Positions 1-64,000 of a stretch of 64,000 bases of DNA are shown here, one piece after another. Under the pieces are notes generated by a model. It did not search any database. It had not been told where the DNA came from and saw only the letters and a list, made by a program, of their open reading frames with translations. Source of the stretch: a virus; IMG/VR virus record IMGVR_UViG_3300027899_000001, positions 62,001 to 126,000 of that record, one strand, 5' to 3'. The translations under genes and the position numbers were made by a program. Each line of letters begins with the position of its first letter. Position 1 is the stretch's first letter.

Positions 1-234
1 AAAAAATTGTATAGAACAATTATCAACATTTAATGTTCCATCTAAATTTATTGTTACATAATTCATTACGTCGAAATCATCAAAACCACTACGATCATTG
101 GGTTTAAAATATTTATGTAAACCTGAGTTAATTTGATTTAGCCATTTTTTAATTTTTTGAGCTAAACCAATTCCCATATCCCATACAGGATCTGAATTTT
201 CTACAAATTTTTCAAATACATATTGAGCTTTCAT
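1..234 (-). CDS. Tagged late protein, C-terminus beyond window start
   Basis: At least 78 codons are visible from an ATG at 234; the stop lies outside the window. The N-terminus reads MKAQYVFEKF followed by VENSDPVWDMGIG, the tag shared by about 14 genes here. After the tag comes a Lys/Trp helix (LAQKIKKWLNQIN) and then INLDGTLNV, which matches INSDGTIDV in the product at 15642-16172 and IRKDGTIDV in that at 32562-34616. It is therefore probably a member of the same leucine-rich-like subfamily. A late-type promoter lies 13 bases upstream. Function unknown; delivery into the capsid is inferred from the tag only. Confidence 0.75.
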   Translation of the reverse strand, partial: MKAQYVFEKFVENSDPVWDMGIGLAQKIKKWLNQINSGLHKYFKPNDRSGFDDFDVMNYVTINLDGTLNVDNCSIQFF

Positions 235-246
235 AGAATGAATTAC

Positions 247-262
247 TTTTATTTATATATTC
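247..262 (-). promoter_or_regulatory. T4-late-like promoter
   Basis: Minus strand GAATATATAAATAAAA, containing TATAAATA exactly, just upstream of the tagged gene that starts at 234. Confidence 0.7.
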
Positions 263-283
263 TTTATGTCTAAATTGAATTGA

Positions 284-310
284 CAAAAAACCCCCACTGA
301 GGCTGGGGGT
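284..310 (-). terminator. Factor-independent terminator after tmRNA
   Basis: On the minus strand ACCCCCA and TGGGGGT form a 7-bp stem with a 7-base loop, followed by a run of six T. It closes the tmRNA transcription unit. Confidence 0.85.
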
Positions 311-311
311 A

Positions 312-545
312 AATCTCCTACCAACGAGTGCTTCTTAAGCAGCCATTTGTAATGCGTAACTATTTTCGCCGTTTACTTGCGTGTTGAGACATTCATTATT
401 TCCCTTAGTATACAATCTAAACCAAATCATCCCCATTAAAAGCAATATCTCTTTTATAAAGATTTGTGGAGATGGTGGGATCCGACCCCACGTCTTGCAT
501 ACCTACTCTATAACTAGCTCTTGCGAGCATTCTCAATATCTTAAA
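312..545 (-). ncRNA. ssrA: tmRNA (ssrA), circularly permuted gene order
   Basis: Read on the minus strand, the 3' half comes first. It has a GNRA hairpin (517-528), a P2 strand GTATGCAA (502-495), a T-arm with 5-bp stem GTGGG/CCCAC and 7-base loop (491-475), and the acceptor strand CATCTCC (474-468). About 33 bases of spacer follow. Then comes the 5' half: acceptor strand GGGGATG (434-428) pairing with CATCTCC through one G-U, a D-loop-like GGTTTAGA, the P2 partner TTGTATAC (415-408), and a tag reading frame (370-335) encoding GENSYALQMAA and a TAA stop. The CCA end is not encoded. tmRNA rescues stalled ribosomes and tags the nascent protein for proteolysis. The order implies a two-piece mature RNA after removal of the spacer, as in alphaproteobacteria. 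The outer ends are approximate. An early-type promoter (549-556) and a strong terminator flank it. Confidence 0.85.
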
Positions 546-548
546 GAA

Positions 549-576
549 CAAATATAATACAAAATCTTACAATTTG
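549..576 (-). promoter_or_regulatory. Early-type promoter of tmRNA
   Basis: Minus strand TATATTTG at 556-549, preceded by TTGTAAG at the same distance at which CTGTC boxes occur in the related promoters near 38610, 57305 and 58127. Resembles the Bacteroidetes -7 box TAnnTTTG. Confidence 0.5.
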
Positions 577-600
577 TATCATATCTTTGTTAATTATTTG

Positions 601-951
601 TTAAACTTTAGCTTTTGTTGCTCTTTTTCTTGGAGCTGTAACAGGTTTAACAGTTTCAACTGGTTGTGTTGGAGGTGCTGGAGGTGCTGGAGGATTAACT
701 ACTTGAGGATCTTCAGTAGGCGTATTAAATAATTTATTAAGACCAAAAAATCTCCAAAGTACATAATAAATAACAAATATTGCTAACCAAATTCCTAATA
801 CTCCATGAAGTAATCCTTTAGTAGCTACAAATGCAAAAAATAATATTAATATATTAACATATTGTACCCAATATTTTTTAAATTCCGGCAATGCTGTATT
901 TATTGCCCATCCTTTTAATACTTCCCATAATTTTGTTAAAAAGTTTTTCAT
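601..951 (-). CDS. Small membrane protein with Pro-rich basic tail
   Basis: 116 residues, ATG start at 951. Two hydrophobic stretches (about residues 30-50 and 52-70) predict a hairpin in the inner membrane. A proline-rich linker (NPPAPPAPP) and a Lys/Arg-rich end (APRKRATKAKV) follow. The architecture would suit a holin or a virion-associated membrane protein, but no family was recognised. It lies just below a second, very small membrane protein and the portal gene in what looks like one late unit. Confidence 0.6.
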   Translation of the reverse strand: MKNFLTKLWEVLKGWAINTALPEFKKYWVQYVNILILFFAFVATKGLLHGVLGIWLAIFVIYYVLWRFFGLNKLFNTPTEDPQVVNPPAPPAPPTQPVETVKPVTAPRKRATKAKV

Positions 952-973
952 AGTTTTAAGTTTATTTTAAAGA

Positions 974-1069
974 TTATTTTTCTGATACTTTATCCCATAT
1001 AATAACTGCTAATAGGATAACTATTATACCCCCTAAGATAATAATAGTTTTTAAAAATGTTGTGTCCAT
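974..1069 (-). CDS. Single-pass membrane peptide (31 aa)
   Basis: ATG at 1069, TAA ending at 974. The peptide begins MDTTFLKTIIILGG, continues with one hydrophobic helix covering almost its whole length, and ends in the charged WDKVSEK. It sits in the 135-base gap between the portal gene and the 116-aa membrane protein and fills it, which together with the clean composition suggests a real gene. It could be a lysis accessory peptide; that is a guess from size and position. Confidence 0.5.
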   Translation of the reverse strand: MDTTFLKTIIILGGIIVILLAVIIWDKVSEK

Positions 1070-1086
1070 GCTATTAAATTTTAATT

Positions 1087-2907
1087 TTAAATTCCTAATG
1101 TTGTTCCACCGGCTTCAGGTGCTGTTTCTGTTCCTCCTGTTTCAGTGCCAGGTTCAGTAGGAGCGCCAAGGCCAAGATCTTCTCCCCCGCCACCCATACC
1201 TAAACCGCCGCCAAGATCCATTCCTCCGCCCATTCCACCAGTTGAAGTTCCAGGAACTCCTCCTTCTTCGCCTTGAGCTGCATTAATACGTTTAACATTT
1301 TGAGCAATACGAGTAAGTTGTTCTCTTCTTTCTTTCTTATATCTTTCATTTAATTTCATATCTTCTTCAGTAAAATCCATATATTTTTCAACTAAAAATT
1401 TTGGATCAAAATACATTCCATCTACTGTTATATTTCCTTCAGCATCAACTTCTTGTTGTTTAATATTCATTAATTCACCAACTATACCAGATCCTTGTCT
1501 AGCTATGTCTCTTTTCTTAGCCTCAGTAAATAAGTTTTCTTCAATGAATTCAAGACCAATAGCACCTTTTAATGCTTTATCTTTTGCAAACTCTGGATGT
1601 TTTAAACAAAATTGAATCCAAGTAGGTTTTAATAATATATCTTGAAGTATAGAACGAATACGATTAATAAAATAATTAAATCTTATTTCTTCTCTTGCAA
1701 TGCTTTCTCCGCCAGTTGTCCAATTAGAACCGCCAGATGCACCTTCTTCTCCACTACTTGAAAATCTATCTTTTGGAATTTTTGTTTCAATAATAAATCT
1801 TTTCCAAAAATAATCAAGAGCCATTGTTCCTGTTAAATCAAATCCCTGAGGAGCAAAAGAATCCACTTCAACTTGTCCACCACCTTCTTTTGATGGAAAG
1901 ATATATTGTTTTGCAAATGAAAAATTTGGAGTTCCATTAATTGTTACTTCACCACTGTGATAATCTATTGTAACATCTTCTTTATACATTGCACGTAATT
2001 CAGATAATCGTGTTCTTGCTTTAACTTCTGATTGTGTTCCAATAGGCACAATCATTTTCATACGATATTGAGAATTAATTACATTCCAAATAATACGTGA
2101 ATTTTCCATTGTTCTAAGCATATTAAATGCTCTTACAAGTCTTTCAACATATGATAAACGAGATATAAAATTTCCTCTAGCCCATGAAATATAAATTATA
2201 TTTCCGTCAACTAATTCTCTTTGTTTTTCTGAATCTCCTCTAAATTGAATCCATACTCTAAATTCGTTACCATCTTCATCTTTTCTCATTTCTGGTTCAA
2301 GAGTAACAGGATCAAGTTCTTTAAATCCTAAAACATTTTTTGCAGGGTCAGAGCCTTCACCGTCATATATAATTTCAAATGCAAGAAATCCATCAATTAA
2401 GAATTTTTTACAATAATGCCATCCATCATGTCCAGTATTAAAACCGAATGCATAATAAACTCTTTTAAAAGATTCATTGAGATCATCTACAATTTCTTTT
2501 GCTTTTTCGGCTTTAAGAACTGATTTTAATTTTTTCGTATTAGGATATGCAAAAAAGTTAGCATCATCTTGAATAATTGTTTCATCTGCTATAACTTCTA
2601 TTACATGTTCTATTTCTCCATTCATTGCAAATCTACGAAGAAAATCTCTTCTTGTTGGATATTCTTTATCAAAAAATGCAATAAATTCTTTTTGATTAAT
2701 ATCGGCTCCGGAATATAATTGATGTTGCCCATAAAGACTATAGATTGAGTCTTCAGTTTGTTCACTAATACCAATGGCACGAGATTGCTTTATTACTCGT
2801 TCATCCCATTTCATTCCAAGAACAGAAAGATATCGGATATTTCTTTGTATGTTATCTAAAAAAGATTTAGAATTTCTATCCAAATCTCGAATTGAAAATC
2901 CTGCCAT
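1087..2907 (-). CDS. gp20: Portal vertex protein (gp20-like)
   Basis: 606 residues; T4 gp20 has 524. The portal dodecamer forms the DNA entry and exit channel of the head and nucleates prohead assembly. The central part contains YVERLVRAFNMLRTMENSRI followed by IIWNVINSQYRMKMIVPIG, the helix and strand pair typical of T4-type portals, and WKRFIIETKIPKDRFSS further on. The extra length is mainly a Gly/Met-rich tail (about residues 545-606) made of GGGMDLGGGLGMGGGGEDLG-like runs, probably disordered. A late-like promoter lies at 2920-2935 just upstream. Confidence 0.85.
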   Translation of the reverse strand: MAGFSIRDLDRNSKSFLDNIQRNIRYLSVLGMKWDERVIKQSRAIGISEQTEDSIYSLYGQHQLYSGADINQKEFIAFFDKEYPTRRDFLRRFAMNGEIEHVIEVIADETIIQDDANFFAYPNTKKLKSVLKAEKAKEIVDDLNESFKRVYYAFGFNTGHDGWHYCKKFLIDGFLAFEIIYDGEGSDPAKNVLGFKELDPVTLEPEMRKDEDGNEFRVWIQFRGDSEKQRELVDGNIIYISWARGNFISRLSYVERLVRAFNMLRTMENSRIIWNVINSQYRMKMIVPIGTQSEVKARTRLSELRAMYKEDVTIDYHSGEVTINGTPNFSFAKQYIFPSKEGGGQVEVDSFAPQGFDLTGTMALDYFWKRFIIETKIPKDRFSSSGEEGASGGSNWTTGGESIAREEIRFNYFINRIRSILQDILLKPTWIQFCLKHPEFAKDKALKGAIGLEFIEENLFTEAKKRDIARQGSGIVGELMNIKQQEVDAEGNITVDGMYFDPKFLVEKYMDFTEEDMKLNERYKKERREQLTRIAQNVKRINAAQGEEGGVPGTSTGGMGGGMDLGGGLGMGGGGEDLGLGAPTEPGTETGGTETAPEAGGTTLGI

Positions 2908-2919
2908 GTTAATTCTTTA

Positions 2920-2935
2920 TTTATTTTATATATTT
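2920..2935 (-). promoter_or_regulatory. Late-like promoter of portal gene
   Basis: Minus strand AAATATATAAAATAAA ending 12 bases before the portal ATG. This is the variant with one extra A in the TATAAATA core. Confidence 0.5.
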
Positions 2936-2941
2936 AATATT

Positions 2942-3646
2942 CTATTTAGTTTTATTTAGATTATTCCAATAAGTTCTATATATCATTTCTAGATTAGCTT
3001 TTTTGAAAGATTGTTTTGAATCAAAAAATGGAATATATTGCCATTCCTCATATTCTATCATTCTTAATTTACGAATATGATTAAGACTATAAGACCTATA
3101 ACCATAATTAAAAAGAGCGTTTTGTTGATCATTAAACATTTTAAAAATAGCAGGATTTTTTCCAGTTATTGCAGCAATTTGATATTCAGCGTTTAGTGCT
3201 AAAACATTGTACTCTGTATCTCTTTCTATATCTTTTAAAAACGGTTTATATAAATCATAATAGGCTTGAAAAAATTTTACTCTTTCGCCTTTAGGTAACA
3301 TATTTAAATTTATGCCTTTAACTAATTTATTAGAATAATCATATCTTGTACAAAATAATATTGGAGTAAAATCATGAAATGTAATAACTTTTCCTGTTTT
3401 TAAATTTTGTAACTCGTTTATATTAGTTTCATTTAAATGAATAAAAGTATATACCATTCCTTCTGCAGGTACTCCTCTCTTTACTCTATTTACAATAGAT
3501 TCTTGATCAGTAGATTCAATGTCTATTAATTTTTTAGAACCCTTTAAATCTAATTTAAGATAATTATCAAATAAACGCTCAAATGCAAGATCATTGATTC
3601 CATCTATTCGTTTTAATTTTTCATGTATTAATTTTGGATCTTCCAT
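2942..3646 (-). CDS. Conserved protein between portal and gp4, function not recognised
   Basis: 234 residues, start ATG at 3646, three bases after the stop of the gp4-like gene. The middle has a beta-rich block (GMVYTFIHLNE, TFHDFTPILFC) followed by GINLNMLPKGERVKFFQAYYDLY, a pattern seen in phage structural proteins that I cannot assign to a named family with certainty. The gp4 neighbourhood in T4 contains the DNA-end protector gp2, so a head-completion or DNA-end role is possible but unproven. No membrane segment or signal peptide. Confidence 0.6.
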   Translation of the reverse strand: MEDPKLIHEKLKRIDGINDLAFERLFDNYLKLDLKGSKKLIDIESTDQESIVNRVKRGVPAEGMVYTFIHLNETNINELQNLKTGKVITFHDFTPILFCTRYDYSNKLVKGINLNMLPKGERVKFFQAYYDLYKPFLKDIERDTEYNVLALNAEYQIAAITGKNPAIFKMFNDQQNALFNYGYRSYSLNHIRKLRMIEYEEWQYIPFFDSKQSFKKANLEMIYRTYWNNLNKTK

Positions 3647-3648
3647 AT

Positions 3649-4269
3649 CTATGCATTATTTGAGGGCCAAAATCTTCCTATTAATTTTTGAAGAGTATCT
3701 TCTGTGAATACATAAAATTTTACGCCATTTTTTTCAGCATAAGCATTCATAGCAGCAAATTTAGCTTCATTAATTAAAAATTCTTTAGCATCTAAATTAA
3801 ATCTTTTCCATTCTTTTAACGGAGCATTTGGACCAGGAGGCACAGGTTTCTTAAGTTTATTGGCAGGCTTTATATCTAAAAACATTTTTTCTACTTTTCC
3901 TTCGCCTTTATCTATTTCAATCCAGAAATCAGTATTATAGTTTTTAACAACCCAATTTTTTGGATCATTGGGATTTAGTCCATATTTTTTGCATTCTTCA
4001 AGTTTAGATACTCTATCATAATATGGAACTTTAATTGGTTCTGAAGACCAACGTTTAACTGATGGAGAAAAATCACACCATCTACAAAATGATTTCTCCC
4101 AACCTGAACGATATATTACAAGATTAGGATCGCCTAGATATTTATCAGGATTTTGAACTTTATAATATCCTTGATAGGTTTCACCCTTTTTTAATTTTCC
4201 CGCTTCAGTAAAATTATTACGTTTGGGTGTATGCCATAATTTATAATTTTGATTTAGATTATCACTCAT
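3649..4269 (-). CDS. gp4: Head completion nuclease-like protein (gp4/gp50-like)
   Basis: About 206 residues from the ATG at 4269 (MSDNLNQNYKLWHTP). The core resembles T4 gp4: GYYKVQNPDKYLGDP, IYRSGWEKSFCRWCDF, WSSEPIKVPYYD, then MFLDIKPANKLKKP and KFAAMNAYAEKNGVKFYVFT. The E, D and IKP positions fit a PD-(D/E)XK-type fold. In T4 this protein finishes the head before tail joining. An in-frame ATG 60 bases upstream exists, but it lies inside the preceding endonuclease gene. The chosen start overlaps that gene's stop by 8 bases, suggesting translational coupling. Confidence 0.8.
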   Translation of the reverse strand: MSDNLNQNYKLWHTPKRNNFTEAGKLKKGETYQGYYKVQNPDKYLGDPNLVIYRSGWEKSFCRWCDFSPSVKRWSSEPIKVPYYDRVSKLEECKKYGLNPNDPKNWVVKNYNTDFWIEIDKGEGKVEKMFLDIKPANKLKKPVPPGPNAPLKEWKRFNLDAKEFLINEAKFAAMNAYAEKNGVKFYVFTEDTLQKLIGRFWPSNNA

Positions 4270-5014
4270 TGCAGATATTTTTATATTTACATTTTTCGCC
4301 ATGCCATTTTCCATAATTGCCGGGGTCAAAATCTTTATTACAATAGTTACAATGTTTATATTTTCTTTTATGTGATGATATACTCAATTTTTCTTTAGTT
4401 TGTGAAGAATGCTTTCGCCCTTTATTAGCTAATTGTAATTTATATTTATATTCTTGTATTTTTATTTTCCCTTGTTCTTCTCCATATTTTTCAATTAAAC
4501 TTTCGCAAACCGATCCCTTAAAGAATGCATTATTTTTAAGTTTTTTTGCATTTGATATACGTTTTTTTGTTTCGATTGAACGCTTATGTCCATAAGTTGC
4601 TTTAGAAATATTATTTTTCCATTCTGTTGTTAATTTAAGTCCTAATCTAGCTTTACCTATTTTTTGTTTTGTTATTTTAGAATGCCCAGTTAATGAAATT
4701 AATTCTTTTACATATTTATAGTCACGAGAAGAAATTTTATAGTTTTCTTTATGTATACCAAATATCATTTTATGAAATGCTAATGTGATTTTTCTGTTTC
4801 CTTTATATATGTATGTAAGCAATTTGTGACAAATATAATGTTCTCTTGCTGTCAATAAAACTAAATTTTCTTTTTCGTTAGTTCCGCCTAAACACAATGG
4901 AATTATATGATGATTTTCATAATAAACATAATCTTCTTGATTTTTTCTTAACTTAATTCTATTTTCAAGTTTTGCTACTTGAATTATAGATTCATAGACT
5001 TTTAGATGATTCAT
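4262..5014 (-). CDS. HNH homing endonuclease with NUMOD3-type repeats
   Basis: 250 residues. The N-terminal HNH core is visible as YENHHIIPLCLGGTNEKENL followed by LTAREHYICHKLL. A DNA-binding region of short repeats follows (SKITKQKIGKARLG, SIETKKRISNAKKL, SSQTKEKLS), typical of NUMOD3 modules, and a C-terminal zinc knuckle with CNYCNKDFDPGNYGKWHGEKC. A free-standing mobile endonuclease placed directly before the gp4-like gene, which is its probable target neighbourhood. It reads into the gp4 start by 8 bases. Confidence 0.9.
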   Translation of the reverse strand: MNHLKVYESIIQVAKLENRIKLRKNQEDYVYYENHHIIPLCLGGTNEKENLVLLTAREHYICHKLLTYIYKGNRKITLAFHKMIFGIHKENYKISSRDYKYVKELISLTGHSKITKQKIGKARLGLKLTTEWKNNISKATYGHKRSIETKKRISNAKKLKNNAFFKGSVCESLIEKYGEEQGKIKIQEYKYKLQLANKGRKHSSQTKEKLSISSHKRKYKHCNYCNKDFDPGNYGKWHGEKCKYKNICNE

Positions 5015-5035
5015 TTATTATCATTATTAGTCATT

Positions 5036-5206
5036 TTAAAAACTTCCTATATGTACATTTATATAGCCTTCTTTTACTTTCTTTTGAAAAAAATCTGCAT
5101 AAATTTTTACAGAATCGCTTTCTCTACATATATGAAGGCGCCCTTCAGCCATTTCGTTTTCAAGAAATTTTTCAAAAGAACTTTTCTTTTTTCTAAATAT
5201 ACGCAT
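5036..5206 (-). CDS. Small basic protein (56 aa), unknown
   Basis: ATG at 5206, TAA ending at 5036. The product starts MRIFRKKKSSFEKFLENEMA and ends YINVHIGSF. It is charged and has no membrane segment. A perfect TATAAATA (5210-5217) sits directly upstream, which supports expression late in infection. Located between gp55 and the HNH gene. No family recognised. Confidence 0.6.
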   Translation of the reverse strand: MRIFRKKKSSFEKFLENEMAEGRLHICRESDSVKIYADFFQKKVKEGYINVHIGSF

Positions 5207-5222
5207 TTTTATTTATATATTA
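5207..5222 (-). promoter_or_regulatory. T4-late-like promoter
   Basis: Minus strand AATATATAAATAAAAA overlapping the 3' end of the gp55 gene. The ATG of the 56-aa gene follows only a few bases later. Confidence 0.6.
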
Positions 5223-5563
5223 TAGATCTTATTACTTGACACCGAAATTTTCTTTGATTTTGGCATATTTCCATATAATTTTCTCCATCCTTTTGCGAAA
5301 CCGTTTTTAATTATTTGTGTAAAATATGCGAATGCATTTTGAGATTTTGCCGGATCATATCCTCGCCAATATTGAAAACAATCCATAACTGCAAATGATA
5401 TACAATCTTCTCGATCTTCAGGATAAATATAGTTTAATTTAGTAGAAAATTTCTTTGCCATTAACATAAACATATCCAAAGCAATTGGAGTTAATTTATC
5501 AGCTTCTTTAGATTTTATTATTTCGTTTCGCAGGTCGGCATTCTTTACATGATGTAGTCCCAT
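5213..5563 (-). CDS. gp55: Late-transcription sigma factor (gp55-like)
   Basis: 116 residues; T4 gp55 has 185. The diagnostic core is YPEDREDCISFAVMDCFQYW followed by RGYDPAKSQNAFAYFTQIIKNGF, corresponding to sigma region 2 in the gp55 family. It directs host RNA polymerase to late promoters with the core TATAAATA, and such motifs are abundant in this window. The C-terminus (KSKKISVSSNKIYNI) is short, and the clamp-binding tail known from T4 is not obvious. A promoter-like ATATAAATTAAAA lies 20-35 bases upstream. Confidence 0.85.
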   Translation of the reverse strand: MGLHHVKNADLRNEIIKSKEADKLTPIALDMFMLMAKKFSTKLNYIYPEDREDCISFAVMDCFQYWRGYDPAKSQNAFAYFTQIIKNGFAKGWRKLYGNMPKSKKISVSSNKIYNI

Positions 5564-5599
5564 AATTTCAATTTTAATTAATTTTTAATTTATATGAAC

Positions 5600-5626
5600 A
5601 AAACGCGACATTGTTTTGTCACGTTT
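5600..5626 (-). terminator. Terminator after 166-aa membrane protein
   Basis: Minus strand ACGTGAC, 8-base loop, GTCGCGT (one G-T pair) followed by TTTG. It lies between the membrane protein gene and gp55. Direct repeats of TTAATTAATTTTTAA-like sequence flank it. Confidence 0.55.
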
Positions 5627-5652
5627 AATTTTTAATTAATTTTTAACACTTA

Positions 5653-6153
5653 TCATTCATTTTTTTCCTTTGGTTCAATAGGAGTAATAATAATGTTTGG
5701 GTCTAATTTAGGAGGCTTAATTTTTTCTTCAGGTATTTTAGGAATAAGTTGAAGTTTTAATTCATCCATATATTGTACAAAATCTTTCTTTGTAAGAGAT
5801 TTATCATTAGCAAGATATTTAATCCAAGATTCTTTCATAAAATTTTGATTATCTATTATAAGATTTTGATTTTTTACTACATCATTTGTTTTTAATTTAA
5901 TTTCCCATACAATGACTATCAAAGAATCTAATTTTCTACTATCTGTAAGTTGATTAAATTTTATTTCAGTAACATCTTTTTTAAGAGATATTTTTTCATT
6001 ATCTTTTCTTTCTGACTTTACACCAAGCGTCCATACAAAGGTCACTGCGGTTACTACAGTCATGAAGTAACCCCAATAATTTTTTATAAATTCACCAAAC
6101 GGATTGGTTACTTTAATAGGTATCGTCGGTTTAACCGGTGTTTGTTTAGCCAT
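5653..6153 (-). CDS. Membrane-anchored protein with long periplasmic-type domain
   Basis: 166 residues. A short Pro/Lys N-terminus is followed by one membrane segment (about residues 28-45, YWGYFMTVVTAVTFVWTLGV), a charged helical middle with coiled-coil character, and a Pro-rich C-terminus (PKLDPNIIITPIEPKEKNE). The topology would suit an inner-membrane spanin or an anchored virion protein. No family recognised. Its ATG overlaps the stop of the next upstream gene by one base. Confidence 0.55.
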   Translation of the reverse strand: MAKQTPVKPTIPIKVTNPFGEFIKNYWGYFMTVVTAVTFVWTLGVKSERKDNEKISLKKDVTEIKFNQLTDSRKLDSLIVIVWEIKLKTNDVVKNQNLIIDNQNFMKESWIKYLANDKSLTKKDFVQYMDELKLQLIPKIPEEKIKPPKLDPNIIITPIEPKEKNE

Positions 6154-6365
6154 TAGTCTAATGCATCTATTACTTCATCTAAAAGAGCTTTAATAGTAGG
6201 ATCTGTTATTTGATATTTAGCTCTAACTAATTTTTTAATTAATAATTTTTTTCTTCTGAAATCTCCTTTAAAATTAAGAGTTATTCCAAATACAACGCCT
6301 TCAAGATTGTCTCCTTTTTCAAAATCTTCATCTGAATAAATTTCATTAATAGTTTTTGCTCTCAT
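6153..6365 (-). CDS. Small protein (70 aa) with INE near the N-terminus
   Basis: Begins MRAKTINEIYSDEDFEKGDN and continues as an alpha/beta domain ending in an acidic helix (IKALLDEVIDALD). The first eight residues resemble the start of the tagged proteins (short basic stretch ending in I-N-E), but the rest of the tag is absent. It may be a minor head protein processed at this site, or the likeness may be chance. Overlaps its downstream neighbour by one base and follows the 214-aa gene after one base. Confidence 0.55.
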   Translation of the reverse strand: MRAKTINEIYSDEDFEKGDNLEGVVFGITLNFKGDFRRKKLLIKKLVRAKYQITDPTIKALLDEVIDALD

Positions 6366-6366
6366 A

Positions 6367-7011
6367 TTATACTGATAATGTTCTTAACGTTCCTTTAGGC
6401 ATTGTTTGCATTTCTTGTTGTCCATCAGGAGTTTTACGAATGATTTTAACTGCATCTGCATCTCCAATAGCATTTGAATAATCAACAGCGTTAATAAGAA
6501 TATTTTCAAGAGCATCTTCATTGCCCTCATCTATAATGACTCCCGGAACATAGTTGTCTTCATTTGCAAAATCATTAAGATCTTCAAATATTCTAACTTG
6601 TGATTTAGGCATAAATGAAACACTTCCTTCTATAAGAACTTTTACGTTATCATCATCTTTTGCTTTTTGCCACAAGTCATATCTAACAAAACAATCACTA
6701 AGTTTAATAGGAACATTTCCCATATAAACTCCGCATTTAATATATTGTTCAAATAAAAGTTTTTGAGTAACTTCATCAAATTTGAACTGTTTTTCAGGTG
6801 TTATTTCAGGCGTTTCTTGTTTCTCAGTTTTGAGTTTAGAAGGATCAACTAATGATGTGTTTCCTTGAATTTGAACAATAACTTGTCCATTGATTTCTCC
6901 AATCACAAATCCTTTTTGTCCATCAAGTTTTACTTTATCTCCTATTTGGACGCATTCATTAAGTTGTAAATATTCTACTTCTTGTTTTTCTTCATCTAAT
7001 ATATTATCCAT
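6367..7011 (-). CDS. Putative structural protein with KOW-like N-terminal domain
   Basis: 214 residues. Residues about 19-60 (IGDKVKLDGQKGFVIGEING, then QVIVQIQGNT) look like a small SH3/KOW-type barrel. The rest is acidic and mixed alpha/beta with no recognised motif. A perfect TATAAATA lies 22 bases upstream (7033-7040). Position next to the 723-aa protein suggests a virion or assembly role; unproven. Confidence 0.55.
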   Translation of the reverse strand: MDNILDEEKQEVEYLQLNECVQIGDKVKLDGQKGFVIGEINGQVIVQIQGNTSLVDPSKLKTEKQETPEITPEKQFKFDEVTQKLLFEQYIKCGVYMGNVPIKLSDCFVRYDLWQKAKDDDNVKVLIEGSVSFMPKSQVRIFEDLNDFANEDNYVPGVIIDEGNEDALENILINAVDYSNAIGDADAVKIIRKTPDGQQEMQTMPKGTLRTLSV

Positions 7012-7032
7012 AGCTTAAAATTTTTATTTTGC

Positions 7033-7040
7033 TATTTATA
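7033..7040 (-). promoter_or_regulatory. T4-late promoter core
   Basis: Minus strand GTATAAATAG, an exact TATAAATA, overlapping the stop of the 723-aa gene and serving the 214-aa gene. Confidence 0.6.
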
Positions 7041-9207
7041 CTTTCTTTTGTCTTTTTAAGAAAACTTTTTTGGGTTTTCGCGGTTCCTCTAAGTCGTTAG
7101 GATTTTTATCCTTATTGAAATTTGTTCTTTCAAGATTCTTTTCTGGAGGGCCTGCTGCTTCTTCTTCTTTTTCTTTTGGTGTTTCATCTTCAGCACTTTC
7201 TTCTGGAGTTTCAATTTCAGCTGTGCCTTCTTCTCCAGTATTTCCAAGATCTAATTCATCTCCGCCTTCAGTAGGTTCTTCTGTTGGAGTTTCTGCAGTA
7301 GGCACATCTCCTGCACCACCACCTACAGTTTCTCCGCCTTCTGTTCCACCTTCAACACCAGTTTCTTCTTCACCTTCTGGAGCGTCAAGATCTGATTCTG
7401 CATCTACTACGTCTGCATAAGCTTCAAGTTCATCTGCGCCTAAATCTACTTTATCTCTTTCATCTGATGGTTGATCACTTATAAGTTCTGATTCATCATC
7501 ATTAAATGTAACTGCTGATGCTGCTCCACCTGAACCACCAGGACTTGGCATACTTGCCATACCTACTTCAGTTCCAGCTTCTGTACTTTCTGCTCCAACT
7601 TCACCATTTCCTTGTTCACCCTTAGCAGCCATTGCTCCTGTAGGAACAACTACAGTATAAGATTTTCCAGATTGATCATCTTGAACTGTAATATTTAAGT
7701 TTTCTGCAACACTTGTATATTCTTCAACTTTATTAAGATAATTTTTATAATCATTTTTAACTTCTTCAAGTTCTTCTGTAAGAGCTTCTACAACTGTCAT
7801 AGATATTTGATTATTATAATCAAAACTAAACTTATTTATTTTTGTTTGTAATTCATTAATATAATCTGTATATTCATGTTTTGTATCTTCTATTTCTGAT
7901 AGAATTTTTTCTTTATTTGGAAGAATATCTTCAAATGTTTTTGAAACATCAAATCTCATATGTTCCATCATAATTTTTTCAGCCTGTATAGGATTGATAT
8001 TACGATAGAATGTAGATTTATTATTAAGAGGATCAAATGTCGTGATATAAATATGATCTCTTAATTTGAATACATCTGCTGCATAATTTTCATTTTCTTT
8101 AAGATAAACTCTTTTAACAAAATCAAGTTCTACGATTTCATTAAAGTTTTCTCTTAATAAATTAACGATATTAAAAAATTCACTATTACCACCCCATTTT
8201 GCAACTTCTGCTGCTTCATTTATTTGATCAGTTCTAAAATTTTCTCCATTAATTAGTGTATCATCTTCGGTTAAAATTGCATTATCTTCACCAACATAGA
8301 CTTTTATATCTTTTTTATTGATCTCTATATTTGGATAATTAATAACTTCGCAAAGAGATTTAAAGCTTTCTTCAATATTTTCTACTTCTTGTTTTTTTAC
8401 TTTATTAATATAATTAGTTTTCTTAACATAATATGTGCCTTTAACATTAAACAACACTTCGCTTTCTCCTAAATAAAGAATTGGAGAAAATATTTTATCC
8501 TCTATTTCACATTCTGAATTTGCATATTCAAGTTGAAGTTGAGTAGCGTCTAACATAAGTACATTAAGAATGTCACGAATAAAATTATCATGACTAAATT
8601 TAACTAATGCTTCTTTAAGAAAATGCTTATTTTGTTCAGTTTTATCATTAAGATAATTATCAACCAAATCTTCAATATAAGGAAGAAGATAATTACTGCG
8701 GGTTTCTTTCATCACCTCTATTATTTTAGAGATATCTACATCATTCTTATAATTTTTAACTTTATTAGAAATAGCTTCTAATTCAGTATTAGCTGTAGGA
8801 AGATGACTAAATCCAGATAATGCAGAAATAAAATCTTCATAAAGAAGAACTTCTGGTACAACATCAATTTTTTCTCTAAAACTATCAAGGATTGCTTCAA
8901 GCGTTCCATCAAATCTAGCTTCTTTGTCATATAAAGTATTGATAGCTTTGCGAACTCCTAAGTTTTTAACTGAATATACTCTCTTCTGATTGTTTAGCCA
9001 TTCAGTAATAACTTTATCAGTAGAGTATTTTTCTAAACCCTCAAAGAGATTTGTTAAAGCAACTCTTTCAATTTCAAAACGTGCATCGTTTGAAACATTG
9101 TTATAAATAGCTGAACTTAAAGCAGATAATGTAGATTCGCATAATGCTTGAACTTCAACATTTTGAGTTTGCTGTTTTAGTTGGTTGATTTTTGTTATCA
9201 TATCCAT
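7036..9207 (-). CDS. Large acidic assembly or virion protein
   Basis: 723 residues, start ATG at 9207 (a second ATG follows two codons later). The first about 510 residues are helical with coiled-coil stretches (about 430-510). Then comes a low-complexity, very acidic Gly/Glu/Thr region (about 530-680) and a basic end (RKPKKVFLKRQKKV). Acidic low-complexity regions are common in phage core or scaffold proteins, but no named family was recognised. Expressed from a perfect late core at 9232-9239. An open frame on the other strand (7070-7420) is only a shadow of the repetitive part. Confidence 0.65.
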   Translation of the reverse strand: MDMITKINQLKQQTQNVEVQALCESTLSALSSAIYNNVSNDARFEIERVALTNLFEGLEKYSTDKVITEWLNNQKRVYSVKNLGVRKAINTLYDKEARFDGTLEAILDSFREKIDVVPEVLLYEDFISALSGFSHLPTANTELEAISNKVKNYKNDVDISKIIEVMKETRSNYLLPYIEDLVDNYLNDKTEQNKHFLKEALVKFSHDNFIRDILNVLMLDATQLQLEYANSECEIEDKIFSPILYLGESEVLFNVKGTYYVKKTNYINKVKKQEVENIEESFKSLCEVINYPNIEINKKDIKVYVGEDNAILTEDDTLINGENFRTDQINEAAEVAKWGGNSEFFNIVNLLRENFNEIVELDFVKRVYLKENENYAADVFKLRDHIYITTFDPLNNKSTFYRNINPIQAEKIMMEHMRFDVSKTFEDILPNKEKILSEIEDTKHEYTDYINELQTKINKFSFDYNNQISMTVVEALTEELEEVKNDYKNYLNKVEEYTSVAENLNITVQDDQSGKSYTVVVPTGAMAAKGEQGNGEVGAESTEAGTEVGMASMPSPGGSGGAASAVTFNDDESELISDQPSDERDKVDLGADELEAYADVVDAESDLDAPEGEEETGVEGGTEGGETVGGGAGDVPTAETPTEEPTEGGDELDLGNTGEEGTAEIETPEESAEDETPKEKEEEAAGPPEKNLERTNFNKDKNPNDLEEPRKPKKVFLKRQKKV

Positions 9208-9231
9208 TTATTAATTTTTATACATTAATTT

Positions 9232-9245
9232 TATTTATATATTTA
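9232..9245 (-). promoter_or_regulatory. T4-late-like promoter
   Basis: Minus strand AAATATATAAATAA, containing TATAAATA, 25 bases upstream of the 723-aa gene. Confidence 0.65.
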
Positions 9246-9272
9246 TTACGTTTTTATTTTTTTGGACAATTT

Positions 9273-10628
9273 TTACACTATTGTTACATTACGGATAACT
9301 CCGAAAGCTTCAGGTTGAGTAGTTTGAACAAGAGCTTCATTATATCCCGTAACAGAGTTTGTTACATATATATCTATTTCTTTGTAATCTATGTTTCCCG
9401 GGAATACTACATCACCATTTGGAACATGAAAACTATCTAATTTATTTCCTTTTAATGTAAAATATATAGAAGTATCTCCAGTGTATACTACTCTATTATT
9501 TACATCTCTCATTTCTAATACAATATTTGCAGATGCATCTGGTGAGGGAGATATAAAATATCCACTATCAACAATTATAAATGATGTATCTGAAATTTCT
9601 TTAGTAATAAGATCTGGCAATATTCTAACAAGTGGCTGACGATATATTGAAATGCTACCATCTATTGGCCACATAAATGCTGGATGTTTATAATTAGTAA
9701 AGGTTTCAGGAATATTCCAAATATAATATTCATGGTTAGGAACAAGACGTTCAACTATATTTCTAGTATTTTCACCGGCAGGAGACCATAAAATATCAAC
9801 ACGATTTATGATTGCATTTTCATTTATGTAATCCCATTCCAATAATAGTGGATATCCTTTTGGTAAAATTAGATCATTAGTAGCATTAACAGGAGTTGTT
9901 ATTGTAATATTACCATCATTTTTAGGCATAGATTTATCAACAATACGATAGCCTAAACCTGCCATATAATCATTTGCATTAACTTCAGTTGTTGGATCAA
10001 ATACTGGTTGATATGCTTCTACTTGTAAATCAAATGTAATCTTAATAGGATTATTTAATTCAAAAGAATATTGTATATTTTTTTCTAATGCATAATCTTC
10101 TGGAAATCCTACAGTGCAACCACAACGCATACCTTTGTAATAAACATAAAATGTAATAGTTTTATAGAATACTTCACGTATTAATTGTTCAACTTTTAAT
10201 GAAGTAATTTGCGTATCAAAAAATAATTCACAATGAAAATTAACGTTTAATGGAATAGAATAGAGAAAAGATCTATATGTTTGTAATTGCCCATTAACTT
10301 CTTTAAGATAAGAGCCTTGTATATAACGAGAGGTTGTACGAGTTGCATCAACTACAGAACCAGTGTATGTTAAAATTCCTCTTGGAATCATATCAAAATT
10401 TCCATCAACAGGTTTAGGAGGAACACAATCTGCATAATGAGTATAAAAATCTTGTTGAAATCGCTCATCTCCCGAAAGATTATAATAAAAAGGAATTTGG
10501 ACATGCTCTATAACATCATTGGCCCATATTTGCGTGTAATCTATTTTATTATTAAGAATATTCAACAACCCCGCTATGATAGAACGCGTTAATATATCTT
10601 CATTATTATATTTTTGATGTAATGCCAT
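9273..10628 (-). CDS. gp15: Tail completion / sheath terminator-like protein (gp15-like)
   Basis: 451 residues; T4 gp15 has 272. The N-terminal half matches the gp15 pattern: a short N-terminal helix, VQIPFYYNLSGDERFQQDFY, IPRGILTYTGSVVD, a Tyr-rich loop, then YSIPLNVNFHCELFFDTQI and VEQLIREVFYKTITFYVYY. gp15 caps the tail tube and sheath and joins the tail to the head. A C-terminal extension of about 200 residues of beta-sandwich-like sequence is not found in T4. The first 14 bases of the gene (GATGTAATGCCATT in plus sense) are repeated upstream of the neighbouring endonuclease gene. Confidence 0.65.
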   Translation of the reverse strand: MALHQKYNNEDILTRSIIAGLLNILNNKIDYTQIWANDVIEHVQIPFYYNLSGDERFQQDFYTHYADCVPPKPVDGNFDMIPRGILTYTGSVVDATRTTSRYIQGSYLKEVNGQLQTYRSFLYSIPLNVNFHCELFFDTQITSLKVEQLIREVFYKTITFYVYYKGMRCGCTVGFPEDYALEKNIQYSFELNNPIKITFDLQVEAYQPVFDPTTEVNANDYMAGLGYRIVDKSMPKNDGNITITTPVNATNDLILPKGYPLLLEWDYINENAIINRVDILWSPAGENTRNIVERLVPNHEYYIWNIPETFTNYKHPAFMWPIDGSISIYRQPLVRILPDLITKEISDTSFIIVDSGYFISPSPDASANIVLEMRDVNNRVVYTGDTSIYFTLKGNKLDSFHVPNGDVVFPGNIDYKEIDIYVTNSVTGYNEALVQTTQPEAFGVIRNVTIV

Positions 10629-10629
10629 T
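10616..10629. repeat. 14-bp repeat, copy 1 (start of gp15-like gene)
   Basis: GATGTAATGCCATT, the complement of the first codons of the gp15-like gene (ATG GCA TTA CAT C). Second copy at 11526-11539 on the far side of the endonuclease gene. Confidence 0.85.
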
Positions 10630-10642
10630 TTTCTATTTTTTA

Positions 10643-11524
10643 TTATTTAAAATCATTGTAATTTTTATTTATTAACAATAAAAATTTGTAGCCTTTTTCT
10701 TTAACTCCAATTTCTTTATTTTTAAGTTTATCTTTATCTTTTTCTGCTAACCAACTATTTTTTATTTCAATTATTAAATTTAATGAAGGAATATAAAAAT
10801 CAGGAAAATATATTCGTGTTTTTCCCTCAAAATTATATCTAATAACAGGGCCGTTTTCAATATCTGGATAAATAGGATAGTATTTATCTAAAAAATCTAA
10901 TTCATATGATGCTTGATAAAAAATATTTGTATTTTTATATTTTTTTAATTTAATTTGTGTTTTGAAACACTTTTCTTGTTTTTTAATTTTTATAGAATCT
11001 AATTGAGAAATATTTTCTACTCCATACTTTTCTTTACAAGTTTGTTTAATTTTTTCTTTAACATTATTTAATTGATATACATTTTCTACTCCATATTTTT
11101 CCATATTTGATTTTTTAATATTACTCATAATAATATCATTCATTTCTTTTCTCATTTTTTTAGAAAAAGCCTTTCCTTCCGGTGTTTGTAAATAATATTC
11201 ATTTCTATAATTTTTCTTTAAAGTTTTTAGAGATTTATTTCTAATTTCTTTTTTTGAAAATGGACTACCGTTTTTTCTTAAATTATATTTGCTAGAACAA
11301 CTAGAACTACAAAATTTATAATATTTTCCCCCTTCTAAAAATGTTTTTTCTCCACACTCTATGCATTTACCGTCATTTTCTTCTTTTATCCATTTATCAA
11401 AATATTCTATTTTATTTTTGTGTATACGAGAAATATGATGCAGCAACCCATAAGTAGTTTTAAAATAATTATTACATTCTTCACATATAAAATATCCGTC
11501 TTTATTTTTTCTAAATTCTTTCAT
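10643..11524 (-). CDS. Zinc-finger PD-(D/E)XK homing endonuclease, family copy 1
   Basis: 293 residues. Order: C2H2-like finger (CEECNNYFKTTYGLLHHISR then IHK), a second Cys cluster (CIECG...FCSSSC), a DNA-binding stretch of repeats built on KYGVENVYQ and KYGVENISQ, and a C-terminal nuclease core: YQASYELDFLDKYY, ENGPVIRYNFEGK, YFPDFYIPSLNLIIEIKNSW. The E, D and E-x-K residues fit PD-(D/E)XK/Vsr-like catalysis. Inserted at the start codon of the gp15-like gene. It has taken over that gene's upstream region and left a 14-bp duplication. Confidence 0.85.
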   Translation of the reverse strand: MKEFRKNKDGYFICEECNNYFKTTYGLLHHISRIHKNKIEYFDKWIKEENDGKCIECGEKTFLEGGKYYKFCSSSCSSKYNLRKNGSPFSKKEIRNKSLKTLKKNYRNEYYLQTPEGKAFSKKMRKEMNDIIMSNIKKSNMEKYGVENVYQLNNVKEKIKQTCKEKYGVENISQLDSIKIKKQEKCFKTQIKLKKYKNTNIFYQASYELDFLDKYYPIYPDIENGPVIRYNFEGKTRIYFPDFYIPSLNLIIEIKNSWLAEKDKDKLKNKEIGVKEKGYKFLLLINKNYNDFK

Positions 11525-11525
11525 A

Positions 11526-11539
11526 GATGTAATGCCATT
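11526..11539. repeat. 14-bp repeat, copy 2 (remnant gp15 start)
   Basis: Identical to 10616-10629. On the minus strand it reads ATGGCATTACATC followed by the endonuclease start, giving a five-codon stub ending in TGA. Confidence 0.85.
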
Positions 11540-11544
11540 ATACT

Positions 11545-11560
11545 TTTATTTTATTTATTC
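11545..11560 (-). promoter_or_regulatory. Late-like promoter variant
   Basis: Minus strand GAATAAATAAAATAAA. Same form as before the polyprotein gene (13856-13872). It probably served the gp15-like gene before the endonuclease arrived. Confidence 0.4.
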
Positions 11561-11583
11561 ACTGTTTTTGAATGCTGTCTTTA

Positions 11584-13848
11584 TTAAACAAATATTTCTC
11601 CAAGAACTTTACAATGTTTTTTGACATCTTGTTTTGTAAATTGTACTGCATTATTTCTACAATCAAATCCACCTTTCACTATTTTTGGAGCATATTTTAA
11701 AGAAGTTAAATTATTATCCTGACAATAAAAAGATCCTGTTACTTCAGTAGGCCCACCTTTTAATGTAGTAAGTTCGCTATGAGATATATCAAAATCTCCG
11801 TGCATTTCTCCAAATTGAATAAAATCTGGAATTTGCCCTTTAACTCTGTCTACACAACTCATTCCACAACTACTATTAACTTTTCCACCAACCACACTAA
11901 TGAATTTTTTATATTGATATTCAGGAACTCTAAATCCTAAAAACCATTTATGAACAAGGGGTTCTACACCTATTCCTAAATCGTGTATAGGATCGGATTC
12001 TTCTTTAAATTTTTCATTTACATCAACATCTATAGGTTCTAAAAATTCTTTATAAAAATCCCAATTCCACCCCCAATTACTTGTCATAGTAAATAAATTA
12101 TCTATACGTTTTAAATTATTTTTTACTTCTGACATACTTTTACATACATTTACTGCTGCTCTTTTATCCCATTCTTTTCCTGGATATTGAAATATCTCAG
12201 TAATAATAAGATAATCACCTTCATTAGGAAGTCCTGAACTCATATATTTTTTAACTCTTACTACATCTCCTTTTTTTAAATTATCCCATCTTCCTTTTAA
12301 TCCAATACCCATGTCTTTTATAGGATCCGAGTCTTCTTGAAATTTTTCATTTAATTCCCATCTGTCTACTGGTTGAAAAAAATCTTTATAAAAATCCCAT
12401 TTCCACCCCCAAAAATCTATTGTTGGTGATAATTGAGAAATATTTTCCAATTTTTCTTTAACGTCTTTTTTATCATGTACTCTATATACATCTGGTTTTT
12501 TGTCCCATTCAGTGCCAGGAAATTCTTGTACCTTTAAAATAATAAGATAATCTCCTTTATTTATGCTTGGATGAAGTTGATTTAAAGATTTTTTTACTTT
12601 AACAACATCTCCTCGTTTCAAATTTTTCCATCTTCCCTTTAATCCAATGCCCATGTCTTTTATAGGATCTGAATCTTCTTGAAATTTTTCATTAACTTGT
12701 TTATTTATAGGCTCTTCTAAATCTATTGTTAATACATAATCAAGAAGTCTAGTTACCTTTTTAATATTAGTTCCATAACGTTTTAATACTTCTGTAAGAT
12801 CTTGAAAAAATTGATCTCTAGAATATTCTTTACAAACTATTCTAAAATGTGTATTATCAACGAGAGTAATATCTGATTGGTCAAACATGTAATCAAAAAA
12901 TTTGTTTAAGTCATAATAACGATTCATAGGAATCTTTGTAGGATATAAACTTTTTAATAATCTTTTATAATAATCTTTTCCTATACCCATATCTTCTATA
13001 GGATCACCCTCTTCTGTAAATTTTTCATTTACGTTATCTTTTAACATTTCACGAATTTTTTGTAATCCTTGTAATGTACTTGACCACCCAGATCTATCTT
13101 TACAAAATTGTATAGCCTTTTGCAAATCTGCTCCAAGTTTAACTAATTTAACTCCACCTTTATAATCACCTTTAAAAGCTAATTCTCTTAAAGCTTCACA
13201 GTTATTAGCTGAAGGATTAGCTCGTTGATTTTTAATAATATATTCAAAAAATTCAGATTCATCATCATATACTGCAGCCATTAATTGTTCATTGGGATGT
13301 TCTAATACAACCCAGTCTTTATGAGTACGATCAAATTTACTTATCCATTTTTTATATTTTCCTGCTATTCCTATACCTAAATCTTCTATTGGATCAGATT
13401 CCTCTGTAAATTTTTCATCTAAAACATTTTCTAAAGTTCTTGGAGTTTGTTCTTCATATTTTTTTAGAAGCTCTATCATATTTGTATCATTATTATCTCG
13501 TGCTAAACTTCTAGCACCATTATGATTAGCATGAACATTTGCACCTTTTTCCAAAAGATATTTAGCCATATCATAATTTCTATTTTTAGATGCCCAACGT
13601 AAAGCCCTATCTGCATATTTATGAAGATCTGCCCCCTTATCTACTAAATGTTTAACATACTCAAATTTATTATGTCTAGCACATATCCACAAAAAATCAT
13701 CATCAGTATAATTATTAGATTCTAAATTATATTTTCCTAAACTAATTATGTATTTTCTAATTAGAGCGTCCATTCCTATTCCTAAATGATAAATAGGATC
13801 AAATTCTTCTTTAAATTTTTCGTTTAGATATTTTGTGACAATTCTCAA
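11584..13848 (-). CDS. Six-tag polyprotein with ankyrin and leucine-rich-like modules
   Basis: 754 residues, TTG start at 13848 (MRIVTKYLNE). The tag recurs at about residues 8, 143, 273, 386, 499 and 609, each time as [LV][ND]EKFxEExDPIxDxGIG. The six modules are 110-145 residues long, the size of the stand-alone tagged proteins. Modules 1-2 contain ankyrin repeats (YVKHLVDKGADLHKYADRAL, MAKYLLEKGANVHANHNGAR). Modules 4 and 5 are near-duplicates (LKGRWxNLKxGDVVxVKK, WGWxWDFYKxFxxP). Module 6 has leucine-rich-like steps (GSFYCQDNNLTSLKYAPKIV). I infer either fusion of tagged genes or a precursor cut at the E-K junctions by a prohead protease. No protease gene is in the window. Confidence 0.8.
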   Translation of the reverse strand: MRIVTKYLNEKFKEEFDPIYHLGIGMDALIRKYIISLGKYNLESNNYTDDDFLWICARHNKFEYVKHLVDKGADLHKYADRALRWASKNRNYDMAKYLLEKGANVHANHNGARSLARDNNDTNMIELLKKYEEQTPRTLENVLDEKFTEESDPIEDLGIGIAGKYKKWISKFDRTHKDWVVLEHPNEQLMAAVYDDESEFFEYIIKNQRANPSANNCEALRELAFKGDYKGGVKLVKLGADLQKAIQFCKDRSGWSSTLQGLQKIREMLKDNVNEKFTEEGDPIEDMGIGKDYYKRLLKSLYPTKIPMNRYYDLNKFFDYMFDQSDITLVDNTHFRIVCKEYSRDQFFQDLTEVLKRYGTNIKKVTRLLDYVLTIDLEEPINKQVNEKFQEDSDPIKDMGIGLKGRWKNLKRGDVVKVKKSLNQLHPSINKGDYLIILKVQEFPGTEWDKKPDVYRVHDKKDVKEKLENISQLSPTIDFWGWKWDFYKDFFQPVDRWELNEKFQEDSDPIKDMGIGLKGRWDNLKKGDVVRVKKYMSSGLPNEGDYLIITEIFQYPGKEWDKRAAVNVCKSMSEVKNNLKRIDNLFTMTSNWGWNWDFYKEFLEPIDVDVNEKFKEESDPIHDLGIGVEPLVHKWFLGFRVPEYQYKKFISVVGGKVNSSCGMSCVDRVKGQIPDFIQFGEMHGDFDISHSELTTLKGGPTEVTGSFYCQDNNLTSLKYAPKIVKGGFDCRNNAVQFTKQDVKKHCKVLGEIFV

Positions 13849-13855
13849 GAAGCAG

Positions 13856-13872
13856 TTTTATTTTATTTATTC
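13856..13872 (-). promoter_or_regulatory. Late-like promoter variant
   Basis: Minus strand GAATAAATAAAATAAAA immediately before the TTG start of the polyprotein gene and overlapping the stop of the helicase gene. Confidence 0.4.
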
Positions 13873-15579
13873 ATTAACTATTTTAAGTCTCTGAATAAAC
13901 TCAATAGGAAATGCCTTTCGATTATTATGGATTAAATCTGCAAGAGAACCATCTAAGATATATGTAACTGCCCAATCAGTTTCAGACCTTACTGATCTAC
14001 CAGTTCCTTGAAGTATGTTTATTATCGCTTTCCATCTATACCACTCAGGATTTATTTTTAATTTAGTAGCTACAAATTTATCACTTAAAGATAAATAAGG
14101 AACTTTTGCAAATATTGCAAACCTGCTCCATTCATCTTTTAAGTCTAAACCCTCTAATAAACTTGGACCCATAAGAACCTTATTTTTATTAACTTTTAGC
14201 ATTTGAAGAACTTGACGTTTTTCTTCAGTTCCGCTATATACTAAGATTCTTCTTCTATGTCTTTTAGGAATATTCTCATATATTTTCATTGCTAAATCAT
14301 ACGAAGCTGTATGAATAATTCCACTTTCATGTTTATGAGTTTCAAGTATTTTATCAATAGTTTCATACATCCAAGGAAGATTAGCTTCAATTTGATTATA
14401 TGACATTCTTCTTTTATTATAGAAATATATTGGAGATTTATCAAAGTCAAAATGAGAATCCATTTTAATATATTTTGCAGTTCCTAAAGCAATACTTCTT
14501 AAATAATCTGAAGCATTAGCAAATGTAGCACTCATTATTAAAGTAAATCCTGTCCATTGATGAAAATATTTATGCATCATATAAGATTCTTCCAAACAAT
14601 TAAATGTAAGTTCATCTTTTCCTGTAGGATTTTTGATTATATTTCGTGTTGATGTTTTAGATATTATGTCATTAAAATCTTCAACTTTACAATGTAGATC
14701 TTTTAACCAATCGCAAAGTCTTAATGCTTCTCTCCATTCTTTTGGAGGATCTTCATGAGGATATTCTTTTTGAACTTTTTCTTTTAAGACATTCCAAGAT
14801 GCTCTATATGATTCAAATGATTCTTCTATCTCTATTAAAATATCATTTAATGTATCTTGATTTTCATTATCAAATAACCTTTGAATATTTCTTTTAATAT
14901 CTGAATAATCTTGTATATGATTACGAACCTTAAAATTTGCAAAGAATTCTGTAAGTTTTTCTACTTTTTCTAATGTTTTAGGATCAAATCTTGGTGAATA
15001 ATGATTTTGAATAATATCTAATAGTTTATGTCCTTCATCACATATTGTGAAATCCCGAGCTGGAAAAGCAGTTTCATCCAAATGTTGATTAACGTAATTC
15101 ATCATTATTAACCAATATGCATAATTTAATAAAGAAGTTTCAGAATGAGATGCAATATCTCTTGCAACAAAATAAGGACATTGCGAATAACAATGCATTC
15201 TTTTAGCAGGTTTATTTCTTATACGACAAGTTCCTAAAGAATTCTTTTCCATATTATCTACACATATGTAGTTATCAATTCCTTTTATAGAACCCCAAGC
15301 AATATTAAAATGTTTAATGTCTTTTTCATATTGTTCTTGAAGTGCTATATCAGAAGCTAATATGTAACCTTCTTTCTTTTCTTGATTAAGAATCCAAGCT
15401 ACAGCCATACCTATAATAGATTTTCCTGATCCTACAGGAGCATCTAATATAACAGTTTTAACTTTGTTTTGATAAGCTGTAATTATTTCTACAATAGCTT
15501 CCTTTTGTCCTTTACGCCAAACAAAATCAGCACCTAAGAAGGTTTCAACAAATTCCTCTAAATATTTGTCTATGTTCAT
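13867..15579 (-). CDS. DinG/XPD-like superfamily 2 DNA helicase
   Basis: 570 residues. Motif I is LDAPVGSGKSIIG (about residue 45). Four cysteines follow in ICVDNMEKNSLGTCR and MHCYSQCPYF (about 107-140), as in the iron-sulfur domain of XPD/DinG enzymes. Motif II is CDEGHKL (DEGH), and the end contains GTGRSVRSETDW (motif VI). These enzymes unwind DNA 5'-3'. It could help resolve R-loops or recombination intermediates. It sits among tagged late genes but has no tag itself. Confidence 0.85.
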   Translation of the reverse strand: MNIDKYLEEFVETFLGADFVWRKGQKEAIVEIITAYQNKVKTVILDAPVGSGKSIIGMAVAWILNQEKKEGYILASDIALQEQYEKDIKHFNIAWGSIKGIDNYICVDNMEKNSLGTCRIRNKPAKRMHCYSQCPYFVARDIASHSETSLLNYAYWLIMMNYVNQHLDETAFPARDFTICDEGHKLLDIIQNHYSPRFDPKTLEKVEKLTEFFANFKVRNHIQDYSDIKRNIQRLFDNENQDTLNDILIEIEESFESYRASWNVLKEKVQKEYPHEDPPKEWREALRLCDWLKDLHCKVEDFNDIISKTSTRNIIKNPTGKDELTFNCLEESYMMHKYFHQWTGFTLIMSATFANASDYLRSIALGTAKYIKMDSHFDFDKSPIYFYNKRRMSYNQIEANLPWMYETIDKILETHKHESGIIHTASYDLAMKIYENIPKRHRRRILVYSGTEEKRQVLQMLKVNKNKVLMGPSLLEGLDLKDEWSRFAIFAKVPYLSLSDKFVATKLKINPEWYRWKAIINILQGTGRSVRSETDWAVTYILDGSLADLIHNNRKAFPIEFIQRLKIVNE

Positions 15580-15605
15580 AATAAATGTATATGGATATTC
15601 TATAA

Positions 15606-15635
15606 AGAAAAAGAGCTTAAGTTTTATTAAGCTCT
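15606..15635 (-). terminator. Terminator of the tagged-protein operon
   Basis: Minus strand AGAGCTTAA, 6-base loop, TTAAGCTCT, then five T. Ends the run of genes 15642-19898. Confidence 0.85.
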
Positions 15636-15641
15636 ACATAT

Positions 15642-16172
15642 TTACCACCAATTTACGTTTCCAGATACTTTGCATTTCGCTATTAGTTCGTTTCCTTTAT
15701 GATGTCTATCGACAAACACGTTTCCATAAATCATATCTGGAAAATCGTCTATTTGAAGATTAGGATCTGCATTTAAACATAAAGCTCCGAATATTATTCG
15801 AGGACAGCCTTTAAGAGATTCTATCTCACTTACATTAAAAAAACAATCGCCATAACACTTATTAAAACGTATAAAATCTGGCAATTTTTTTATGACGTTG
15901 CCTCTAATAATTATAGGTTCAGGATAAGTACTATGATAATCTCCGCCCGATCTATCTAATGCTTGTTTTTTAGTAATAGGAGCTCCTACATCAATTGTTC
16001 CATCTGAATTTATTGTATATTTGTCTATACGATTTTCATGTCTAGTTCCTGTTTTATTAGAATTAATAAAATCAACCCACTTAGCAATTCTAGTAGCTAA
16101 TCCTATGCCCATATCAGAAATAGGATCACTATCTTCTTCAAATTTCTCATATATATGTTCTCTAACTAACAC
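15642..16172 (-). CDS. Tagged protein, leucine-rich-like domain
   Basis: 176 residues, GTG start at 16172 (MLVREHIYEKF), overlapping the previous gene's end by 11 bases. Tag: EKFEEDSDPISDMGIG, then LATRIAKWVDFIN and INSDGTIDV. The rest (LPDFIRFNKCYGDCFFNVSE, ESLKGCPRIIFGALCLN, FPDMIYGNVFVD) has the stepwise strand pattern seen at the end of the polyprotein and of the 684-aa protein. This is similar to BspA-type or short leucine-rich repeats used for protein binding. Presumed head-delivered protein. Confidence 0.7.
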   Translation of the reverse strand: MLVREHIYEKFEEDSDPISDMGIGLATRIAKWVDFINSNKTGTRHENRIDKYTINSDGTIDVGAPITKKQALDRSGGDYHSTYPEPIIIRGNVIKKLPDFIRFNKCYGDCFFNVSEIESLKGCPRIIFGALCLNADPNLQIDDFPDMIYGNVFVDRHHKGNELIAKCKVSGNVNWW

Positions 16173-16659
16173 GGCTATTTTTTAAATCTTTTTCATATGT
16201 TTCAGGAATACCTTGTAAATATTCTATATTTTGTCCTGCATCTCTCCATCTTCTATATTCTCCAGCTTTTAATTTATATCTTATAGATGGATGTAATTCA
16301 TATCTTATTACACCGGGCATGCTTCCTTTTCTTTTATCTTCATTTTCATATTGCATGTGAGGATCTGGATTTAATAAAAGCGAACTAAATCCTAGTTCTT
16401 CTATTATTTTAAACATATAATTAAATAATGTGTTTCTTTTTTCTATATCTAGTTTTCTAATTATTGGCGCATAAAACCAAATATCCATACCTCTTCCATT
16501 ATTAAGAATCGCAATTGTATAAATGTAATGATTAATATCTTTATCCGAAAATAATTGCACGAAATTTTTGAACCTATGAACAGATCCAATGCTCATATCT
16601 ACTAATGGATCTGATTCTTCTTCAAATTTTTCATATAATATTTCTTTAACTAATTTCAT
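16162..16659 (-). CDS. Tagged protein, unknown domain
   Basis: 165 residues, ATG at 16659. Tag reads MKLVKEILYE then KFEEESDPLVDMSIG (S in place of the usual G). The following mixed alpha/beta domain contains YTIAILNNGRGMDIWFYAPI and GVIRYELHPSIRYKLKAGEY; no family recognised. Overlaps the upstream ankyrin gene by 4 bases (ATGA), indicating translational coupling within the operon. Confidence 0.7.
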   Translation of the reverse strand: MKLVKEILYEKFEEESDPLVDMSIGSVHRFKNFVQLFSDKDINHYIYTIAILNNGRGMDIWFYAPIIRKLDIEKRNTLFNYMFKIIEELGFSSLLLNPDPHMQYENEDKRKGSMPGVIRYELHPSIRYKLKAGEYRRWRDAGQNIEYLQGIPETYEKDLKNSRVS

Positions 16660-17261
16660 TGTAAATTTCTTGCTTTTACATATTCTTTTGCAAATATATC
16701 AGAAAGTTCTAAATTTTTACGTTTTAATGATTCTCTAAGGCAATAAAATCCATAACTATTTGGATTTGCACCTCTTTCCAATAACCACTTTGCTGCAGTT
16801 GTATCGTTTCTGCTAACTGCACGTTTTAATGCCTGACTTCCGCCTGCGTTTATGTTTGCTCCTTTTGATAATAAATATTCACCGATTTCATAATTTCTAG
16901 CAAACATAGCAGAAGAAAAACATTCAGAATTATCCATTTTAGGTGTAGCACCCTTTTCTATAAGTAATTTAACGAATGGAAGCCCTTTTCTAACTGCCAT
17001 ACGTAAATATGGATTGCCTTTCGCTGTTATATTTGCGCCGGCATCAATAAGTGCTTCTACTGTAGAAAGAGGATGTTTTTGATCTGATAAACACATACTT
17101 AATAAATCATCTATTGTAACTTGATCAATAGTTACACGACGCCAAGTATGAAGTTTAACATATTCTTCTTTAAGTTTATGAATTAAACCAATGCCCATTG
17201 ACTGAATAGGATCGGCTTCCTCAGTAAATCTTTCATTGATATCTTCTCTAACTAATTTCAT
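16656..17261 (-). CDS. Tagged ankyrin-repeat protein
   Basis: 201 residues. Tag: MKLVREDINE then RFTEEADPIQSMGIG. From about residue 50 on there are four ankyrin-type repeats: STVEALIDAGANITAKGNPY, FVKLLIEKGATPKMDN, IGEYLLSKGANINAGGSQAL, AAKWLLERGANPNSYG. Ankyrin repeats bind proteins. In a head-delivered protein they could act on host factors, but no target can be read from sequence. Related to the first two modules of the polyprotein. Confidence 0.8.
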   Translation of the reverse strand: MKLVREDINERFTEEADPIQSMGIGLIHKLKEEYVKLHTWRRVTIDQVTIDDLLSMCLSDQKHPLSTVEALIDAGANITAKGNPYLRMAVRKGLPFVKLLIEKGATPKMDNSECFSSAMFARNYEIGEYLLSKGANINAGGSQALKRAVSRNDTTAAKWLLERGANPNSYGFYCLRESLKRKNLELSDIFAKEYVKARNLQ

Positions 17262-17276
17262 TGTATTAAATAATTT

Positions 17277-17627
17277 TTACCATCGTCCACCTCGTTCATC
17301 TTCCCATTGTTGTTCTTGTTGTTCTTGCCAATATCTTTCTTGATCTCTTGCAAAATTTTCTTGTTCCTGTTGATGCATTAATTCACCATAACAATCAACA
17401 CACATTGTATGTACAACTCTGTCACTATTTTCACCAAATGTATCTATAATAGCTTTTGATCTTTCTATTTCTTCTGATTTTATAAGTTTTTCACCTTCTA
17501 TATCTATTAAATCTCCGCAATTATGACATTTATATACAGTTCCTTGATGTCCAATACCCATTTTATGAATAGGATCTGCCTCTTCTTCAAATTTTTCATA
17601 TAAATGTTCTTTAACGATTTTCATCAT
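17277..17627 (-). CDS. Tagged zinc-ribbon protein
   Basis: About 116 residues from the tandem ATGs at 17627/17624 (MMKIVKEHLYE), preferred over a start further up because it aligns with the family tag (KFEEEADPIHKMGIG). A four-cysteine module follows (CHNCGD ... CVDC), then a Gln/Glu-rich tail (HQQEQENFARDQERYWQEQQ). It overlaps the end of the upstream gene by 14-17 bases. Confidence 0.7.
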   Translation of the reverse strand: MMKIVKEHLYEKFEEEADPIHKMGIGHQGTVYKCHNCGDLIDIEGEKLIKSEEIERSKAIIDTFGENSDRVVHTMCVDCYGELMHQQEQENFARDQERYWQEQQEQQWEDERGGRW

Positions 17628-17952
17628 ATAATATAAATACTGTTTCATCTAAATTAGGTTCTTCTTCTACAGTTATTCCAAATTCTTTATTTGCCATTGT
17701 TAAATATTTCGGCCATTCTTTTACGAAAAGTTTAAATCCTTCTTGAGATTTTTGATCCATAAAACCGTCTTCGTAAACATTTAAAAATCCTAAATATCTA
17801 TCATCTGTGCGATCTAATTGATAATCTTCAGCTACACTTTTTAAAAAATGACGAATAAGTTTTTCTTTCCAATTAATTCCTATTCTTAAATCATCAATGG
17901 GATCAGATTCTTCTTCAAATCTCTCGTATAATATTTCTTTAACTAATTTCAC
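17611..17952 (-). CDS. Tagged protein (113 aa), unknown domain
   Basis: Tag: MKLVKEILYE then RFEEESDPIDDLRIG (R replaces the usual first G). The remaining 85 residues are helical and acidic (KFIRHFLKSVAED-like start, KEWPKYLTMANKEFGITVEE). No family recognised. Four-base ATGA-type overlap with the upstream gene at 17949-17952. Confidence 0.7.
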   Translation of the reverse strand: MKLVKEILYERFEEESDPIDDLRIGINWKEKLIRHFLKSVAEDYQLDRTDDRYLGFLNVYEDGFMDQKSQEGFKLFVKEWPKYLTMANKEFGITVEEEPNLDETVFILYDENR

Positions 17953-18464
17953 TTTTGTAGTTTTTGTATAGTTTTTAATAATTCAGAGGATTTACTATTT
18001 AAATGTTTTATATCTCTAATGAAAGATTGATCTACAGGTTTAAATTTACTTGTAAAAATTCCTGATGTGCTGATGTAAGTATTATTAGGTGTTATGAATT
18101 TATCTTTTGTATGAGAATAAACAACAACATCTGTAAATGAGACTTTAGATCCAGAAACTTTTACAATTTTTACAAGTTCTTGAACTAAGTTTGTAGTTAG
18201 TCCGTGATAACCTCCAAATGGACCTCCATATTGCCACCATAATTGATCAGCTCCATTTTTTATTGCGTAATTAGATAATCTTGAAATTCCATACTGAATG
18301 CCTAAAACAAGTTGTTCATTTGCAGACATTAGTTTAAGATTTTTCCCAGTTACTACATGATCAAGTTCTTTTTGAATTTGATTTAATTCTCCAATTCCCA
18401 TATCATGTATAGGATCGCTTTCTTCTGAGAATTTTTCGTTTAGATGTTCTTTAACAAGTTTCAT
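17949..18464 (-). CDS. Tagged protein (171 aa), unknown domain
   Basis: Tag: MKLVKEHLNE then KFSEESDPIHDMGIG, the form closest to the family consensus. Then a coiled helix (ELNQIQKELDHVV) and a beta-rich middle with QYGGPFGGYHGLTTNLVQEL; no recognised family. Coupled by ATGA overlap to the gene above. Confidence 0.7.
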   Translation of the reverse strand: MKLVKEHLNEKFSEESDPIHDMGIGELNQIQKELDHVVTGKNLKLMSANEQLVLGIQYGISRLSNYAIKNGADQLWWQYGGPFGGYHGLTTNLVQELVKIVKVSGSKVSFTDVVVYSHTKDKFITPNNTYISTSGIFTSKFKPVDQSFIRDIKHLNSKSSELLKTIQKLQK

Positions 18465-18946
18465 AGGTCTATTGTGTGCGCTCTATTTTTCTTGCACTTA
18501 TTTTCATTTTCAAGAATAATGTCTTTTAACATTACTTTTTTCATTGTTTTATCTTCAAGTTTAAATAAAAATGCTTCTCCACCACTCAATTTTGCCATAG
18601 GAATTCCTTGATGTAATTTATCAGGATCAGACTTAATACGAAATGTAAGAGCACTTCTATTTATTTCAAGAATTTTAATCTCATTAGTTAATGCAGTTTG
18701 TAATTCATCACTATAATCTTCATCTTTTACATCAATAGTGTCAGTATCGGCCATATCAGATGTGTCAACATCGATGTCTTCTACTTCTTCTTCATCATCT
18801 TCAGCTTTATACCAATTATCTTCCTTTTCATCTTCGTCTTCATCTTCGATGTTTCTTGGTTTTTCAATCGCTTCTACTTTTTTAGGAGCGCCTCTTTTTG
18901 AAAATTCGCTGAGCGATTCTTCTATCATGTATATTCGTTTTTTCAT
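18461..18946 (-). CDS. Acidic protein with tag-like start
   Basis: 161 residues, starting MKKRIYMIEESLSEFSKRGA: a short basic start ending in L-S-E, but without the DPIxDMGIG part. Residues about 30-75 are strongly acidic (EDEDEDEKEDNWYKAEDDEE). A compact C-terminal domain (RSALTFRIKSDPDKLHQGIP, LSGGEAFLFKLEDKTMKK) follows. Position inside the tagged operon and the L-S-E start suggest it is packaged as well. Possibly a DNA-mimic or core-type protein. Confidence 0.6.
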   Translation of the reverse strand: MKKRIYMIEESLSEFSKRGAPKKVEAIEKPRNIEDEDEDEKEDNWYKAEDDEEEVEDIDVDTSDMADTDTIDVKDEDYSDELQTALTNEIKILEINRSALTFRIKSDPDKLHQGIPMAKLSGGEAFLFKLEDKTMKKVMLKDIILENENKCKKNRAHTIDL

Positions 18947-18950
18947 ATGA

Positions 18951-19550
18951 TTAGGGTTTAATTTTTCTACTATTTCTTCTACAAACTCGGCATTTTCCGT
19001 TTTTAATTTTTAATGGGTGAACTTCTTCTCCGCATTCTGTACATTTTATGAAATGATTTTTGTCTGCATCTTCATATTGTATTCTGCTTAAAGGATAACT
19101 TCCAGATATAGGTTGATTTCTTTCTTTATTAGAAAATGGGGTTTGAAAATTTTCTTGTAATTTTGATTTAAGCATAGTTATCAATTTATCGTACTCTTCT
19201 GGCATTAAACATATTTCATAATCCAATACAATGATTATTGGATGTGCTTTTAAAAGTCTAATATCTCCTATTTCTTGACGTAATTCTTCATCATCTGTTG
19301 TTAAAAAATATCTATCGTTAAATTCCATTACTTTAAATTTAGAATCTTTTTCTCCTATTAAATCAATAAAATCTTTTATAGTTTGTTTCATTTCTCTCCA
19401 TTCTTCAAGATCTTCATGTTTTCTACGGGCCCATTTTTTAATATATTGGAATATTTGACTTAATGCAAAGGAAGATAAATACGCTACACTTATATTACCT
19501 AATGCATTTAGATCTTCATTTAAATTTTCTTTTACATATTGTGCTTTCAT
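18951..19550 (-). CDS. Tag-like N-terminus, C-terminal zinc ribbon
   Basis: 199 residues. Begins MKAQYVKENLNEDLNALGNI (L-N-E at residues 10-12; the DPI part of the tag is missing), then a hydrophobic helix (SVAYLSSFALSQIFQYIKKW). The middle is mixed alpha/beta, and the C-terminal zinc ribbon is CTECGEEVHPLKIKNGKCRV ending CRVCRR. Zinc ribbon plus operon context are all that can be said about function. Confidence 0.65.
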   Translation of the reverse strand: MKAQYVKENLNEDLNALGNISVAYLSSFALSQIFQYIKKWARRKHEDLEEWREMKQTIKDFIDLIGEKDSKFKVMEFNDRYFLTTDDEELRQEIGDIRLLKAHPIIIVLDYEICLMPEEYDKLITMLKSKLQENFQTPFSNKERNQPISGSYPLSRIQYEDADKNHFIKCTECGEEVHPLKIKNGKCRVCRRNSRKIKP

Positions 19551-19565
19551 TTCATATCATTATTT

Positions 19566-19898
19566 TTATTCGCTTATGTATATTTTTTCATCTGATCCTA
19601 TTGTGTACATTTCACCATTATTATCTAACAAATTTACTTCGCGTTGATTTTTTCTACCTTTAACTTCCTTTACTTTTATAGTTTGTGTTTTCCATTCATG
19701 TCCACGGTTTCCCCATTTATGCATTTTTCCAGTAACAGTTCTTCCAGTTAAATTATTATCTAAATAACGAAGCCAGTTTTTTCCTGCTTTGTCCATGATT
19801 TCTTCAAACACATAATCAAGATTTACGCCACCAATACCCATATCTGCTATTGGATCAGTTTGATCATCGAATTTTTCGTTAATAAGATGTGCTCTCAA
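19566..19898 (-). CDS. Tagged protein (110 aa), first gene of operon
   Basis: TTG start at 19898 (MRAHLINE then KFDDQTDPIADMGIG); no ATG fits the tag. The C-terminal 60 residues are beta-rich and basic (RTVTGKMHKWGNRGHEWKTQ), perhaps a small barrel. The late-like promoter at 19908-19923 lies just upstream, making this the first gene of the tagged operon. Confidence 0.7.
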   Translation of the reverse strand: MRAHLINEKFDDQTDPIADMGIGGVNLDYVFEEIMDKAGKNWLRYLDNNLTGRTVTGKMHKWGNRGHEWKTQTIKVKEVKGRKNQREVNLLDNNGEMYTIGSDEKIYISE

Positions 19899-19907
19899 AA
19901 TAATTAG

Positions 19908-19923
19908 TTTATTTTATATATTC
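19908..19923 (-). promoter_or_regulatory. Late-like promoter of tagged operon
   Basis: Minus strand GAATATATAAAATAAA, ten bases before the TTG start. Confidence 0.6.
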
Positions 19924-19929
19924 AGCAAA

Positions 19930-19954
19930 GCAAAAGGAGAATGTTATTCTCCTT
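19930..19954 (-). terminator. Terminator downstream of the inverted-repeat element
   Basis: Minus strand AAGGAGAAT, 3-base loop, ATTCTCCTT, then TTTG. A transcript from the minus promoter at 20038-20054 would end here as a small RNA of roughly 90 bases. Confidence 0.6.
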
Positions 19955-19970
19955 CGTTAAGTTTTTCAAT

Positions 19971-19986
19971 GAATATATAAATAAAG
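19971..19986 (+). promoter_or_regulatory. T4-late-like promoter (plus strand)
   Basis: GAATATATAAATAAAG, the only clear plus-strand promoter ahead of the endonuclease gene at 20080. Confidence 0.55.
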
Positions 19987-20053
19987 AGGTAAGACTTTAG
20001 TAGAAGTCAGCTGACGATTTGGATAATCAGGTGTCCCTCTTTATTTATATATT
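19972..20053. repeat. Inverted repeat with paired promoters, element 1
   Basis: Perfect 18-base arms AATATATAAATAAAGAGG (19972-19989) and its complement (20036-20053). Each arm carries TATAAATA, so transcription could start outward from the element's arms across the centre in both directions. The centre can fold into GACTT/AAGTC and CTGA/TCAG hairpins, and the GGA of the second loop could pair with TCC near the right arm. A similar element is at 36026-36111. Both precede plus-strand endonuclease genes. Confidence 0.7.
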
Positions 20054-20079
20054 TTTACTTAAAATAAGATTTGGAAATC

Positions 20080-20979
20080 ATGAAAGAATTTAGAAAAACA
20101 GAAAATTGCTCTTTTATTTGCGAAGAATGCGGAAAAATATATGAAACTCTCAATGGATTAAGAGTACATGTTCAGCGTTCTCATACTACTAAGATATATC
20201 ATGATAAATGGTTAAAAGAAGATTTTGAGGGAAAATGTAAAACATGTGGAAACGAAACAAAATTTAAAGGAATATTGTCAGGATATTATAATTGTTGCTC
20301 TAAAAAATGTGTAGACACATATAGATATGAACAGAATAAAAAAACAAATTTAAAATTTTATGGAGTAGAAAATAATTATCAACGCGTAGATGTAAAAGAA
20401 AAAAACAAAAAACTTTGTAAAGAAAGATATGGGCACGAAAATCCTGCTCATGGAACAAACAAAGAAAAGGTTAAAAAAACTATGCTATCGCGATATAACT
20501 CTGAATATGCTTTTCAAAATAAAAATTGTAGAGAAAAATTTGAAAATACTATGTTATTAAAATATGGTCATATTTATCCTTTACAAAATACCGAAATTTT
20601 TATAAAAGCATCTAAAAGTAATATTAATGTAAACTCATTTAAAAATACAGATATATGGTATCAAGGATCCTATGAATTAGATTTTTTAGAAAAATATTAT
20701 AATATATTTCCAGATATTATCAGAGGGCCATCAATAAAATATATTTATAAAAACGAACAAAAAATTTATTATCCAGATTTTTTAATTCCATCATTAAATT
20801 TAATAGTGGAATGTAAAAATTCTTATTTATTAAAAAGAGATACAGAAATATTAAAAGAAAAGAAAAAGGCAATTATAAATAACGGATATAATTATATTAT
20901 AATTGTAAATAAAGATTATTCTGAATTTAATAATTTTTCTATAGATAAATCAGAAAATCCTGCATTTTTTTCTATTTGA
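20080..20979 (+). CDS. Zinc-finger PD-(D/E)XK homing endonuclease, family copy 2
   Basis: 299 residues from the ATG at 20080 (MKEFRKTENCSFICEEC), which aligns with the start of copy 1; a TTG nine bases earlier is less likely. C2H2-like finger, Cys cluster CKTCG...CCSKKC, repeats (FYGVENNYQ, RYGHENPAHG), then YQGSYELDFLEKYY, RGPSIKYIYKNEQ, YYPDFLIPSLNLIVECKNSY. It is encoded against its surroundings, and its last 64 bases overlap the 3' end of the convergent gp46 gene. Confidence 0.85.
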   Translation: MKEFRKTENCSFICEECGKIYETLNGLRVHVQRSHTTKIYHDKWLKEDFEGKCKTCGNETKFKGILSGYYNCCSKKCVDTYRYEQNKKTNLKFYGVENNYQRVDVKEKNKKLCKERYGHENPAHGTNKEKVKKTMLSRYNSEYAFQNKNCREKFENTMLLKYGHIYPLQNTEIFIKASKSNINVNSFKNTDIWYQGSYELDFLEKYYNIFPDIIRGPSIKYIYKNEQKIYYPDFLIPSLNLIVECKNSYLLKRDTEILKEKKKAIINNGYNYIIIVNKDYSEFNNFSIDKSENPAFFSI

Positions 20980-22619
20980 ATTTTATAATCAAAGTATTCT
21001 ATTGGTAATGCAGCATGATGTATTATAAATATATTCATATTCAATTCCTTAGTTGTATTTTTTAATACTCCTAACACATCATATATTTTATCATTGTCTA
21101 ATGAAGACAAAACTTCATCTAGCATAAATATGTTTAATCCAGGATATTTACGTTTTAACATTCTTATTATAGATATAAGCACTGCAAGATCAACAGATTT
21201 TTTCTCGCCCGTTGAGAGTGTATCTACTCCAATTTCAATTCCTAAATGATGTAATTCAGGTTCAAAATCTGAATTAAAAGATAAATTATAAGGAAAATGT
21301 AATTCGTGTAATGTAAATGATATTTCTCTATTAAGTGTAGGAAGATAACTTTCAAGAATTTTCTTTTTAATGCCAGCATCTGAATATAATTGTTCAAGAA
21401 TTGCAAGATATTTATATTCTTCATCAAATTTAACTTTATCTTCACTTTTAGATGTAAGAGTAGTAGTATTATCAGAAATTATATTTTGAATACTTGTAAA
21501 TTCTTGAGGCTTATCCATTTTTAATCTATCCATTTCTGATTGAATGGAATTATATGTAGATTGAACCTGAATAATAAAATTATTAATAGTCACAAGTCCT
21601 TGATTAATTTTTTGTAATGCTGATGTATATTTTCCTTCATCAGAATTTACGCCTATTAATTCTTCTTGTTTCTGTTTTAACTCTCCTTGAAGAGCTTCTT
21701 TTATTAAATTAAATCTTGAATCATTAAATGGAGTGGCACAAGTTGGACATTTTTCTTGACGAAATAAATCTAATTGAATATTAACATGCTGAATCTCATG
21801 TTGAATTTTCATTTTTTGTTGTTGAAAAACACTATATGAACGATTTATTTCATCTCGTTTTCCTTCGTATATTGTTTTCTTATTATAACCTTCTAAGAGT
21901 TTAGGTTTATATAATTCTAATTGTTTAGCTAAATTGGCAATTTTTTCTGTATTATCTTGAGTAACTTGTGTTTGAAGTTTTTGAAGTTCTTTAACTGCAA
22001 TATCTATGTTATTTTTAAGAGTCATTATTTCTCTATCAAAAAGATCCATATTTGTTTTAACATCTCTTAAATCTTTTTTAACAAGTTCGTTCATCTTATT
22101 AATAATTTCCATCGCAAATAACTTATCAATGATAATTCTCTTATCATGTGGAGTCATTGAGATAAAGGATTTAAAATCATTAATAGATAAAGAAATAATG
22201 TTCGAGAAGATATGATAGGGTAGTCCAGTAACCTCTAGATCTATATAATCTTGGTAATTTACAATTCCGGCTTTGCCAATATCATTATCATCATTTGTAT
22301 CGTCATCAATATCATTATTCTTAAATACTCTTAAATCTGATGGCGAAAAATTTCTTTCTATTGTTACAAATGTTTCAGGGTTTGTTTCATCAGTGCCTCT
22401 TATCCATCCATGTTTATTCAGACGATTTGCTATTTCATCTTTCTTAAATTTATCAAGTTTTCCATAATAAAGAACTTTAGGAAGATTAACAAAAAAAGAT
22501 TTTCCATTTCCATTTTTTCCAAGAACCATCCAAAGTCCGCCTTCATCGGGCAATTCAAGACTTTGTAATTTATTTCCAAAAGGACCAATATTTCTCCATT
22601 CTATTTTCTTTAATTTCAT
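20916..22619 (-). CDS. gp46: Recombination endonuclease subunit, SMC/Rad50-like (gp46)
   Basis: 567 residues. Walker A is GKNGNGKSF (about residue 35). Long coiled coils flank a zinc hook CPTC (about 293), followed by the ABC signature LSTGEKKSVDLAVL and Walker B NIFMLDEVLSSLD. With gp47 it forms the Mre11/Rad50-type nuclease that resects DNA ends for recombination-dependent replication. Coupled to the upstream gene by ATGA overlap. The C-terminal end is overlapped antiparallel by an endonuclease gene. Confidence 0.95.
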   Translation of the reverse strand: MKLKKIEWRNIGPFGNKLQSLELPDEGGLWMVLGKNGNGKSFFVNLPKVLYYGKLDKFKKDEIANRLNKHGWIRGTDETNPETFVTIERNFSPSDLRVFKNNDIDDDTNDDNDIGKAGIVNYQDYIDLEVTGLPYHIFSNIISLSINDFKSFISMTPHDKRIIIDKLFAMEIINKMNELVKKDLRDVKTNMDLFDREIMTLKNNIDIAVKELQKLQTQVTQDNTEKIANLAKQLELYKPKLLEGYNKKTIYEGKRDEINRSYSVFQQQKMKIQHEIQHVNIQLDLFRQEKCPTCATPFNDSRFNLIKEALQGELKQKQEELIGVNSDEGKYTSALQKINQGLVTINNFIIQVQSTYNSIQSEMDRLKMDKPQEFTSIQNIISDNTTTLTSKSEDKVKFDEEYKYLAILEQLYSDAGIKKKILESYLPTLNREISFTLHELHFPYNLSFNSDFEPELHHLGIEIGVDTLSTGEKKSVDLAVLISIIRMLKRKYPGLNIFMLDEVLSSLDNDKIYDVLGVLKNTTKELNMNIFIIHHAALPIEYFDYKIQIEKNAGFSDLSIEKLLNSE

Positions 22620-23119
22620 AATTCATTATTATAATTATTTTTATTAACGTCATATTCACTGAAAATATATTTTACTTCATCTATCATATCTTGAATAGAA
22701 TCATAAATTTGTATTTCAGGTCTTGCTAATTTTGTTTGAATAATTACATCTTGTTTACGTTCATATTCTGGATCAGTTCCTACGATTGCAGGTCTATCCA
22801 TAGAATTACACCACATTCCTAATTCATAAAGAACTATAGGATTGAGTGATCCTCTTGAAAACCAAAAGAATACAAGATTTGCATCTTTAAGTTTTTGAAA
22901 TTCCCACGTAATTTGTTCTTCTGTTGCTTTAGGATCATTAATAGAAAAGTTTTTTCTACGTGGTGTATAAATTGTAAGATTAGAAATATCTTTTAATTCA
23001 TCTATAACATATTTTTGCCAGTCTGGACAGTTAGTTATTCCGCCAGCTAAAAACATTTTTACATTTGTGTTATTTTCAACAGAATAAATTTCATGAGGTG
23101 CTTCAATTATTAGAGCCAT
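22616..23119 (-). CDS. Nucleoside 2-deoxyribosyltransferase-like protein
   Basis: 167 residues. The pattern FLAGGITNCPDWQKYVIDEL near the start, NLVFFWFSRGSLNPIVLYEL with a conserved Glu in the middle and a Rossmann-like layout fit the nucleoside deoxyribosyltransferase family (base exchange on deoxynucleosides, nucleotide salvage). It lies between gp46 and the small gene next to gp47, overlapping both by 1-4 bases, so it is co-expressed with recombination genes. Catalysis not confirmed. Confidence 0.7.
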   Translation of the reverse strand: MALIIEAPHEIYSVENNTNVKMFLAGGITNCPDWQKYVIDELKDISNLTIYTPRRKNFSINDPKATEEQITWEFQKLKDANLVFFWFSRGSLNPIVLYELGMWCNSMDRPAIVGTDPEYERKQDVIIQTKLARPEIQIYDSIQDMIDEVKYIFSEYDVNKNNYNNEL

Positions 23120-23565
23120 TATTTTTTCTTTATTCGTGGTGTAGGTAATTTTGGGAATACCTTTTTTCCTTTTATTTTTTCTTCTGACAGTTTTTTACAT
23201 TTAATAATTGCCTTAGCCTTAACGAGTAATTCATCAATAGGTTTATTTTCATATCCAAATCTTGCATCACCTTCCATTAAAATATACAAATCTTCTTCTA
23301 TTTTATCTGCTATATTTTTTAATGCATCAAAATCTAAATTTATATTTAAATCACCATACCAAATTTTACGATGAGTTTTTGTAAGAACATTTGCATTAAA
23401 TATGACTAATTCCCCTTGATGTTCTTGACAATAACTACTTTTAGATGAAGCTATAATCCTTCCTTGTATAAGACCATTAGTTGCAAAAATTACATAACAA
23501 TGTGGATCTGGTTTAAATTCAGATGGAAATTGTTCATCTTCTGGAAAAAAATCTTTTTCTGCCAT
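23119..23565 (-). CDS. Hypothetical protein between gp47 and the deoxyribosyltransferase
   Basis: 148 residues. Acidic start (AEKDFFPEDEQFPSEFKPDP), a central alpha/beta part (CYVIFATNGLIQGRIIASSK, YCQEHQGELVIFNANV) and a Lys-rich end (FPKLPTPRIKKK). No family recognised. One-base overlaps with both neighbours show it belongs to the gp47-gp46 operon. Confidence 0.65.
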   Translation of the reverse strand: MAEKDFFPEDEQFPSEFKPDPHCYVIFATNGLIQGRIIASSKSSYCQEHQGELVIFNANVLTKTHRKIWYGDLNINLDFDALKNIADKIEEDLYILMEGDARFGYENKPIDELLVKAKAIIKCKKLSEEKIKGKKVFPKLPTPRIKKK

Positions 23566-24677
23566 TATTCTAAATCTTCTTTTGATGCTTTTTCATAGTA
23601 TTTTCTATTCATTAGCTTTAATTTAACAAGCATTTCCATTTGATAACCTAAATCTTTAATACTCATTTCTAATAAAGTTAAAATATCTTTAATATCAACT
23701 CCATTTAGCGCGTCTGAAAGTTCATCCTCTAGTTTCTTTCTTTCTCCTACAGTTTCAATCTTTTTGTATTTACAGTCTCTTAATATATCTATAAACTTTG
23801 TTAAATTAAATAAGTGTATAAATTTATCAGGAACGATAATGTCTGTATAATTATTATTTAATAATTTTATGGTATCTTGTAAAGAAAGTTCTAGAATTCC
23901 TTCTAATAATATTCTTTGGAATATAGGAGAATAATCATTGGGTGTAACTACATAAGAATCTGTAGCAGGATCAAATAGATATAATCCTTTAGTATTTCCA
24001 ATATCTGAACGTTTTGTATGATAAGGAGATCCTATATAAATAAAATTATTTAATTCTTGACGCTTATGAATGTGTCCAGAAAATAATTTCTTGATATTTC
24101 TAAAACTAAGAAAATTTGCTCCTGAGGCTTTTATTTCTCTTCCATTATCATATTTAAATCCAGCAATATCAGCATGAGTAAATATGTAATTAACTTTATT
24201 TGCTCTAACATAATTTTCTTCTGCTTCCTTATTACCTATCCATGGAAGAACAAGAATACTAGATTGTTTATTCGTAATAATTATAGGTTTTTCATAAACA
24301 AATACATTAGGAATAAATTTAAACGCAACTATAGAATTTACGTCAGTATCATATTTTTTATAGATATCATGATTTCCTGTAAGAAAATGAACAGGTAAAA
24401 TTTCTGCAAGTTCAAGAACTAAATCTATTGAAGTATTCATTACATAAATATCCAATAATTGTCTATTATCAAACCAGTCTCCTAAAATAAAGAGTATATC
24501 ACCAGGCTGAACGTTCTGTTTAAGATACGGAATGTAAAAATTTCTAAAGAAATTTTCTTGATTTGTTAACCATTCTAATGAATTCGCTCTAACACCAAAA
24601 TGAAGGTCACTAAGTAGAAATATATGATTGTAATTAATATGTTGCGTCTCTACTTTAAATTGTTTTAAGTCAATCAT
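23565..24677 (-). CDS. gp47: Recombination endonuclease subunit, Mre11-like (gp47)
   Basis: 370 residues. Metallophosphoesterase motifs in order: LSDLHFGVR, ILGDWFDNR, LTGNHDIYK, FTHADIAG, FSGHIHKRQ, then IYIGSPYHTKRSD, as in gp47/SbcD/Mre11. Partner of gp46 in DNA end processing. Length close to T4 gp47 (339). Confidence 0.95.
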   Translation of the reverse strand: MIDLKQFKVETQHINYNHIFLLSDLHFGVRANSLEWLTNQENFFRNFYIPYLKQNVQPGDILFILGDWFDNRQLLDIYVMNTSIDLVLELAEILPVHFLTGNHDIYKKYDTDVNSIVAFKFIPNVFVYEKPIIITNKQSSILVLPWIGNKEAEENYVRANKVNYIFTHADIAGFKYDNGREIKASGANFLSFRNIKKLFSGHIHKRQELNNFIYIGSPYHTKRSDIGNTKGLYLFDPATDSYVVTPNDYSPIFQRILLEGILELSLQDTIKLLNNNYTDIIVPDKFIHLFNLTKFIDILRDCKYKKIETVGERKKLEDELSDALNGVDIKDILTLLEMSIKDLGYQMEMLVKLKLMNRKYYEKASKEDLE

Positions 24678-24696
24678 ACAGTTTAATTATTTTATT

Positions 24697-25167
24697 TTAA
24701 AACAATCTTTTAGTTTTAATTTTATGAGTTAGTCCATATTTTTCATTTAATTCTTTTAATAAACTTTCTTTATCAAGAACTCCTACTTCACTATATAATT
24801 GATCATAGTTTACTTGAAAAAATTCTGCAAATGCAATAAAAATTTCCATGTTTGAATATTTCTTTTCTTCTAAAAGTTTTTGTTTGAAATAATAATACAT
24901 TTTTATTCTATCATTTCCGTCAGCTCTTTTAGGTTTCTTATATTTTTCAAAATATGGAGATTTTTCAAATATTGCATACATTTCATCATCTAACATTTTT
25001 AGTGTTCGATTTTCTACAATATTATCTCCCAATTGATCTTCGTAAAGAGAAAATACACTATCATGAACTTTCATAGTTCCAAACTCTTCATACGCTTGTT
25101 CTCCTTGATTGTAAGAGTTATTTATGATTTTATCTTCCCGAAGTTCGTTCTTTTTTTCTTTTTCCAT
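24697..25167 (-). CDS. Hypothetical protein in replication cluster
   Basis: 156 residues, highly charged. The N-terminal third looks disordered (MEKEKKNELREDKIINN); the rest is helical (RIKMYYYFKQKLLEEKKYSN, FIAFAEFFQVNYDQLYSEVG). Sits between gp47 and the gp41-like helicase with short gaps. No family recognised. Confidence 0.6.
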   Translation of the reverse strand: MEKEKKNELREDKIINNSYNQGEQAYEEFGTMKVHDSVFSLYEDQLGDNIVENRTLKMLDDEMYAIFEKSPYFEKYKKPKRADGNDRIKMYYYFKQKLLEEKKYSNMEIFIAFAEFFQVNYDQLYSEVGVLDKESLLKELNEKYGLTHKIKTKRLF

Positions 25168-25171
25168 ATAA

Positions 25172-26656
25172 TTAAGTTATGTTAAATAATTCATTTCCAG
25201 TTATTTTAATATCTCCAAAATCTGCATTTGCTGGTGCATCTGGTTCTAATGGAGAAGTCTTTTTACTAATTGCTGCTTCTATAGTTGTTGTAGTTGTTTT
25301 TTGGCCTCTTGGCTGTCTTTGCCCCGCAGTTACAGAGTTAATAAAAAATTCCATATCTTGAATTGGAGCATTTCTATCTTCTTCAATTCTGGCATATTTC
25401 CAATCTATTAAAAATCTTTTTCTTGTATTTTCAAATCCAGCAACTCTATTTGCTAAACATTTAAGAAAATATTCTCCCCTTGCTTTCATTTCAGCATTTG
25501 TAATAATACCAAATAAAATATCAACTGTGTGTAATAAACCTGCTGATTCTGCAACTGATGTAATACTTAAATCATTTGTGTCCCATCCACTTCTATTTGT
25601 TTGTGTTACCGAAATAATAGCCCAGTTATTTTCCTGACCCATTGCTCTTATATCTTCAGATATTTGTTTTATTTTAAGATATGTATTTTCACTATTAGGA
25701 TTTCTCCAATTTTTCATAATGTTAATATAATCTATGAAAATGTTATCAAATTTATATCCTAACATTTCTTGCGCTTTTCTTAAATATGCTGCCATATCAT
25801 TTGCAGAAGCAGTTGAAGATGGAAATTCTTTTACATGTAATTCACCTAATGGCTTTATAGATCTTTGTCTTAAATTTGTAAGTTTTTGTTTAAGAAGTGG
25901 TTGGTCATGTGTAAAAATTTCATAATCATCTAATGGAACATTTAACATATTTGCTCCTATTCTCATATTAACTAATTCTTCTTGTAATTCTAATGTTATA
26001 TAAGCTGTATTATATCCCATCATTGCCGATTTTGCCGCCATATTACACAACCACATTGACTTTCCTGATTTAGGCATACCAAAGAGAACCATAAGAGAAC
26101 CCTTCCAATATCCGCCCTTTGTGCATATATCTATATAATCATAACCTGTTGAAGTTCTTGCTAATCTTGTTTGTAAGTGAGATAATGGGTCAAAGAAGTT
26201 TTTACCCATATTAAATGTAAAATCAACAACAGTTTCTGAAGATAACATGTGTCTTACTTTTTCAACTACTTCATTTGCATTTTCAGCAGTTACTTTAGTA
26301 GTTTTCATGTATGCAATTGCTTTACGCATTACATTATCCAAATTTCTAACTTGAATCCAGGGACCTATATTATTTTCTAGCCAATCATCTTGATATTCTC
26401 CTAATAATTGTTTAGTGTTATATAAACCTGTAATAATATCATCATTAAATTTTTCGCCCAATCCCTTAATTTGAACTAATTGAACCATTTGATCTTTAGT
26501 AGGCGCTTCTTTATATTTTAATGCATGATCTTTTGCAATTTCAAATAATTCTCTTACATTTGAATTTGTAAAAAAATCAGGTTTAGTTGTATTAAGAAAT
26601 AAAGCGTTACCTAAAATGTAATGAAAGAATACTTGTTCCTGAAAAGCGTTAATCAT
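25172..26656 (-). CDS. gp41: Replicative DNA helicase, DnaB-like (gp41)
   Basis: 494 residues; T4 gp41 has 475. RecA-like core with Walker A GMPKSGKSMWL (about residue 192), AYITLELQEELVNMRIGANM (catalytic Glu region), Walker B FDNIFIDYINIM, and ISVTQTNRSGWD (H3/H4 region). The hexamer unwinds DNA 5'-3' at the fork. Followed by a hypothetical gene and UvsX upstream, forming a replication-recombination cluster. Confidence 0.93.
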   Translation of the reverse strand: MINAFQEQVFFHYILGNALFLNTTKPDFFTNSNVRELFEIAKDHALKYKEAPTKDQMVQLVQIKGLGEKFNDDIITGLYNTKQLLGEYQDDWLENNIGPWIQVRNLDNVMRKAIAYMKTTKVTAENANEVVEKVRHMLSSETVVDFTFNMGKNFFDPLSHLQTRLARTSTGYDYIDICTKGGYWKGSLMVLFGMPKSGKSMWLCNMAAKSAMMGYNTAYITLELQEELVNMRIGANMLNVPLDDYEIFTHDQPLLKQKLTNLRQRSIKPLGELHVKEFPSSTASANDMAAYLRKAQEMLGYKFDNIFIDYINIMKNWRNPNSENTYLKIKQISEDIRAMGQENNWAIISVTQTNRSGWDTNDLSITSVAESAGLLHTVDILFGIITNAEMKARGEYFLKCLANRVAGFENTRKRFLIDWKYARIEEDRNAPIQDMEFFINSVTAGQRQPRGQKTTTTTIEAAISKKTSPLEPDAPANADFGDIKITGNELFNIT

Positions 26657-26670
26657 ATATTATTTTTGTA

Positions 26671-26952
26671 TTATATTGAGGTTTCCCATAAATGTTTAAT
26701 AACTCTGTAACTCGAATATTTAAGTTTTTCTAAATATCCCATATCAACTAATTTATCTAAATCATCAGATAATTCGGAATTTATTCTAACTCTTGTTTTG
26801 AAATAAGCGTCTCGGGTTTTGAATTCACCATCGAAACGCCGTTCATCATTCATAAAATTTACGATTTCAAATAAAAGATCTTCATATGTAGGGTTTTCAA
26901 TAATTCCAATTAAGTTTTTTATTTTAACATTTTTTTCATCAATAGACTTCAT
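26671..26952 (-). CDS. Small winged-helix-like protein
   Basis: 93 residues. Mostly helical with RINSELSDDLDKLVDMGYLE then KLKYSSYRVIKHLW at the end, a helix-turn-helix plus strand layout that could be a winged-helix DNA-binding fold. Downstream of the UvsX terminator and directly upstream of gp41. Role unknown; regulation or helicase loading are possibilities only. Confidence 0.55.
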   Translation of the reverse strand: MKSIDEKNVKIKNLIGIIENPTYEDLLFEIVNFMNDERRFDGEFKTRDAYFKTRVRINSELSDDLDKLVDMGYLEKLKYSSYRVIKHLWETSI

Positions 26953-26971
26953 ATAAAAAGTGTTTATTTTT

Positions 26972-27010
26972 TTAAAGAAAAAAAGGCCTAAAGTTTCACT
27001 CTAGACCTTT
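26972..27010 (-). terminator. Terminator of uvsX
   Basis: Minus strand AAAGGTCTA, loop, TAGGCCTTT (nine pairs including one G-U) followed by TTTTCTTT. Confidence 0.8.
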
Positions 27011-27030
27011 AAGTTTATGTTAATGCGTTT

Positions 27031-28377
27031 TTAGTCTTGGTGTGGAAGACCTAAATCACCTAATTCTATATCAAGTTCATCAGACTCGAGATTAACTTCT
27101 CCTAATTCCGTATCATCTATTAAATCTACAGTTATTTCTGCAAGATCTTCAAGAGATTCTATACTTGGAAGCATAAATGTTTTTTTAATAATATTTTCAT
27201 CAAGTTGAGTTAAAACATCTTGTGTAAATACTTTTTCAGTATATAATTCTGCTATAGGAACTTCTCCACCTAAATGTTTACAAACAAGAGTTCTGGCAGT
27301 ATCTTTAGGATAAGCGTATGCTAATGAAACTCCACTTTTATCTTCTAGAGTTGATACCATTTCATAACATCTCTTTTGTTCAGCTGGTGTTAATTTTGAA
27401 TAATCCTTTGGAGAAAGCAATTTTCCTCTAATTATTCCACAAGTTTCCCATGTTACAAATTTTTCAAGACCTACAAAAGGATTGGGTTTTTTATAGAATG
27501 GAATATGAATTTGAACTTTAATTGGACGAGCAAATCTTTGTTTATACGGGTGAACAGTTACTACAATACCAATTTTAGTTGCTTCAATACCTTGATTTTT
27601 TACATGATCTTCTGAATCTTTATCAGTAAGTTTTGATTTTGTAAGAACAAATATAATAGAAGTGTTATATAAACCGCCACCTCCGCCTGATACAGTATCA
27701 CCAGGGATATATGATCCTATGGAAGCATATACATGATTACATACAATGAATGGAATGCCATTTTTAGCGAAATCGCTACCAATTACTCTAAAAGTTCTAC
27801 GAATAGCTTGTTGTTTTGTCATATCTCGTTTATTATCTCCTGATGTTGTATCAGCTTTTTCTTTTGTTGATGATAAATTTCCAAGAGAATCGAGAACGAC
27901 CATTACTTTTGGCGGAGTTTTTCCTGATTTTTTAATATCTGCAATGGTTTCATTTAACTTAGCAGTTAATGTTGCAAATTCTTCAACTGTATTAACATTC
28001 TCAAGACGAAATTTGCTTGTATCAATACCTAATTTTTTAACAAAATCAACATCAATTGATCCTTCAGAATCATAATAAATTGGAAAATAATCTAACGCTT
28101 GGGCACTTCTAACAATACTTATAGCAAGATATGTTTTTCCCGTTCCTTGTTGTCCTGCAAACATAAGAGATCTTCTATTAGGCATTCCCCCAAATAAAGA
28201 ACCACTCATTGCTGCATTAAGAATATAAGAACCAGTAGGAATCCATTCATCAATTTTAGCATAAATACTATCTTCTATGATAGCACCGTCTGGCGATATT
28301 TTAGTTAATGCGTCGTTAAGTTCTGAAAATGTTGCTTTAGTTGAGGGAGTCTTTTCTGTAGATACTTTTTTGGCCAT
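27031..28377 (-). CDS. uvsX: RecA-like recombinase UvsX
   Basis: 448 residues; T4 UvsX has 391. Walker A is GQQGTGKTYLAIS (about residue 73), Walker B region VMVVLDSLGNLSS, and DNA-binding loop region SGGGGGLYNTS. It catalyses strand exchange and starts recombination-dependent replication. A promoter-like AAAATATAAAATAAA lies 10-25 bases upstream and a strong terminator follows. The acidic C-terminus (ESDELDIELGDLGL) is typical of the family. Confidence 0.93.
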   Translation of the reverse strand: MAKKVSTEKTPSTKATFSELNDALTKISPDGAIIEDSIYAKIDEWIPTGSYILNAAMSGSLFGGMPNRRSLMFAGQQGTGKTYLAISIVRSAQALDYFPIYYDSEGSIDVDFVKKLGIDTSKFRLENVNTVEEFATLTAKLNETIADIKKSGKTPPKVMVVLDSLGNLSSTKEKADTTSGDNKRDMTKQQAIRRTFRVIGSDFAKNGIPFIVCNHVYASIGSYIPGDTVSGGGGGLYNTSIIFVLTKSKLTDKDSEDHVKNQGIEATKIGIVVTVHPYKQRFARPIKVQIHIPFYKKPNPFVGLEKFVTWETCGIIRGKLLSPKDYSKLTPAEQKRCYEMVSTLEDKSGVSLAYAYPKDTARTLVCKHLGGEVPIAELYTEKVFTQDVLTQLDENIIKKTFMLPSIESLEDLAEITVDLIDDTELGEVNLESDELDIELGDLGLPHQD

Positions 28378-28387
28378 AATTTAATAA

Positions 28388-28402
28388 TTTATTTTATATT
28401 TT
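28388..28402 (-). promoter_or_regulatory. Late-like promoter variant before uvsX
   Basis: Minus strand AAAATATAAAATAAA, weaker match (no GAATAT part). Confidence 0.35.
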
Positions 28403-28439
28403 ATTAAAGAATGGCCAAATAGTTTTAAGTATTTTCTTT

Positions 28440-28772
28440 TTATTTAAAAGAAGGCGGAACAAAGTCTAATGCTCTTTGCATGAATATGTTAGTTACTTCC
28501 CAATCTTCGCCTCCTATATCTCTTGCTGCAAGATATCGTCTATATGCTTTTTGTTTATCTTGAATAAGTTTGCACATTGTACTTGCTAATCTTGCTTCTT
28601 TTGCATGGTCGCCATTTGCTTTTTTAATGATATCTTTGACTCTCATTATATCTTTTGCTTCTGGATGCATCCATTTAGGATAGTGTTCAAGTCTGTGCTT
28701 AACACCAATTTTCATATCCTGAATAGGATCTGATTCTTCAGTAAACTTTTCAAAAACACGCCAGGCTTTCAT
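28440..28772 (-). CDS. Tagged protein (110 aa) outside the main cluster
   Basis: Starts MKAWRVFE then KFTEESDPIQDMKIG. The rest is helical and basic (YPKWMHPEAKDIMRVKDIIK, EARLASTMCKLIQDKQKAYR), possibly nucleic-acid binding. It has its own late-like promoter (28783-28798) although it sits between UvsX and a phosphoesterase, which argues that the tag rather than location defines the group. Confidence 0.7.
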   Translation of the reverse strand: MKAWRVFEKFTEESDPIQDMKIGVKHRLEHYPKWMHPEAKDIMRVKDIIKKANGDHAKEARLASTMCKLIQDKQKAYRRYLAARDIGGEDWEVTNIFMQRALDFVPPSFK

Positions 28773-28782
28773 AGAATATACA

Positions 28783-28798
28783 TTTATTTTATATATTC
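28783..28798 (-). promoter_or_regulatory. Late-like promoter
   Basis: Minus strand GAATATATAAAATAAA, 11 bases before the tagged gene's ATG. Confidence 0.6.
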
Positions 28799-28810
28799 TA
28801 TTTATTTAAT

Positions 28811-29434
28811 TTACACAGCGCTTTCTGTCCAATCTTTATCTTTTCCTAAAAGTTGTAAATCATTCATTATTTGAATAACTTCATAAAGATTTATTGGACG
28901 AAGCCAAAAAGCAGGATATTGTTTATTATCTATACCTACATCATATGATAAGCCCGTGTTCTGAAATCTTCCATGACAATGCCCGTAAAGATGCCATGCG
29001 CCATGAATTTTTCTATTCCAAGATGCTAGAGGATAATGACATAAAACTATGTGTATATTTAACCCAAATCTTGAGAATACAAAATCTTTAATCTGCGTTA
29101 TTTCAGTCCAGTTTCCAAGATGATCAACACTTTTATCATGATTTCCTGTAATAAGATGTTTATTACCATTTAATCTTGCAACAAATTTCTGAGCATCTAC
29201 ACGCTTTGCCATTGAAGTATCACCAATAATATAAACTTCATGTTTAGGTTTAACATATTTATTGAATACTTCTTTAATAAGCCATTCATCATGTTCTTCT
29301 TTAGATACAGGGCGACCGCATATATCTACAATTTTTGGATGTCCATGATGTAAATCTGCAGTAAACCAGATTTTTTCCATTTCGGCAATTATCTCTGGCG
29401 TTAATTTATCTAATATTTCTGTTTGTATATTCAT
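28811..29434 (-). CDS. Calcineurin-like metallophosphoesterase
   Basis: 207 residues. Motifs: FTADLHHGHPKIVDICGRP, YIIGDTSMAK, LITGNHDKSVD, VLCHYPLASWN, LYGHCHGRF. All metal ligands (D, H, D, N, H, H-x-H) are present. Substrate unknown; phage homologues are annotated as phosphatases or nucleases. Overlaps the small upstream gene by 4 bases. Confidence 0.85.
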   Translation of the reverse strand: MNIQTEILDKLTPEIIAEMEKIWFTADLHHGHPKIVDICGRPVSKEEHDEWLIKEVFNKYVKPKHEVYIIGDTSMAKRVDAQKFVARLNGNKHLITGNHDKSVDHLGNWTEITQIKDFVFSRFGLNIHIVLCHYPLASWNRKIHGAWHLYGHCHGRFQNTGLSYDVGIDNKQYPAFWLRPINLYEVIQIMNDLQLLGKDKDWTESAV

Positions 29435-29625
29435 TTTTTCTTTTTTCTTTTTAATTTTATTGTATTCGTCTTATCATCAAATACAATTTTGAATTTATCT
29501 CTTAAATCTTTGGGTATGTAAACATCTTTCCATACTATTCTCCAAAGATATTTTTTCCAATTGGCTTGATTATCATTTTCATCAATCCAAATAATTGGTT
29601 TTTTTAATTTCTTATTCTTTTTCAT
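29431..29625 (-). CDS. Small basic protein (64 aa)
   Basis: MKKNKKLKKPIIWIDENDNQ at the start and KLKRKKKK at the end; central part WKKYLWRIVWKDVYIPKDLR. The strong positive charge suggests nucleic-acid binding. An early-type TATATTTG lies only 4 bases before the ATG, so the message may be leaderless. Function unknown. Confidence 0.55.
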   Translation of the reverse strand: MKKNKKLKKPIIWIDENDNQANWKKYLWRIVWKDVYIPKDLRDKFKIVFDDKTNTIKLKRKKKK

Positions 29626-29628
29626 AAT

Positions 29629-29645
29629 ACAAATATAATAAAAAA
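29629..29645 (-). promoter_or_regulatory. Early-type promoter
   Basis: Minus strand TTATATTTGTATTATG, where ATG is the start codon of the 64-aa gene. It follows a terminator directly. Confidence 0.4.
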
Positions 29646-29667
29646 TCCTGATATAAAAAAATCAGGA
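29640..29667 (-). terminator. Terminator of zinc-ribbon gene
   Basis: Minus strand TCCTGAT, loop, ATCAGGA, then six T. The stop codon of the gene is inside the stem. Confidence 0.8.
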
Positions 29668-29907
29668 GTCCTTTTTTTGCGATTCTTTGTAAGATTCTTC
29701 TTCTGCTTCATAACACTTCTCACACCTCTTATACGGTTTTCCTGTATTTTGATTATACATAATTTTCCAAGTATGTGGCTGTAAAGGCATATGATTATCT
29801 GGATGTCCGGCATATGTTGTTTGACATTTTTCACAACCTTTGCAATCTGGAAAACTATCAGTAGTCCATGCTATTGCTTCTCCACATTTACATCTTAATG
29901 TTCTCAT
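29662..29907 (-). CDS. Small zinc-ribbon protein
   Basis: 81 residues, MRTLRCKCGEAIAWTTDSFP. Three pairs of cysteines (CKC, CKGCEKC, CEKC) suggest two zinc sites. Its start overlaps the end of the upstream endonuclease gene by 20 bases. Another open frame in the same region (29622-29834) is a shadow. No family recognised. Confidence 0.65.
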   Translation of the reverse strand: MRTLRCKCGEAIAWTTDSFPDCKGCEKCQTTYAGHPDNHMPLQPHTWKIMYNQNTGKPYKRCEKCYEAEEESYKESQKKDS

Positions 29908-30889
29908 ATTTTTTTATTTTTGTATAATCTTTATCAATGATAATTAAATATGTATAGCCTAATGCTTTAGTATATTTTTCTTTTTTCTTATTTTGTTTTT
30001 CAAATCTATTATAATAATATTTACTTTTACATTCAATTATTAGATTTAACGATGGAATATAAAAATCAGGAAAATATATTTTATTTTTATTTTCATATTT
30101 ATATTTGATTGCTGATCCATTTTGTATGTCAGGATATTTATCATAAAATTTTTCTAAAAAATCCAATTCATATGATCCACGATAATAAATATTTGTATTT
30201 TTAAAATTTTTAGCTTTAAGCCCACTTTTTTGTTGTTTTTCAAATATTTCTTTATTTTGCATTGGATTTTCGACATCATATTTTTTTAAACAACTATTTA
30301 TTTTATGAGTTTTAACAACATTTGATGAATTTGGAGATACTGTACCATATTTTTTTAAAGACGTTTCTTGCTTTTTGGTCTTTATTTTTTTATTTTTTAA
30401 AGGATGTTCACCATATAAATTGATCATAATTTCGTTTCCTTTTTCTCTAATTTTTTTATTACTTAATCCCCATTCGCAGCCATAATTTTTAAATGTTGTT
30501 TCTTTTGATTTTTTTCTATTTGTATAATATTCATCATTGTATTTTTGTTTTTTAATTTTTTTAATTTTATTTTTAATTTTTTTTGATTGAAATACATTTT
30601 TAACACCAAATTTTTTAAAAACTTCTTCTTCTGTTCTAATCTGATTCCATTTTTTTTCGCATTCTCCTTTACAACAAGTTTTATATCCTCCTGCTATATT
30701 ATTAAATACGGTTTCTTTATTGCATATTTTGCATAACCCCTCTTCATTTTCACGTATATATTTATCAAAATATTCTTTAGCTTTATGTTTTCTTACTATA
30801 TGATTTATTATACCATGTTTAGAAATAGATGTTAACCCGCATTCTTCACATATAAAAAAATTATTTTGATTTTGTTGAAACCTTTTCAT
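29888..30889 (-). CDS. Zinc-finger PD-(D/E)XK homing endonuclease, family copy 3
   Basis: 333 residues. Finger CEECGLTSISKHGIINHIVR, Cys cluster CKICN...CCKGEC, six or seven DNA-contacting repeats (KFGVKNVFQ, NYGCEWGLS, LYGEHPLKN, KYGTVSPNS, KYDVENPMQ) and the nuclease core YRGSYELDFLEKFY, QNGSAIKYKYENK, YFPDFYIPSLNLIIECKSKY. Located directly after the C-terminal polymerase gene and under its own late promoter. Confidence 0.85.
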   Translation of the reverse strand: MKRFQQNQNNFFICEECGLTSISKHGIINHIVRKHKAKEYFDKYIRENEEGLCKICNKETVFNNIAGGYKTCCKGECEKKWNQIRTEEEVFKKFGVKNVFQSKKIKNKIKKIKKQKYNDEYYTNRKKSKETTFKNYGCEWGLSNKKIREKGNEIMINLYGEHPLKNKKIKTKKQETSLKKYGTVSPNSSNVVKTHKINSCLKKYDVENPMQNKEIFEKQQKSGLKAKNFKNTNIYYRGSYELDFLEKFYDKYPDIQNGSAIKYKYENKNKIYFPDFYIPSLNLIIECKSKYYYNRFEKQNKKKEKYTKALGYTYLIIIDKDYTKIKKYENIKM

Positions 30890-30899
30890 GATATAATAG

Positions 30900-30914
30900 T
30901 TTATTTATATATTC
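30900..30914 (-). promoter_or_regulatory. T4-late-like promoter
   Basis: Minus strand GAATATATAAATAAA with an exact TATAAATA, 11 bases before the endonuclease ATG. Confidence 0.65.
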
Positions 30915-30924
30915 ATGAAAAATT

Positions 30925-32094
30925 TTAAAAAAGTGAACGCGCGTATATTAAATTTCCTGGCACTGGATTAAATCCTACTGCCTCTAATATTCTATTAAAA
31001 GGCTCTACTATAGTTTTAGTAAATTGTAAATCATAATCGACTGCTGGCGCAAATTCATATGGAAAGTTTCCCGGTAGGAAACCGAATACTTCATTTTCGT
31101 CTTTTGTATAATAAAATTTAACTTTATCTCCTGTCTTAATTATATTATACTTTGTTTTCCATTTACTATTTAATATAATATGATTATATACTGCTGAAGC
31201 TCTAACATTTTGTCCACACTTTGGAGCTAATCTAACTTGTTTTTTATCTTCTAAACAATATTTTTCATAATCACCAAGAGATTGTGTTTTTGCAACATCT
31301 TCTGGATTTTGCATAACATATTCTTTCTTGTATTCTTTTAATTTTTTTACAACATCTGAATATAAAAGTCCTTTTTCTTTTTCACAAACCAGTTTAATCA
31401 TTTCTTTAAGAACTTTTCTTGCAAATTTTGGAGTTGATCCTTGCATAATTTCTATGCCAACATGTTTAATTTTTTCTTGAGGAGGAAAGAAAACACCAGG
31501 ATCTTTCCATGCTAAATTCAAAATATATTTTTTCTTTGCAACCATTGTTGCGGAATAAGAAATTTTTTCCAATTCTAAGTCTTGTATATTTTTAGTATTA
31601 TATCTTTTAGCGTATTCTTCAAATTTTTCTTTAAGATATAAATTTAATCTCAATTCTTTTATCTTTATTATAAAATCTACTTGACTTCCTGAATAATCAC
31701 AAGATTTTAACATTGAATCAAAGGTTACATATACACTATCAGTATCCATATAAATTGTAACTGTAGGATCATTTATTTTATTTGCATATGTAATTCCTAA
31801 TTGTTTATGTAATTCTTTATCAAGATGCCATTCATTCATAAAGTATTCATCAATAGTACGACTTGCAAATTTTGCTACATCTTGTCCTTGAAGAGTTACT
31901 GCCTCTGCTACATTAATATTAAATCCTACAAAATACTGAGAAGCACATGCACCATAAACTGAGTTCAACCAAATTTTAATTGATTGCTCTAAATTGAAAT
32001 ACTTTTCTTTTTCTAATTTTAGACGTTCAATTTCAGCTTCTAATTCTTCTATTGAACAGGTGTTAGGATTTATTTTTGTGAGAGTAAACTCCAT
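30925..32094 (-). CDS. gp43: DNA polymerase B, C-terminal part only (gp43 fragment)
   Basis: 389 residues; T4 gp43 has 898. It starts in the fingers region: SIKIWLNSVYGACASQYF is motif B (K-x-x-x-N-S-x-Y-G) at about residue 40, YMDTDSVYVTF is motif C with both catalytic Asp at about 118, and KKKYILNL (KKKY) follows. The exonuclease domain and motif A are missing, and no such gene is in the window. A separate N-terminal subunit elsewhere in the genome is expected, as in T4-like phages with split gene 43. There is no intein signature at the start. An endonuclease gene follows directly. Confidence 0.9.
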   Translation of the reverse strand: MEFTLTKINPNTCSIEELEAEIERLKLEKEKYFNLEQSIKIWLNSVYGACASQYFVGFNINVAEAVTLQGQDVAKFASRTIDEYFMNEWHLDKELHKQLGITYANKINDPTVTIYMDTDSVYVTFDSMLKSCDYSGSQVDFIIKIKELRLNLYLKEKFEEYAKRYNTKNIQDLELEKISYSATMVAKKKYILNLAWKDPGVFFPPQEKIKHVGIEIMQGSTPKFARKVLKEMIKLVCEKEKGLLYSDVVKKLKEYKKEYVMQNPEDVAKTQSLGDYEKYCLEDKKQVRLAPKCGQNVRASAVYNHIILNSKWKTKYNIIKTGDKVKFYYTKDENEVFGFLPGNFPYEFAPAVDYDLQFTKTIVEPFNRILEAVGFNPVPGNLIYARSLF

Positions 32095-32154
32095 ATGTTT
32101 TACTTTTTATATAGAGAATTGAATATAGAGTTTTTGTATTAACATAGATTTAAC

Positions 32155-32565
32155 TTAAAATCCACGTTCTATTATAATAAATCTATTATTGAACATTATT
32201 CGAGAAACTATCATATTATTACCAGGATACCAATTTTTAACAATCTTTTCCGTTTCTTTTAATTCTTCTTTAGCCCTATTTAACAGATCTTTATCTCTGA
32301 ATCTCATAAAATTTATTGTTGTTACAGTCGGGCTATGACGAATAACGTTTGTAACAAGAACATAATGATCAGGAAGTATTTTAAATCCACTATAAAAGGC
32401 AGTAAAAGCACCAGATCGATTATGTGTAACTGCTACTGCTTTTTTCGCTTGTATAATAGCGCCAGGACGAAGAGTTTCAAACGACATTCCACCAATACCC
32501 ATATCATGTATAGGATCAGATTCCTCAGTAAATTTCTCGTTTATATGTTCTCTTACTAGTTTCAT
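32155..32565 (-). CDS. Tagged protein (136 aa)
   Basis: Tag: MKLVREHINE then KFTEESDPIHDMGIG. After that a beta-rich domain (FETLRPGAIIQAKKAVAVTH, DHYVLVTNVIRHSPTVTTIN) that in layout resembles modules 4 and 5 of the polyprotein (GDVVKVKK, GDYLIILKV). Start overlaps the preceding 684-aa gene's stop by 4 bases. Presumed to travel in the head. Confidence 0.7.
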   Translation of the reverse strand: MKLVREHINEKFTEESDPIHDMGIGGMSFETLRPGAIIQAKKAVAVTHNRSGAFTAFYSGFKILPDHYVLVTNVIRHSPTVTTINFMRFRDKDLLNRAKEELKETEKIVKNWYPGNNMIVSRIMFNNRFIIIERGF

Positions 32566-34616
32566 GGTTCTAAATCTATTCTTCCATCAATTTGTTTACA
32601 ATATTTACGTACTTTTGCATTAGTAAATTTTCCTGGATTACCTCCAGCATAAAAATTACCAGTTCTGCCGCGTCCTCTGGTTACTATTTTAGGACAACCT
32701 TCTAAAGACATTAATTTATTATCAGAACATCTAAAATATCCATGAACTTCCTTAGGAAATCCTCGTAATGAAGTTAAACCCTGATGTCCAAAATCACACC
32801 ACCCGTCTACAATATTAAAAGTTATATATGATGGTAATTGGTCAATATGAACATCTATTTTTCCTGCTAAATTTCCGTGTACATCAATAGTACCATCTTT
32901 TCTAATTACATATGGCGATTTATAATTTTGATCATCGTTTTGTTCTATTTCTATATTTTTATCAAACCATTCTGCAATTTTTTTCACTATGCCAATTCCC
33001 ATATCATATATAGGATCAGATTCTTCTGTAAATTTTTCATTTATTCTTGGATAATAAGATTCTGTAATTGTATCCATTTTTTCCGGTTTCATAATAGCTA
33101 CACTAACATTAGAAGACATTGTTGTGGGTTTTCTAATATAAACTCTTATTTTATTTAATTCTCCACAAATTTTAGCAAAATACGTTATTTCAATTCCTGT
33201 TGCTGAATTGCTGTCTTTAATTAGAATTCGTCCATCAATATTTTTATTAGATATATTATAAATTGATACACCGCCATTTTGTTCACGTTTAGTTATATCA
33301 ACTTTCTCTGGATTTCCCGTGTCATCTCCAGTAAATATAAAAAATGTTGGATTTTTTCCCAATCCCATAGAATATGATAATAAACCGTTAATGAATAAAT
33401 TATCTTGAGATACTTTAGTTAATAAATAATTAAGTAATTTAAGAGATGCATATTTTATTTTGGCAGAATTAACTTTTTTAAATCCATCAATAGGATCTTC
33501 CTTTGCATATTTATATAAATGGGCTTCTTTTATTTGAGATATATTAATATCAACTTTTTTTCTTTCGTCTATAATTCCTTGTAAAAATCTATTGTTATCC
33601 CAAGTTAATTCTTCTTTTGTAAGATCATATTTATCTTTTACTGTTTCAGATTTACGTAAATATCCTTTTCCCCATCCCGCTTGAGATTTACTTTCTTTTA
33701 ACGATATGCCTAATATGATTTTACTATCATCATATGATTTTAGATCTTCAACAAATATACTATTATAATCTCCTATTTTAAATTCTTCTGTTTGCTTTTC
33801 TTTAGCTTTATTCCAAGTTTCTAATACTTTTGATTCTTGACCGGGCTTAACTAAAATAAAATCCATAGGACACCATTTATCAACTTCTTTCTTAGTAAAT
33901 CCTAAACTTGTTGCTGCTTCTTCTTTAATTTTCTTAAAAAGAGCATTATTTCTATAAGGAATCCAATCTTTATATTCTGTAGTTTTTAATTTTTTTCCAA
34001 CAGCCATAGCATTAAATATGCTAAGAAGAATTTTTTCATTAAAATTTGCAATATCTTTTGCAAGTTCAGCTACAATAGAATCAATTTCTGATTGTTCTAC
34101 TCCTTTAATACCTTTTGTTCCTATATCTTTTATTAATAATCCTAAAAGCTTTTTATATTCTGCTTCGTTTTTATCTTTAATATTAAAGGGTTTATATTGA
34201 TTATCAATATCATCTGTTTCAAAAAAGAAAATAGCAAGCCCTTCTTTAAATTCTGTAGTAGTTCTTGTAGTTTTTCCTCTATAATTGCTATCTGAAAATA
34301 CAAGATTTTTTTCTGTTCCATTAAGATTAAAACTAATAGATTTAAATTTTGATGATATGTCTAAACCTTCTTCACCTTCTTTTGGCTCTAATATCTTAAT
34401 AGTAGTCGGATCTACATTAATATTATATTTTTTAATAACTTCTTTAAAATCATTTACTAATTCATCAATAGTTACAACTCCTTTATTTTTTAAACGAGTA
34501 TCTTTAGAATGAATGCTATATTTCTCAGGAAATTCTGCAAGAATTTTATTTCTTATAGAGCCCACTGTGTTTAATTTGTCTATTTTTTCTAATAATCTGG
34601 GATAAAAAGACATCAT
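32562..34616 (-). CDS. Large protein with internal tag and leucine-rich-like end
   Basis: 684 residues, start MMSFYPRLLEKIDK. At about residue 529 lies YYPRINEKFTEESDPIYDMG, a complete tag inside the chain. It is followed by IRKDGTIDV and leucine-rich-like steps (GHQGLTSLRGFPKEVHGYFR, CSDNKLMSLEGCPKIV) as in the polyprotein's last module. The large N-terminal part contains PMDFILVKPGQE and IILGISLKESKSQAGWGKGY, a D ... S-L-K arrangement that could be a PD-(D/E)XK nuclease core (tentative). Looks like a fusion of a big protein with a tagged one, or a precursor to be cut. Late-like promoter at 34621-34636. Confidence 0.65.
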   Translation of the reverse strand: MMSFYPRLLEKIDKLNTVGSIRNKILAEFPEKYSIHSKDTRLKNKGVVTIDELVNDFKEVIKKYNINVDPTTIKILEPKEGEEGLDISSKFKSISFNLNGTEKNLVFSDSNYRGKTTRTTTEFKEGLAIFFFETDDIDNQYKPFNIKDKNEAEYKKLLGLLIKDIGTKGIKGVEQSEIDSIVAELAKDIANFNEKILLSIFNAMAVGKKLKTTEYKDWIPYRNNALFKKIKEEAATSLGFTKKEVDKWCPMDFILVKPGQESKVLETWNKAKEKQTEEFKIGDYNSIFVEDLKSYDDSKIILGISLKESKSQAGWGKGYLRKSETVKDKYDLTKEELTWDNNRFLQGIIDERKKVDINISQIKEAHLYKYAKEDPIDGFKKVNSAKIKYASLKLLNYLLTKVSQDNLFINGLLSYSMGLGKNPTFFIFTGDDTGNPEKVDITKREQNGGVSIYNISNKNIDGRILIKDSNSATGIEITYFAKICGELNKIRVYIRKPTTMSSNVSVAIMKPEKMDTITESYYPRINEKFTEESDPIYDMGIGIVKKIAEWFDKNIEIEQNDDQNYKSPYVIRKDGTIDVHGNLAGKIDVHIDQLPSYITFNIVDGWCDFGHQGLTSLRGFPKEVHGYFRCSDNKLMSLEGCPKIVTRGRGRTGNFYAGGNPGKFTNAKVRKYCKQIDGRIDLEP

Positions 34617-34620
34617 TAGT

Positions 34621-34636
34621 TTTATTTTATATATTT
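34621..34636 (-). promoter_or_regulatory. Late-like promoter
   Basis: Minus strand AAATATATAAAATAAA just upstream of the 684-aa gene. Confidence 0.5.
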
Positions 34637-34648
34637 AGATATTTACAA

Positions 34649-34678
34649 GATAAAAAATCCCGGTGATTAGCCGGGATT
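34649..34678 (-). terminator. Terminator of gp45
   Basis: Minus strand AATCCCGG, 7-base loop, CCGGGATT, then TTTT. Perfect 8-bp stem. Confidence 0.9.
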
Positions 34679-34717
34679 GGATTTTCCTTTCGGAATATCG
34701 ATAATGAAAAAGACAGC

Positions 34718-35497
34718 TTATTCAGTATCAGTAGTCATAGATAATACGCAAACAGTATCACTATCTTTTGATTTGAATACTAATCGATCTTCGCCAAGAT
34801 CTACATTGTAATTTTCGATATCAATATTTGCGTATTGATTCTTAAATACACTTAAAGTTGTTGCAGTTCTTCCTATTTCACATATTGTTAATTCAAATGT
34901 TTTTCCAGATACAACTACTTCGTTATCTTTAAATTTAAATTCAATGAACTTATGATCATTATCTATTGCACATAAAGAATTGATCTTTTCTATATTTGCT
35001 TTCACTAATTCAAATGTACCAAGTACACCCATCTTAGCTATTGTATTCATAAATAAATCATCAGGAATATATTTGAAAACTTTAAGAGATGTACATTGAG
35101 TACTCATTTTCAAACTTTTATTCTTAAATTCTAATGTTTCAGCTGCAAAATTTGTAATTTTATCATCGCCTACAAGTTCTTGATAATTTACAATAATTGT
35201 AAATTCCATCTCACTAAACTGATCAATTATTTTAATTAAACGGGGAATATTAAAAATTCCAACTTTAATTCTTTTAGGCTCTTTTGTTCCTTTTGTTAAT
35301 AATCCCGCTTCATCAAAAGCAATAGTGCTCATTTTAACAACAGATCTTTCTGTGTTATATGTTTTTGCTATAAATGTGGAAGTGGTTTCATCTATCTCTA
35401 AAAGTAAAGAGTTATCAATAATAGAGAATTTTTTAAGCCATGCTGTGAATGCCTTAACGTTTTTTGCAGTAAATTCAAGTGTCTTTTTCGAAGCCAT
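34718..35497 (-). CDS. gp45: Sliding clamp (gp45-like)
   Basis: 259 residues; T4 gp45 has 228. Two-fold PCNA-like layout of alternating strands, with FTAKNVKAFTAWLKKFSIID at the start and DRLVFKSKDSDTVCVLSMTT at the end, characteristic of gp45 clamps. It tethers the polymerase and, in T4, activates late transcription through gp55 and gp33. Expressed from an exact TATAAATAC (35514-35521) and closed by a strong terminator, so it is a single-gene unit. Confidence 0.8.
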   Translation of the reverse strand: MASKKTLEFTAKNVKAFTAWLKKFSIIDNSLLLEIDETTSTFIAKTYNTERSVVKMSTIAFDEAGLLTKGTKEPKRIKVGIFNIPRLIKIIDQFSEMEFTIIVNYQELVGDDKITNFAAETLEFKNKSLKMSTQCTSLKVFKYIPDDLFMNTIAKMGVLGTFELVKANIEKINSLCAIDNDHKFIEFKFKDNEVVVSGKTFELTICEIGRTATTLSVFKNQYANIDIENYNVDLGEDRLVFKSKDSDTVCVLSMTTDTE

Positions 35498-35513
35498 AAT
35501 TTTATGTATTTAG

Positions 35514-35521
35514 TATTTATA
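35514..35521 (-). promoter_or_regulatory. T4-late promoter core of gp45
   Basis: Minus strand TATAAATAC, identical to the T4 late consensus, 17 bases before the ATG. Confidence 0.6.
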
Positions 35522-35563
35522 TTTTTATACTGTAATACATAAAAGTTTTAATTTAACAATTTT

Positions 35564-35983
35564 TTAATCATATTTTTTATCTAATAAAATGTTATTTAAA
35601 TAATCTTTTATATCTGGATAATAATTAAAGTAATAATATCTATGAACAGTTTCTTCATATTGTTTTTTCGTTATTTGTAATTCTTTACAAATATTACCAA
35701 TTCTTTTTCGCTTTTTATACCAAATTATAAATGTGTAGATTGCTATCAATGCTAATAAAAATGCATAAAAAATGCTAGTTATGTATAGACAATACATGGG
35801 TAGTCCTAAAAGATGTGAACTTGCAGCCATTAAAAATGGAAAAAATAAACCAAAACAAGAAATTATAACTGGCCATATATTACGAGATAAACTTACTACT
35901 GAAATATATTTTATAAAAAATAATTCACATGAACTAGGAGAGAATTTTCTATATGCTTCTTCAAATTGTTTTTTAGTTATCAT
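35564..35983 (-). CDS. Membrane protein (139 aa)
   Basis: Hydrophilic ends around two or three membrane segments (about residues 34-55 and 65-90: VIISCFGLFFPFLMAASSHL, YITSIFYAFLLALIAIYTFI). Cytoplasmic-type C-terminus rich in Tyr and charged residues (KQYEETVHRYYYFNYYPDIK). No family recognised. An alternative translation on the other strand is a shadow. Confidence 0.6.
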   Translation of the reverse strand: MITKKQFEEAYRKFSPSSCELFFIKYISVVSLSRNIWPVIISCFGLFFPFLMAASSHLLGLPMYCLYITSIFYAFLLALIAIYTFIIWYKKRKRIGNICKELQITKKQYEETVHRYYYFNYYPDIKDYLNNILLDKKYD

Positions 35984-36025
35984 CTACAAAATACATACTT
36001 TTTATATTTATTCATGATTTTTTAT

Positions 36026-36111
36026 GAATATATAATAAAAGCAGTAATCTTTATCTGTATAATAAAGAAACCGAAGAGGGATCAACGGCTGTCCTGCTAA
36101 ATTATATATTC
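36026..36111. repeat. Inverted repeat with paired promoters, element 2
   Basis: Arms GAATATATAATAAAAGCAG (36026-36044) and CTGCTAAATTATATATTC (36094-36111) are inverted copies apart from a small offset. Inside, CTTTAT/ATAAAG and CCG/CGG hairpins can form. The 12-base loop of the second contains GGGATCAA, whose GGA could pair with the TCC just before the right arm. Same plan as element 1 at 19972-20053. Confidence 0.6.
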
Positions 36112-36131
36112 TTAAAATAATAGGGGGATTC

Positions 36132-36884
36132 ATGGAAAAGAAATTTAATTATGTTTATTTAACAACAAATCTTGTTAATGGTAATCAATATGTTGGTGAT
36201 CGATCTTGTAATTGTAATCCAGAAAATGATAAATATTTAGGTAGTGGTACATATTATAAAAACGCTGAAAAACTATACGGAAAAGTAAATTTTAATAAAC
36301 AAATACTTGAATGTTTTGATACACGTGAAAAAGCTTTTAATGCTCAAGAAAAATATATTAAACAATATAATACATTAGTTCCAAACGGATATAATATAGA
36401 TCCCGTTGGTGGGCATGGAACTTATGGCGGATATTTGTCTGAAGAAACAAAATTAAAAATAGGTAATTCAAATAAAGGAAAAATCCATACAGAAGAAACA
36501 AAAAATTTATGGAAAAAACAAAGAAAAGGAAAAAATAATGGCATGTATGGTAAAGGTTATTTAATTTCTAAAGAAAAAAATGGAAGATATAATGAACCAG
36601 TATCTTCTAAAACGAAAGAAAAAATAAGTAACTCTAAAAAAGGTAAAAATACATGGATGAAAGGAAAAAATCATTCAATAAAAACAAAAGAACAAATTAG
36701 TAAAACAAAATCAAAATTAAGTTTTGAACAAAAACAAGAAATTTTTAATTCAATTAAAAATCGTAATACTAATCAAACAATAGAAGATATAATAAAAATT
36801 TTAATTATTAAATTTAATGTGTCTAGAAATACTATTTATAGAGCATATAATTATATTTACTCAATTTCTTCATTATCTTCTTGA
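36132..36884 (+). CDS. GIY-YIG homing endonuclease with NUMOD3 repeats
   Basis: 250 residues. N-terminal GIY-YIG-type module: YVYLTTNLVNGNQYVGDRS, then LGSGTYYKNAEKLYGK and FNAQEKYIKQY with the catalytic Glu. NUMOD3 repeats follow (SEETKLKIGNSNKGKIHTEE, SSKTKEKISNSKKGK, SIKTKEQISKTKSK) and a C-terminal helix-turn-helix-like part. A purine-rich AGGGGG lies 7-12 bases before the ATG, one of the few Shine-Dalgarno-like sites here. The last 28 bases overlap the convergent gp52 gene. Confidence 0.9.
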   Translation: MEKKFNYVYLTTNLVNGNQYVGDRSCNCNPENDKYLGSGTYYKNAEKLYGKVNFNKQILECFDTREKAFNAQEKYIKQYNTLVPNGYNIDPVGGHGTYGGYLSEETKLKIGNSNKGKIHTEETKNLWKKQRKGKNNGMYGKGYLISKEKNGRYNEPVSSKTKEKISNSKKGKNTWMKGKNHSIKTKEQISKTKSKLSFEQKQEIFNSIKNRNTNQTIEDIIKILIIKFNVSRNTIYRAYNYIYSISSLSS

Positions 36885-38317
36885 TTATCACTATCAAATA
36901 CATCATTACCATCCCATATTATAATACCCTCTTTATCTTCAGTTATATCACCTGTTTCAAACAGATTAACTATATTTGTTTTATGTCCAATTCCACGAGC
37001 CAATGTAGGATCAGGATATTTGTTAAAGGCTTTTTCTGCTTCTTTTAATTCTTTTTCTTTTTCTTTAAGATCTCTTATTAGCGCTCTTATTGTTGCTGCA
37101 GTTGCAAAAAGTTCATCGGTTGTGAACTTTCTTGATGTCATTCTCTCTAATCGTTCAACTATTTCTTTTTCATAGTTTTTAGCTTTAAACCATTCATCGA
37201 TTTCATTATTTGTTCTAATATTAGTTTTAGTTTTTTCTAATATAAATCCTATAAATAGTTCTTTAGCATAACTAAAGTTTAATTCAAAAGATAATTTATC
37301 TCTTTCGTATAAAGTATTCTTTAGTTTTAATCTAACTACTTGCCATTTGTAATCTTCAAGATATTGCTCAATCGAATCATATGTAAGAACTTGTCCATCT
37401 TTAATGAATACTGGATTTTCAGTTACAATTACTGAAAATGCTTTTTGAACAAATCTTATTACTTCTTCCCAATCTTCCTTTGATCTTCCTATATAAGCAA
37501 TTTCTATATTTACTTTATGTTTAGAATCATCTTTAATTCTTATATTACCCTCAAATTTATTAAAAAGATAATCTAATTTTTTAAGAACGGTATCATATTT
37601 AAGAATTGGAGGAATTTCTTTAACTGTAATTTTTTTATTATCAATAGTTACGTTTGAAGAAATTAACCATGCTTTATCAACGCCTTTATATTTTTCTATA
37701 TTTCCATTAAATCCTTCAAAATAAGGTTTAACACTTTTACGAGTTCCTGCTAAAAAATCTTGAATGTCTTTCAATTTACGAGGAAGTATAGTTGTTTTAT
37801 ATCCAACAGCAATACCTACTATAGGTGTAACTAGACCAAGGGGTATATCCATCCAGAACGGATCGTACGGGCCCTCAGGTTCTCTTGTAGTAAGGTAATT
37901 ATACTTATTAAGGATACCATTAGCTGGACCTGAAAGTCTTACAGATGTGTATCTTGCTGCTGCTGGAGAAGGAGATACCTCAGATCCAAAAAATCCATAT
38001 CCTTCAAGAATTTGTAATGCATTACCAAAAGGTCGAGCTAATTTAGAGATAGCTCCTTCTAAAGATGTATTACCGTGATGATAACCATCTTCTATAGATT
38101 TACCAACAACTGTAAGTGTTTTCTGATATGCACCTGGAGAATTTTTAAGTATGAATCTTTGTACAGGAGTAAGTGCATCATAGAAACTGGGAATGCCCCT
38201 AGCTTCTAAGACATACACAGCATAATCTCTAAACTTACTATCTATAAATTTAGAAATTGGAAGACGTATTATTTTTTCTTTTTGTTTAGGCTTTGTTAGA
38301 TCTCGTTTACTCATCAA
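36857..38317 (-). CDS. gp52: DNA topoisomerase II medium subunit, GyrA-like (gp52)
   Basis: 486 residues; T4 gp52 has 442. N-terminal FRDYAVYVLEARGIPSFYDA with LTPVQRFIL, then HHGNTSLEGAISKLARPF and SPAAARYTSVRLS containing the catalytic Tyr (AARYT). C-terminal coiled coil about 380-450. Cuts and rejoins DNA together with the gp39-type ATPase, whose gene is fractured at 49994-53267. The 3' end is overlapped by the GIY-YIG gene on the other strand. Confidence 0.93.
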   Translation of the reverse strand: MMSKRDLTKPKQKEKIIRLPISKFIDSKFRDYAVYVLEARGIPSFYDALTPVQRFILKNSPGAYQKTLTVVGKSIEDGYHHGNTSLEGAISKLARPFGNALQILEGYGFFGSEVSPSPAAARYTSVRLSGPANGILNKYNYLTTREPEGPYDPFWMDIPLGLVTPIVGIAVGYKTTILPRKLKDIQDFLAGTRKSVKPYFEGFNGNIEKYKGVDKAWLISSNVTIDNKKITVKEIPPILKYDTVLKKLDYLFNKFEGNIRIKDDSKHKVNIEIAYIGRSKEDWEEVIRFVQKAFSVIVTENPVFIKDGQVLTYDSIEQYLEDYKWQVVRLKLKNTLYERDKLSFELNFSYAKELFIGFILEKTKTNIRTNNEIDEWFKAKNYEKEIVERLERMTSRKFTTDELFATAATIRALIRDLKEKEKELKEAEKAFNKYPDPTLARGIGHKTNIVNLFETGDITEDKEGIIIWDGNDVFDSDNQEDNEEIE

Positions 38318-38609
38318 ATTCTTTCTTAAGTTTAAGATAACTTTCGTAACGTCTTTTCTTCATTTTTTCTTTAAAAAAGTTTTCCTCTTTTTTTCTTTTT
38401 TCAAATTCTTCATCAGTTTCTAAGAATTCTCTTTCAACTTCAAGAAACCAATGAGCATCCCAAGATTCATTTTCAGAATAAAATCCTTCATCAAATCCTG
38501 CACGTATTCTGTCTTCGGGTTGAAGTTCTATTGTTATTTCTTTATATAACACTGGACCGTCCCAGTTTTTAGTGCTGAATACGGTTTTAATTATTTTTTT
38601 CTTTTCCAT
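38307..38609 (-). CDS. Charged hypothetical protein (100 aa)
   Basis: Start chosen at the ATG at 38609 (MEKKKIIKTVFSTKNWDGPV); an upstream TTG would add six residues overlapping the promoter. Acidic and aromatic middle (AGFDEGFYSENESWDAHWFL), Lys/Glu-rich helical end. Overlaps gp52 by 11 bases. Early-type promoter directly in front. No family recognised. Confidence 0.6.
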   Translation of the reverse strand: MEKKKIIKTVFSTKNWDGPVLYKEITIELQPEDRIRAGFDEGFYSENESWDAHWFLEVEREFLETDEEFEKRKKEENFFKEKMKKRRYESYLKLKKEFDE

Positions 38610-38645
38610 AATGTAAATATAATACAAATATTTGACAGAAAAAAA
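38610..38645 (-). promoter_or_regulatory. Early-type promoter
   Basis: Minus strand T-run, CTGTCAAA and TATATTTACA, with the spacing identical to those at 57305 and 58127. It abuts the ATG, so the transcript would be leaderless or nearly so. Confidence 0.5.
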
Positions 38646-38666
38646 TATTATGATAAAAATTTTTGA

Positions 38667-38906
38667 TTATTTAAGATCTTTTAAGATATTTGCGTAAGGA
38701 TCTATTTCTTTTACTTCTTCAGTTATTTCTTTTTCAAATCCTGTAAGTTCATTTTCATCTTTATCTTGATCTTTAGCTAAAAGTTTGTGAGTATCAACTT
38801 CTATTTCACCTCCTAAATCTGGTTCTAATTTAGTATTTTCATAGATATATTCACTTTTTGATGGATTATCTTCCCAGGGTCCCCAAATATTAAGTTTCTT
38901 TTTCAT
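38667..38906 (-). CDS. Acidic hypothetical protein (79 aa)
   Basis: MKKKLNIWGPWEDNPSKSEY start, acidic remainder (HKLLAKDQDKDENELTGFEK, EITEEVKEIDPYANILKDL). No recognised family. One base separates it from the next upstream gene; same direction as gp52. Confidence 0.5.
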   Translation of the reverse strand: MKKKLNIWGPWEDNPSKSEYIYENTKLEPDLGGEIEVDTHKLLAKDQDKDENELTGFEKEITEEVKEIDPYANILKDLK

Positions 38907-38907
38907 G

Positions 38908-39474
38908 TTATTTAATATTGTTTATTAGATCTTTTTTAATTGATTCTATATTTCCTGGATTATTTATATAATTTAATGAACAATAAGTTTCAACTAATTT
39001 ATTAAATACTTTTTTGTTTTCTATTAAATTTTTTCTTGTTACATGATTTTTATCAAGTATTTTGAAAATTTCACTTAAATGTTGTTTTGTATCAAATTCA
39101 TCAGGAATTATAGAAAATGACATTTTAGGTTTAATTTCTTTAGGCTCTTCTAATGATTCGCTTAATTTATTATCAAATTTAACTTCAACCTTTTTAGATA
39201 TATCAGTTGAATATTGACTTTGCCAAGGATGAAATACAGTATCTTCTGCTATAACTTCTAAAGAGATTTTACCCACATAATTTTCTTTAAGAATACCCTT
39301 TAATTTGTTTATAGGAATTTTAACAGTTCCATCGGGATTAATTTCTCCTGTAAATGTTAATGTAAAATTTTCAGTTTCTAACATAAGACGAGCTTCACTT
39401 TCAGTTAAAGATGCTCCTTCTATATTAACATTGCATTGAAAAATTTTGTTTTTATCAAGAAATATTTTGTACAT
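38908..39474 (-). CDS. Hypothetical protein (188 aa) with beta-rich N-terminus
   Basis: The first about 110 residues look like a beta-sandwich (FQCNVNIEGASLTESEARLM, ENFTLTFTGEINPDGTVKIP); a helical C-terminal part follows a linker (SLEEPKEIKPKMSFSI). Overlaps its upstream neighbour by 20 bases. Possibly virion-associated; no family recognised. Confidence 0.55.
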   Translation of the reverse strand: MYKIFLDKNKIFQCNVNIEGASLTESEARLMLETENFTLTFTGEINPDGTVKIPINKLKGILKENYVGKISLEVIAEDTVFHPWQSQYSTDISKKVEVKFDNKLSESLEEPKEIKPKMSFSIIPDEFDTKQHLSEIFKILDKNHVTRKNLIENKKVFNKLVETYCSLNYINNPGNIESIKKDLINNIK

Positions 39475-39796
39475 TTACTTCTATTTTATTTTTAAGCATT
39501 TCATTAAGTATTATGTCAATGTGTTCTGCTGTGATCTTTATATCTTCGTTTTTGTATTTATATGATATATATTCATCTTCTCCTGTAATTTTGCATACTA
39601 TTTTTATTATTCTACGTTTCTTTTCTTCTGAAAGTTTATTGAGTTTATCTAGATCATGTTTTCGTACGCCTCCACCTAAAGGCGCTGTAGCAGCAAAAGG
39701 AAGAACCTCGCTAATTAAAAATCCAACTTCTTCCCAATTCATATTAACATTTTCCCAATTAATAAGAACTTCTTCCCAATTATAATACTGAAACAT
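39455..39796 (-). CDS. Hypothetical protein (113 aa) with repeated NWE motif
   Basis: Begins MFQYYNWEEVLINWENVNMN, where N-W-E-x-V occurs three times, then a Gly/Ala turn (FAATAPLGGGVRKHDLDKLN) and a helical domain KKRRIIKIVCKITGEDEYIS. Divergently arranged with the plus-strand fibre genes, separated by 52 bases that must hold promoters for both sides. Unknown function. Confidence 0.55.
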   Translation of the reverse strand: MFQYYNWEEVLINWENVNMNWEEVGFLISEVLPFAATAPLGGGVRKHDLDKLNKLSEEKKRRIIKIVCKITGEDEYISYKYKNEDIKITAEHIDIILNEMLKNKIEVNVQNIS

Positions 39797-39848
39797 ACGG
39801 TATATTTTATATAGAATATATATTAAAATATATTAAACATCTAATCAT

Positions 39849-40877
39849 ATGAGTTTAGAATTAACAGGAAAATATGTATCTTCCACCTATCTTAATTTAG
39901 TGCAGCATGCCAGCGATAATAATTATTATGATGGCGCTGGTAATTTACTTACAATAGGAAGTGGAATTCAAGGAATTCAGGGAATTCAAGGAATTCAGGG
40001 AATACAGGGAAATGATGGAGCTCAAGGAATTCAGGGAACTCAAGGAATAATTGGAATTCAAGGAACTCAAGGCATACAAGGAATTGATGGTACTCAAGGA
40101 ACTCAAGGTACTCAAGGAATTCAGGGAATTCAGGGTATTCAAGGAATAAATGGAATACAAGGAACTCAAGGTATTCAAGGAATAGATGGGGCTCAAGGAA
40201 CTCAAGGTATACAAGGAATTCAAGGAATAGATGGAACTCAAGGAACTCAAGGGATTCAGGGAACTCAAGGAATTCAAGGAATAACGGGTATTCAAGGTAC
40301 TCAAGGTATTCAAGGAATTCAAGGAATAGATGGAACTCAAGGAACACAAGGTATTCAAGGAATTCAAGGTACTCAAGGTATTCAAGGAATACAAGGGACT
40401 CAAGGAACTCAAGGTATTCAAGGAATTGATGGTGCACAAGGAGCTCAAAGTATTCAAGGAATTCAGGGAATACAAGGAATACAAGGAACAAGCCTTCTTA
40501 ATATAGTTGATGACACTACTCCACAATTAGGAGGAGAATTAGATGCACAAGCCCATTCAATAGGATTTACTCAACAAACTATCACTTATGATGTAACTAC
40601 AACTACAGTTGATTGGAAATTAGGTAATAAAGCTTCGATTACAGCAACAGGAAATATAGGAACATTTGCTTTTACTAATCCTTCTTATGCCTGTAATTTA
40701 TTATTAAAATTCATTCATGATGGAGGAGGCAGAACTGTTACAACTTGGGATACTGATATTAAATGGGCAGGAGCAACTCCGCCTACTTTAAGCACAGGTT
40801 CTGGAAACATAGATATTTTAAGTTTTTACTTTGATGGCACCAATTATTACGGTATGGCATCATTAAATTTTGCATAA
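39849..40877 (+). CDS. Collagen-like tail fibre protein
   Basis: 342 residues. A short N-terminal head (MSLELTGKYVSSTYLNLVQH) is followed by about 170 residues of Gly-x-Gln/Gly-x-Asp triplets (GIQGIQG, GTQGIDG; about residues 38-215), a trimeric collagen-like shaft. The C-terminal beta-rich domain (LLNIVDDTTPQLGGELDAQA, GNIDILSFYFDGTNYYGMAS) resembles the receptor-end or trimerisation domain of other phage fibres. First gene of the plus-strand adhesin operon. The open frames on the other strand over the shaft are artefacts of the repeats. Confidence 0.88.
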   Translation: MSLELTGKYVSSTYLNLVQHASDNNYYDGAGNLLTIGSGIQGIQGIQGIQGIQGNDGAQGIQGTQGIIGIQGTQGIQGIDGTQGTQGTQGIQGIQGIQGINGIQGTQGIQGIDGAQGTQGIQGIQGIDGTQGTQGIQGTQGIQGITGIQGTQGIQGIQGIDGTQGTQGIQGIQGTQGIQGIQGTQGTQGIQGIDGAQGAQSIQGIQGIQGIQGTSLLNIVDDTTPQLGGELDAQAHSIGFTQQTITYDVTTTTVDWKLGNKASITATGNIGTFAFTNPSYACNLLLKFIHDGGGRTVTTWDTDIKWAGATPPTLSTGSGNIDILSFYFDGTNYYGMASLNFA

Positions 40878-40880
40878 TAT

Positions 40881-43800
40881 ATGGCAACTATTACTATAAC
40901 AGATTCAGGAGGAACACGAAACTGGAGCGATGCAGCTACTTGGTCTACAGGCGTTAAACCTACTGCAGCGGATGAGATCATAGCTACAGCTACAAGTGGT
41001 AATGTAACTATTAATGAAGCAGCCGTTTGTCGTTCTATGAATTTAACTAATTATACTAGTACTCTTACGCATAATGCATTTTCATTAACAATCGGCGATG
41101 GTACTGCGCCTACTGGACTTTTAGCATTAAAATTAGTTAGTACTTATTCTCCTAATGCAAGTTCATCTATTGTATTTACATCAAGCGCAGTAGGAGTCCA
41201 TACAGTTGATACTGGAGCTAAGACTATACAGGCAATAACATTTAATAATACAGGGTCTTATCAGTTTGTAACAAATACAATTACAGTAACAGGGAGTATA
41301 ACGCACACTAATGGCATAATTGATTTTAATGGATTATCAGCAACTATTGGAGCAAATTTACTTTCAACTGGTACATCTTCTCGTACCTTAACTTTAGGTG
41401 CATCTATTATTACTTTTACGGGTACAAGTTCTCAGCCCACCATTACAGGCTCAAATTTTAACATTACAATAAATTCAGCAACATTTATTTTATCTGGGAT
41501 TAGTACAGGATTTTCAACTGTTGATAGTACTAATTTTAATGGATTGAGTTTAAAAATAACGGGATCTGCAGGATCAATATCCTTTTATAATACTTGTACA
41601 ATTCAGAATTTTATAATTGATCCTACTACAACAAAAACAATTTCAATTACAGTAGGTAAAACTATTACTTTAACAGGTAATTTATATTGTCAACCTACTG
41701 CCGGTCAGGTAAAATTTACTACAGGATCAATATCTAAATCATCAGGAACAGTAAATCTTTATCAAGTTGCTGCATCATCTACTACTACTTTCACAGGAGG
41801 CGCTACATGGAATTTACGTAATAATTGTGATGTTGTTATTGCTGATGCTTCTACTTATGGTTTATCACGTTCATCACCAGGATATTCATACATTGATTAT
41901 GTGAATGGCTCAGATAATTTTTATACAGCTTATGGATTTCATAAAGTAGAGTATACAGATGCTTCAGGTGTTTGCCCTATAGAAGATGAGATAATGTTAG
42001 GAGGAACGAGCGGTAGCAGCGCGAAAGTTTCGTACATACGTCCTTTTGATTGGTCAACTGGTATCGGCACACTATATTTCAAAAGTAAAAGTGCGCCATT
42101 CACTGCTGAAACATTGACAGGACAAACTGGAGGAAGCACTTGTTCAATTGCAAAAGATACTAGTAGTGCTGCTTGGCAAACAATTACATCTGGTGCATTG
42201 GCAGCAAGAATTGCTCCCAATGATATTATATGTATAGCGCAATCTCCAGATTCATCTAGTATGGGAACAGCAGTTTGGACAGATCAATCTACAAATTTAC
42301 CAGCAAGTAAGACAATAACTACTTCAACGAATTCAGGCGGACTAGTCAACATTAATGTTAATGTATCAACTCATGGTTTTACTACTGGCGATGTTGTATA
42401 CATACAAGACCATTTAGGATCTTCAACTGTAAATGGATGTTGGAGTATAACTTCTGTAGATGCAAGTCACTTTACTCTTGATGGAGCAACATATGTTACA
42501 AATGGTACTCAAGGTACAGTAACGTTAGTTAATCGTTCGGCTGTTAAACTTACTACTGCTCAAACGTTAACAATAACAAGAAACGAAAATGCATGGACTG
42601 CTGGAGCATCAGGGGATGCAGTTGCTACTGTAGATGCATATAATCTTGATCGTAAAGAAGGTATGTATAGTACTAGAATAATATTAGATTCTGCAGTTCA
42701 AACAAATAAATTACAGGCATATTTTCCTGTTACTATCGCTGGAGTGACTCTTAACAATTATCAAAAACTTTCATTTTGGTTTAAAAATGATTCAGCAATA
42801 ACATGCGCCAATTCCACTACTTTTATGTGGTATGTTGCATTGTGCTCAGATTCATCTGGAGCAGTGCCAATAGACACATTTCCTATACCTGCTATTCCTT
42901 CATTAAATAGATGGGTTCCATTAACTATTCAACGTTGTGATACTTCTACAAATTCTTTTGTAGCCGGAGGCAATCTTGGTGGTAATACTTCAACTCAAAT
43001 TCAAAGCATTGCTATGTATTCTGGAGCCACTGCTCCTGCAAATAGTAGTAGAATATATATTGATAATTTTGTAGCATGTGTTAGTGCTGGGCTGAATCTG
43101 CAGAGTCTTATAAGTAAAAATGCTTCAACACAAGGTTACGATACTTCAATTAATTATGCAAACGAAGGATGGCATTGTATTCAAAGTATCAGTGAAGACG
43201 GAAAAATATTAAAAATAGATAATGATACAAATGCAATGGCAAATTTAAGCATTACAACAAGAGGAACAGGATATACAGGAACATCAGGTTTATTTACAAC
43301 ATATATGCGAGAGGCAATAAAAACTTCTCTTGCTTCAGGACAAACTACATCTGTTAATACTATTAATGATATTGGATTGGTTGGATTAAATATACAATAT
43401 CAATTTGGTTATAATCTAATTACAGGTTTGCAAACAGGCGAGACTTTCTTTGATGGGCTTAATGGCAATGGATATGGGATAAATTTTACTTCTATATCAT
43501 ATACTACTATTAATTATGCATCTTTCTGTAGATATTATACAGGTATCTTTTCTAATTCTGGTAATAGTAATATATTTTCTACTATTACAAATCTTTGCAG
43601 TAATACGTATGGCATATTTTTTCAATATGGTAATAATAATCTAGTTAATACAATAATTAACAGCAATAATAATGGAATTTATTCTGTATATCTTAGTTAT
43701 TGTAATAGTAATATTTTTAATAAATTAACACATTGTAATAGTAATTATAATTATGGTATTATATTTGTTAGTTCTATTTCAAATATCATAAATTTTGCAA

Positions 43801-44444
43801 GTATTAATAATAGTGGAACTTCAGCTATATATTATCAATATTCATCTGAAAGTATTATTCGAGAAATTAATTCTACTTATAATGCTCTTGCAATAACTAG
43901 TATATATGGCGGAACGCATTATATACAAAATTATATGTTAAATGATAGTATTGATTACCTGAATGGTAGTCCGGGTGTACAAGATAATTCTATGATTTAT
44001 TGTCAAAATTATAGATTAACAGGATATGAAAAAATATTTACAAATTATGCTACTATAGTTAGCCAAGCATCTACATTAACAAATGGTTCTGGAAAAGAAT
44101 GGAAAATAGAAGTTACTAACATTTTTAGAACTAGCGCATACCCTCTTCGTTTTCCTATAGCTAGAGTTGCTGTTGCTGCAAATTCAGTAGTAACAATTAA
44201 ACTTTGGATGAAAAAATCTCATGCAACAAATATTATTGCAAATCTTGTGTGCATGGAAAATCAAGTTGCAGGACTTACAACTCGTAACATAGCAACAAAA
44301 GCTAATAACACAGACGAAGAACAAGTTACACTTACTCTTGATAAACCCACAGAAACAGGAGTTATTGAGATAGAAGTACAAGCATACTGGGGCGGAGCTA
44401 CAGCAAATGTAATCTTTGATAAACTAACAATATCACAAGCATGA
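40881..44444 (+). CDS. Large tail fibre / adhesin with beta-helix
   Basis: 1187 residues. The N-terminus looks like a Thr/Ser-rich beta-solenoid (ITITDSGGTRNWSDAATWST, GNVTINEAAVCRSMNL). The middle contains lectin-like beta domains (about 600-770: GVTLNNYQKLSFWFKNDSAI). The region about 840-1060 is a right-handed beta-helix made of Asn-rich coils (NSNNNGIYSVYLSYCNSNIF). The C-terminus is a beta-sandwich. No enzymatic motif found. Probably the host-binding fibre; follows the collagen-like fibre after three bases. Confidence 0.8.
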   Translation: MATITITDSGGTRNWSDAATWSTGVKPTAADEIIATATSGNVTINEAAVCRSMNLTNYTSTLTHNAFSLTIGDGTAPTGLLALKLVSTYSPNASSSIVFTSSAVGVHTVDTGAKTIQAITFNNTGSYQFVTNTITVTGSITHTNGIIDFNGLSATIGANLLSTGTSSRTLTLGASIITFTGTSSQPTITGSNFNITINSATFILSGISTGFSTVDSTNFNGLSLKITGSAGSISFYNTCTIQNFIIDPTTTKTISITVGKTITLTGNLYCQPTAGQVKFTTGSISKSSGTVNLYQVAASSTTTFTGGATWNLRNNCDVVIADASTYGLSRSSPGYSYIDYVNGSDNFYTAYGFHKVEYTDASGVCPIEDEIMLGGTSGSSAKVSYIRPFDWSTGIGTLYFKSKSAPFTAETLTGQTGGSTCSIAKDTSSAAWQTITSGALAARIAPNDIICIAQSPDSSSMGTAVWTDQSTNLPASKTITTSTNSGGLVNINVNVSTHGFTTGDVVYIQDHLGSSTVNGCWSITSVDASHFTLDGATYVTNGTQGTVTLVNRSAVKLTTAQTLTITRNENAWTAGASGDAVATVDAYNLDRKEGMYSTRIILDSAVQTNKLQAYFPVTIAGVTLNNYQKLSFWFKNDSAITCANSTTFMWYVALCSDSSGAVPIDTFPIPAIPSLNRWVPLTIQRCDTSTNSFVAGGNLGGNTSTQIQSIAMYSGATAPANSSRIYIDNFVACVSAGLNLQSLISKNASTQGYDTSINYANEGWHCIQSISEDGKILKIDNDTNAMANLSITTRGTGYTGTSGLFTTYMREAIKTSLASGQTTSVNTINDIGLVGLNIQYQFGYNLITGLQTGETFFDGLNGNGYGINFTSISYTTINYASFCRYYTGIFSNSGNSNIFSTITNLCSNTYGIFFQYGNNNLVNTIINSNNNGIYSVYLSYCNSNIFNKLTHCNSNYNYGIIFVSSISNIINFASINNSGTSAIYYQYSSESIIREINSTYNALAITSIYGGTHYIQNYMLNDSIDYLNGSPGVQDNSMIYCQNYRLTGYEKIFTNYATIVSQASTLTNGSGKEWKIEVTNIFRTSAYPLRFPIARVAVAANSVVTIKLWMKKSHATNIIANLVCMENQVAGLTTRNIATKANNTDEEQVTLTLDKPTETGVIEIEVQAYWGGATANVIFDKLTISQA

Positions 44445-44920
44445 TAGTACTTGAAAATAAATTAGAATACGGAAGATATAATGCACTTATACAATTAGAC
44501 GATGGAAATGGTATGAGAATGCAATTCTTTGAGCATTTATCAGATGAAGAAATAATATCTAGAGCTCAAGAAGTTGTTGATTACACTATAGCACAGCAAA
44601 TGTACAACACTATAGAAACGTTTCAATTTAATGTAATCGATAACGCAGAATTATTAAAAGAATTCATATATAAGATTAAAGAAAATCCAAATGTTACACT
44701 TATACAGTATAACAACTGGCTCAATGCAAGAGAATGGTATCAAATAGCGATCATCAAGTATTTTGTGTACACCTTAGCTATTAAACTAGCAGATAAGAAG
44801 GGCATAATGCTAACAGATTTAACAGAAGCTCAAGTGTTACAAAAATTACGAGATTGGATAGTTGCAACAGATTTAAGAACAATAGGAAAAGTAATAGGCT
44901 ATGGCACTCCCAACGATTAA
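44441..44920 (+). CDS. Fibre-operon protein (159 aa)
   Basis: Overlaps the adhesin stop by 4 bases. Mostly helical after a beta start (VLENKLEYGRYNALIQLDDG), with AREWYQIAIIKYFVYTLAIK and LTEAQVLQKLRDWIVATDLR. Could be a fibre assembly factor or a small tail protein; no family recognised, context only. Confidence 0.6.
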   Translation: MIVLENKLEYGRYNALIQLDDGNGMRMQFFEHLSDEEIISRAQEVVDYTIAQQMYNTIETFQFNVIDNAELLKEFIYKIKENPNVTLIQYNNWLNAREWYQIAIIKYFVYTLAIKLADKKGIMLTDLTEAQVLQKLRDWIVATDLRTIGKVIGYGTPND

Positions 44921-45092
44921 TGATGAATATACTCTAAATATTAATTATTTAGGAAAACCTTTTATACGAGTAGCGACAAAAAGTACTACAGATTTGAATA
45001 CTTTAAATACAGTGTATTTAGGTCAACCTTTTTGGGGGCTTTCACCTTCAAGCGAAACTACTAATGCAATATTTTTTGGCACTGAATTTTAA
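44901..45092 (+). CDS. Small fibre-operon protein (63 aa)
   Basis: MALPTINDEYTLNINYLGKP start. Two similar segments (INYLGKPFIRV and VYLGQPFWGLSP) suggest a short internal repeat. Overlaps the preceding gene by 20 bases. Last gene of the plus-strand operon; convergent with the next gene 3 bases away. Function unknown. Confidence 0.6.
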   Translation: MALPTINDEYTLNINYLGKPFIRVATKSTTDLNTLNTVYLGQPFWGLSPSSETTNAIFFGTEF

Positions 45093-45095
45093 TTA

Positions 45096-45629
45096 CTAAT
45101 TACAATATGCTTTTGAAGAATTATTATTAATTAATATAAAATTAAATATTACTTCAAAAGCAAATTGAGTATGAGCTTCATTGAAATTAGCACCAATTCC
45201 TGCTTTCCACGTTAATCGTTTAAATTGTGGAAACATATAAGATTGAACGCCGATTAAAAATATAACAGAAGGAATAGGTTCATAATGCCAAGGTAATTCA
45301 GATTCATCTAATTTTATAAATCCAGTTGAAGCATATCCTCCTGAAATATAAAAACGTAAATTAATATCTTGTATGCCACTTTCACGAAGATTACTATATG
45401 TAGTAAAAACTGTACTCCATGAACTAATCTTCTCGGACGTATATGGCAAAGAGCCTTGAGGACGCCAGCCTCCACCTAAAGAAAATCTTGAAACATTTAT
45501 TTCTGCTCCGAATAATCCATTTATTTCTGAATCTCCAATATTAATATTTAAAGATATAGGAACTTGCGCATTAAGAGATGTGGATAAGAATATAAGTATT
45601 ATAAATAAACAACTTTTTATGTATTTCAT
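45096..45629 (-). CDS. Secreted outer-membrane-barrel-like protein
   Basis: 177 residues. Classic Sec signal peptide (KYIKSCLFIILIFLSTSLNA, cleavage likely after NA/Q). The mature part alternates short amphipathic strands with Gly-rich turns (SRFSLGGGWRPQG, INLRFYISGGYAS, LTWKAGIGANF) and ends in a strand, like small Bacteroidetes outer-membrane barrels. In a phage this could change the host surface, for example to block superinfection; that is inference. Confidence 0.7.
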   Translation of the reverse strand: MKYIKSCLFIILIFLSTSLNAQVPISLNINIGDSEINGLFGAEINVSRFSLGGGWRPQGSLPYTSEKISSWSTVFTTYSNLRESGIQDINLRFYISGGYASTGFIKLDESELPWHYEPIPSVIFLIGVQSYMFPQFKRLTWKAGIGANFNEAHTQFAFEVIFNFILINNNSSKAYCN

Positions 45630-45640
45630 GATGCATATTA

Positions 45641-46261
45641 TTAGCGTTTATTTTCTTTCCATCTCATAATATCATAATTTTTATGTTTTTCCCAACATGA
45701 TTTACAAATAGTATAAATCCATCCTTCAGTTTGTCCAACATTAATAGTAGAGCCACAGGTTTCACAAATTTTATAAGATAGACTTTCAGCAAAAGATGTT
45801 ATTCCATAGATAGTATTATCTCCACCATTATAATAAAATCGCAGTCCTCCAAATTTTTCTTTTATTTGAGTAACTTCTATACTTATAGGTGGACGTCCTC
45901 CTCTAGGAGCATTTTTATAAATCCATTCGCCAATGGCTCTAAGAGTTTTTTGTTTTGCAGATGTTCTTATTCTAAGTTTATAACTCAGATTTTTCATCCA
46001 TTTATATTTGAACTCATTAGCTCTATTTCTGTTTTCATTTTCAATATGATTTTTTATTTCGCTCATAAGTTCATCAAGAAGCATAAACCAACCTCGATTA
46101 CATTCAATTCCAAATTGTATCGGGTCAACAATTTCTTTCTGATTAATAAGTTCTGCTACTTCTTCTTTTATAGATTTTTCACTTATATAAATTTTCTTTT
46201 TTACATGAGAGAAAAATTCAGGATATTTATCTAAAAGTTTTCGTTCTAATTCAGCTTCCAT
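45641..46261 (-). CDS. Hypothetical protein with C-terminal zinc ribbon
   Basis: About 206 residues from the ATG at 46261 (MEAELERKLLDKYPEFF); an upstream start would run into the endonuclease gene. Central IEVTQIKEKFGGLRFYYNGG and a C-terminal CETCGSTINVGQTEGWIYTI ending CKSC form a zinc ribbon. The combination occurs in uncharacterised phage proteins. Five bases separate it from the endonuclease stop. Confidence 0.6.
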   Translation of the reverse strand: MEAELERKLLDKYPEFFSHVKKKIYISEKSIKEEVAELINQKEIVDPIQFGIECNRGWFMLLDELMSEIKNHIENENRNRANEFKYKWMKNLSYKLRIRTSAKQKTLRAIGEWIYKNAPRGGRPPISIEVTQIKEKFGGLRFYYNGGDNTIYGITSFAESLSYKICETCGSTINVGQTEGWIYTICKSCWEKHKNYDIMRWKENKR

Positions 46262-46265
46262 ATTT

Positions 46266-47228
46266 TTAGCTATTAAGTATAAATTTTGTATAATCTTTAT
46301 CGACAATCATTATATAATTAAAACCTTTAGAAATAGTAGCTTTTTGTTTTGCTTCTATAATTTTTTTATCTTTTTTTATAAGATATGAGTTTTTAATTTC
46401 AATTATAAGATTTAATGAAGGAATATAAAAATCAGGGAAATAAATTTTATTTTTATTATTATATCGATATTTAATCGAGGGCCCGTTTTTTAAATCTGGA
46501 TACATATTTAAAAATTTTTCAAGAAAATCTAATTCGTAAGAACCTCTATAATATATATCAATGTTTAAATATTTATGAGAATAATAAGCGCTTTTTTGTT
46601 GTTTTTCAAATATATTTTTAACTTGCCCAGGATATTCAACACCATATTTTTCTACATATATTTTTTTGATATCTTCTTTTATTTTTTTAGATTGAAATAC
46701 ATTATCTACACCCCATTTTTCTTTACAAGTTTTTTTTACTTTTTCTCTATTTGAATAATATTCATTTCCATATCTTTCTTTTTTTGTTTGTTTTGATTTT
46801 TCTTTTGATTTTTCTAATTGAAATGAATTTTCTACATCATAACGTTCTTTAAGTGTTTTTTTGCAGGTTTCCTGATTCCATCCATTGGGCACACATTTTA
46901 AAGAACAATATTTATTCGGCGCGCCTCTCGTAAAATTTACAGATTTTCCACAAGTTTTACACGTTGGCGTTCCGTATTTTTTAATATAATTTTTCTTTCT
47001 CCATTCTGGTCCTTTATGGCCTACTGCAAAATCATGAAAAATATTATCTCGATATTCGGGCATTTCATCACAATATCCGCATTTGCATTTTGGCGATATT
47101 CCATTTAATACATATTCTATATGATAATTCTTAGAAGATATATGATGGTGTTGTTTTAAATGATTATTAAATTTTCTTAAAGCTAAAAACTCTTCATTAC
47201 AAATTTGACATTTAATGTTTGATTTCAT
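46266..47228 (-). CDS. Zinc-finger PD-(D/E)XK homing endonuclease, family copy 4
   Basis: 320 residues. Finger CQICNEEFLALRKFNNHLKQ, a second Cys cluster CKTCGKSVNF...YCSLKC, repeats RYDVENSFQ, KWGVDNVFQ, KYGVEYPGQ, and core YRGSYELDFLEKFL, KNGPSIKYRYNNK, YFPDFYIPSLNLIIEIKNSY. Its own late-like promoter is at 47230-47245. Sits between the AAA+ C-part gene and a zinc-ribbon gene. Confidence 0.85.
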   Translation of the reverse strand: MKSNIKCQICNEEFLALRKFNNHLKQHHHISSKNYHIEYVLNGISPKCKCGYCDEMPEYRDNIFHDFAVGHKGPEWRKKNYIKKYGTPTCKTCGKSVNFTRGAPNKYCSLKCVPNGWNQETCKKTLKERYDVENSFQLEKSKEKSKQTKKERYGNEYYSNREKVKKTCKEKWGVDNVFQSKKIKEDIKKIYVEKYGVEYPGQVKNIFEKQQKSAYYSHKYLNIDIYYRGSYELDFLEKFLNMYPDLKNGPSIKYRYNNKNKIYFPDFYIPSLNLIIEIKNSYLIKKDKKIIEAKQKATISKGFNYIMIVDKDYTKFILNS

Positions 47229-47229
47229 T

Positions 47230-47245
47230 TTTATTTTATATATTC
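47230..47245 (-). promoter_or_regulatory. Late-like promoter
   Basis: Minus strand GAATATATAAAATAAA before the copy 4 endonuclease. Confidence 0.6.
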
Positions 47246-47304
47246 ATCTTAATTCAAAAATGTAATGAATGTGGTGTTAATTTTTTGTTAAGATTTTAAT
47301 TTTC

Positions 47305-48141
47305 TTATTGTGTTAAAAAACCTACTTTTTTAGGTACGGGTTTTGCGTGATTATCTGTTCCATAATAATAAATATCTGCAAGAGTCATAGGCTCTGTAAC
47401 ATTAATTTCTTTATGACCAAGTTTAACTAAAAGAGCTTTTGATTTTTCGATTGAAAGTTTTTCAAATTTATAATTCATTAAAAGTCTTCCTTTTCTTGTA
47501 AGAGCTTCATCTATATTCTTAGTTCCTGTGTTAAAGGTTGCTACTATAGAAATATTCAAACAATCTGAAAGTAAACCATCAGTAAGATTAAGAACATTAC
47601 TTACAGCAGAACTTCTTCCCCCATTATTTCTTTTTTCAAGAGCGGGTTCAGCATCTTCAATTATAAGAACTGAATCATTATTTCTCATAAGAAAAGGAAT
47701 AAAGGCTGGATCTGTAATAGAATCAACCATATCAGGAGATATGAAAATGATGTTCTTCTTAAGTTTAGATGTAAGATACCTAATATAAGTAGTATTATGA
47801 CTAATAATATTATTTGTATAATATAATTTATTAGAATCAACATCTAATTCTAAATCATACATATTTTCACGCTCATCTAATTTTATAACTTGTTGAACAT
47901 TTTCATATCCCGTTTTTGTTAAAATTATATCTCCTATTTTTAAGTTTTTTACATATATTTCAACATTATTATTTAATAATACAATGTGATTATCTGCACA
48001 TCTTAATTGATATTTATCTGTTTTTAAAAGATACACATCATATTTAATAGTTTTATGAATAGCATCAATATTAACCCATCCATCCGGAGTTAATACTTCA
48101 TAATCTTCTAATTTTTTAGATTTTATAAATTTTTTATTCAT
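47305..48141 (-). CDS. Split intein C-part fused to C-terminal half of AAA+ ATPase
   Basis: 278 residues. Residues 1-116 are an intein C-part. It contains the block B-like QLRCADNHIVLL, then KIGDIILTKTG, and ends in block G ..YYTNNIISHN, with the last Asn encoded at 47796-47794. Residue 117 (Thr, +1 extein) starts TTYIRYLTSKLKKNIIF. Together with GEPGTGK at the end of the other half this restores a Walker A motif. The C-extein has Walker B VLIIEDAEPALE, sensor-like VATFNTGTKN and Arg-finger-like LTRKGRLLM. Starts 8 bases inside the end of the endonuclease gene, so translation is coupled. Confidence 0.88.
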   Translation of the reverse strand: MNKKFIKSKKLEDYEVLTPDGWVNIDAIHKTIKYDVYLLKTDKYQLRCADNHIVLLNNNVEIYVKNLKIGDIILTKTGYENVQQVIKLDERENMYDLELDVDSNKLYYTNNIISHNTTYIRYLTSKLKKNIIFISPDMVDSITDPAFIPFLMRNNDSVLIIEDAEPALEKRNNGGRSSAVSNVLNLTDGLLSDCLNISIVATFNTGTKNIDEALTRKGRLLMNYKFEKLSIEKSKALLVKLGHKEINVTEPMTLADIYYYGTDNHAKPVPKKVGFLTQ

Positions 48142-49039
48142 ATTTTATAAAGTTTATACATTTTAATAAAGTATTTTGATAATTAAATTTATTTAAATCA
48201 TCTTCCCAAATAATTAAAATTTTATATCCAAGAGATTGCAGCATTTCAATTTTAAATTTATCTTTTTGCCATATTTCTTTTGCAGTTAATATTTTAGTTT
48301 TACTTATTGCAATTATAGAATTTTCAAAATAATATTTAGGATTTGCGTGATAAAAATTGCCATTCAATTCTATTATTTTATTTTCATATAAAAGATCAAC
48401 ATAAAATCCTTTATTTTTATTATAACGTATCCATTTTTCTTCTATTCCAAAATAAAGTTTTTTATCTATATTATTTTGTAAATCATTAAAAAATTTTTCG
48501 GATAATTTACTATATCTTCTAAATAAACTGTTTCTTCTTCCTTTACCTCTTTCATGTGATAATATTTTTACTCGTTCCTCTCCAAATTTTTGTGTTAATT
48601 GATCTTTTGTTTTTCCACGAGTTTTATTAATTTCAATTCTTTCACTATCAGATTTTGAATAATATGTATTTTTTCTTTTCTGTAAAATATTATTTTTTTT
48701 CTCTTCAGAAAAATTATCTATAGAAAGTTTAGCCCTAACCCCATCTATCATTTTTTTTATTTCATCTGGATCAGTTATATTCTTTTTTATCCAATATTCT
48801 TTTTCCCATGGCATAAGCATATTTTCATAAGAATCTTTTGATCTTTTTTTTGCATTTTCAGATTGTATTTGTTTAATTTTTTCAATGGCTTCATTTTTAG
48901 AAAACCCGCGTTTAATCCAAAATTCTATGCAAAATCTAGAAGTTTCTTTTCTTTTTTGCAATGCAATATTTTCAGCTTCATTTTCATTGTATCCTTTTTT
49001 TATCCAATATTCTTTATCGTAAATAGTTATTTTTTTCAT
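48134..49039 (-). CDS. Free-standing Vsr/EDxHD-type endonuclease inside fractured AAA+ gene
   Basis: 301 residues. The N-terminus has repeats built on EYWIKKGYNENEAENIALQK and EFWIKRGFSKNEAIEKIKQI (DNA-binding). The C-terminal nuclease: VDLLYENKIIELNGNFYHAN, then PKYYF, EIWQKDKFKIEMLQSLGYKI, LIIWEDDL, as in the Vsr-like homing endonuclease family known from fractured genes. Lies exactly between the two intein-bearing halves of the AAA+ gene. Confidence 0.85.
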   Translation of the reverse strand: MKKITIYDKEYWIKKGYNENEAENIALQKRKETSRFCIEFWIKRGFSKNEAIEKIKQIQSENAKKRSKDSYENMLMPWEKEYWIKKNITDPDEIKKMIDGVRAKLSIDNFSEEKKNNILQKRKNTYYSKSDSERIEINKTRGKTKDQLTQKFGEERVKILSHERGKGRRNSLFRRYSKLSEKFFNDLQNNIDKKLYFGIEEKWIRYNKNKGFYVDLLYENKIIELNGNFYHANPKYYFENSIIAISKTKILTAKEIWQKDKFKIEMLQSLGYKILIIWEDDLNKFNYQNTLLKCINFIKYE

Positions 49040-49046
49040 AAATATT

Positions 49047-49062
49047 TTTATTTTATATATTC
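49047..49062 (-). promoter_or_regulatory. Late-like promoter
   Basis: Minus strand GAATATATAAAATAAA, before the endonuclease inside the fractured AAA+ locus. Confidence 0.6.
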
Positions 49063-49091
49063 ATGATTTTCATTAGCTGGAATACCAAAAA

Positions 49092-50012
49092 CTACATCAA
49101 ATCTGTAATATTTATTTCTTCTATTTTTCCTGTTTTTTTATTACGTATAGTTATTTTAGTATTATAACAAACACACTTACCTGTTCCTGGTTCACCCGGA
49201 AGAATAACGAGATTAGTTTTATCTTTACTATTGAGACCTGTAATTATTTCAGACGATATTTCTTCAAATCCATCATTATAATTTTCTTTTAAGTCTACTT
49301 TTATTTTCTTTACATCGAATCCTATTTTTTCAAATCCATGTTGATTTTTATATACAATATAGATTTTATTCTTTGTGATTTTAGGTTTTTTATGATTTTT
49401 TAATAAACTTAACAGTGTATGAAAAGTAGAATTTTCATTCTTTTCTGCACTTATATCATAATATATTGAGCCTTCATTAATTCCATCAAAAAATAACAAT
49501 AAATCTTTATCAAAGGCAATTAAAAGAGAACTTATTTTAGCTTCATTACTATCTTGAAATGATATCTTAAAAAAGCTATTATCAGGAACATTATAATACT
49601 TAAAAAGATTATTTATAAAATTACTTACATTATAATCTTCGAATCTAAAAATAGCTGGATAAAACCCATTAAGAAGTTGATAACGATATCCAAAATGATT
49701 CGTTTCAGAACAATATGAAAGATATGCTTCATCAGCATCAGCCATTTTTACAAAATCTCCAATAGGATAGAAATTAAGTTTAGGCTTATCTGAAAATTTA
49801 ATAGCTTTTATTTTATTAAAATCTACTGCAATATCTACAGAATCGCTAGTATTTTCTTTAGGTTCAATTTCTTCTCCGAATTCTTCAAATACTGAGTCAT
49901 CTATGTAATTTATATTCATATCTATAGGTTTATAATCTTTTAGTTTTAATTCATCAAAATATTCTTTATTCCAATGTCCATGATCATAGACTTTTATTTT
50001 CCTTCTAGCCAT
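49092..50012 (-). CDS. N-terminal half of AAA+ ATPase fused to a very short intein N-part
   Basis: 306 residues. The N-extein (279 residues) ends LVILPGEPGTGK, a Walker A motif interrupted before its Thr. The intein N-part is only 27 residues, beginning CVCYNTKITIRNKKTGKIEE (Cys1 codon 49175-49173) and ending at the stop. Protein trans-splicing with the partner at 47305-48141 would rebuild a 441-residue ATPase. The short N-part is the atypical split position known from AceL-TerL-type inteins. Substrate of the ATPase unknown. Start overlaps the end of the topoisomerase C-part gene by 19 bases. Confidence 0.88.
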   Translation of the reverse strand: MARRKIKVYDHGHWNKEYFDELKLKDYKPIDMNINYIDDSVFEEFGEEIEPKENTSDSVDIAVDFNKIKAIKFSDKPKLNFYPIGDFVKMADADEAYLSYCSETNHFGYRYQLLNGFYPAIFRFEDYNVSNFINNLFKYYNVPDNSFFKISFQDSNEAKISSLLIAFDKDLLLFFDGINEGSIYYDISAEKNENSTFHTLLSLLKNHKKPKITKNKIYIVYKNQHGFEKIGFDVKKIKVDLKENYNDGFEEISSEIITGLNSKDKTNLVILPGEPGTGKCVCYNTKITIRNKKTGKIEEINITDLM

Positions 50013-50500
50013 TTTTTTCTTTTTGCCGGTGAATCCCCAAATGCTATTTCAAGAAATCTATCAGCGCTTCTATCATTAATAACTGAGAATAATATCTTAT
50101 TGTTCATTACATTTTCCCAATCTTCTAATGAAAGAGAACCAAGTCCTTTAAGATAATTTACATTTGTTACTTTTGTTTTTTCTATAAATTCTGAATATTC
50201 TTCTAAAGTATAAAAATACTTTCTTTCTTTTCCAACTGTGCAAACTACTAATGGCGTTATTATTCTATAAAGTTTCTTCTTTTCAATTATATGAGGAAAC
50301 CATTTATGAAAGAAACTAATAATAAGAGAACTAATATGCTGTCCATCGCAATTATGTGCTAATATTTTTGTATTTTCATTTAAATAAACATAAAAGGTGT
50401 GACTATCTTTTACTGTTATATCATACATTATTAAATTTTTTCTATATTTTTTAATATTCGCGGGTTGCACTAATTTATATTTTGTTAAATCTATATTCAT
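49994..50500 (-). CDS. gp39: Split intein C-part fused to C-terminal part of topoisomerase gp39
   Basis: 168 residues. Residues 1-50 are the intein C-part (MYDITVKDSHTFYVY, ending KILAHN; last Asn codon 50353-50351). The C-extein begins CDGQHISSLIISFFHKWFPH, which completes the TOPRIM signature D-E-D-C-D-G-x-H when joined to the partner. It continues with NYLKGLGSLSLEDWENVMNN, a topoisomerase II signature. C-extein 118 residues. Confidence 0.9.
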   Translation of the reverse strand: MNIDLTKYKLVQPANIKKYRKNLIMYDITVKDSHTFYVYLNENTKILAHNCDGQHISSLIISFFHKWFPHIIEKKKLYRIITPLVVCTVGKERKYFYTLEEYSEFIEKTKVTNVNYLKGLGSLSLEDWENVMNNKILFSVINDRSADRFLEIAFGDSPAKRKKWLEGK

Positions 50501-51489
50501 ATTTCTATTATTATATTTCTGTGTTTAATTTCATCTAATATTTGTAATAAATATTCTTCTGTAAGTTTTGTTGATTCCCATATAATTAATATTGCAATAT
50601 TTTTTTTGAATTCATGATTAAATAAATAATTAATTCTATTTTTATCTTTTTCCCAAATTTCATATGCAAATCTTTTCATTATTTTATGAAAATAATCTTT
50701 TGGATAATATTTAGAATTACAGTGCCAATAATCGCCATAAAATTCTATTATGATATTTAAATCCGGTATATAAAAATCTATTGCTCCATTTTTTCCAATT
50801 TCATTTTCATATTTATATTCTTCTACATAATAAATATTACATTTATTAAGAATATCACCAACTATTTTAGATTTAATAGATTTATTAGGCCCAAACGCGG
50901 AATGTTTCTTTTTTCTAAAAATATCATATTTTTCTAGGCCTTCAATTTCTCCATATTTTTCAATATACCATGATAATGTATTAGCTTTAGATATTTTAGC
51001 ATTTCGTTTTTCATATTTTTTAATACCTTCTTCTTTACCATATTTTTTAACATAATTTTCTAAATTAGCTCTCCATGTAAGCTCCCTAAATCCTTTACTT
51101 TTATCATGTTTAACATCAGTAATATTTTTTTTATGTAATAAACTTAAGTATAGAGAATTTGCGCCAATATGTTCAAATCTTTTTTTATCATACGGTTCAT
51201 TAAATATTTTTTGACTAATATTTTCTTTACATTGTAATGTATGACAAAAATATCCATCGTTATAACTTACTTTATACAATTTATTTTTATGATCAATTTC
51301 AAACGTTGGAATAGCATATTTATTGCAAAATCCGCATATTTCTAATTTAAAATTTGGAGTTAAATTTTTATAATATTTTTTAACATACTCATTAAGTAAT
51401 AAGTCGTGCACGCGTTTTACATGGGATCCTATATAAGTTCCATTATTAGTAACCTCTTTTCCGCAAATTAAACATCTAATCTTTTCCAT
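50497..51489 (-). CDS. Free-standing Vsr/EDxHD-type endonuclease inside fractured gp39
   Basis: 330 residues. N-terminal zinc finger (CLICGKEVTNNGTYIGSHVK with RVH), middle repeats (YVKKYGKEEGIKKYEKRNAK, WYIEKYGEIEGLEKYD), C-terminal nuclease core IDFYIPDLNIIIEFYGDYWH followed by CNSKYY, EIWEKDKNRINYLF and AILIIWES. Related to the endonuclease in the AAA+ locus. Four-base overlap with the gp39 C-part gene. Confidence 0.85.
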   Translation of the reverse strand: MEKIRCLICGKEVTNNGTYIGSHVKRVHDLLLNEYVKKYYKNLTPNFKLEICGFCNKYAIPTFEIDHKNKLYKVSYNDGYFCHTLQCKENISQKIFNEPYDKKRFEHIGANSLYLSLLHKKNITDVKHDKSKGFRELTWRANLENYVKKYGKEEGIKKYEKRNAKISKANTLSWYIEKYGEIEGLEKYDIFRKKKHSAFGPNKSIKSKIVGDILNKCNIYYVEEYKYENEIGKNGAIDFYIPDLNIIIEFYGDYWHCNSKYYPKDYFHKIMKRFAYEIWEKDKNRINYLFNHEFKKNIAILIIWESTKLTEEYLLQILDEIKHRNIIIEI

Positions 51490-51501
51490 ATGCTTTCCAT
51501 C

Positions 51502-51517
51502 TTTATTTTATATATTC
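51502..51517 (-). promoter_or_regulatory. Late-like promoter
   Basis: Minus strand GAATATATAAAATAAA, ahead of the endonuclease inside the fractured gp39 locus. Confidence 0.6.
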
Positions 51518-51533
51518 ATGACGGTTTTCATGT

Positions 51534-53267
51534 TTATTCTTTTTTAAGAAGTAAAAAATCAGTTTTTTTCAAATCTTTAGCAAAAATTTCTTGTAATTTT
51601 TCATTTCTACATACTATTAAAATATGATTTTCTGAACAAATTAATTTTTCATTATTAATTTCTATTTCAATATATTTTTCTTTTTTTGTTTTTATTATTT
51701 TTTCGATAGTTTTATATTCATTGGTGTGTGTTAAAATTTCATCATTATAGGTTAAATCTTTAATTTTTTTAAATCCATCTTTTGTAATAATTAAATGGTC
51801 TTCATCAAGACAATCTTCATCTGTAGCAATTATTATTTTGTCATAAACTGGTAATTTATCTTTGCCGGGTTCTATTTCAAGAATGCTCATTATATCTAAC
51901 CATTCAGCATTTCCTGTTAAATCTGATAATTTTCTTGCATTTTTAACCTTTCCTTTAAGAGCATATACTGCGTCAGTTTCAGAATCTCTTGCTTGTTTTA
52001 CTGAACCTGCTGCTGAAAGTCCTTCAGTAATATATATGCATCCCTTGTATTTTGAAGCAGGACTAAATTTATCAGATATCTTTCTTTTCGATTGCTTCTG
52101 AGCCTTTCTAATCTTAACTAAATTTTCATTATGGAGTCTATCTTCTATAGATTTTTCGATGCTTCTTGCTATATCAGATTTACTCAAGAATCTTATTAAC
52201 TTACTATGAAAAGATTCTTTCATCAATTCTTCTATTTCTCCACGACCTGTTGCAAATTTTGTTTTATTTTGGTCTGCAAATCTCATTAATTGCGACGGAA
52301 GATTAAGAGATATAAGAGTTTCATAGAAATGGTGAGCTAAATTATACTTAAAATATTCATTACCCCAATCATTAACTACTTTCTGATGTATTCCTGTACA
52401 GTTAGATCCATTAACAAATGATAAAGAACAAGAATTTTCATATGCTTCCCAAAGATATATTGTCCCCATATTGTTAGTTACAGTTATATGATCTTTAGGA
52501 ATAAAATCTGTCGTTATATCTATATCAAATTGTTTTCCTTCTTTTATAAAATATCCTTTGAAATCTAATTTATTAATAATAGGATCGTTCTTTATTAAGA
52601 AGTATTTGAATGAAAGATAAGTTGTTATTAAATCTATATCCCATTTAAGATCTAGAAATATTTTCTTTGATGGAATAAAGGTTATTTTAGTTCCAAGTTT
52701 ATCTGAAGATTCTTTTTTTCTTATTTCTTCATTTACTACTACGAAATCATCCCATGTAAATTTTACATAATGAGTTTTATTAACAGTAGTTACTGCGAAT
52801 TTCTCAGATAAAATATTAGTTACGGCAGCACCTAAACCAAAAGTTCCAAGTATATTAGTTGATGTATCAGTAAAATTAGAACCTGCGTGAAGTTCTTCAA
52901 GAGCAGTTCTTACTACATTTTTCTTTGTTTTACTATGTTTTTTAGCTGCATCATGAAATCCTAAACCTTCATCTATCACAATTATTTCATTATTATCAAG
53001 ATTAACTTTAACTGTAACATTTTTCATTTTACCCTTACATCGTTTAGCTTCATCTAAAGAATTTTCTAAAATTTCATAAAATAATTGATAAAATCCAGGT
53101 GAATATTTTTTTTCTAATGAAATTAATTTATTATTAATAACAAGCGGATATTTACTATCTTCTATTTCAGATATTTGCCCAACATAAAGAGTAGGCCTTA
53201 ATCGTATAGCGGTAAAATTATCTAACGCTATTATTTCTTTTGAATTTCCTGTATTATTTTTTAACAT
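51534..53267 (-). CDS. gp39: Topoisomerase II large subunit (gp39), N-part with split intein N-part
   Basis: 577 residues. GHKL ATPase with EILENSLDEAKRC, DEGLGFHDA and LGTFGLGAAV; QTKxxK-like region DQNKTKFATGRG; TOPRIM begins ITEGLSAAGSVKQARD. The N-extein (485 residues) ends IIATDED. The intein N-part (92 residues, Cys1 codon 51812-51810) starts CLDEDHLIITKDGFKKIKDL and includes block B LICSENHILIV. With the 118-residue C-extein the product would be 603 residues, close to uninterrupted T4-type gp39. Together with gp52 it forms the phage topoisomerase. Confidence 0.93.
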   Translation of the reverse strand: MLKNNTGNSKEIIALDNFTAIRLRPTLYVGQISEIEDSKYPLVINNKLISLEKKYSPGFYQLFYEILENSLDEAKRCKGKMKNVTVKVNLDNNEIIVIDEGLGFHDAAKKHSKTKKNVVRTALEELHAGSNFTDTSTNILGTFGLGAAVTNILSEKFAVTTVNKTHYVKFTWDDFVVVNEEIRKKESSDKLGTKITFIPSKKIFLDLKWDIDLITTYLSFKYFLIKNDPIINKLDFKGYFIKEGKQFDIDITTDFIPKDHITVTNNMGTIYLWEAYENSCSLSFVNGSNCTGIHQKVVNDWGNEYFKYNLAHHFYETLISLNLPSQLMRFADQNKTKFATGRGEIEELMKESFHSKLIRFLSKSDIARSIEKSIEDRLHNENLVKIRKAQKQSKRKISDKFSPASKYKGCIYITEGLSAAGSVKQARDSETDAVYALKGKVKNARKLSDLTGNAEWLDIMSILEIEPGKDKLPVYDKIIIATDEDCLDEDHLIITKDGFKKIKDLTYNDEILTHTNEYKTIEKIIKTKKEKYIEIEINNEKLICSENHILIVCRNEKLQEIFAKDLKKTDFLLLKKE

Positions 53268-54198
53268 AATTTTCTATAAATTCTTTATAGTTTTTATTTA
53301 AGATAAGAATATAATTATATCCTAATTTTTTTGTTGCTTTTTCTTTTTCAAAAATTTCATTTTCATTCATTTTTAAGGTATAAGATCCTTTTATTTCTAT
53401 TACTAAATTTTCAGATGGTAGATAAAAATCAGAATGATATACTCTATTTTTTCCATCAAGGTTATATTTTATAGACGGCCCATTTTGCATATCATTAAAT
53501 AAAGTATAAAAATTTTCTAAAAAGTCAAATTCATATGACGCTTGATACGTTAAATTACTATCTTTATATTGATGTAATAGCATCCTAGTTTTAAATGCTT
53601 TATCATATATTCCTTTATCTTGTAAAGGATTTTCGACTCCATATTTTTTTAAATAATGTTGTTTTAAATTATTTTGAATAATTTTGCTAGAATATGGATT
53701 TTTTGTTCCATAATTTTTTTTACATGTTTTTTCTGCTTTTAATTTAACATCTTTATTAGCTAATGTACATGCAGTTCCATATTTTTTTATATTAGTATTT
53801 TCAAGTTTATCTCTAACTATTTTTGATTTATTTGGATTATCTACTCCATAATTTTCTTTCCACGTTTCTTTCATTTTATTTTTACAATCTTCTCTTTGAA
53901 AATTGTTTTCTACTCCATAAGTGTGTAATAATGTTTCTTTTCGAGTTTCATTTGCAATTTTTATACTATGATTATTACAACAACCTTTAATATATCCATA
54001 AGCTAAACTTTTAAACTTAGTTTGTTTATTACATATTTTACATAATTCTTCGTTATCTTCTTTTAACCATTTATCAAAATATATTTTAGTGTTATCGTGC
54101 TTTCGTTGAATATGTTTACTTAAAGACATTAAATTTTTACATATTTTTTGGCATTCTTCACAAATATAAAAATCATTTTCTTGTTTAAATTTTTTCAT
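53254..54198 (-). CDS. Zinc-finger PD-(D/E)XK homing endonuclease, family copy 5
   Basis: 314 residues. Finger CEECQKICKNLMSLSKHIQR, Cys pair CKICN, five repeats (TYGVENNFQ, NYGVDNPNK, KYGTACTLA, NYGTKNPYS, KYGVENPLQ), and core YQASYEFDFLENFY, QNGPSIKYNLDGK, YHSDFYLPSENLVIEIKGSY. Ends 14 bases inside the gp39 N-part gene, so the large topoisomerase locus carries two endonucleases of different families. Confidence 0.85.
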   Translation of the reverse strand: MKKFKQENDFYICEECQKICKNLMSLSKHIQRKHDNTKIYFDKWLKEDNEELCKICNKQTKFKSLAYGYIKGCCNNHSIKIANETRKETLLHTYGVENNFQREDCKNKMKETWKENYGVDNPNKSKIVRDKLENTNIKKYGTACTLANKDVKLKAEKTCKKNYGTKNPYSSKIIQNNLKQHYLKKYGVENPLQDKGIYDKAFKTRMLLHQYKDSNLTYQASYEFDFLENFYTLFNDMQNGPSIKYNLDGKNRVYHSDFYLPSENLVIEIKGSYTLKMNENEIFEKEKATKKLGYNYILILNKNYKEFIENYVKK

Positions 54199-54206
54199 AA
54201 ATATAT

Positions 54207-54223
54207 TTTTAATTTATATATCT
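54207..54223 (-). promoter_or_regulatory. Late-like promoter variant
   Basis: Minus strand AGATATATAAATTAAAA, before copy 5. Confidence 0.45.
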
Positions 54224-54306
54224 ATGAGTGCCAAAAGTTTTTGTTATATTTAGAGTTCTTCTGTTCTATCGCCATATGTTTTTTGTATATTATATAAGGT
54301 TTATAA

Positions 54307-54534
54307 TTAAAGTTTTATGAAACGATTCATGCCTGCTATTATTGATAACCAATCATAGTATTCATCTCGTTCTTCTTCTGTATCAAACCAATAGCATATA
54401 TTTCCATGATTAAATGTAAAATCTATTCCATACTGAAATACTTGAGTACCTTTAACTCCTTCATATAATGTTTTGTTAAAATAATCTACTTGATTTAAAT
54501 TAATGCTAGCACAATTTTCTTTAGTTATCCACAT
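54307..54534 (-). CDS. Small hypothetical protein (75 aa)
   Basis: MWITKENCASINLNQVDYFN start, then strands with FNHGNICYWFDTEEERDEYY and a final helix. Compact alpha/beta, no recognised family. Four bases from the next upstream gene in a run of small genes (54307-55249). Confidence 0.55.
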   Translation of the reverse strand: MWITKENCASINLNQVDYFNKTLYEGVKGTQVFQYGIDFTFNHGNICYWFDTEEERDEYYDWLSIIAGMNRFIKL

Positions 54535-54538
54535 AGCT

Positions 54539-54814
54539 TTATTTTTTTAAATGTTTGCTTATTTTACTTAAATCTGGTTCTTTTTGTTCATAATAAACTA
54601 TTCTTCTTCTTTTTCTTGGTTTAGTTTGAGTAATAGATTCTTTACCATTTTCAATTATACTAAAATAATTGAGTATTCCTACAAAGGCACTAAATCCTGT
54701 TGCCCAACCTATAAAATTCATATCGTTTTTAAAGAAAAGTATAGTCATAATTATTAAAGCTATTACGACTATTAGATAAAGAGTTCTTGTTAATGACATA
54801 TTACTTTGTTTCAA
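54539..54814 (-). CDS. Small membrane protein (91 aa)
   Basis: Two membrane segments (about residues 9-27, LYLIVVIALIIMTILFF, and 31-50, FIGWATGFSAFVGILNYF) and a basic cytoplasmic-type tail (TKPRKRRRIVYYEQKE). No family recognised. Confidence 0.6.
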   Translation of the reverse strand: MKQSNMSLTRTLYLIVVIALIIMTILFFKNDMNFIGWATGFSAFVGILNYFSIIENGKESITQTKPRKRRRIVYYEQKEPDLSKISKHLKK

Positions 54815-54836
54815 TAATTATTATATAATTCTATTT

Positions 54837-54956
54837 TTAATTCGTTCTTTCATGTTTATGTTCTTTTTTATGTTTAACTAATAAAATTATAAATCCCACA
54901 CATAATCCTATTGCTGTTATCATCATTGCCATTAAAAAAGTGTCAATAGTTTCCAT
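54837..54956 (-). CDS. Single-pass membrane peptide (39 aa)
   Basis: ATG at 54956 shares its A with the stop of the upstream gene (TAATG), which suggests coupled translation. METIDTFLMAMMITAIGLCV, hydrophobic through residue 27, then HKKEHKHERTN. Fills the 140-base space between two membrane protein genes. Confidence 0.5.
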   Translation of the reverse strand: METIDTFLMAMMITAIGLCVGFIILLVKHKKEHKHERTN

Positions 54957-55249
54957 TATTTTATAGGTTTAAGTTTCTTATAAGTTTCGATATTTCTTTC
55001 ACACCCATCTTTATATGAACTCCAACTATCATCTCTATAAATATTTCCATTATAAGAACTTGCGAAAAAAGGAGTCCATCCAAAATATTTACGATAAACT
55101 TCTGAACGATAAAATATAATTTCACCTTTGATTTTTTCTCTTATTCTAAATTCTTCTGATTTAGGAAACCAATTTTTATGAAGTCTATTAAGAATTCCTA
55201 TACCTATGAATATAAAAAGAATTATTAAAATAGTTATAAACTGTGTCAT
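54956..55249 (-). CDS. Small protein with N-terminal membrane anchor (97 aa)
   Basis: Membrane segment at residues 4-20 (FITILIILFIFIGIGIL), then a basic extracytoplasmic or cytoplasmic domain rich in Tyr/Trp/Arg (YRSEVYRKYFGWTPFFASSY). Could anchor to the inner membrane. No family recognised. Confidence 0.55.
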   Translation of the reverse strand: MTQFITILIILFIFIGIGILNRLHKNWFPKSEEFRIREKIKGEIIFYRSEVYRKYFGWTPFFASSYNGNIYRDDSWSSYKDGCERNIETYKKLKPIK

Positions 55250-55312
55250 TTTTTTAAATTTTAAGTTAGAAATTAATTAATTATTTTTCATAAATTATTA
55301 AAAGTTTTGTTT

Positions 55313-56353
55313 TCATATATTTAGAAGTTTATTAAATTGTGCATACTGTTTATCTAAAATTAAAATATAGTTATATCCTTCTTTTTTTACTGCGTATTCT
55401 TTCTCTTTAATTTTTTCATCTTTTTTAAAAAAATAGTTGCTTTTTATTTCTATTATTAAGTTTAAATCGGAAATAAAAAAATCGGGAAAATAAACGTGAT
55501 TATTATTTTCATATACATAATTTATTTTTGGCCCATTTAATATATTAACTTTTTCATAATAATTTTCTAAAAAATCTAATTCATATGTACCTTGATAATT
55601 TAAACTAGTATCTTTATATTGGTTAATTTGTAATCCTGATTTGAACCATTTTAAGCGTATTTCATCACTTTGAAATACATTTTCTACTCCGTATCTTTCT
55701 AAACATGTTTGTTTTATTTTATTTCTTACATCTTTTGATTTAAAGGGTGTATCTGTTCCATAATGTTTTAAACAAGTTTGTCTTGATTTTTCTTTAACAC
55801 TTTTAGACTGTATATGATGTTTATTACCATAACGTATTAACGATGTATTTTCTCCTTTTTCTCTAACTTCTTTATTTTTCCAAGGATGATTTTTGCCATA
55901 TCTTTTTTTATTTGTTTCTTCTGTTTTATTTCTTATTTCTTTTGATTTAAATGGGGTATCAACTCCAAATTTTTTTATACAAGTTTGTTTTGATTTTTCT
56001 CTATTACTATAATTTTCATCGCCGTATTTTTTGTTTTTTGTTTCTTTGCATTTATTTTTTATTAAATCATTCTGAAATACGTTTTCTACTCCATAAATTT
56101 TTAAATTCGTTTCCTTTTTTGTTTTTTCTTTTAATATTTTTAAACATCTTTTGTTTTTACATGTTAATTGATAACCTTTTTGAATAGATATAAATACTGT
56201 TTCTTTTCCACAAATTTTACATATACCATCACTATTATTTTTTATATACTTATCATAATAATGTTTTCCATTATGGCATTTTCTAATATGATGACTAAAA
56301 GATCTCCATGAATATAAAATTTTATTACATTCTTTACATTTAAAGTTTTCCAT
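55313..56353 (-). CDS. Zinc-finger PD-(D/E)XK homing endonuclease, family copy 6
   Basis: 346 residues, the longest of the family, with seven repeats (IYGVENVFQ, KYGDENYSN, KFGVDTPFK, RYGKNHPWK, RYGNKHHIQ, HYGTDTPFK, RYGVENVFQ). Finger CKECNKILYSWRSFSHHIRK, Cys cluster CKICG...CKNKRC, core YQGTYELDFLENYY, NGPKINYVYENN, YFPDFFISDLNLIIEIKSNY. Follows a duplicated stub of the DUF932 gene's 3' end. Confidence 0.85.
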   Translation of the reverse strand: MENFKCKECNKILYSWRSFSHHIRKCHNGKHYYDKYIKNNSDGICKICGKETVFISIQKGYQLTCKNKRCLKILKEKTKKETNLKIYGVENVFQNDLIKNKCKETKNKKYGDENYSNREKSKQTCIKKFGVDTPFKSKEIRNKTEETNKKRYGKNHPWKNKEVREKGENTSLIRYGNKHHIQSKSVKEKSRQTCLKHYGTDTPFKSKDVRNKIKQTCLERYGVENVFQSDEIRLKWFKSGLQINQYKDTSLNYQGTYELDFLENYYEKVNILNGPKINYVYENNNHVYFPDFFISDLNLIIEIKSNYFFKKDEKIKEKEYAVKKEGYNYILILDKQYAQFNKLLNI

Positions 56354-56372
56354 AAATAGTTTATTATATATA

Positions 56373-56420
56373 TTATAGAAAACTAAGATATTCTGCTATA
56401 TTCCAAAGAATTTTGTTAAA
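56373..56420 (-). pseudogene. Displaced copy of the DUF932 gene's 3' end
   Basis: Minus strand encodes FNKILWNIAEYLSFL and TAA, closely matching the true end of the neighbouring protein (FNKTLWTIAESYFSSI). It overlaps the real stop by a few bases and has no start of its own. It looks like the previous 3' end, left behind when a diverged end was installed, plausibly during homing by the adjacent endonuclease. Confidence 0.7.
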
Positions 56421-57273
56421 TTGAAGAAAAATAACTTTCAGCTATTGTCCAAAGAGTCTTATTAAATTCTATATTACGAGTGGCATTTGTTATTCCACGA
56501 GGTCTTGTTCTACGACCATTTACAGTATGTCTTTCGAATTCACCTTTAACCAATCTTTCCTGAACTATATTAAATACTGTCCAAAGATCTTCTTTTTTAT
56601 CTTCTCCTCTTAAAGGCTCAACTATCTGTGTTGGATTCATTATTGCAGTAACTTTCTTAAAATCTACAGTTCCATCAGGCTGTATAAAAACATGAGGTTC
56701 ACGATTAGCTATAGCCTTTATAACGAATTCTTCTCTCTGATCGTTATTAAGAACTACTTGTTGCATATCACTTATATGCTTACCTATTATAGAATACTGT
56801 TCTGCTACCACAGACATAAGTTGTTTAAGTTCTTCAACGTCTATTCCAACGTGACGAAGTTTAACTGAGGTGAACATTCCAGGCATCGCCACTATAAGTC
56901 CATTGGTGCAAACTAAACGGAAAATACCCATATGCCCCATTGCAGGAGATCCTCCATTATGAGAGTTGTCAAGGATAAACTGTGGTTTAACGTTATCTCC
57001 TTTAAGATTCATAAAATCAAAGCCAAGATCGGGGTTGAAGAAACGTATCATATGACGGGCATATGGGCTTACACCATTCTGTTTGGCAAATGCAGGAAGC
57101 CAACCAGTTTTTTCAAAAGCGGCAATAAGTTCATCTGTTGGAACAAATGAATATCGAGTTGAAAGTTTAGGACTTTCATGAGTAGAAAAAGCTGCGGGAA
57201 CACGAATTTTTAATTCGTCAATACTTGTTGCTTTGTAACCAATCGATGTTAAGGGATTTTCAATGTGTGCCAT
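56416..57273 (-). CDS. DUF932 family protein
   Basis: 285 residues. Family features: YSFVPTDELIAAFEKTGWLP, ILDNSHNGGSPAMGHMGIFR and LVCTNGLIVAMP. DUF932 proteins are common on phages and plasmids and are sometimes linked with anti-restriction genes; biochemical role unclear. An early-type promoter lies about 32 bases upstream (57305-57339). Confidence 0.8.
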   Translation of the reverse strand: MAHIENPLTSIGYKATSIDELKIRVPAAFSTHESPKLSTRYSFVPTDELIAAFEKTGWLPAFAKQNGVSPYARHMIRFFNPDLGFDFMNLKGDNVKPQFILDNSHNGGSPAMGHMGIFRLVCTNGLIVAMPGMFTSVKLRHVGIDVEELKQLMSVVAEQYSIIGKHISDMQQVVLNNDQREEFVIKAIANREPHVFIQPDGTVDFKKVTAIMNPTQIVEPLRGEDKKEDLWTVFNIVQERLVKGEFERHTVNGRRTRPRGITNATRNIEFNKTLWTIAESYFSSI

Positions 57274-57304
57274 GACTTTATGTATTAATGTTTTAACTTC
57301 TATA

Positions 57305-57339
57305 GTGTAAATATAATACTTTAATTTGACAGAAAAAAA
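57305..57339 (-). promoter_or_regulatory. Early-type promoter of DUF932 gene
   Basis: Minus strand T-run, CTGTCAAA, 15 bases, TATATTTACA. Same 27-base frame as at 38610 and 58127. Confidence 0.55.
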
Positions 57340-57366
57340 TTATTTACAGATTATTTTCAAATTATT

Positions 57367-58101
57367 TTAATAATCTTTTACACAACGAACTGACATACCT
57401 GCTTCTTTAGGATATGGATAATCTGTTTCAAAGGATCCATATAAATTTTTAAAATATTTATGCAATATGATATTCCATCCTTTATTTTCTACTGGTGCAA
57501 ATCCATTTTGTGTTACATATTCCGTTGATGTCCACCAAAAACCAATACGTTCAAAATTAAGAAATTCTCCTGTATAATCTATAAAACCTCCAGGAAGCGC
57601 AGTAAACCCACTTTCATTAGTTGCTCCAACGTTTGGTTCTTCCCAATGCTCAAATCCCGCCTCTTTTAACTTACCGCCTGCAATACTGTCACCACCCAAA
57701 TAATCTGCTAATTGCATCCATTCATTATATGAAGGAACATGCCAACCTGTCGGACATAATTTTCCAGTATTAACTGCATGCCAATTATATAATTTTCCAT
57801 ATGTTTCTGAATTGATAATGTTTCCATTACATTCAGTATATGCAGGAGTAATAGAAGTACTCCAGATTTCCGCATTGTTGACAAAAGGAATAGGCGTTCC
57901 ATCATTGAAAGTTGTTGTTTTCAAATTTTCTACCATCCATATTTGATAGCCTATTGTTTTTTTAGTATAGTTATTACCATCAATATCAACTATTGACGAA
58001 TCAATTGGTTTAACATATACAATTTCTATTTTCGTACAGCTAATTAACAAAATAAAAACTATTGTTAATAAACTGATGACAAATAAATTTAATTTTTTCA
58101 T
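57367..58101 (-). CDS. FISUMP-domain lipoprotein
   Basis: 244 residues. Lipoprotein signal LFVISLLTIVFILLISC with the lipidated Cys at about residue 22. The domain contains IGYQIWMVENLKTTTFNDGT, YGKLYNWHAV, CPTGWHVPSYNEWMQLADYL, WWTSTEY and AGMSVRCVKD, the Fibrobacter succinogenes major paralogous (FISUMP) pattern frequent in Bacteroidetes surface proteins. Probably displayed on the host outer membrane. A host-derived gene used for surface modification is the likely explanation. Confidence 0.85.
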   Translation of the reverse strand: MKKLNLFVISLLTIVFILLISCTKIEIVYVKPIDSSIVDIDGNNYTKKTIGYQIWMVENLKTTTFNDGTPIPFVNNAEIWSTSITPAYTECNGNIINSETYGKLYNWHAVNTGKLCPTGWHVPSYNEWMQLADYLGGDSIAGGKLKEAGFEHWEEPNVGATNESGFTALPGGFIDYTGEFLNFERIGFWWTSTEYVTQNGFAPVENKGWNIILHKYFKNLYGSFETDYPYPKEAGMSVRCVKDY

Positions 58102-58126
58102 ATCAATAATTTTAAGTTAATCTGTA

Positions 58127-58162
58127 ATGTAAATTTAATCATAATTTTTGACAGAAAAAAAT
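58127..58162 (-). promoter_or_regulatory. Early-type promoter of lipoprotein gene
   Basis: Minus strand T-run, CTGTCAAA, and AAATTTACATT at the -7 position, same spacing as its relatives. Confidence 0.5.
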
Positions 58163-58193
58163 CTTTTACGGATTATTTTCAAATTATTTTTTA

Positions 58194-58212
58194 AAATATA
58201 TAAAATAAAAGA
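58194..58212 (+). promoter_or_regulatory. Late-like promoter (plus strand)
   Basis: AAAATATATAAAATAAAAG immediately before the SiaC-like gene. Confidence 0.5.
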
Positions 58213-58215
58213 GCT

Positions 58216-58593
58216 ATGATACTACCTGGCAATGAAGAAAACACCCTTCCACAAATTGTATATGAAGAAATGGATGGAACTATATCAATTAAAGGAAGAT
58301 CAATTTCTCCTGAAGTTGAAGATTATTTTTCTGATTTTTTACCTTACTTAAAGGATTGTATTGAAAAGAAACCAATGGATATGAAAATCAGTTTTGATTT
58401 CGAATACTTTAATACAAAAACTAGTAAGTTATTAATGCAGCTACTTTATACTGTCAAACCTTTAGAAGAACAAGGATTTAAGATTGATATTACATGGACG
58501 TATGAAGAAGGCGATGATGATATGAAGGACATCGGTGAAGATTATGAAGATCTTGCACAGATTAAATTCACATTTATTGAAAAGCCCGAATAG
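58216..58593 (+). CDS. SiaC-family (DUF1987) regulatory protein
   Basis: 125 residues, close to the family length. Conserved pattern: MDGTISIKGRSISPEVEDYF, MKISFDFEYFNTKTSKLLMQ, LLYTVKPLEEQGFKIDITWT, DIGEDYEDLAQIKFTFI. SiaC proteins are STAS-like partners of kinase/phosphatase switches that control diguanylate cyclases or other outputs; the regulated Thr/Ser lies in the N-T-K-T-S-K stretch. Single-gene plus-strand unit with late-like promoter and its own terminator. A phage copy may titrate a host signalling partner (inference). Confidence 0.85.
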   Translation: MILPGNEENTLPQIVYEEMDGTISIKGRSISPEVEDYFSDFLPYLKDCIEKKPMDMKISFDFEYFNTKTSKLLMQLLYTVKPLEEQGFKIDITWTYEEGDDDMKDIGEDYEDLAQIKFTFIEKPE

Positions 58594-58604
58594 GGCTTTT
58601 CCTT
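58580..58604 (+). terminator. Terminator overlapping SiaC-like stop
   Basis: AAAAGCCC, 5-base loop, GGGCTTTT, then CCTTTT. The stop codon lies inside the stem-loop. Confidence 0.8.
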
Positions 58605-58607
58605 TTA

Positions 58608-59030
58608 TTAGAAAAGAGCTTTAGCTTTACATTTTGTAGATTTCCAATTTTCATAATCCCATGTGAGTGCATCATGACACACAATATTATGATTTAATAT
58701 ATCTTTAGCAGTAATAATATCCTCATCTGAAAGAGACGGGAGGAGCTCTAGAAGACGTTGCCTCATTTCCTTCACATTATCTTCTTGCAATTCAACTGCA
58801 AAAATAGTAGATAAGGCTTGTAAAGAATCATGACCTTTTTCTAATTTTCGAGATAAAATCTGCACTAAAAAATTTCCGTTGCCACCTGCTGGATCTATAA
58901 AAGTTTTCAACGGATTATCCCAAATTTCCTGTGGGATTTTATCAAGCATTTCGTTTATAAGTTCAGGACACGTAAATTCTTCTGCTGTTGATTTTTTTCT
59001 TTGTTTTCGTTTTAATTCAAGATCTGTCAT
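58608..59030 (-). CDS. DNA methyltransferase fragment carrying only the SAM-binding half
   Basis: 140 residues. EEFTCPELINEMLDKIPQEI then FIDPAGGNGNFLVQ (motif I, SAM pocket), FAVELQEDNVKEMRQRLL and VCHDALTWDYENW. The chain ends (KCKAKALF) where motif IV (N-P-P-Y) would be expected. The gene at 59208-60344 has motif IV but a degenerate motif I. The two may be separate decayed enzymes or complementary halves. Confidence 0.7.
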   Translation of the reverse strand: MTDLELKRKQRKKSTAEEFTCPELINEMLDKIPQEIWDNPLKTFIDPAGGNGNFLVQILSRKLEKGHDSLQALSTIFAVELQEDNVKEMRQRLLELLPSLSDEDIITAKDILNHNIVCHDALTWDYENWKSTKCKAKALF

Positions 59031-59032
59031 TA

Positions 59033-59197
59033 TTATTTTACATCATTTACGTCAACATAAAACAATTCATTGTGATTATCTTTATCATATATGTATAGTA
59101 TACCATTTTTTATTTTTATATAATAAACTGTATTTCCGTTATTAACATCATATACATAATAATGTTTTTCTTCTTTAATAGTAACTGAGTTTTCCAT
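59033..59197 (-). CDS. Small protein (54 aa) between methyltransferase genes
   Basis: ATG at 59197, stop ending at 59033. MENSVTIKEEKHYYVYDVNN then beta-rich, Tyr-rich (YYIKIKNGILYIYDKDNHNE). Two bases separate it from the downstream methyltransferase fragment. Unknown. Confidence 0.5.
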   Translation of the reverse strand: MENSVTIKEEKHYYVYDVNNGNTVYYIKIKNGILYIYDKDNHNELFYVDVNDVK

Positions 59198-59207
59198 ATT
59201 AAAATTT

Positions 59208-60344
59208 TTAATAATATTTAGGTATATTTTTTTCTATAAATTCTATTTCTTCTTTTTTTAGCTCAAAGCTGTTATATAGTTTTTCATCTGTCCATTCTTG
59301 AGAAAAATCTAACCAAGGAATAGAAGACAATTCACTTCCTTCTTGAGACATTGCTATCTTATATATTGATAATGAAAATCTTGCAAAATTAGTTTTCATA
59401 TAATTCAAAAGATTTTCTGCTTCTTTTTTTGTTTTAAATCCAAAATATACTTTTTCTTTTTTTCTTGTTACTATTGTATTTTGATCGAAAAAAGTATAAA
59501 AATCATCAGCAACCCATTTATTTGTAGTTTTAGAAGTATTTCCACGAAATCTAGGAATATTAACATAATATTTCCCGTTTTCTCTTATATGTTGGCTTAA
59601 ATTATTAGTTTTACAATATAACAAAATTTTATTTCGTAATGATATAAAATCTGATGTTACATCATGCATGTGCACATCTTTTATATCATTAATTTTATGA
59701 GTAGTTTTAAAAATGTCGTTATATAATATTACTTCAGTATTATTTTTTTCTTTATCAAAAAAGGATATTGACATAGGAGCCTGTAAATTTATATCTTTAA
59801 AATATTTAATAGAATTAAATAAGTCTATTTTAATTATTTTACTAAATATGCTATAATAAAACAATTCATTTGTTCTTTTATTTACTGCTCGTTGATTTAA
59901 GTATATTGTAGCGGGATGCACAGCAATAACATATTTTTTTGATATATTATATGCAATATTTAAAAAATCTATATAAAGTTTTCCTTTGTATGGAGGGTTT
60001 AAAATTACAACATCAAATTTTGGCATCTTTTCTTCTCCTTCTATTTGTTTAGTATTATATGAATATATAACTACTTTGTTTTGATCTATACCCATTCCAA
60101 TTGCTGCTTTTTTCTTTAATTCACACGGTGTCATAAACCAAACATTTTTTAAATCTCTTATTTTTTCTTTAATTGTCCATATAAATTCTAAATTGAACAT
60201 AACCATAATATTCATATCACTATTTAATTCTGGAAGTTTATTTATCATTTCTTCACAAAGTTCAAAAGGAGTATACACATTATGAGTATCTGTACTTCTT
60301 TTTAGAATTTCTTTAATTCTTAATATAACTTCTTTTCTTTCCAT
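59208..60344 (-). CDS. Eco57I-like N6-adenine methyltransferase
   Basis: About 378 residues from the ATG at 60344 (MERKEVILRIKEIL). VYTPFELCEEMINKLPELNS at the start, FDVVILNPPYKGKLYIDFLN (motif IV, NPPY) at about residue 125, and the C-terminal block SSIPWLDFSQEWTDEKLYNS typical of phage Eco57I-type methylases. Motif I is not recognisable (NIMVMFNLEFIW stands in its place). Third gene after a nuclease and a helicase, in the domain order of Type ISP restriction enzymes. Confidence 0.75.
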   Translation of the reverse strand: MERKEVILRIKEILKRSTDTHNVYTPFELCEEMINKLPELNSDMNIMVMFNLEFIWTIKEKIRDLKNVWFMTPCELKKKAAIGMGIDQNKVVIYSYNTKQIEGEEKMPKFDVVILNPPYKGKLYIDFLNIAYNISKKYVIAVHPATIYLNQRAVNKRTNELFYYSIFSKIIKIDLFNSIKYFKDINLQAPMSISFFDKEKNNTEVILYNDIFKTTHKINDIKDVHMHDVTSDFISLRNKILLYCKTNNLSQHIRENGKYYVNIPRFRGNTSKTTNKWVADDFYTFFDQNTIVTRKKEKVYFGFKTKKEAENLLNYMKTNFARFSLSIYKIAMSQEGSELSSIPWLDFSQEWTDEKLYNSFELKKEEIEFIEKNIPKYY

Positions 60345-60410
60345 GTTTATGTAAATAAAATTAACCAAATTATAGTCCAAATTACATATATAATGGGTAA
60401 CCAAAAAAAT

Positions 60411-61952
60411 TTAAGAAAATTTAATAACTTCTTCATCACTCATATTTTTTATTTTTTCCTCTAATCTAAAGTCTTCTATCGCTATTTTATCTGCAATTTC
60501 TTTTTCTTCTATATTATGCTGTATACTAACAAAAACGTCAAATAATGCTTTTACTTTAATATCAGCAACATTTGTTCCTGCCAATGGTATTTTAACTGTA
60601 TGCCCATTATTGTATGTTATTTCAACATCTTCACTGGCATCAAATCCAGTTTCTCGCAAAGCTTCTATAATTGATTGAATTTTTTCAGTTAAATCTTCTC
60701 CTATTATGCCATAACAAGGAACTATTATCCAAGCATATGGTTTCTTAAAGTCTTCAAGATCATCATATTTTATAACTCCTGAATACAAGTTTTTCCTGTC
60801 ATCTTTTTGTAATCTACTTGCTCTTCCTAATGTTTGTAAAAATTTACCCGTTGTCATAGTGTTCATTGGCATAATTCCTGTTATACCTGGAACATCTATG
60901 CCTTCAGATAATATATTTATGTGAAAAATGATTGCGTCATCTTTATCATCCATACCTTGTAATTCTTCAAGAAATTTTTCACGTCTAACAACTTCTCCAT
61001 TAATACGTGGGCTAAATGCTGAAGATATATCAAATATTTTTAAATTGTCTCTTAATGCTAAAAATTTCTGCATCTTCGGATGTGTCACGTACTTATTCAG
61101 ATCTTCTGAACCGCCAGTAACAACAAGTAATTTTGCTCCATTATTACAATTCATTTTATGTTTAATGAAAGCATCTTTAATAGCATTCACATCTATATCT
61201 ATCTTATCGTATACGTCTTCATCATTTTTGTTTTCAAGGTCTGTAAATTGTAATCTCGGACGTAATATTTCACCAGCGATAATCATTTCTAATGGAGTTT
61301 TTTCATAAATGATAGGACCAAATAGATCGCTGTTATTCATTCCTAATCCTTTATCTGAAAAAGTTTCTTTCAATGTTGCAGTGAAATAATATTTACGTAA
61401 TGAGTTGAATTGTTTCACTGCGTTTACTTCATTTTCTAAACATATCCAACTAAATTCCTTTGAAACTAAGTATTGTGCTTCATCACATAAAGTCATATAA
61501 ACTGGAATTTGTGCATCCATAATTCTTTCTGAAGAATCATAAGTACCAAAAATAATCAAAGGAACGTTTTCAAGTCTTGCTTTTTCATATTCTTCAGCTA
61601 TTTTTATATATGAAGTCGTTGATGTTAATTGTCTAAATGGCAAATCAACTGTCCACATTCTTTTTGTATCATCAACTGTTTTTCCTGAATGTACTATAAG
61701 ATAATGGCAATCCTTTTTTTGTAATAATAATGTTTCTTTTATAACATTATAAAGTTGATTACATAAAATAATTCTTGGTGCCAAAATAACAAAAACTGGA
61801 ATTTCTTGATGTTTAAATCCAGCATCAATATTATTAGAAATAGCATATGATTCTATATATGTTTTTCCTGATCCTGTTGGAAGATGAATAATGCCTTCAT
61901 TACTATTTTCAATAGCATTAAGTGCTTCTATTTGATGTTGTCTAAGTTTCAT
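60411..61952 (-). CDS. Superfamily 2 helicase (restriction-subunit type)
   Basis: 513 residues. Motif I HLPTGSGKTYIESYA (about residue 22), motif II TLCDEAQYL, motif III YFTATL, motif V HINILSEGIDVPG, motif VI FLQTLGRASRLQ. The DEAQ motif and neighbours suggest a translocase of a restriction system rather than T4 UvsW, although UvsW function cannot be excluded. Overlaps the nuclease gene by 4 bases (ATGA). Confidence 0.85.
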   Translation of the reverse strand: MKLRQHQIEALNAIENSNEGIIHLPTGSGKTYIESYAISNNIDAGFKHQEIPVFVILAPRIILCNQLYNVIKETLLLQKKDCHYLIVHSGKTVDDTKRMWTVDLPFRQLTSTTSYIKIAEEYEKARLENVPLIIFGTYDSSERIMDAQIPVYMTLCDEAQYLVSKEFSWICLENEVNAVKQFNSLRKYYFTATLKETFSDKGLGMNNSDLFGPIIYEKTPLEMIIAGEILRPRLQFTDLENKNDEDVYDKIDIDVNAIKDAFIKHKMNCNNGAKLLVVTGGSEDLNKYVTHPKMQKFLALRDNLKIFDISSAFSPRINGEVVRREKFLEELQGMDDKDDAIIFHINILSEGIDVPGITGIMPMNTMTTGKFLQTLGRASRLQKDDRKNLYSGVIKYDDLEDFKKPYAWIIVPCYGIIGEDLTEKIQSIIEALRETGFDASEDVEITYNNGHTVKIPLAGTNVADIKVKALFDVFVSIQHNIEEKEIADKIAIEDFRLEEKIKNMSDEEVIKFS

Positions 61953-62539
61953 ATTTTTATGGTATTTAAACTTTTTTTAACTAAATCTCTAAATGAATTC
62001 CAAAAAAGAATATTATTATCAACTAATTCTCTAAGATTTTCATATCCTAAACATCTTACTTTTTTTGTAAACATTTCATCTTCTGTAAAATAATGTAAGC
62101 CTTCTGCTGTCGTAATAATAAGCATATTATTTTTACTTTTAGGATCTACATCATATCTTAATACAGATGCTGAAGTAAAATTACTTAAATGATCTTGGTT
62201 AGCTGTTAATAACACTCTATTATTTGAACGATATTTAACTTGTACTGTAGCGGGTTTTCCGTCTATTCCTATACCTTTTCCATCTACTCCAGTATCATCA
62301 CTTGTAATGGGAATATATTTTCCTATAGCTATGCGATTATCTGCAGGAGATAATTTAATTAATGCTTCTACAAATAATTCAAATCCATCTCCTTTATATT
62401 TTTCAGGCTCATATCTATTAGGAAATAATAATGATTGTTGTTCAAGACGAGTACAAAAAGTTGAAAGCTTTTTTACATTTACTAGTAATCCATTTATATC
62501 ATGTGAATTAAATAAAAAAGGATGAATTAAGGTTTCCAT
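61949..62539 (-). CDS. Mrr-like PD-(D/E)XK restriction endonuclease
   Basis: 196 residues. YKGDGFELFVEALIKLSPAD at about residue 48 and TGVDGKGIGIDGKPATVQVK followed by YRSNNRVL: Asp in G-x-D-G and Q-x-K form the catalytic set of Mrr-type nucleases. Translationally coupled to the helicase gene. Early-type promoter 26-61 bases upstream. Probably the nuclease of an anti-competitor system. Confidence 0.75.
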   Translation of the reverse strand: METLIHPFLFNSHDINGLLVNVKKLSTFCTRLEQQSLLFPNRYEPEKYKGDGFELFVEALIKLSPADNRIAIGKYIPITSDDTGVDGKGIGIDGKPATVQVKYRSNNRVLLTANQDHLSNFTSASVLRYDVDPKSKNNMLIITTAEGLHYFTEDEMFTKKVRCLGYENLRELVDNNILFWNSFRDLVKKSLNTIKI

Positions 62540-62564
62540 TGTTTATGTTTTTAACTTATTCTGT

Positions 62565-62600
62565 AATGTAAATATAAACAAAATATCCGAAACAAAAAAA
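62565..62600 (-). promoter_or_regulatory. Early-type promoter of nuclease-helicase-methylase operon
   Basis: Minus strand TATATTTACATT preceded at the family distance by a T-run and TTTCGG. It lies inside the 3' arm region of the terminator next door. Confidence 0.5.
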
Positions 62601-62613
62601 TTATTTCGGATAT
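62577..62613 (-). terminator. Terminator of the 99-aa gene
   Basis: Minus strand ATATCCGAAA, 11-base loop, TTTCGGATAT, then TTTG. Perfect 10-bp stem. Confidence 0.75.
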
Positions 62614-62640
62614 ATTTTAACAATTTCTTAATTTTTTTCT

Positions 62641-62937
62641 TTATTTAAGTCTCAATGACATCTTTGCAGCTGCCAAATACGTGTTTGTTACGAATTTCTG
62701 CATCATATTAAGATTGTAAATTCTTGCCATATCATCCTTATATCTATTTGCTGCCATAGGACTTACATGAGTAGCAGGGTCATCAAGAATTCGAGTCACT
62801 TCAGCTTTTAACTGAATAAGATTATACTTAGTAATGTTTTTAATAAGTGTTTCAAGCTGAGCTCCTACACTTTTCGATGCCGTTACTGTTCTAGTAAGGT
62901 CCGGCATGTTTCGATTTAATTTTTTATCTTTATACAT
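62641..62937 (-). CDS. Small basic helical protein (98 aa)
   Basis: ATG at 62937 (MYKDKKLNRNMPDLTRTVTA), preferred because an early-type promoter lies just upstream. Helical with ASKSVGAQLETLIKNITKYN and ATHVSPMAANRYKDDMARIY. No family recognised. Single-gene unit between two hairpin terminators. Confidence 0.6.
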   Translation of the reverse strand: MYKDKKLNRNMPDLTRTVTASKSVGAQLETLIKNITKYNLIQLKAEVTRILDDPATHVSPMAANRYKDDMARIYNLNMMQKFVTNTYLAAAKMSLRLK

Positions 62938-62955
62938 AATCTTATTTTTAATTAC

Positions 62956-62990
62956 AATGTAAATATAAAACAAAAATCCGACAAATAAAA
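62956..62990 (-). promoter_or_regulatory. Early-type promoter
   Basis: Minus strand TATATTTACATT preceded by ATTTGTCGG at the same distance as the others. Confidence 0.5.
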
Positions 62991-63003
62991 ATATTTATCG
63001 GAT
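62971..63003 (-). terminator. Terminator of the 163-aa gene
   Basis: Minus strand ATCCGATAAAT and ATTTGTCGGAT form an 11-bp stem with one mismatch, followed by TTTT. Confidence 0.7.
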
Positions 63004-63025
63004 TATTTTAACAATTTCTTAATTT

Positions 63026-63517
63026 TTATTCTATAATATACATTTTTACAGAATCTCCAAAGAAATCTGAATGTTCTTTCACGTAATCAAGTATTCTTAA
63101 AAATTTACTTTTATTATTAGGTTTATATGAATCCTCTAATTCAAACTCATATTTTTCTCTACATTTTTTCAACATTTTTACACTTATCCACCATAACTCT
63201 TCTGGATTTTTAGAATTATTTATTATTAAATACTTTGCTTTACTTTGTTCTAAAGAATCGTTTTTATTATTATCTATTACAGTATATGTACTTCCATATT
63301 TTACATCTACAGGAAGTATTAATTTGCCTAAAAACGGTGTTAATTCATCAAATATAAAATAATAATCTATTTTATCATTCATATCTTCTTGCAAAGTTGC
63401 TTCTTCGCTATGAACTATATAACCTCTTTTTCTTAAAAGTTCAATAGCTCTTTTAGCAACTAATGGCTGATTATAAATTCCAAGCTGTTGATCTGCAGTG
63501 CTTCCGTATGTTGACAT
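63026..63517 (-). CDS. Possible nuclease-fold protein (163 aa)
   Basis: MSTYGSTADQQLGIYNQPLV start, then DKIDYYFIFDELTPFLGKLI followed by LPVDVKYGSTYTV. The D ... D-V-K spacing is compatible with a PD-(D/E)XK core, but support is weak. C-terminal helices. Not assigned to a family. Confidence 0.5.
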   Translation of the reverse strand: MSTYGSTADQQLGIYNQPLVAKRAIELLRKRGYIVHSEEATLQEDMNDKIDYYFIFDELTPFLGKLILPVDVKYGSTYTVIDNNKNDSLEQSKAKYLIINNSKNPEELWWISVKMLKKCREKYEFELEDSYKPNNKSKFLRILDYVKEHSDFFGDSVKMYIIE

Positions 63518-63524
63518 TTTATGT

Positions 63525-63746
63525 TTATTTGTGAGTACTAAATAATTCTTTTAACATTTCCATAGCGCAATTGTTACAAAATAATACCTTTGTCTTTCCT
63601 CTTATTTCGTCCCATGTAAGATTTTCCTTTACAATCACTCTACACTTATGACATAAGATAGCACCACGCCCACCATTGAATTTAATGATAGGCTTTAACT
63701 TTTTCTTAGTTACAGGATCGTATCTTAATTTGGATAACATAAACAT
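63525..63746 (-). CDS. Small zinc-finger protein (73 aa)
   Basis: Basic N-terminus (SKLRYDPVTKKKLKPIIKFN), then CHKCRVIVKENL and CNNCAMEMLKEL: two C-x-x-C pairs for one zinc. The ATG two codons downstream (MLSKLRYD) could be the true start. Seven bases before the 163-aa gene. Confidence 0.6.
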   Translation of the reverse strand: MFMLSKLRYDPVTKKKLKPIIKFNGGRGAILCHKCRVIVKENLTWDEIRGKTKVLFCNNCAMEMLKELFSTHK

Positions 63747-63764
63747 CTAATCTTTATATTATAT

Positions 63765-64000
63765 TTATACGCATAAGTTTTTTCGTTTTATAATTAAATC
63801 TGAAAGTTCTTTTTCAAAATTTGTATTTACTTCTCTTGCCATTGGCAAAACATATTTCTCTGTTTGTTCAAGATACTCTAATATTTTACCAGCAGTATGT
63901 GTATCTAAATGTAAATCAGTAAGGTTACTTATTCTATCTGCACACTTAAGAATTTTTGCATTCTTTGAACCTTTTTCTAACAATCTTTGAAGATATTCTT
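63765..64000 (-). CDS. HD-domain (RelA/SpoT hydrolase-like) protein, 5' part outside window
   Basis: The frame stays open to the window edge (EYLQRLLEKGSKN precedes ILKCADRISNLTDLHL). C-A-D-R-x-S-N-L matches the second HD-motif helix of (p)ppGpp hydrolases of the MESH1/SpoT type. The C-terminal helices (GKILEYLEQTEKYVLPMARE) also fit. The upstream His residues are not visible here, so activity cannot be judged. Confidence 0.55.
   Translation of the reverse strand, partial: EYLQRLLEKGSKNAKILKCADRISNLTDLHLDTHTAGKILEYLEQTEKYVLPMAREVNTNFEKELSDLIIKRKNLCV

What the first reader, a model, noticed from the sequence alone, without database searches (positions are those of the whole stretch)
47305..50012. 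Fractured AAA+ ATPase gene with an atypically split intein
The Walker A motif GEPGTGK/T is divided: the N-half gene ends with a 27-residue intein N-part starting with Cys, and the C-half gene begins with a 116-residue intein C-part ending in His-Asn, followed by Thr. A free-standing Vsr-like endonuclease gene lies between. The arrangement matches the fractured genes described from marine metagenomes, and the very short N-part matches the AceL-TerL type. The ATPase would be non-functional without trans-splicing.
Basis: partly seen in the sequence, partly recalled or inferred. Interest (0 to 1): 0.87.

Follow-up and report, generated by a model that had tools for sequence, protein, structure and literature searches.

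The report
Phage ATPase gene split by intein
In a giant bacterial virus, the gene for a BCS1-like AAA+ ATPase is cut in two inside its ATP-binding loop by a naturally split intein with a separate homing-endonuclease gene sitting in the break; the two protein halves are predicted to find each other and splice into one enzyme. It is a new example of a known kind of element, and its relatives show how such unusually split inteins can arise.

Summary
On the minus strand, 49092-50012 encodes an ATPase N-half ending in Walker A GEPGTGK plus a 27-aa intein N-part (Cys1). 47305-48141 encodes a 116-aa intein C-part ending in HN, then TTYIRYL and the rest of the ATPase. A 301-aa Vsr-like endonuclease gene (48134-49039) lies between. 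Uninterrupted orthologues in related phages read straight across the junction (GK|TT) with nothing missing. No other copy of the ATPase is in the 405-kb virus record. The intein resembles VidaL and the AceL/GOS-TerL consensus (Cat). It belongs to a large phage family otherwise sitting mostly in terminase (TerL) P-loops. The genome holds exactly three such Vsr-like endonucleases, one in each break. Relatives show every state at this split point: contiguous, split with Vsr-like or GIY-YIG endonuclease, and split with the endonuclease lost. Verdict: a real new member of a known kind, extending atypical split inteins to a new host gene. Trans-splicing itself is inferred.

The parts
49176..50012 (-). 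ATPase N-extein, 279 aa, ends in Walker A GEPGTGK
   Evidence: aligns to uninterrupted orthologues L011/L012/L014
49095..49175 (-). Intein N-part, 27 aa, starts Cys1 (CVCYNTKITIRNKKTGKIEEINITDLM); stop codon 49092-49094
   Evidence: same 27-aa part with same stop in L015, L016, L019
48134..49039 (-). Free-standing Vsr-like homing endonuclease gene, 301 aa, with invariant D215, E224, G227, H231, N233
   Evidence: fold match 3r3p I-Bth0305I prob 0.99, E 0.06; weak sequence match to Vsr 1odg/1vsr E about 0.15
49047..49063 (-). Promoter-like element TGAATATATAAAATAAA directly upstream of the endonuclease gene (putative phage late promoter)
   Evidence: 39 copies with at most 1 mismatch in the 405-kb genome against 0 for the reversed pattern; also before the endonuclease genes of L019 (exact) and L015 (core)
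48134..48141 (-). ATGAATAA: 8-base overlap of C-half start codon and endonuclease stop codon (possible translational coupling)
   Evidence: identical in L013, L015, L019; ATGAATAA also kept in L016, where the endonuclease has decayed
47794..48141 (-). Intein C-part, 116 aa, ends SHN; family signature HKTIxY and CADxH
   Evidence: VidaL 6vgv E 1.5e-9
47308..47793 (-). ATPase C-extein, 162 aa, starts Thr+1 (TTYIRYL), carries Walker B-like LIIEDAE; stop 47305-47307
   Evidence: profile hits BCS1 6sh3 E 3.6e-5
51813..53267 (-). Adjacent second fractured gene: topoisomerase II large subunit N-extein, 485 aa, ends ATDED (TOPRIM)
51534..51812 (-). Topoisomerase intein N-part, 92 aa, Cys1 (canonical split site), with stop
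50497..51489 (-). Second Vsr-like endonuclease gene, 330 aa
50351..50500 (-). Topoisomerase intein C-part, 50 aa, ends AHN
   Evidence: TIGR01443 intein_Cterm 27.8 bits, over the cut-off
49994..50350 (-). Topoisomerase C-extein, 118 aa, starts Cys+1 (CDGQHI), with stop

Best explanation
This is a fractured gene. A mobile split intein sits between the Walker A lysine and threonine of a BCS1-like AAA+ ATPase of a jumbo phage, and a free-standing Vsr-like homing endonuclease gene occupies the split point of the intein. Shown by sequence: two separate ORFs, complementary intein parts (27 + 116 aa) with the catalytic residues (Cys1, block-B His, block-F Asp, terminal His-Asn, Thr+1), and precise intein-free alleles in relatives. 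Inferred: the halves are translated separately, the C-half probably coupled to the end of the endonuclease ORF. The 27-aa N-part docks onto the largely complete 116-aa C-part. N-S shift, transesterification to Thr+1, Asn cyclisation and O-N shift release the intein and give the intact 441-aa ATPase with a restored GEPGTGKTT loop. The endonuclease, probably made from its own late-promoter-like element, cuts intein-free P-loop alleles in co-infecting phages so that the unit (N-part, endonuclease, C-part) is copied in. The atypical split probably arose when an endonuclease gene entered a contiguous mini-intein after its first helix.
For: Both halves and junction residues. Gapless uninterrupted orthologues; 77 of 80 relatives empty. 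Uninterrupted L012 hits Pfam AAA over cut-off and its model matches YjoB/Bcs1 (E 3e-11 to 5e-11). Same fracture in L015, L016, L019. Intein C-part matches VidaL and CatC. Catalytic and signature residues A49, D50, H52, M94, D96, S114, H115, N116 are invariant in 34 of 34 distinct C-parts, +1 always T or S. Intein parts evolve under constraint: dN/dS 0.20-0.27 for the N-part and 0.28-0.62 for the C-part. The split persists where the endonuclease is gone (L016; L056 versus L066), implying that splicing is maintained independently of homing. Endonuclease fold is I-Bth0305I-like. Exactly three such endonucleases in the genome, all in fractured genes. Campylobacter phage CP220 (contiguous) versus F379 (same intein fractured by an endonuclease ORF) shows the fracturing step in isolates. 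No Rfam intron.
Against: No splicing or cleavage assay exists. The ATPase subfamily lacks the block-F histidine seen in most relatives (DSNK instead of DDHR), and block B has Ala instead of Thr three before the His; VidaL has the same CAxNH pattern (alignment) and is a fast intein (PMC13014065), so neither is disqualifying. The fold match of the endonuclease is confident in probability (0.99) but has E 0.06. Mobility is inferred: the four occupied ATPases fall on one side of a branch in 74% of bootstrap trees of the neighbouring topoisomerase, so one gain followed by vertical descent fits as well.
Confidence: 0.92

Rival explanations
1. Dead element: the gene is broken, the intein no longer splices, and the ATPase is a pseudogene or dispensable.
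For: No functional data. The intein C-part is diverging faster than the C-extein (67% against 85% identity, window against L015).
Against: All ORFs are open. Both exteins stay under constraint in the fractured lineages (C-extein dN/dS 0.12-0.23). All catalytic residues are kept in four divergent phages and 34 distinct C-parts. The split intein is kept where the endonuclease has decayed.
Confidence: 0.04
2. A self-splicing intron (RNA level) with an intron-encoded endonuclease interrupts the gene; the predicted intein parts are chance. Campylobacter phage F379 annotators used this reading ('intron-associated endonuclease').
For: An endonuclease gene inside an interrupted gene is also the usual look of a group I intron.
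Against: No Rfam match at E<=1 in 46000-54500. The sequences flanking the endonuclease are conserved as protein, with intein catalytic residues, and match solved inteins.
Confidence: 0.01
3. The halves act as two unspliced subunits that assemble into a working ATPase without ligation.
For: The N-half carries the N-terminal domain and Walker A lysine, the C-half carries Walker B; two-chain ATPases can assemble.
Against: The break is inside the P-loop between the lysine and threonine that both bind nucleotide, each end is blocked by an intein part, and the splicing residues are conserved.
Confidence: 0.02
4. Assembly or sequencing artefact (chimera or frameshift).
For: The window is from an environmental virus record; L013 is identical and may be the same assembly.
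Against: The same arrangement at the same codon occurs at 57-71% C-part identity in three other contigs.
Confidence: 0.01

Closest known systems
Fractured genes with split inteins and Vsr-like homing endonucleases (Dassa et al. 2009, NAR 37:2560; paper not held here, taken from citing papers and from memory)
   Same: Two gene halves, complementary split-intein parts at the break, a free-standing Vsr-like (I-Bth0305I-type) endonuclease gene between them, phage-type host genes. The IMPDH gene of the same genome looks like the IMPDH case of that study (from memory).
   Different: From memory, those cases use the canonical split site (N-part about 90-120 aa), as the neighbouring topoisomerase and IMPDH do; here the N-part is 27 aa. 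A BCS1-like ATPase host is not one I know of.
AceL-TerL / GOS-TerL atypical split inteins and their consensus Cat (PMC11766414, PMC13014065)
   Same: Very short N-part (25-37 aa; here 27), about 104-116-aa C-part, split after the first helix (S2), alignable C-part (CatC E 8e-6), phage P-loop ATPase hosts.
   Different: Host is an AAA+ ATPase, not terminase; +1 is Thr, not Cys as in GOS-TerL; an endonuclease gene is still present in the split.
VidaL intein (PDB 6vgv, 6vgw)
   Same: Closest solved structure by sequence (E 1.5e-9), alignable over almost the whole intein, same CAxNH block B.
   Different: VidaL is split earlier (S1, 16-aa N-part; PMC13014065).
Phage TerL P-loop intein family (Ackermannviridae such as Klebsiella phage Magnus and Vibrio phages Kuja and VP-1; Campylobacter phages CP220/F379; Salicola SCTP-2; Delftia PhiW-14)
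   Same: Same C-part family (36-46% identity over 97-100% of 116 aa in the rows listed, more than 300 phage records) and, in most of those looked at, the same GK|T insertion point.
   Different: Contiguous in most of the isolates examined here (split in F379 and PhiW-14), in the terminase gene. The window case is split and in another gene family.
Split PolB intein of Pseudomonas phage MIJ3/PA5oct (PMC6892783)
   Same: Jumbo phage; split intein with an endonuclease gene between the halves. MIJ3 also carries a relative of this ATPase, with the match running across the P-loop in one piece.
   Different: Different host gene (PolB), canonical split, endonuclease described as HNH.

Membership tests
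Fractured gene (Dassa type) | Host gene divided into two separate adjacent ORFs that together match an uninterrupted homologue | tested here: met
Fractured gene (Dassa type) | Complementary split-intein parts at the two broken ends | tested here: met
Fractured gene (Dassa type) | Free-standing endonuclease gene in the break, of the Vsr-like family | tested here: met
   Gene present; best structural match 3r3p I-Bth0305I, prob 0.99, E 0.06, no other convincing match; Vsr 1odg/1vsr E about 0.15 by sequence; D, E, H, N residues invariant in 14 homologues. Strength moderate.
Fractured gene (Dassa type) | Halves joined by protein trans-splicing | not testable with these tools
   needs co-expression
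Atypical (S2) split intein, AceL/GOS-TerL type | N-part of about 15-37 aa, split after the first helix | tested here: met
   27 aa ending in the ITDLM segment; alignment with VidaL and CatC; S1/S2 definition from PMC13014065. Position judged by sequence, no structure of this intein made.
Atypical (S2) split intein, AceL/GOS-TerL type | Intein body homologous to the AceL/GOS/Cat or VidaL inteins | tested here: met
   VidaL 1.5e-9, CatC 8e-6
Atypical (S2) split intein, AceL/GOS-TerL type | Splicing residues: nucleophile at 1, block-B His, terminal His-Asn, nucleophile at +1 | tested here: met
   Cys1, H52, H115-N116, Thr+1; C-part residues invariant in 34 relatives with T or S at +1
Phage P-loop (GK|T) TerL intein family | C-part homology and insertion between Walker A Lys and Thr/Ser | tested here: met
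   host gene differs
Group I/II intron | Recognisable intron RNA in the insert | tested here: not met
   no Rfam match at E<=1 in 46000-54500
BCS1-like AAA+ ATPase (host protein) | AAA domain with BCS1/YjoB-like fold | tested here: met
   PF00004 E 4.5e-10 for uninterrupted L012; BCS1 6sh3 E 3.6e-5 by profile; top structural matches YjoB and Bcs1, E about 1e-11 to 1e-9

The most novel reading that the evidence does not exclude
Atypical (S2) split inteins are made by homing-endonuclease genes invading contiguous P-loop mini-inteins after the first helix, repeatedly and with interchangeable nuclease domains (Vsr-like and GIY-YIG on a similar DNA-binding front part). Because the endonuclease targets the near-universal Walker A codons (GGnAAA|ACn), the unit has moved between unrelated P-loop genes: terminase, clamp loader and a BCS1-like ATPase. 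The present locus is one product of that process.
Probability: 0.45. Interest if true: 0.66.

Novelty: new member of a known kind. Interest (0 to 1): 0.52.

Why it matters
It adds a readily testable split intein with a short N-part (27 aa, synthesisable) and Thr+1 chemistry, plus a family of tens of relatives. The relatives form a natural series (contiguous; split with endonuclease; split without) that makes the origin of atypically split inteins directly testable. The same genome carries three split inteins, two of them in neighbouring genes, so it is also a natural test of cross-talk between split inteins in one cell.

Tried and rejected
GTDB bacterial/archaeal genomes gave no confirmed relative of the intein C-part and plasmids none, so a cellular origin was not pursued. 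A scan for the topoisomerase intein N-part found only the identical contig. Megablast of window 40-60 kb against isolates gave nothing, so the phage has no close named relative there. NCBIfam recognises neither ATPase half and no intein in them, and Pfam's Intein_splicing reaches only 21.7 bits against a cut-off of 35.8: the case rests on comparative evidence and PDB matches, not on a curated family hit. Synonymous divergence is lower in the insert (dS 0.40-0.79) than in the flanking topoisomerase (1.11-1.41), which could mean later horizontal transfer, but the insert is more AT-rich (third-position GC 7-11% against 12-13% in the N-extein, C-extein and topoisomerase), which lowers saturation, so I did not use it. 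A horizontal-gain test by tree was not decisive. Dassa 2009 and Bachmann & Mootz 2015 are not in the paper library.

Full report
OBSERVATION. The window is bases 62001-126000 of a 405,016-base virus record. All genes concerned are on the minus strand. The N-half (49092-50012) ends LVILPGEPGTGK-CVCYNTKITIRNKKTGKIEEINITDLM-stop. The C-half (47305-48141) begins with 116 residues ending YTNNIISHN, followed by TTYIRYLTSKLKKNIIFISPDMV. The 301-aa ORF 48134-49039 lies between. Joining the exteins gives 441 residues. The only ATPase matches in the whole record are these two halves.

INTEIN-FREE ALLELES. A scan of viral contigs found uninterrupted orthologues in the same gene order next to topoisomerase: L011, L012 and L014. 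Their reading frames pass through GK|TTYIRYL without a residue gained or lost. A wider scan gave 80 relatives, 77 with an intact Walker A at the site and 3 occupied. The window insert, L015, L016 and L019 are the occupied forms known here. In L015 the endonuclease is intact (57% identical). In L016 only its last 75 or so residues remain, yet both intein parts are kept. In all three the topoisomerase match runs on uninterrupted, so the two adjacent fractures in the window are independent events.

WHAT THE INTEIN IS. The C-part profile matches VidaL (E 1.5e-9), CatC, the AceL/GOS consensus (8e-6), and gp41-1-type inteins. The joined intein aligns with VidaL over nearly its whole length. A second scan with the C-part gave 54 loci; more than 300 isolated phages carry relatives. 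Hosts checked with Pfam are T4-type terminase (Terminase_6N), clamp-loader large subunit (Gp44_lid, L023) and, for uninterrupted L012, AAA. In almost all of the contigs the insertion is between the P-loop lysine and the following Thr or Ser, the classic P-loop intein site described for mycobacteriophage terminases (PMC5050341). In Campylobacter phages it is slightly further upstream. Thirty-four distinct C-parts share HKTIxY, AD-H, M-D and SHN, and +1 is T (28) or S (6). The N-parts are 27 to 57 aa. PMC13014065 places the AceL and GOS split after the first helix (S2) and the VidaL split earlier (S1); the window's split falls at S2 by alignment.

WHAT THE ENDONUCLEASE IS. Its homologues in the other breaks share a repeated EYW..KG.S...A front part and a C-terminal nuclease with invariant D, E, G, H, N. 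The AlphaFold model (pLDDT about 90 in the nuclease domain) has I-Bth0305I (3r3p) as its only convincing match (prob 0.99, E 0.06, TM 0.63 to the target); sequence alone gives E about 0.15 to Vsr. Two homologous breaks instead carry GIY-YIG nucleases (MUG113/T5orf172, L053 and L062), and so, by its KIGI-type motif, does F379 (read, not tested by profile). In the 405-kb genome exactly three Vsr-like genes occur and each lies inside a fractured gene: ATPase, topoisomerase and IMPDH (positions checked).

HOW THE SPLIT AROSE. Of 30 breaks examined, 27 are split and 3 contiguous; 21 of the split ones hold a long ORF and 6 do not. Klebsiella phage Magnus and Campylobacter phage CP220 carry the contiguous mini-intein. 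Campylobacter phage F379 carries the CP220 intein cut into two ORFs with an endonuclease gene in place of a short linker. L056 and L066 are near-identical split inteins without and with the endonuclease. The S2 split therefore looks like an endonuclease insertion point, and the split state outlives the endonuclease. The direction of change is inferred, not shown by the unrooted trees.

EXPRESSION. A 17-base element TGAATATATAAAATAAA lies 7-12 bases before the endonuclease start codons in both window fractures, and (one mismatch) before the IMPDH endonuclease. It occurs 39 times in the genome with at most one mismatch, 0 times in the reversed control, and near-matches precede the portal and other long ORFs of the structural region, so I read it as a phage late promoter (inference). 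The C-half start codon overlaps the endonuclease stop in ATGAATAA, and this is kept in all four phages.

MECHANISM. Shown: split ORFs, complementary parts, catalytic residues, constraint, empty alleles. Inferred: separate translation, association, trans-splicing to the 441-aa ATPase, homing into empty P-loops. The host protein is BCS1-like: uninterrupted L012 folds closest to YjoB and Bcs1. Its role in the phage is unknown; BCS1 relatives are AAA chaperones or translocases (general knowledge).

NOVELTY. It works like, and is a member of, the fractured genes with split inteins; its split is of the AceL/GOS-TerL position and its body of the phage P-loop intein family. New here as far as the held literature shows: the BCS1-like host gene, the combination of an atypical split with a resident Vsr-like gene, and three fractured genes in one genome. 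I could not read the founding papers, so statements about them rest on reviews and memory.

Noticed in passing
window 49994-53267 (-): Second fractured gene directly upstream: topoisomerase II large subunit split in the TOPRIM motif (ATDED|CDGQHI) by a canonical split intein (92 + 50 aa) with its own Vsr-like endonuclease (50497-51489). Intein-free relatives L011 and L077 have Ala, and L014 Pro, at the +1 position where the window has Cys.
   Followed up: partly
G000:C1:132320-134898 (L017:6320-8898), outside the window: Third fractured gene: IMPDH-like enzyme with split intein (CFIPGQN... / ...NGVIVHN|SGCTT) and a NUMOD3-bearing Vsr-like endonuclease between; resembles the published IMPDH-1 split intein (from memory).
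   Followed up: partly
G000:C1:138522-141986 (L017:12522-15986), outside the window: Adenosylcobalamin-type ribonucleotide reductase gene with a contiguous intein; the only Pfam Intein_splicing match over the cut-off in the genome.
   Followed up: no
window 46266-47228, 53254-54198, 55313-56353 (-): Free-standing DUF7487 zinc-finger/TnsA-like endonuclease genes flank the two fractured genes; 16 matches in the 405-kb genome, some of them two pieces of one gene.
   Followed up: partly
window 47230-47246, 49047-49063, 51502-51518, 19908-19924 (-) and genome-wide: Element TGAATATATAAAATAAA, 39 copies with at most one mismatch in the genome, 0 in the reversed control; sits just before endonuclease and structural genes; probable late promoter.
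   Followed up: partly
window 49065-49095 (-) and L015, L016, L019: Bases just after the N-part stop codon (ATGTAGTTTTxGGxATTyC) are conserved among the four fractured ATPase genes; meaning unknown.
   Followed up: no
L155 (Campylobacter phage F379) versus L159 (CP220): Same terminase intein contiguous in CP220 and fractured by an endonuclease ORF in F379, where it is annotated as 'intron-associated endonuclease'.
   Followed up: yes
L156 (Delftia phage PhiW-14) 2809-2989: The terminase intein N-part and N-half are not annotated in the record; only the C-half is called terminase large subunit.
   Followed up: no
L041, L044, L063 (viral contigs): Contiguous terminase inteins of about 420 aa carry an extra stretch of well over 100 aa at the split position that does not look like a known endonuclease.
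   Followed up: no
window 244-556 (-): Phage-encoded tmRNA predicted by ARAGORN, tag GENSYALQMAA.
   Followed up: no
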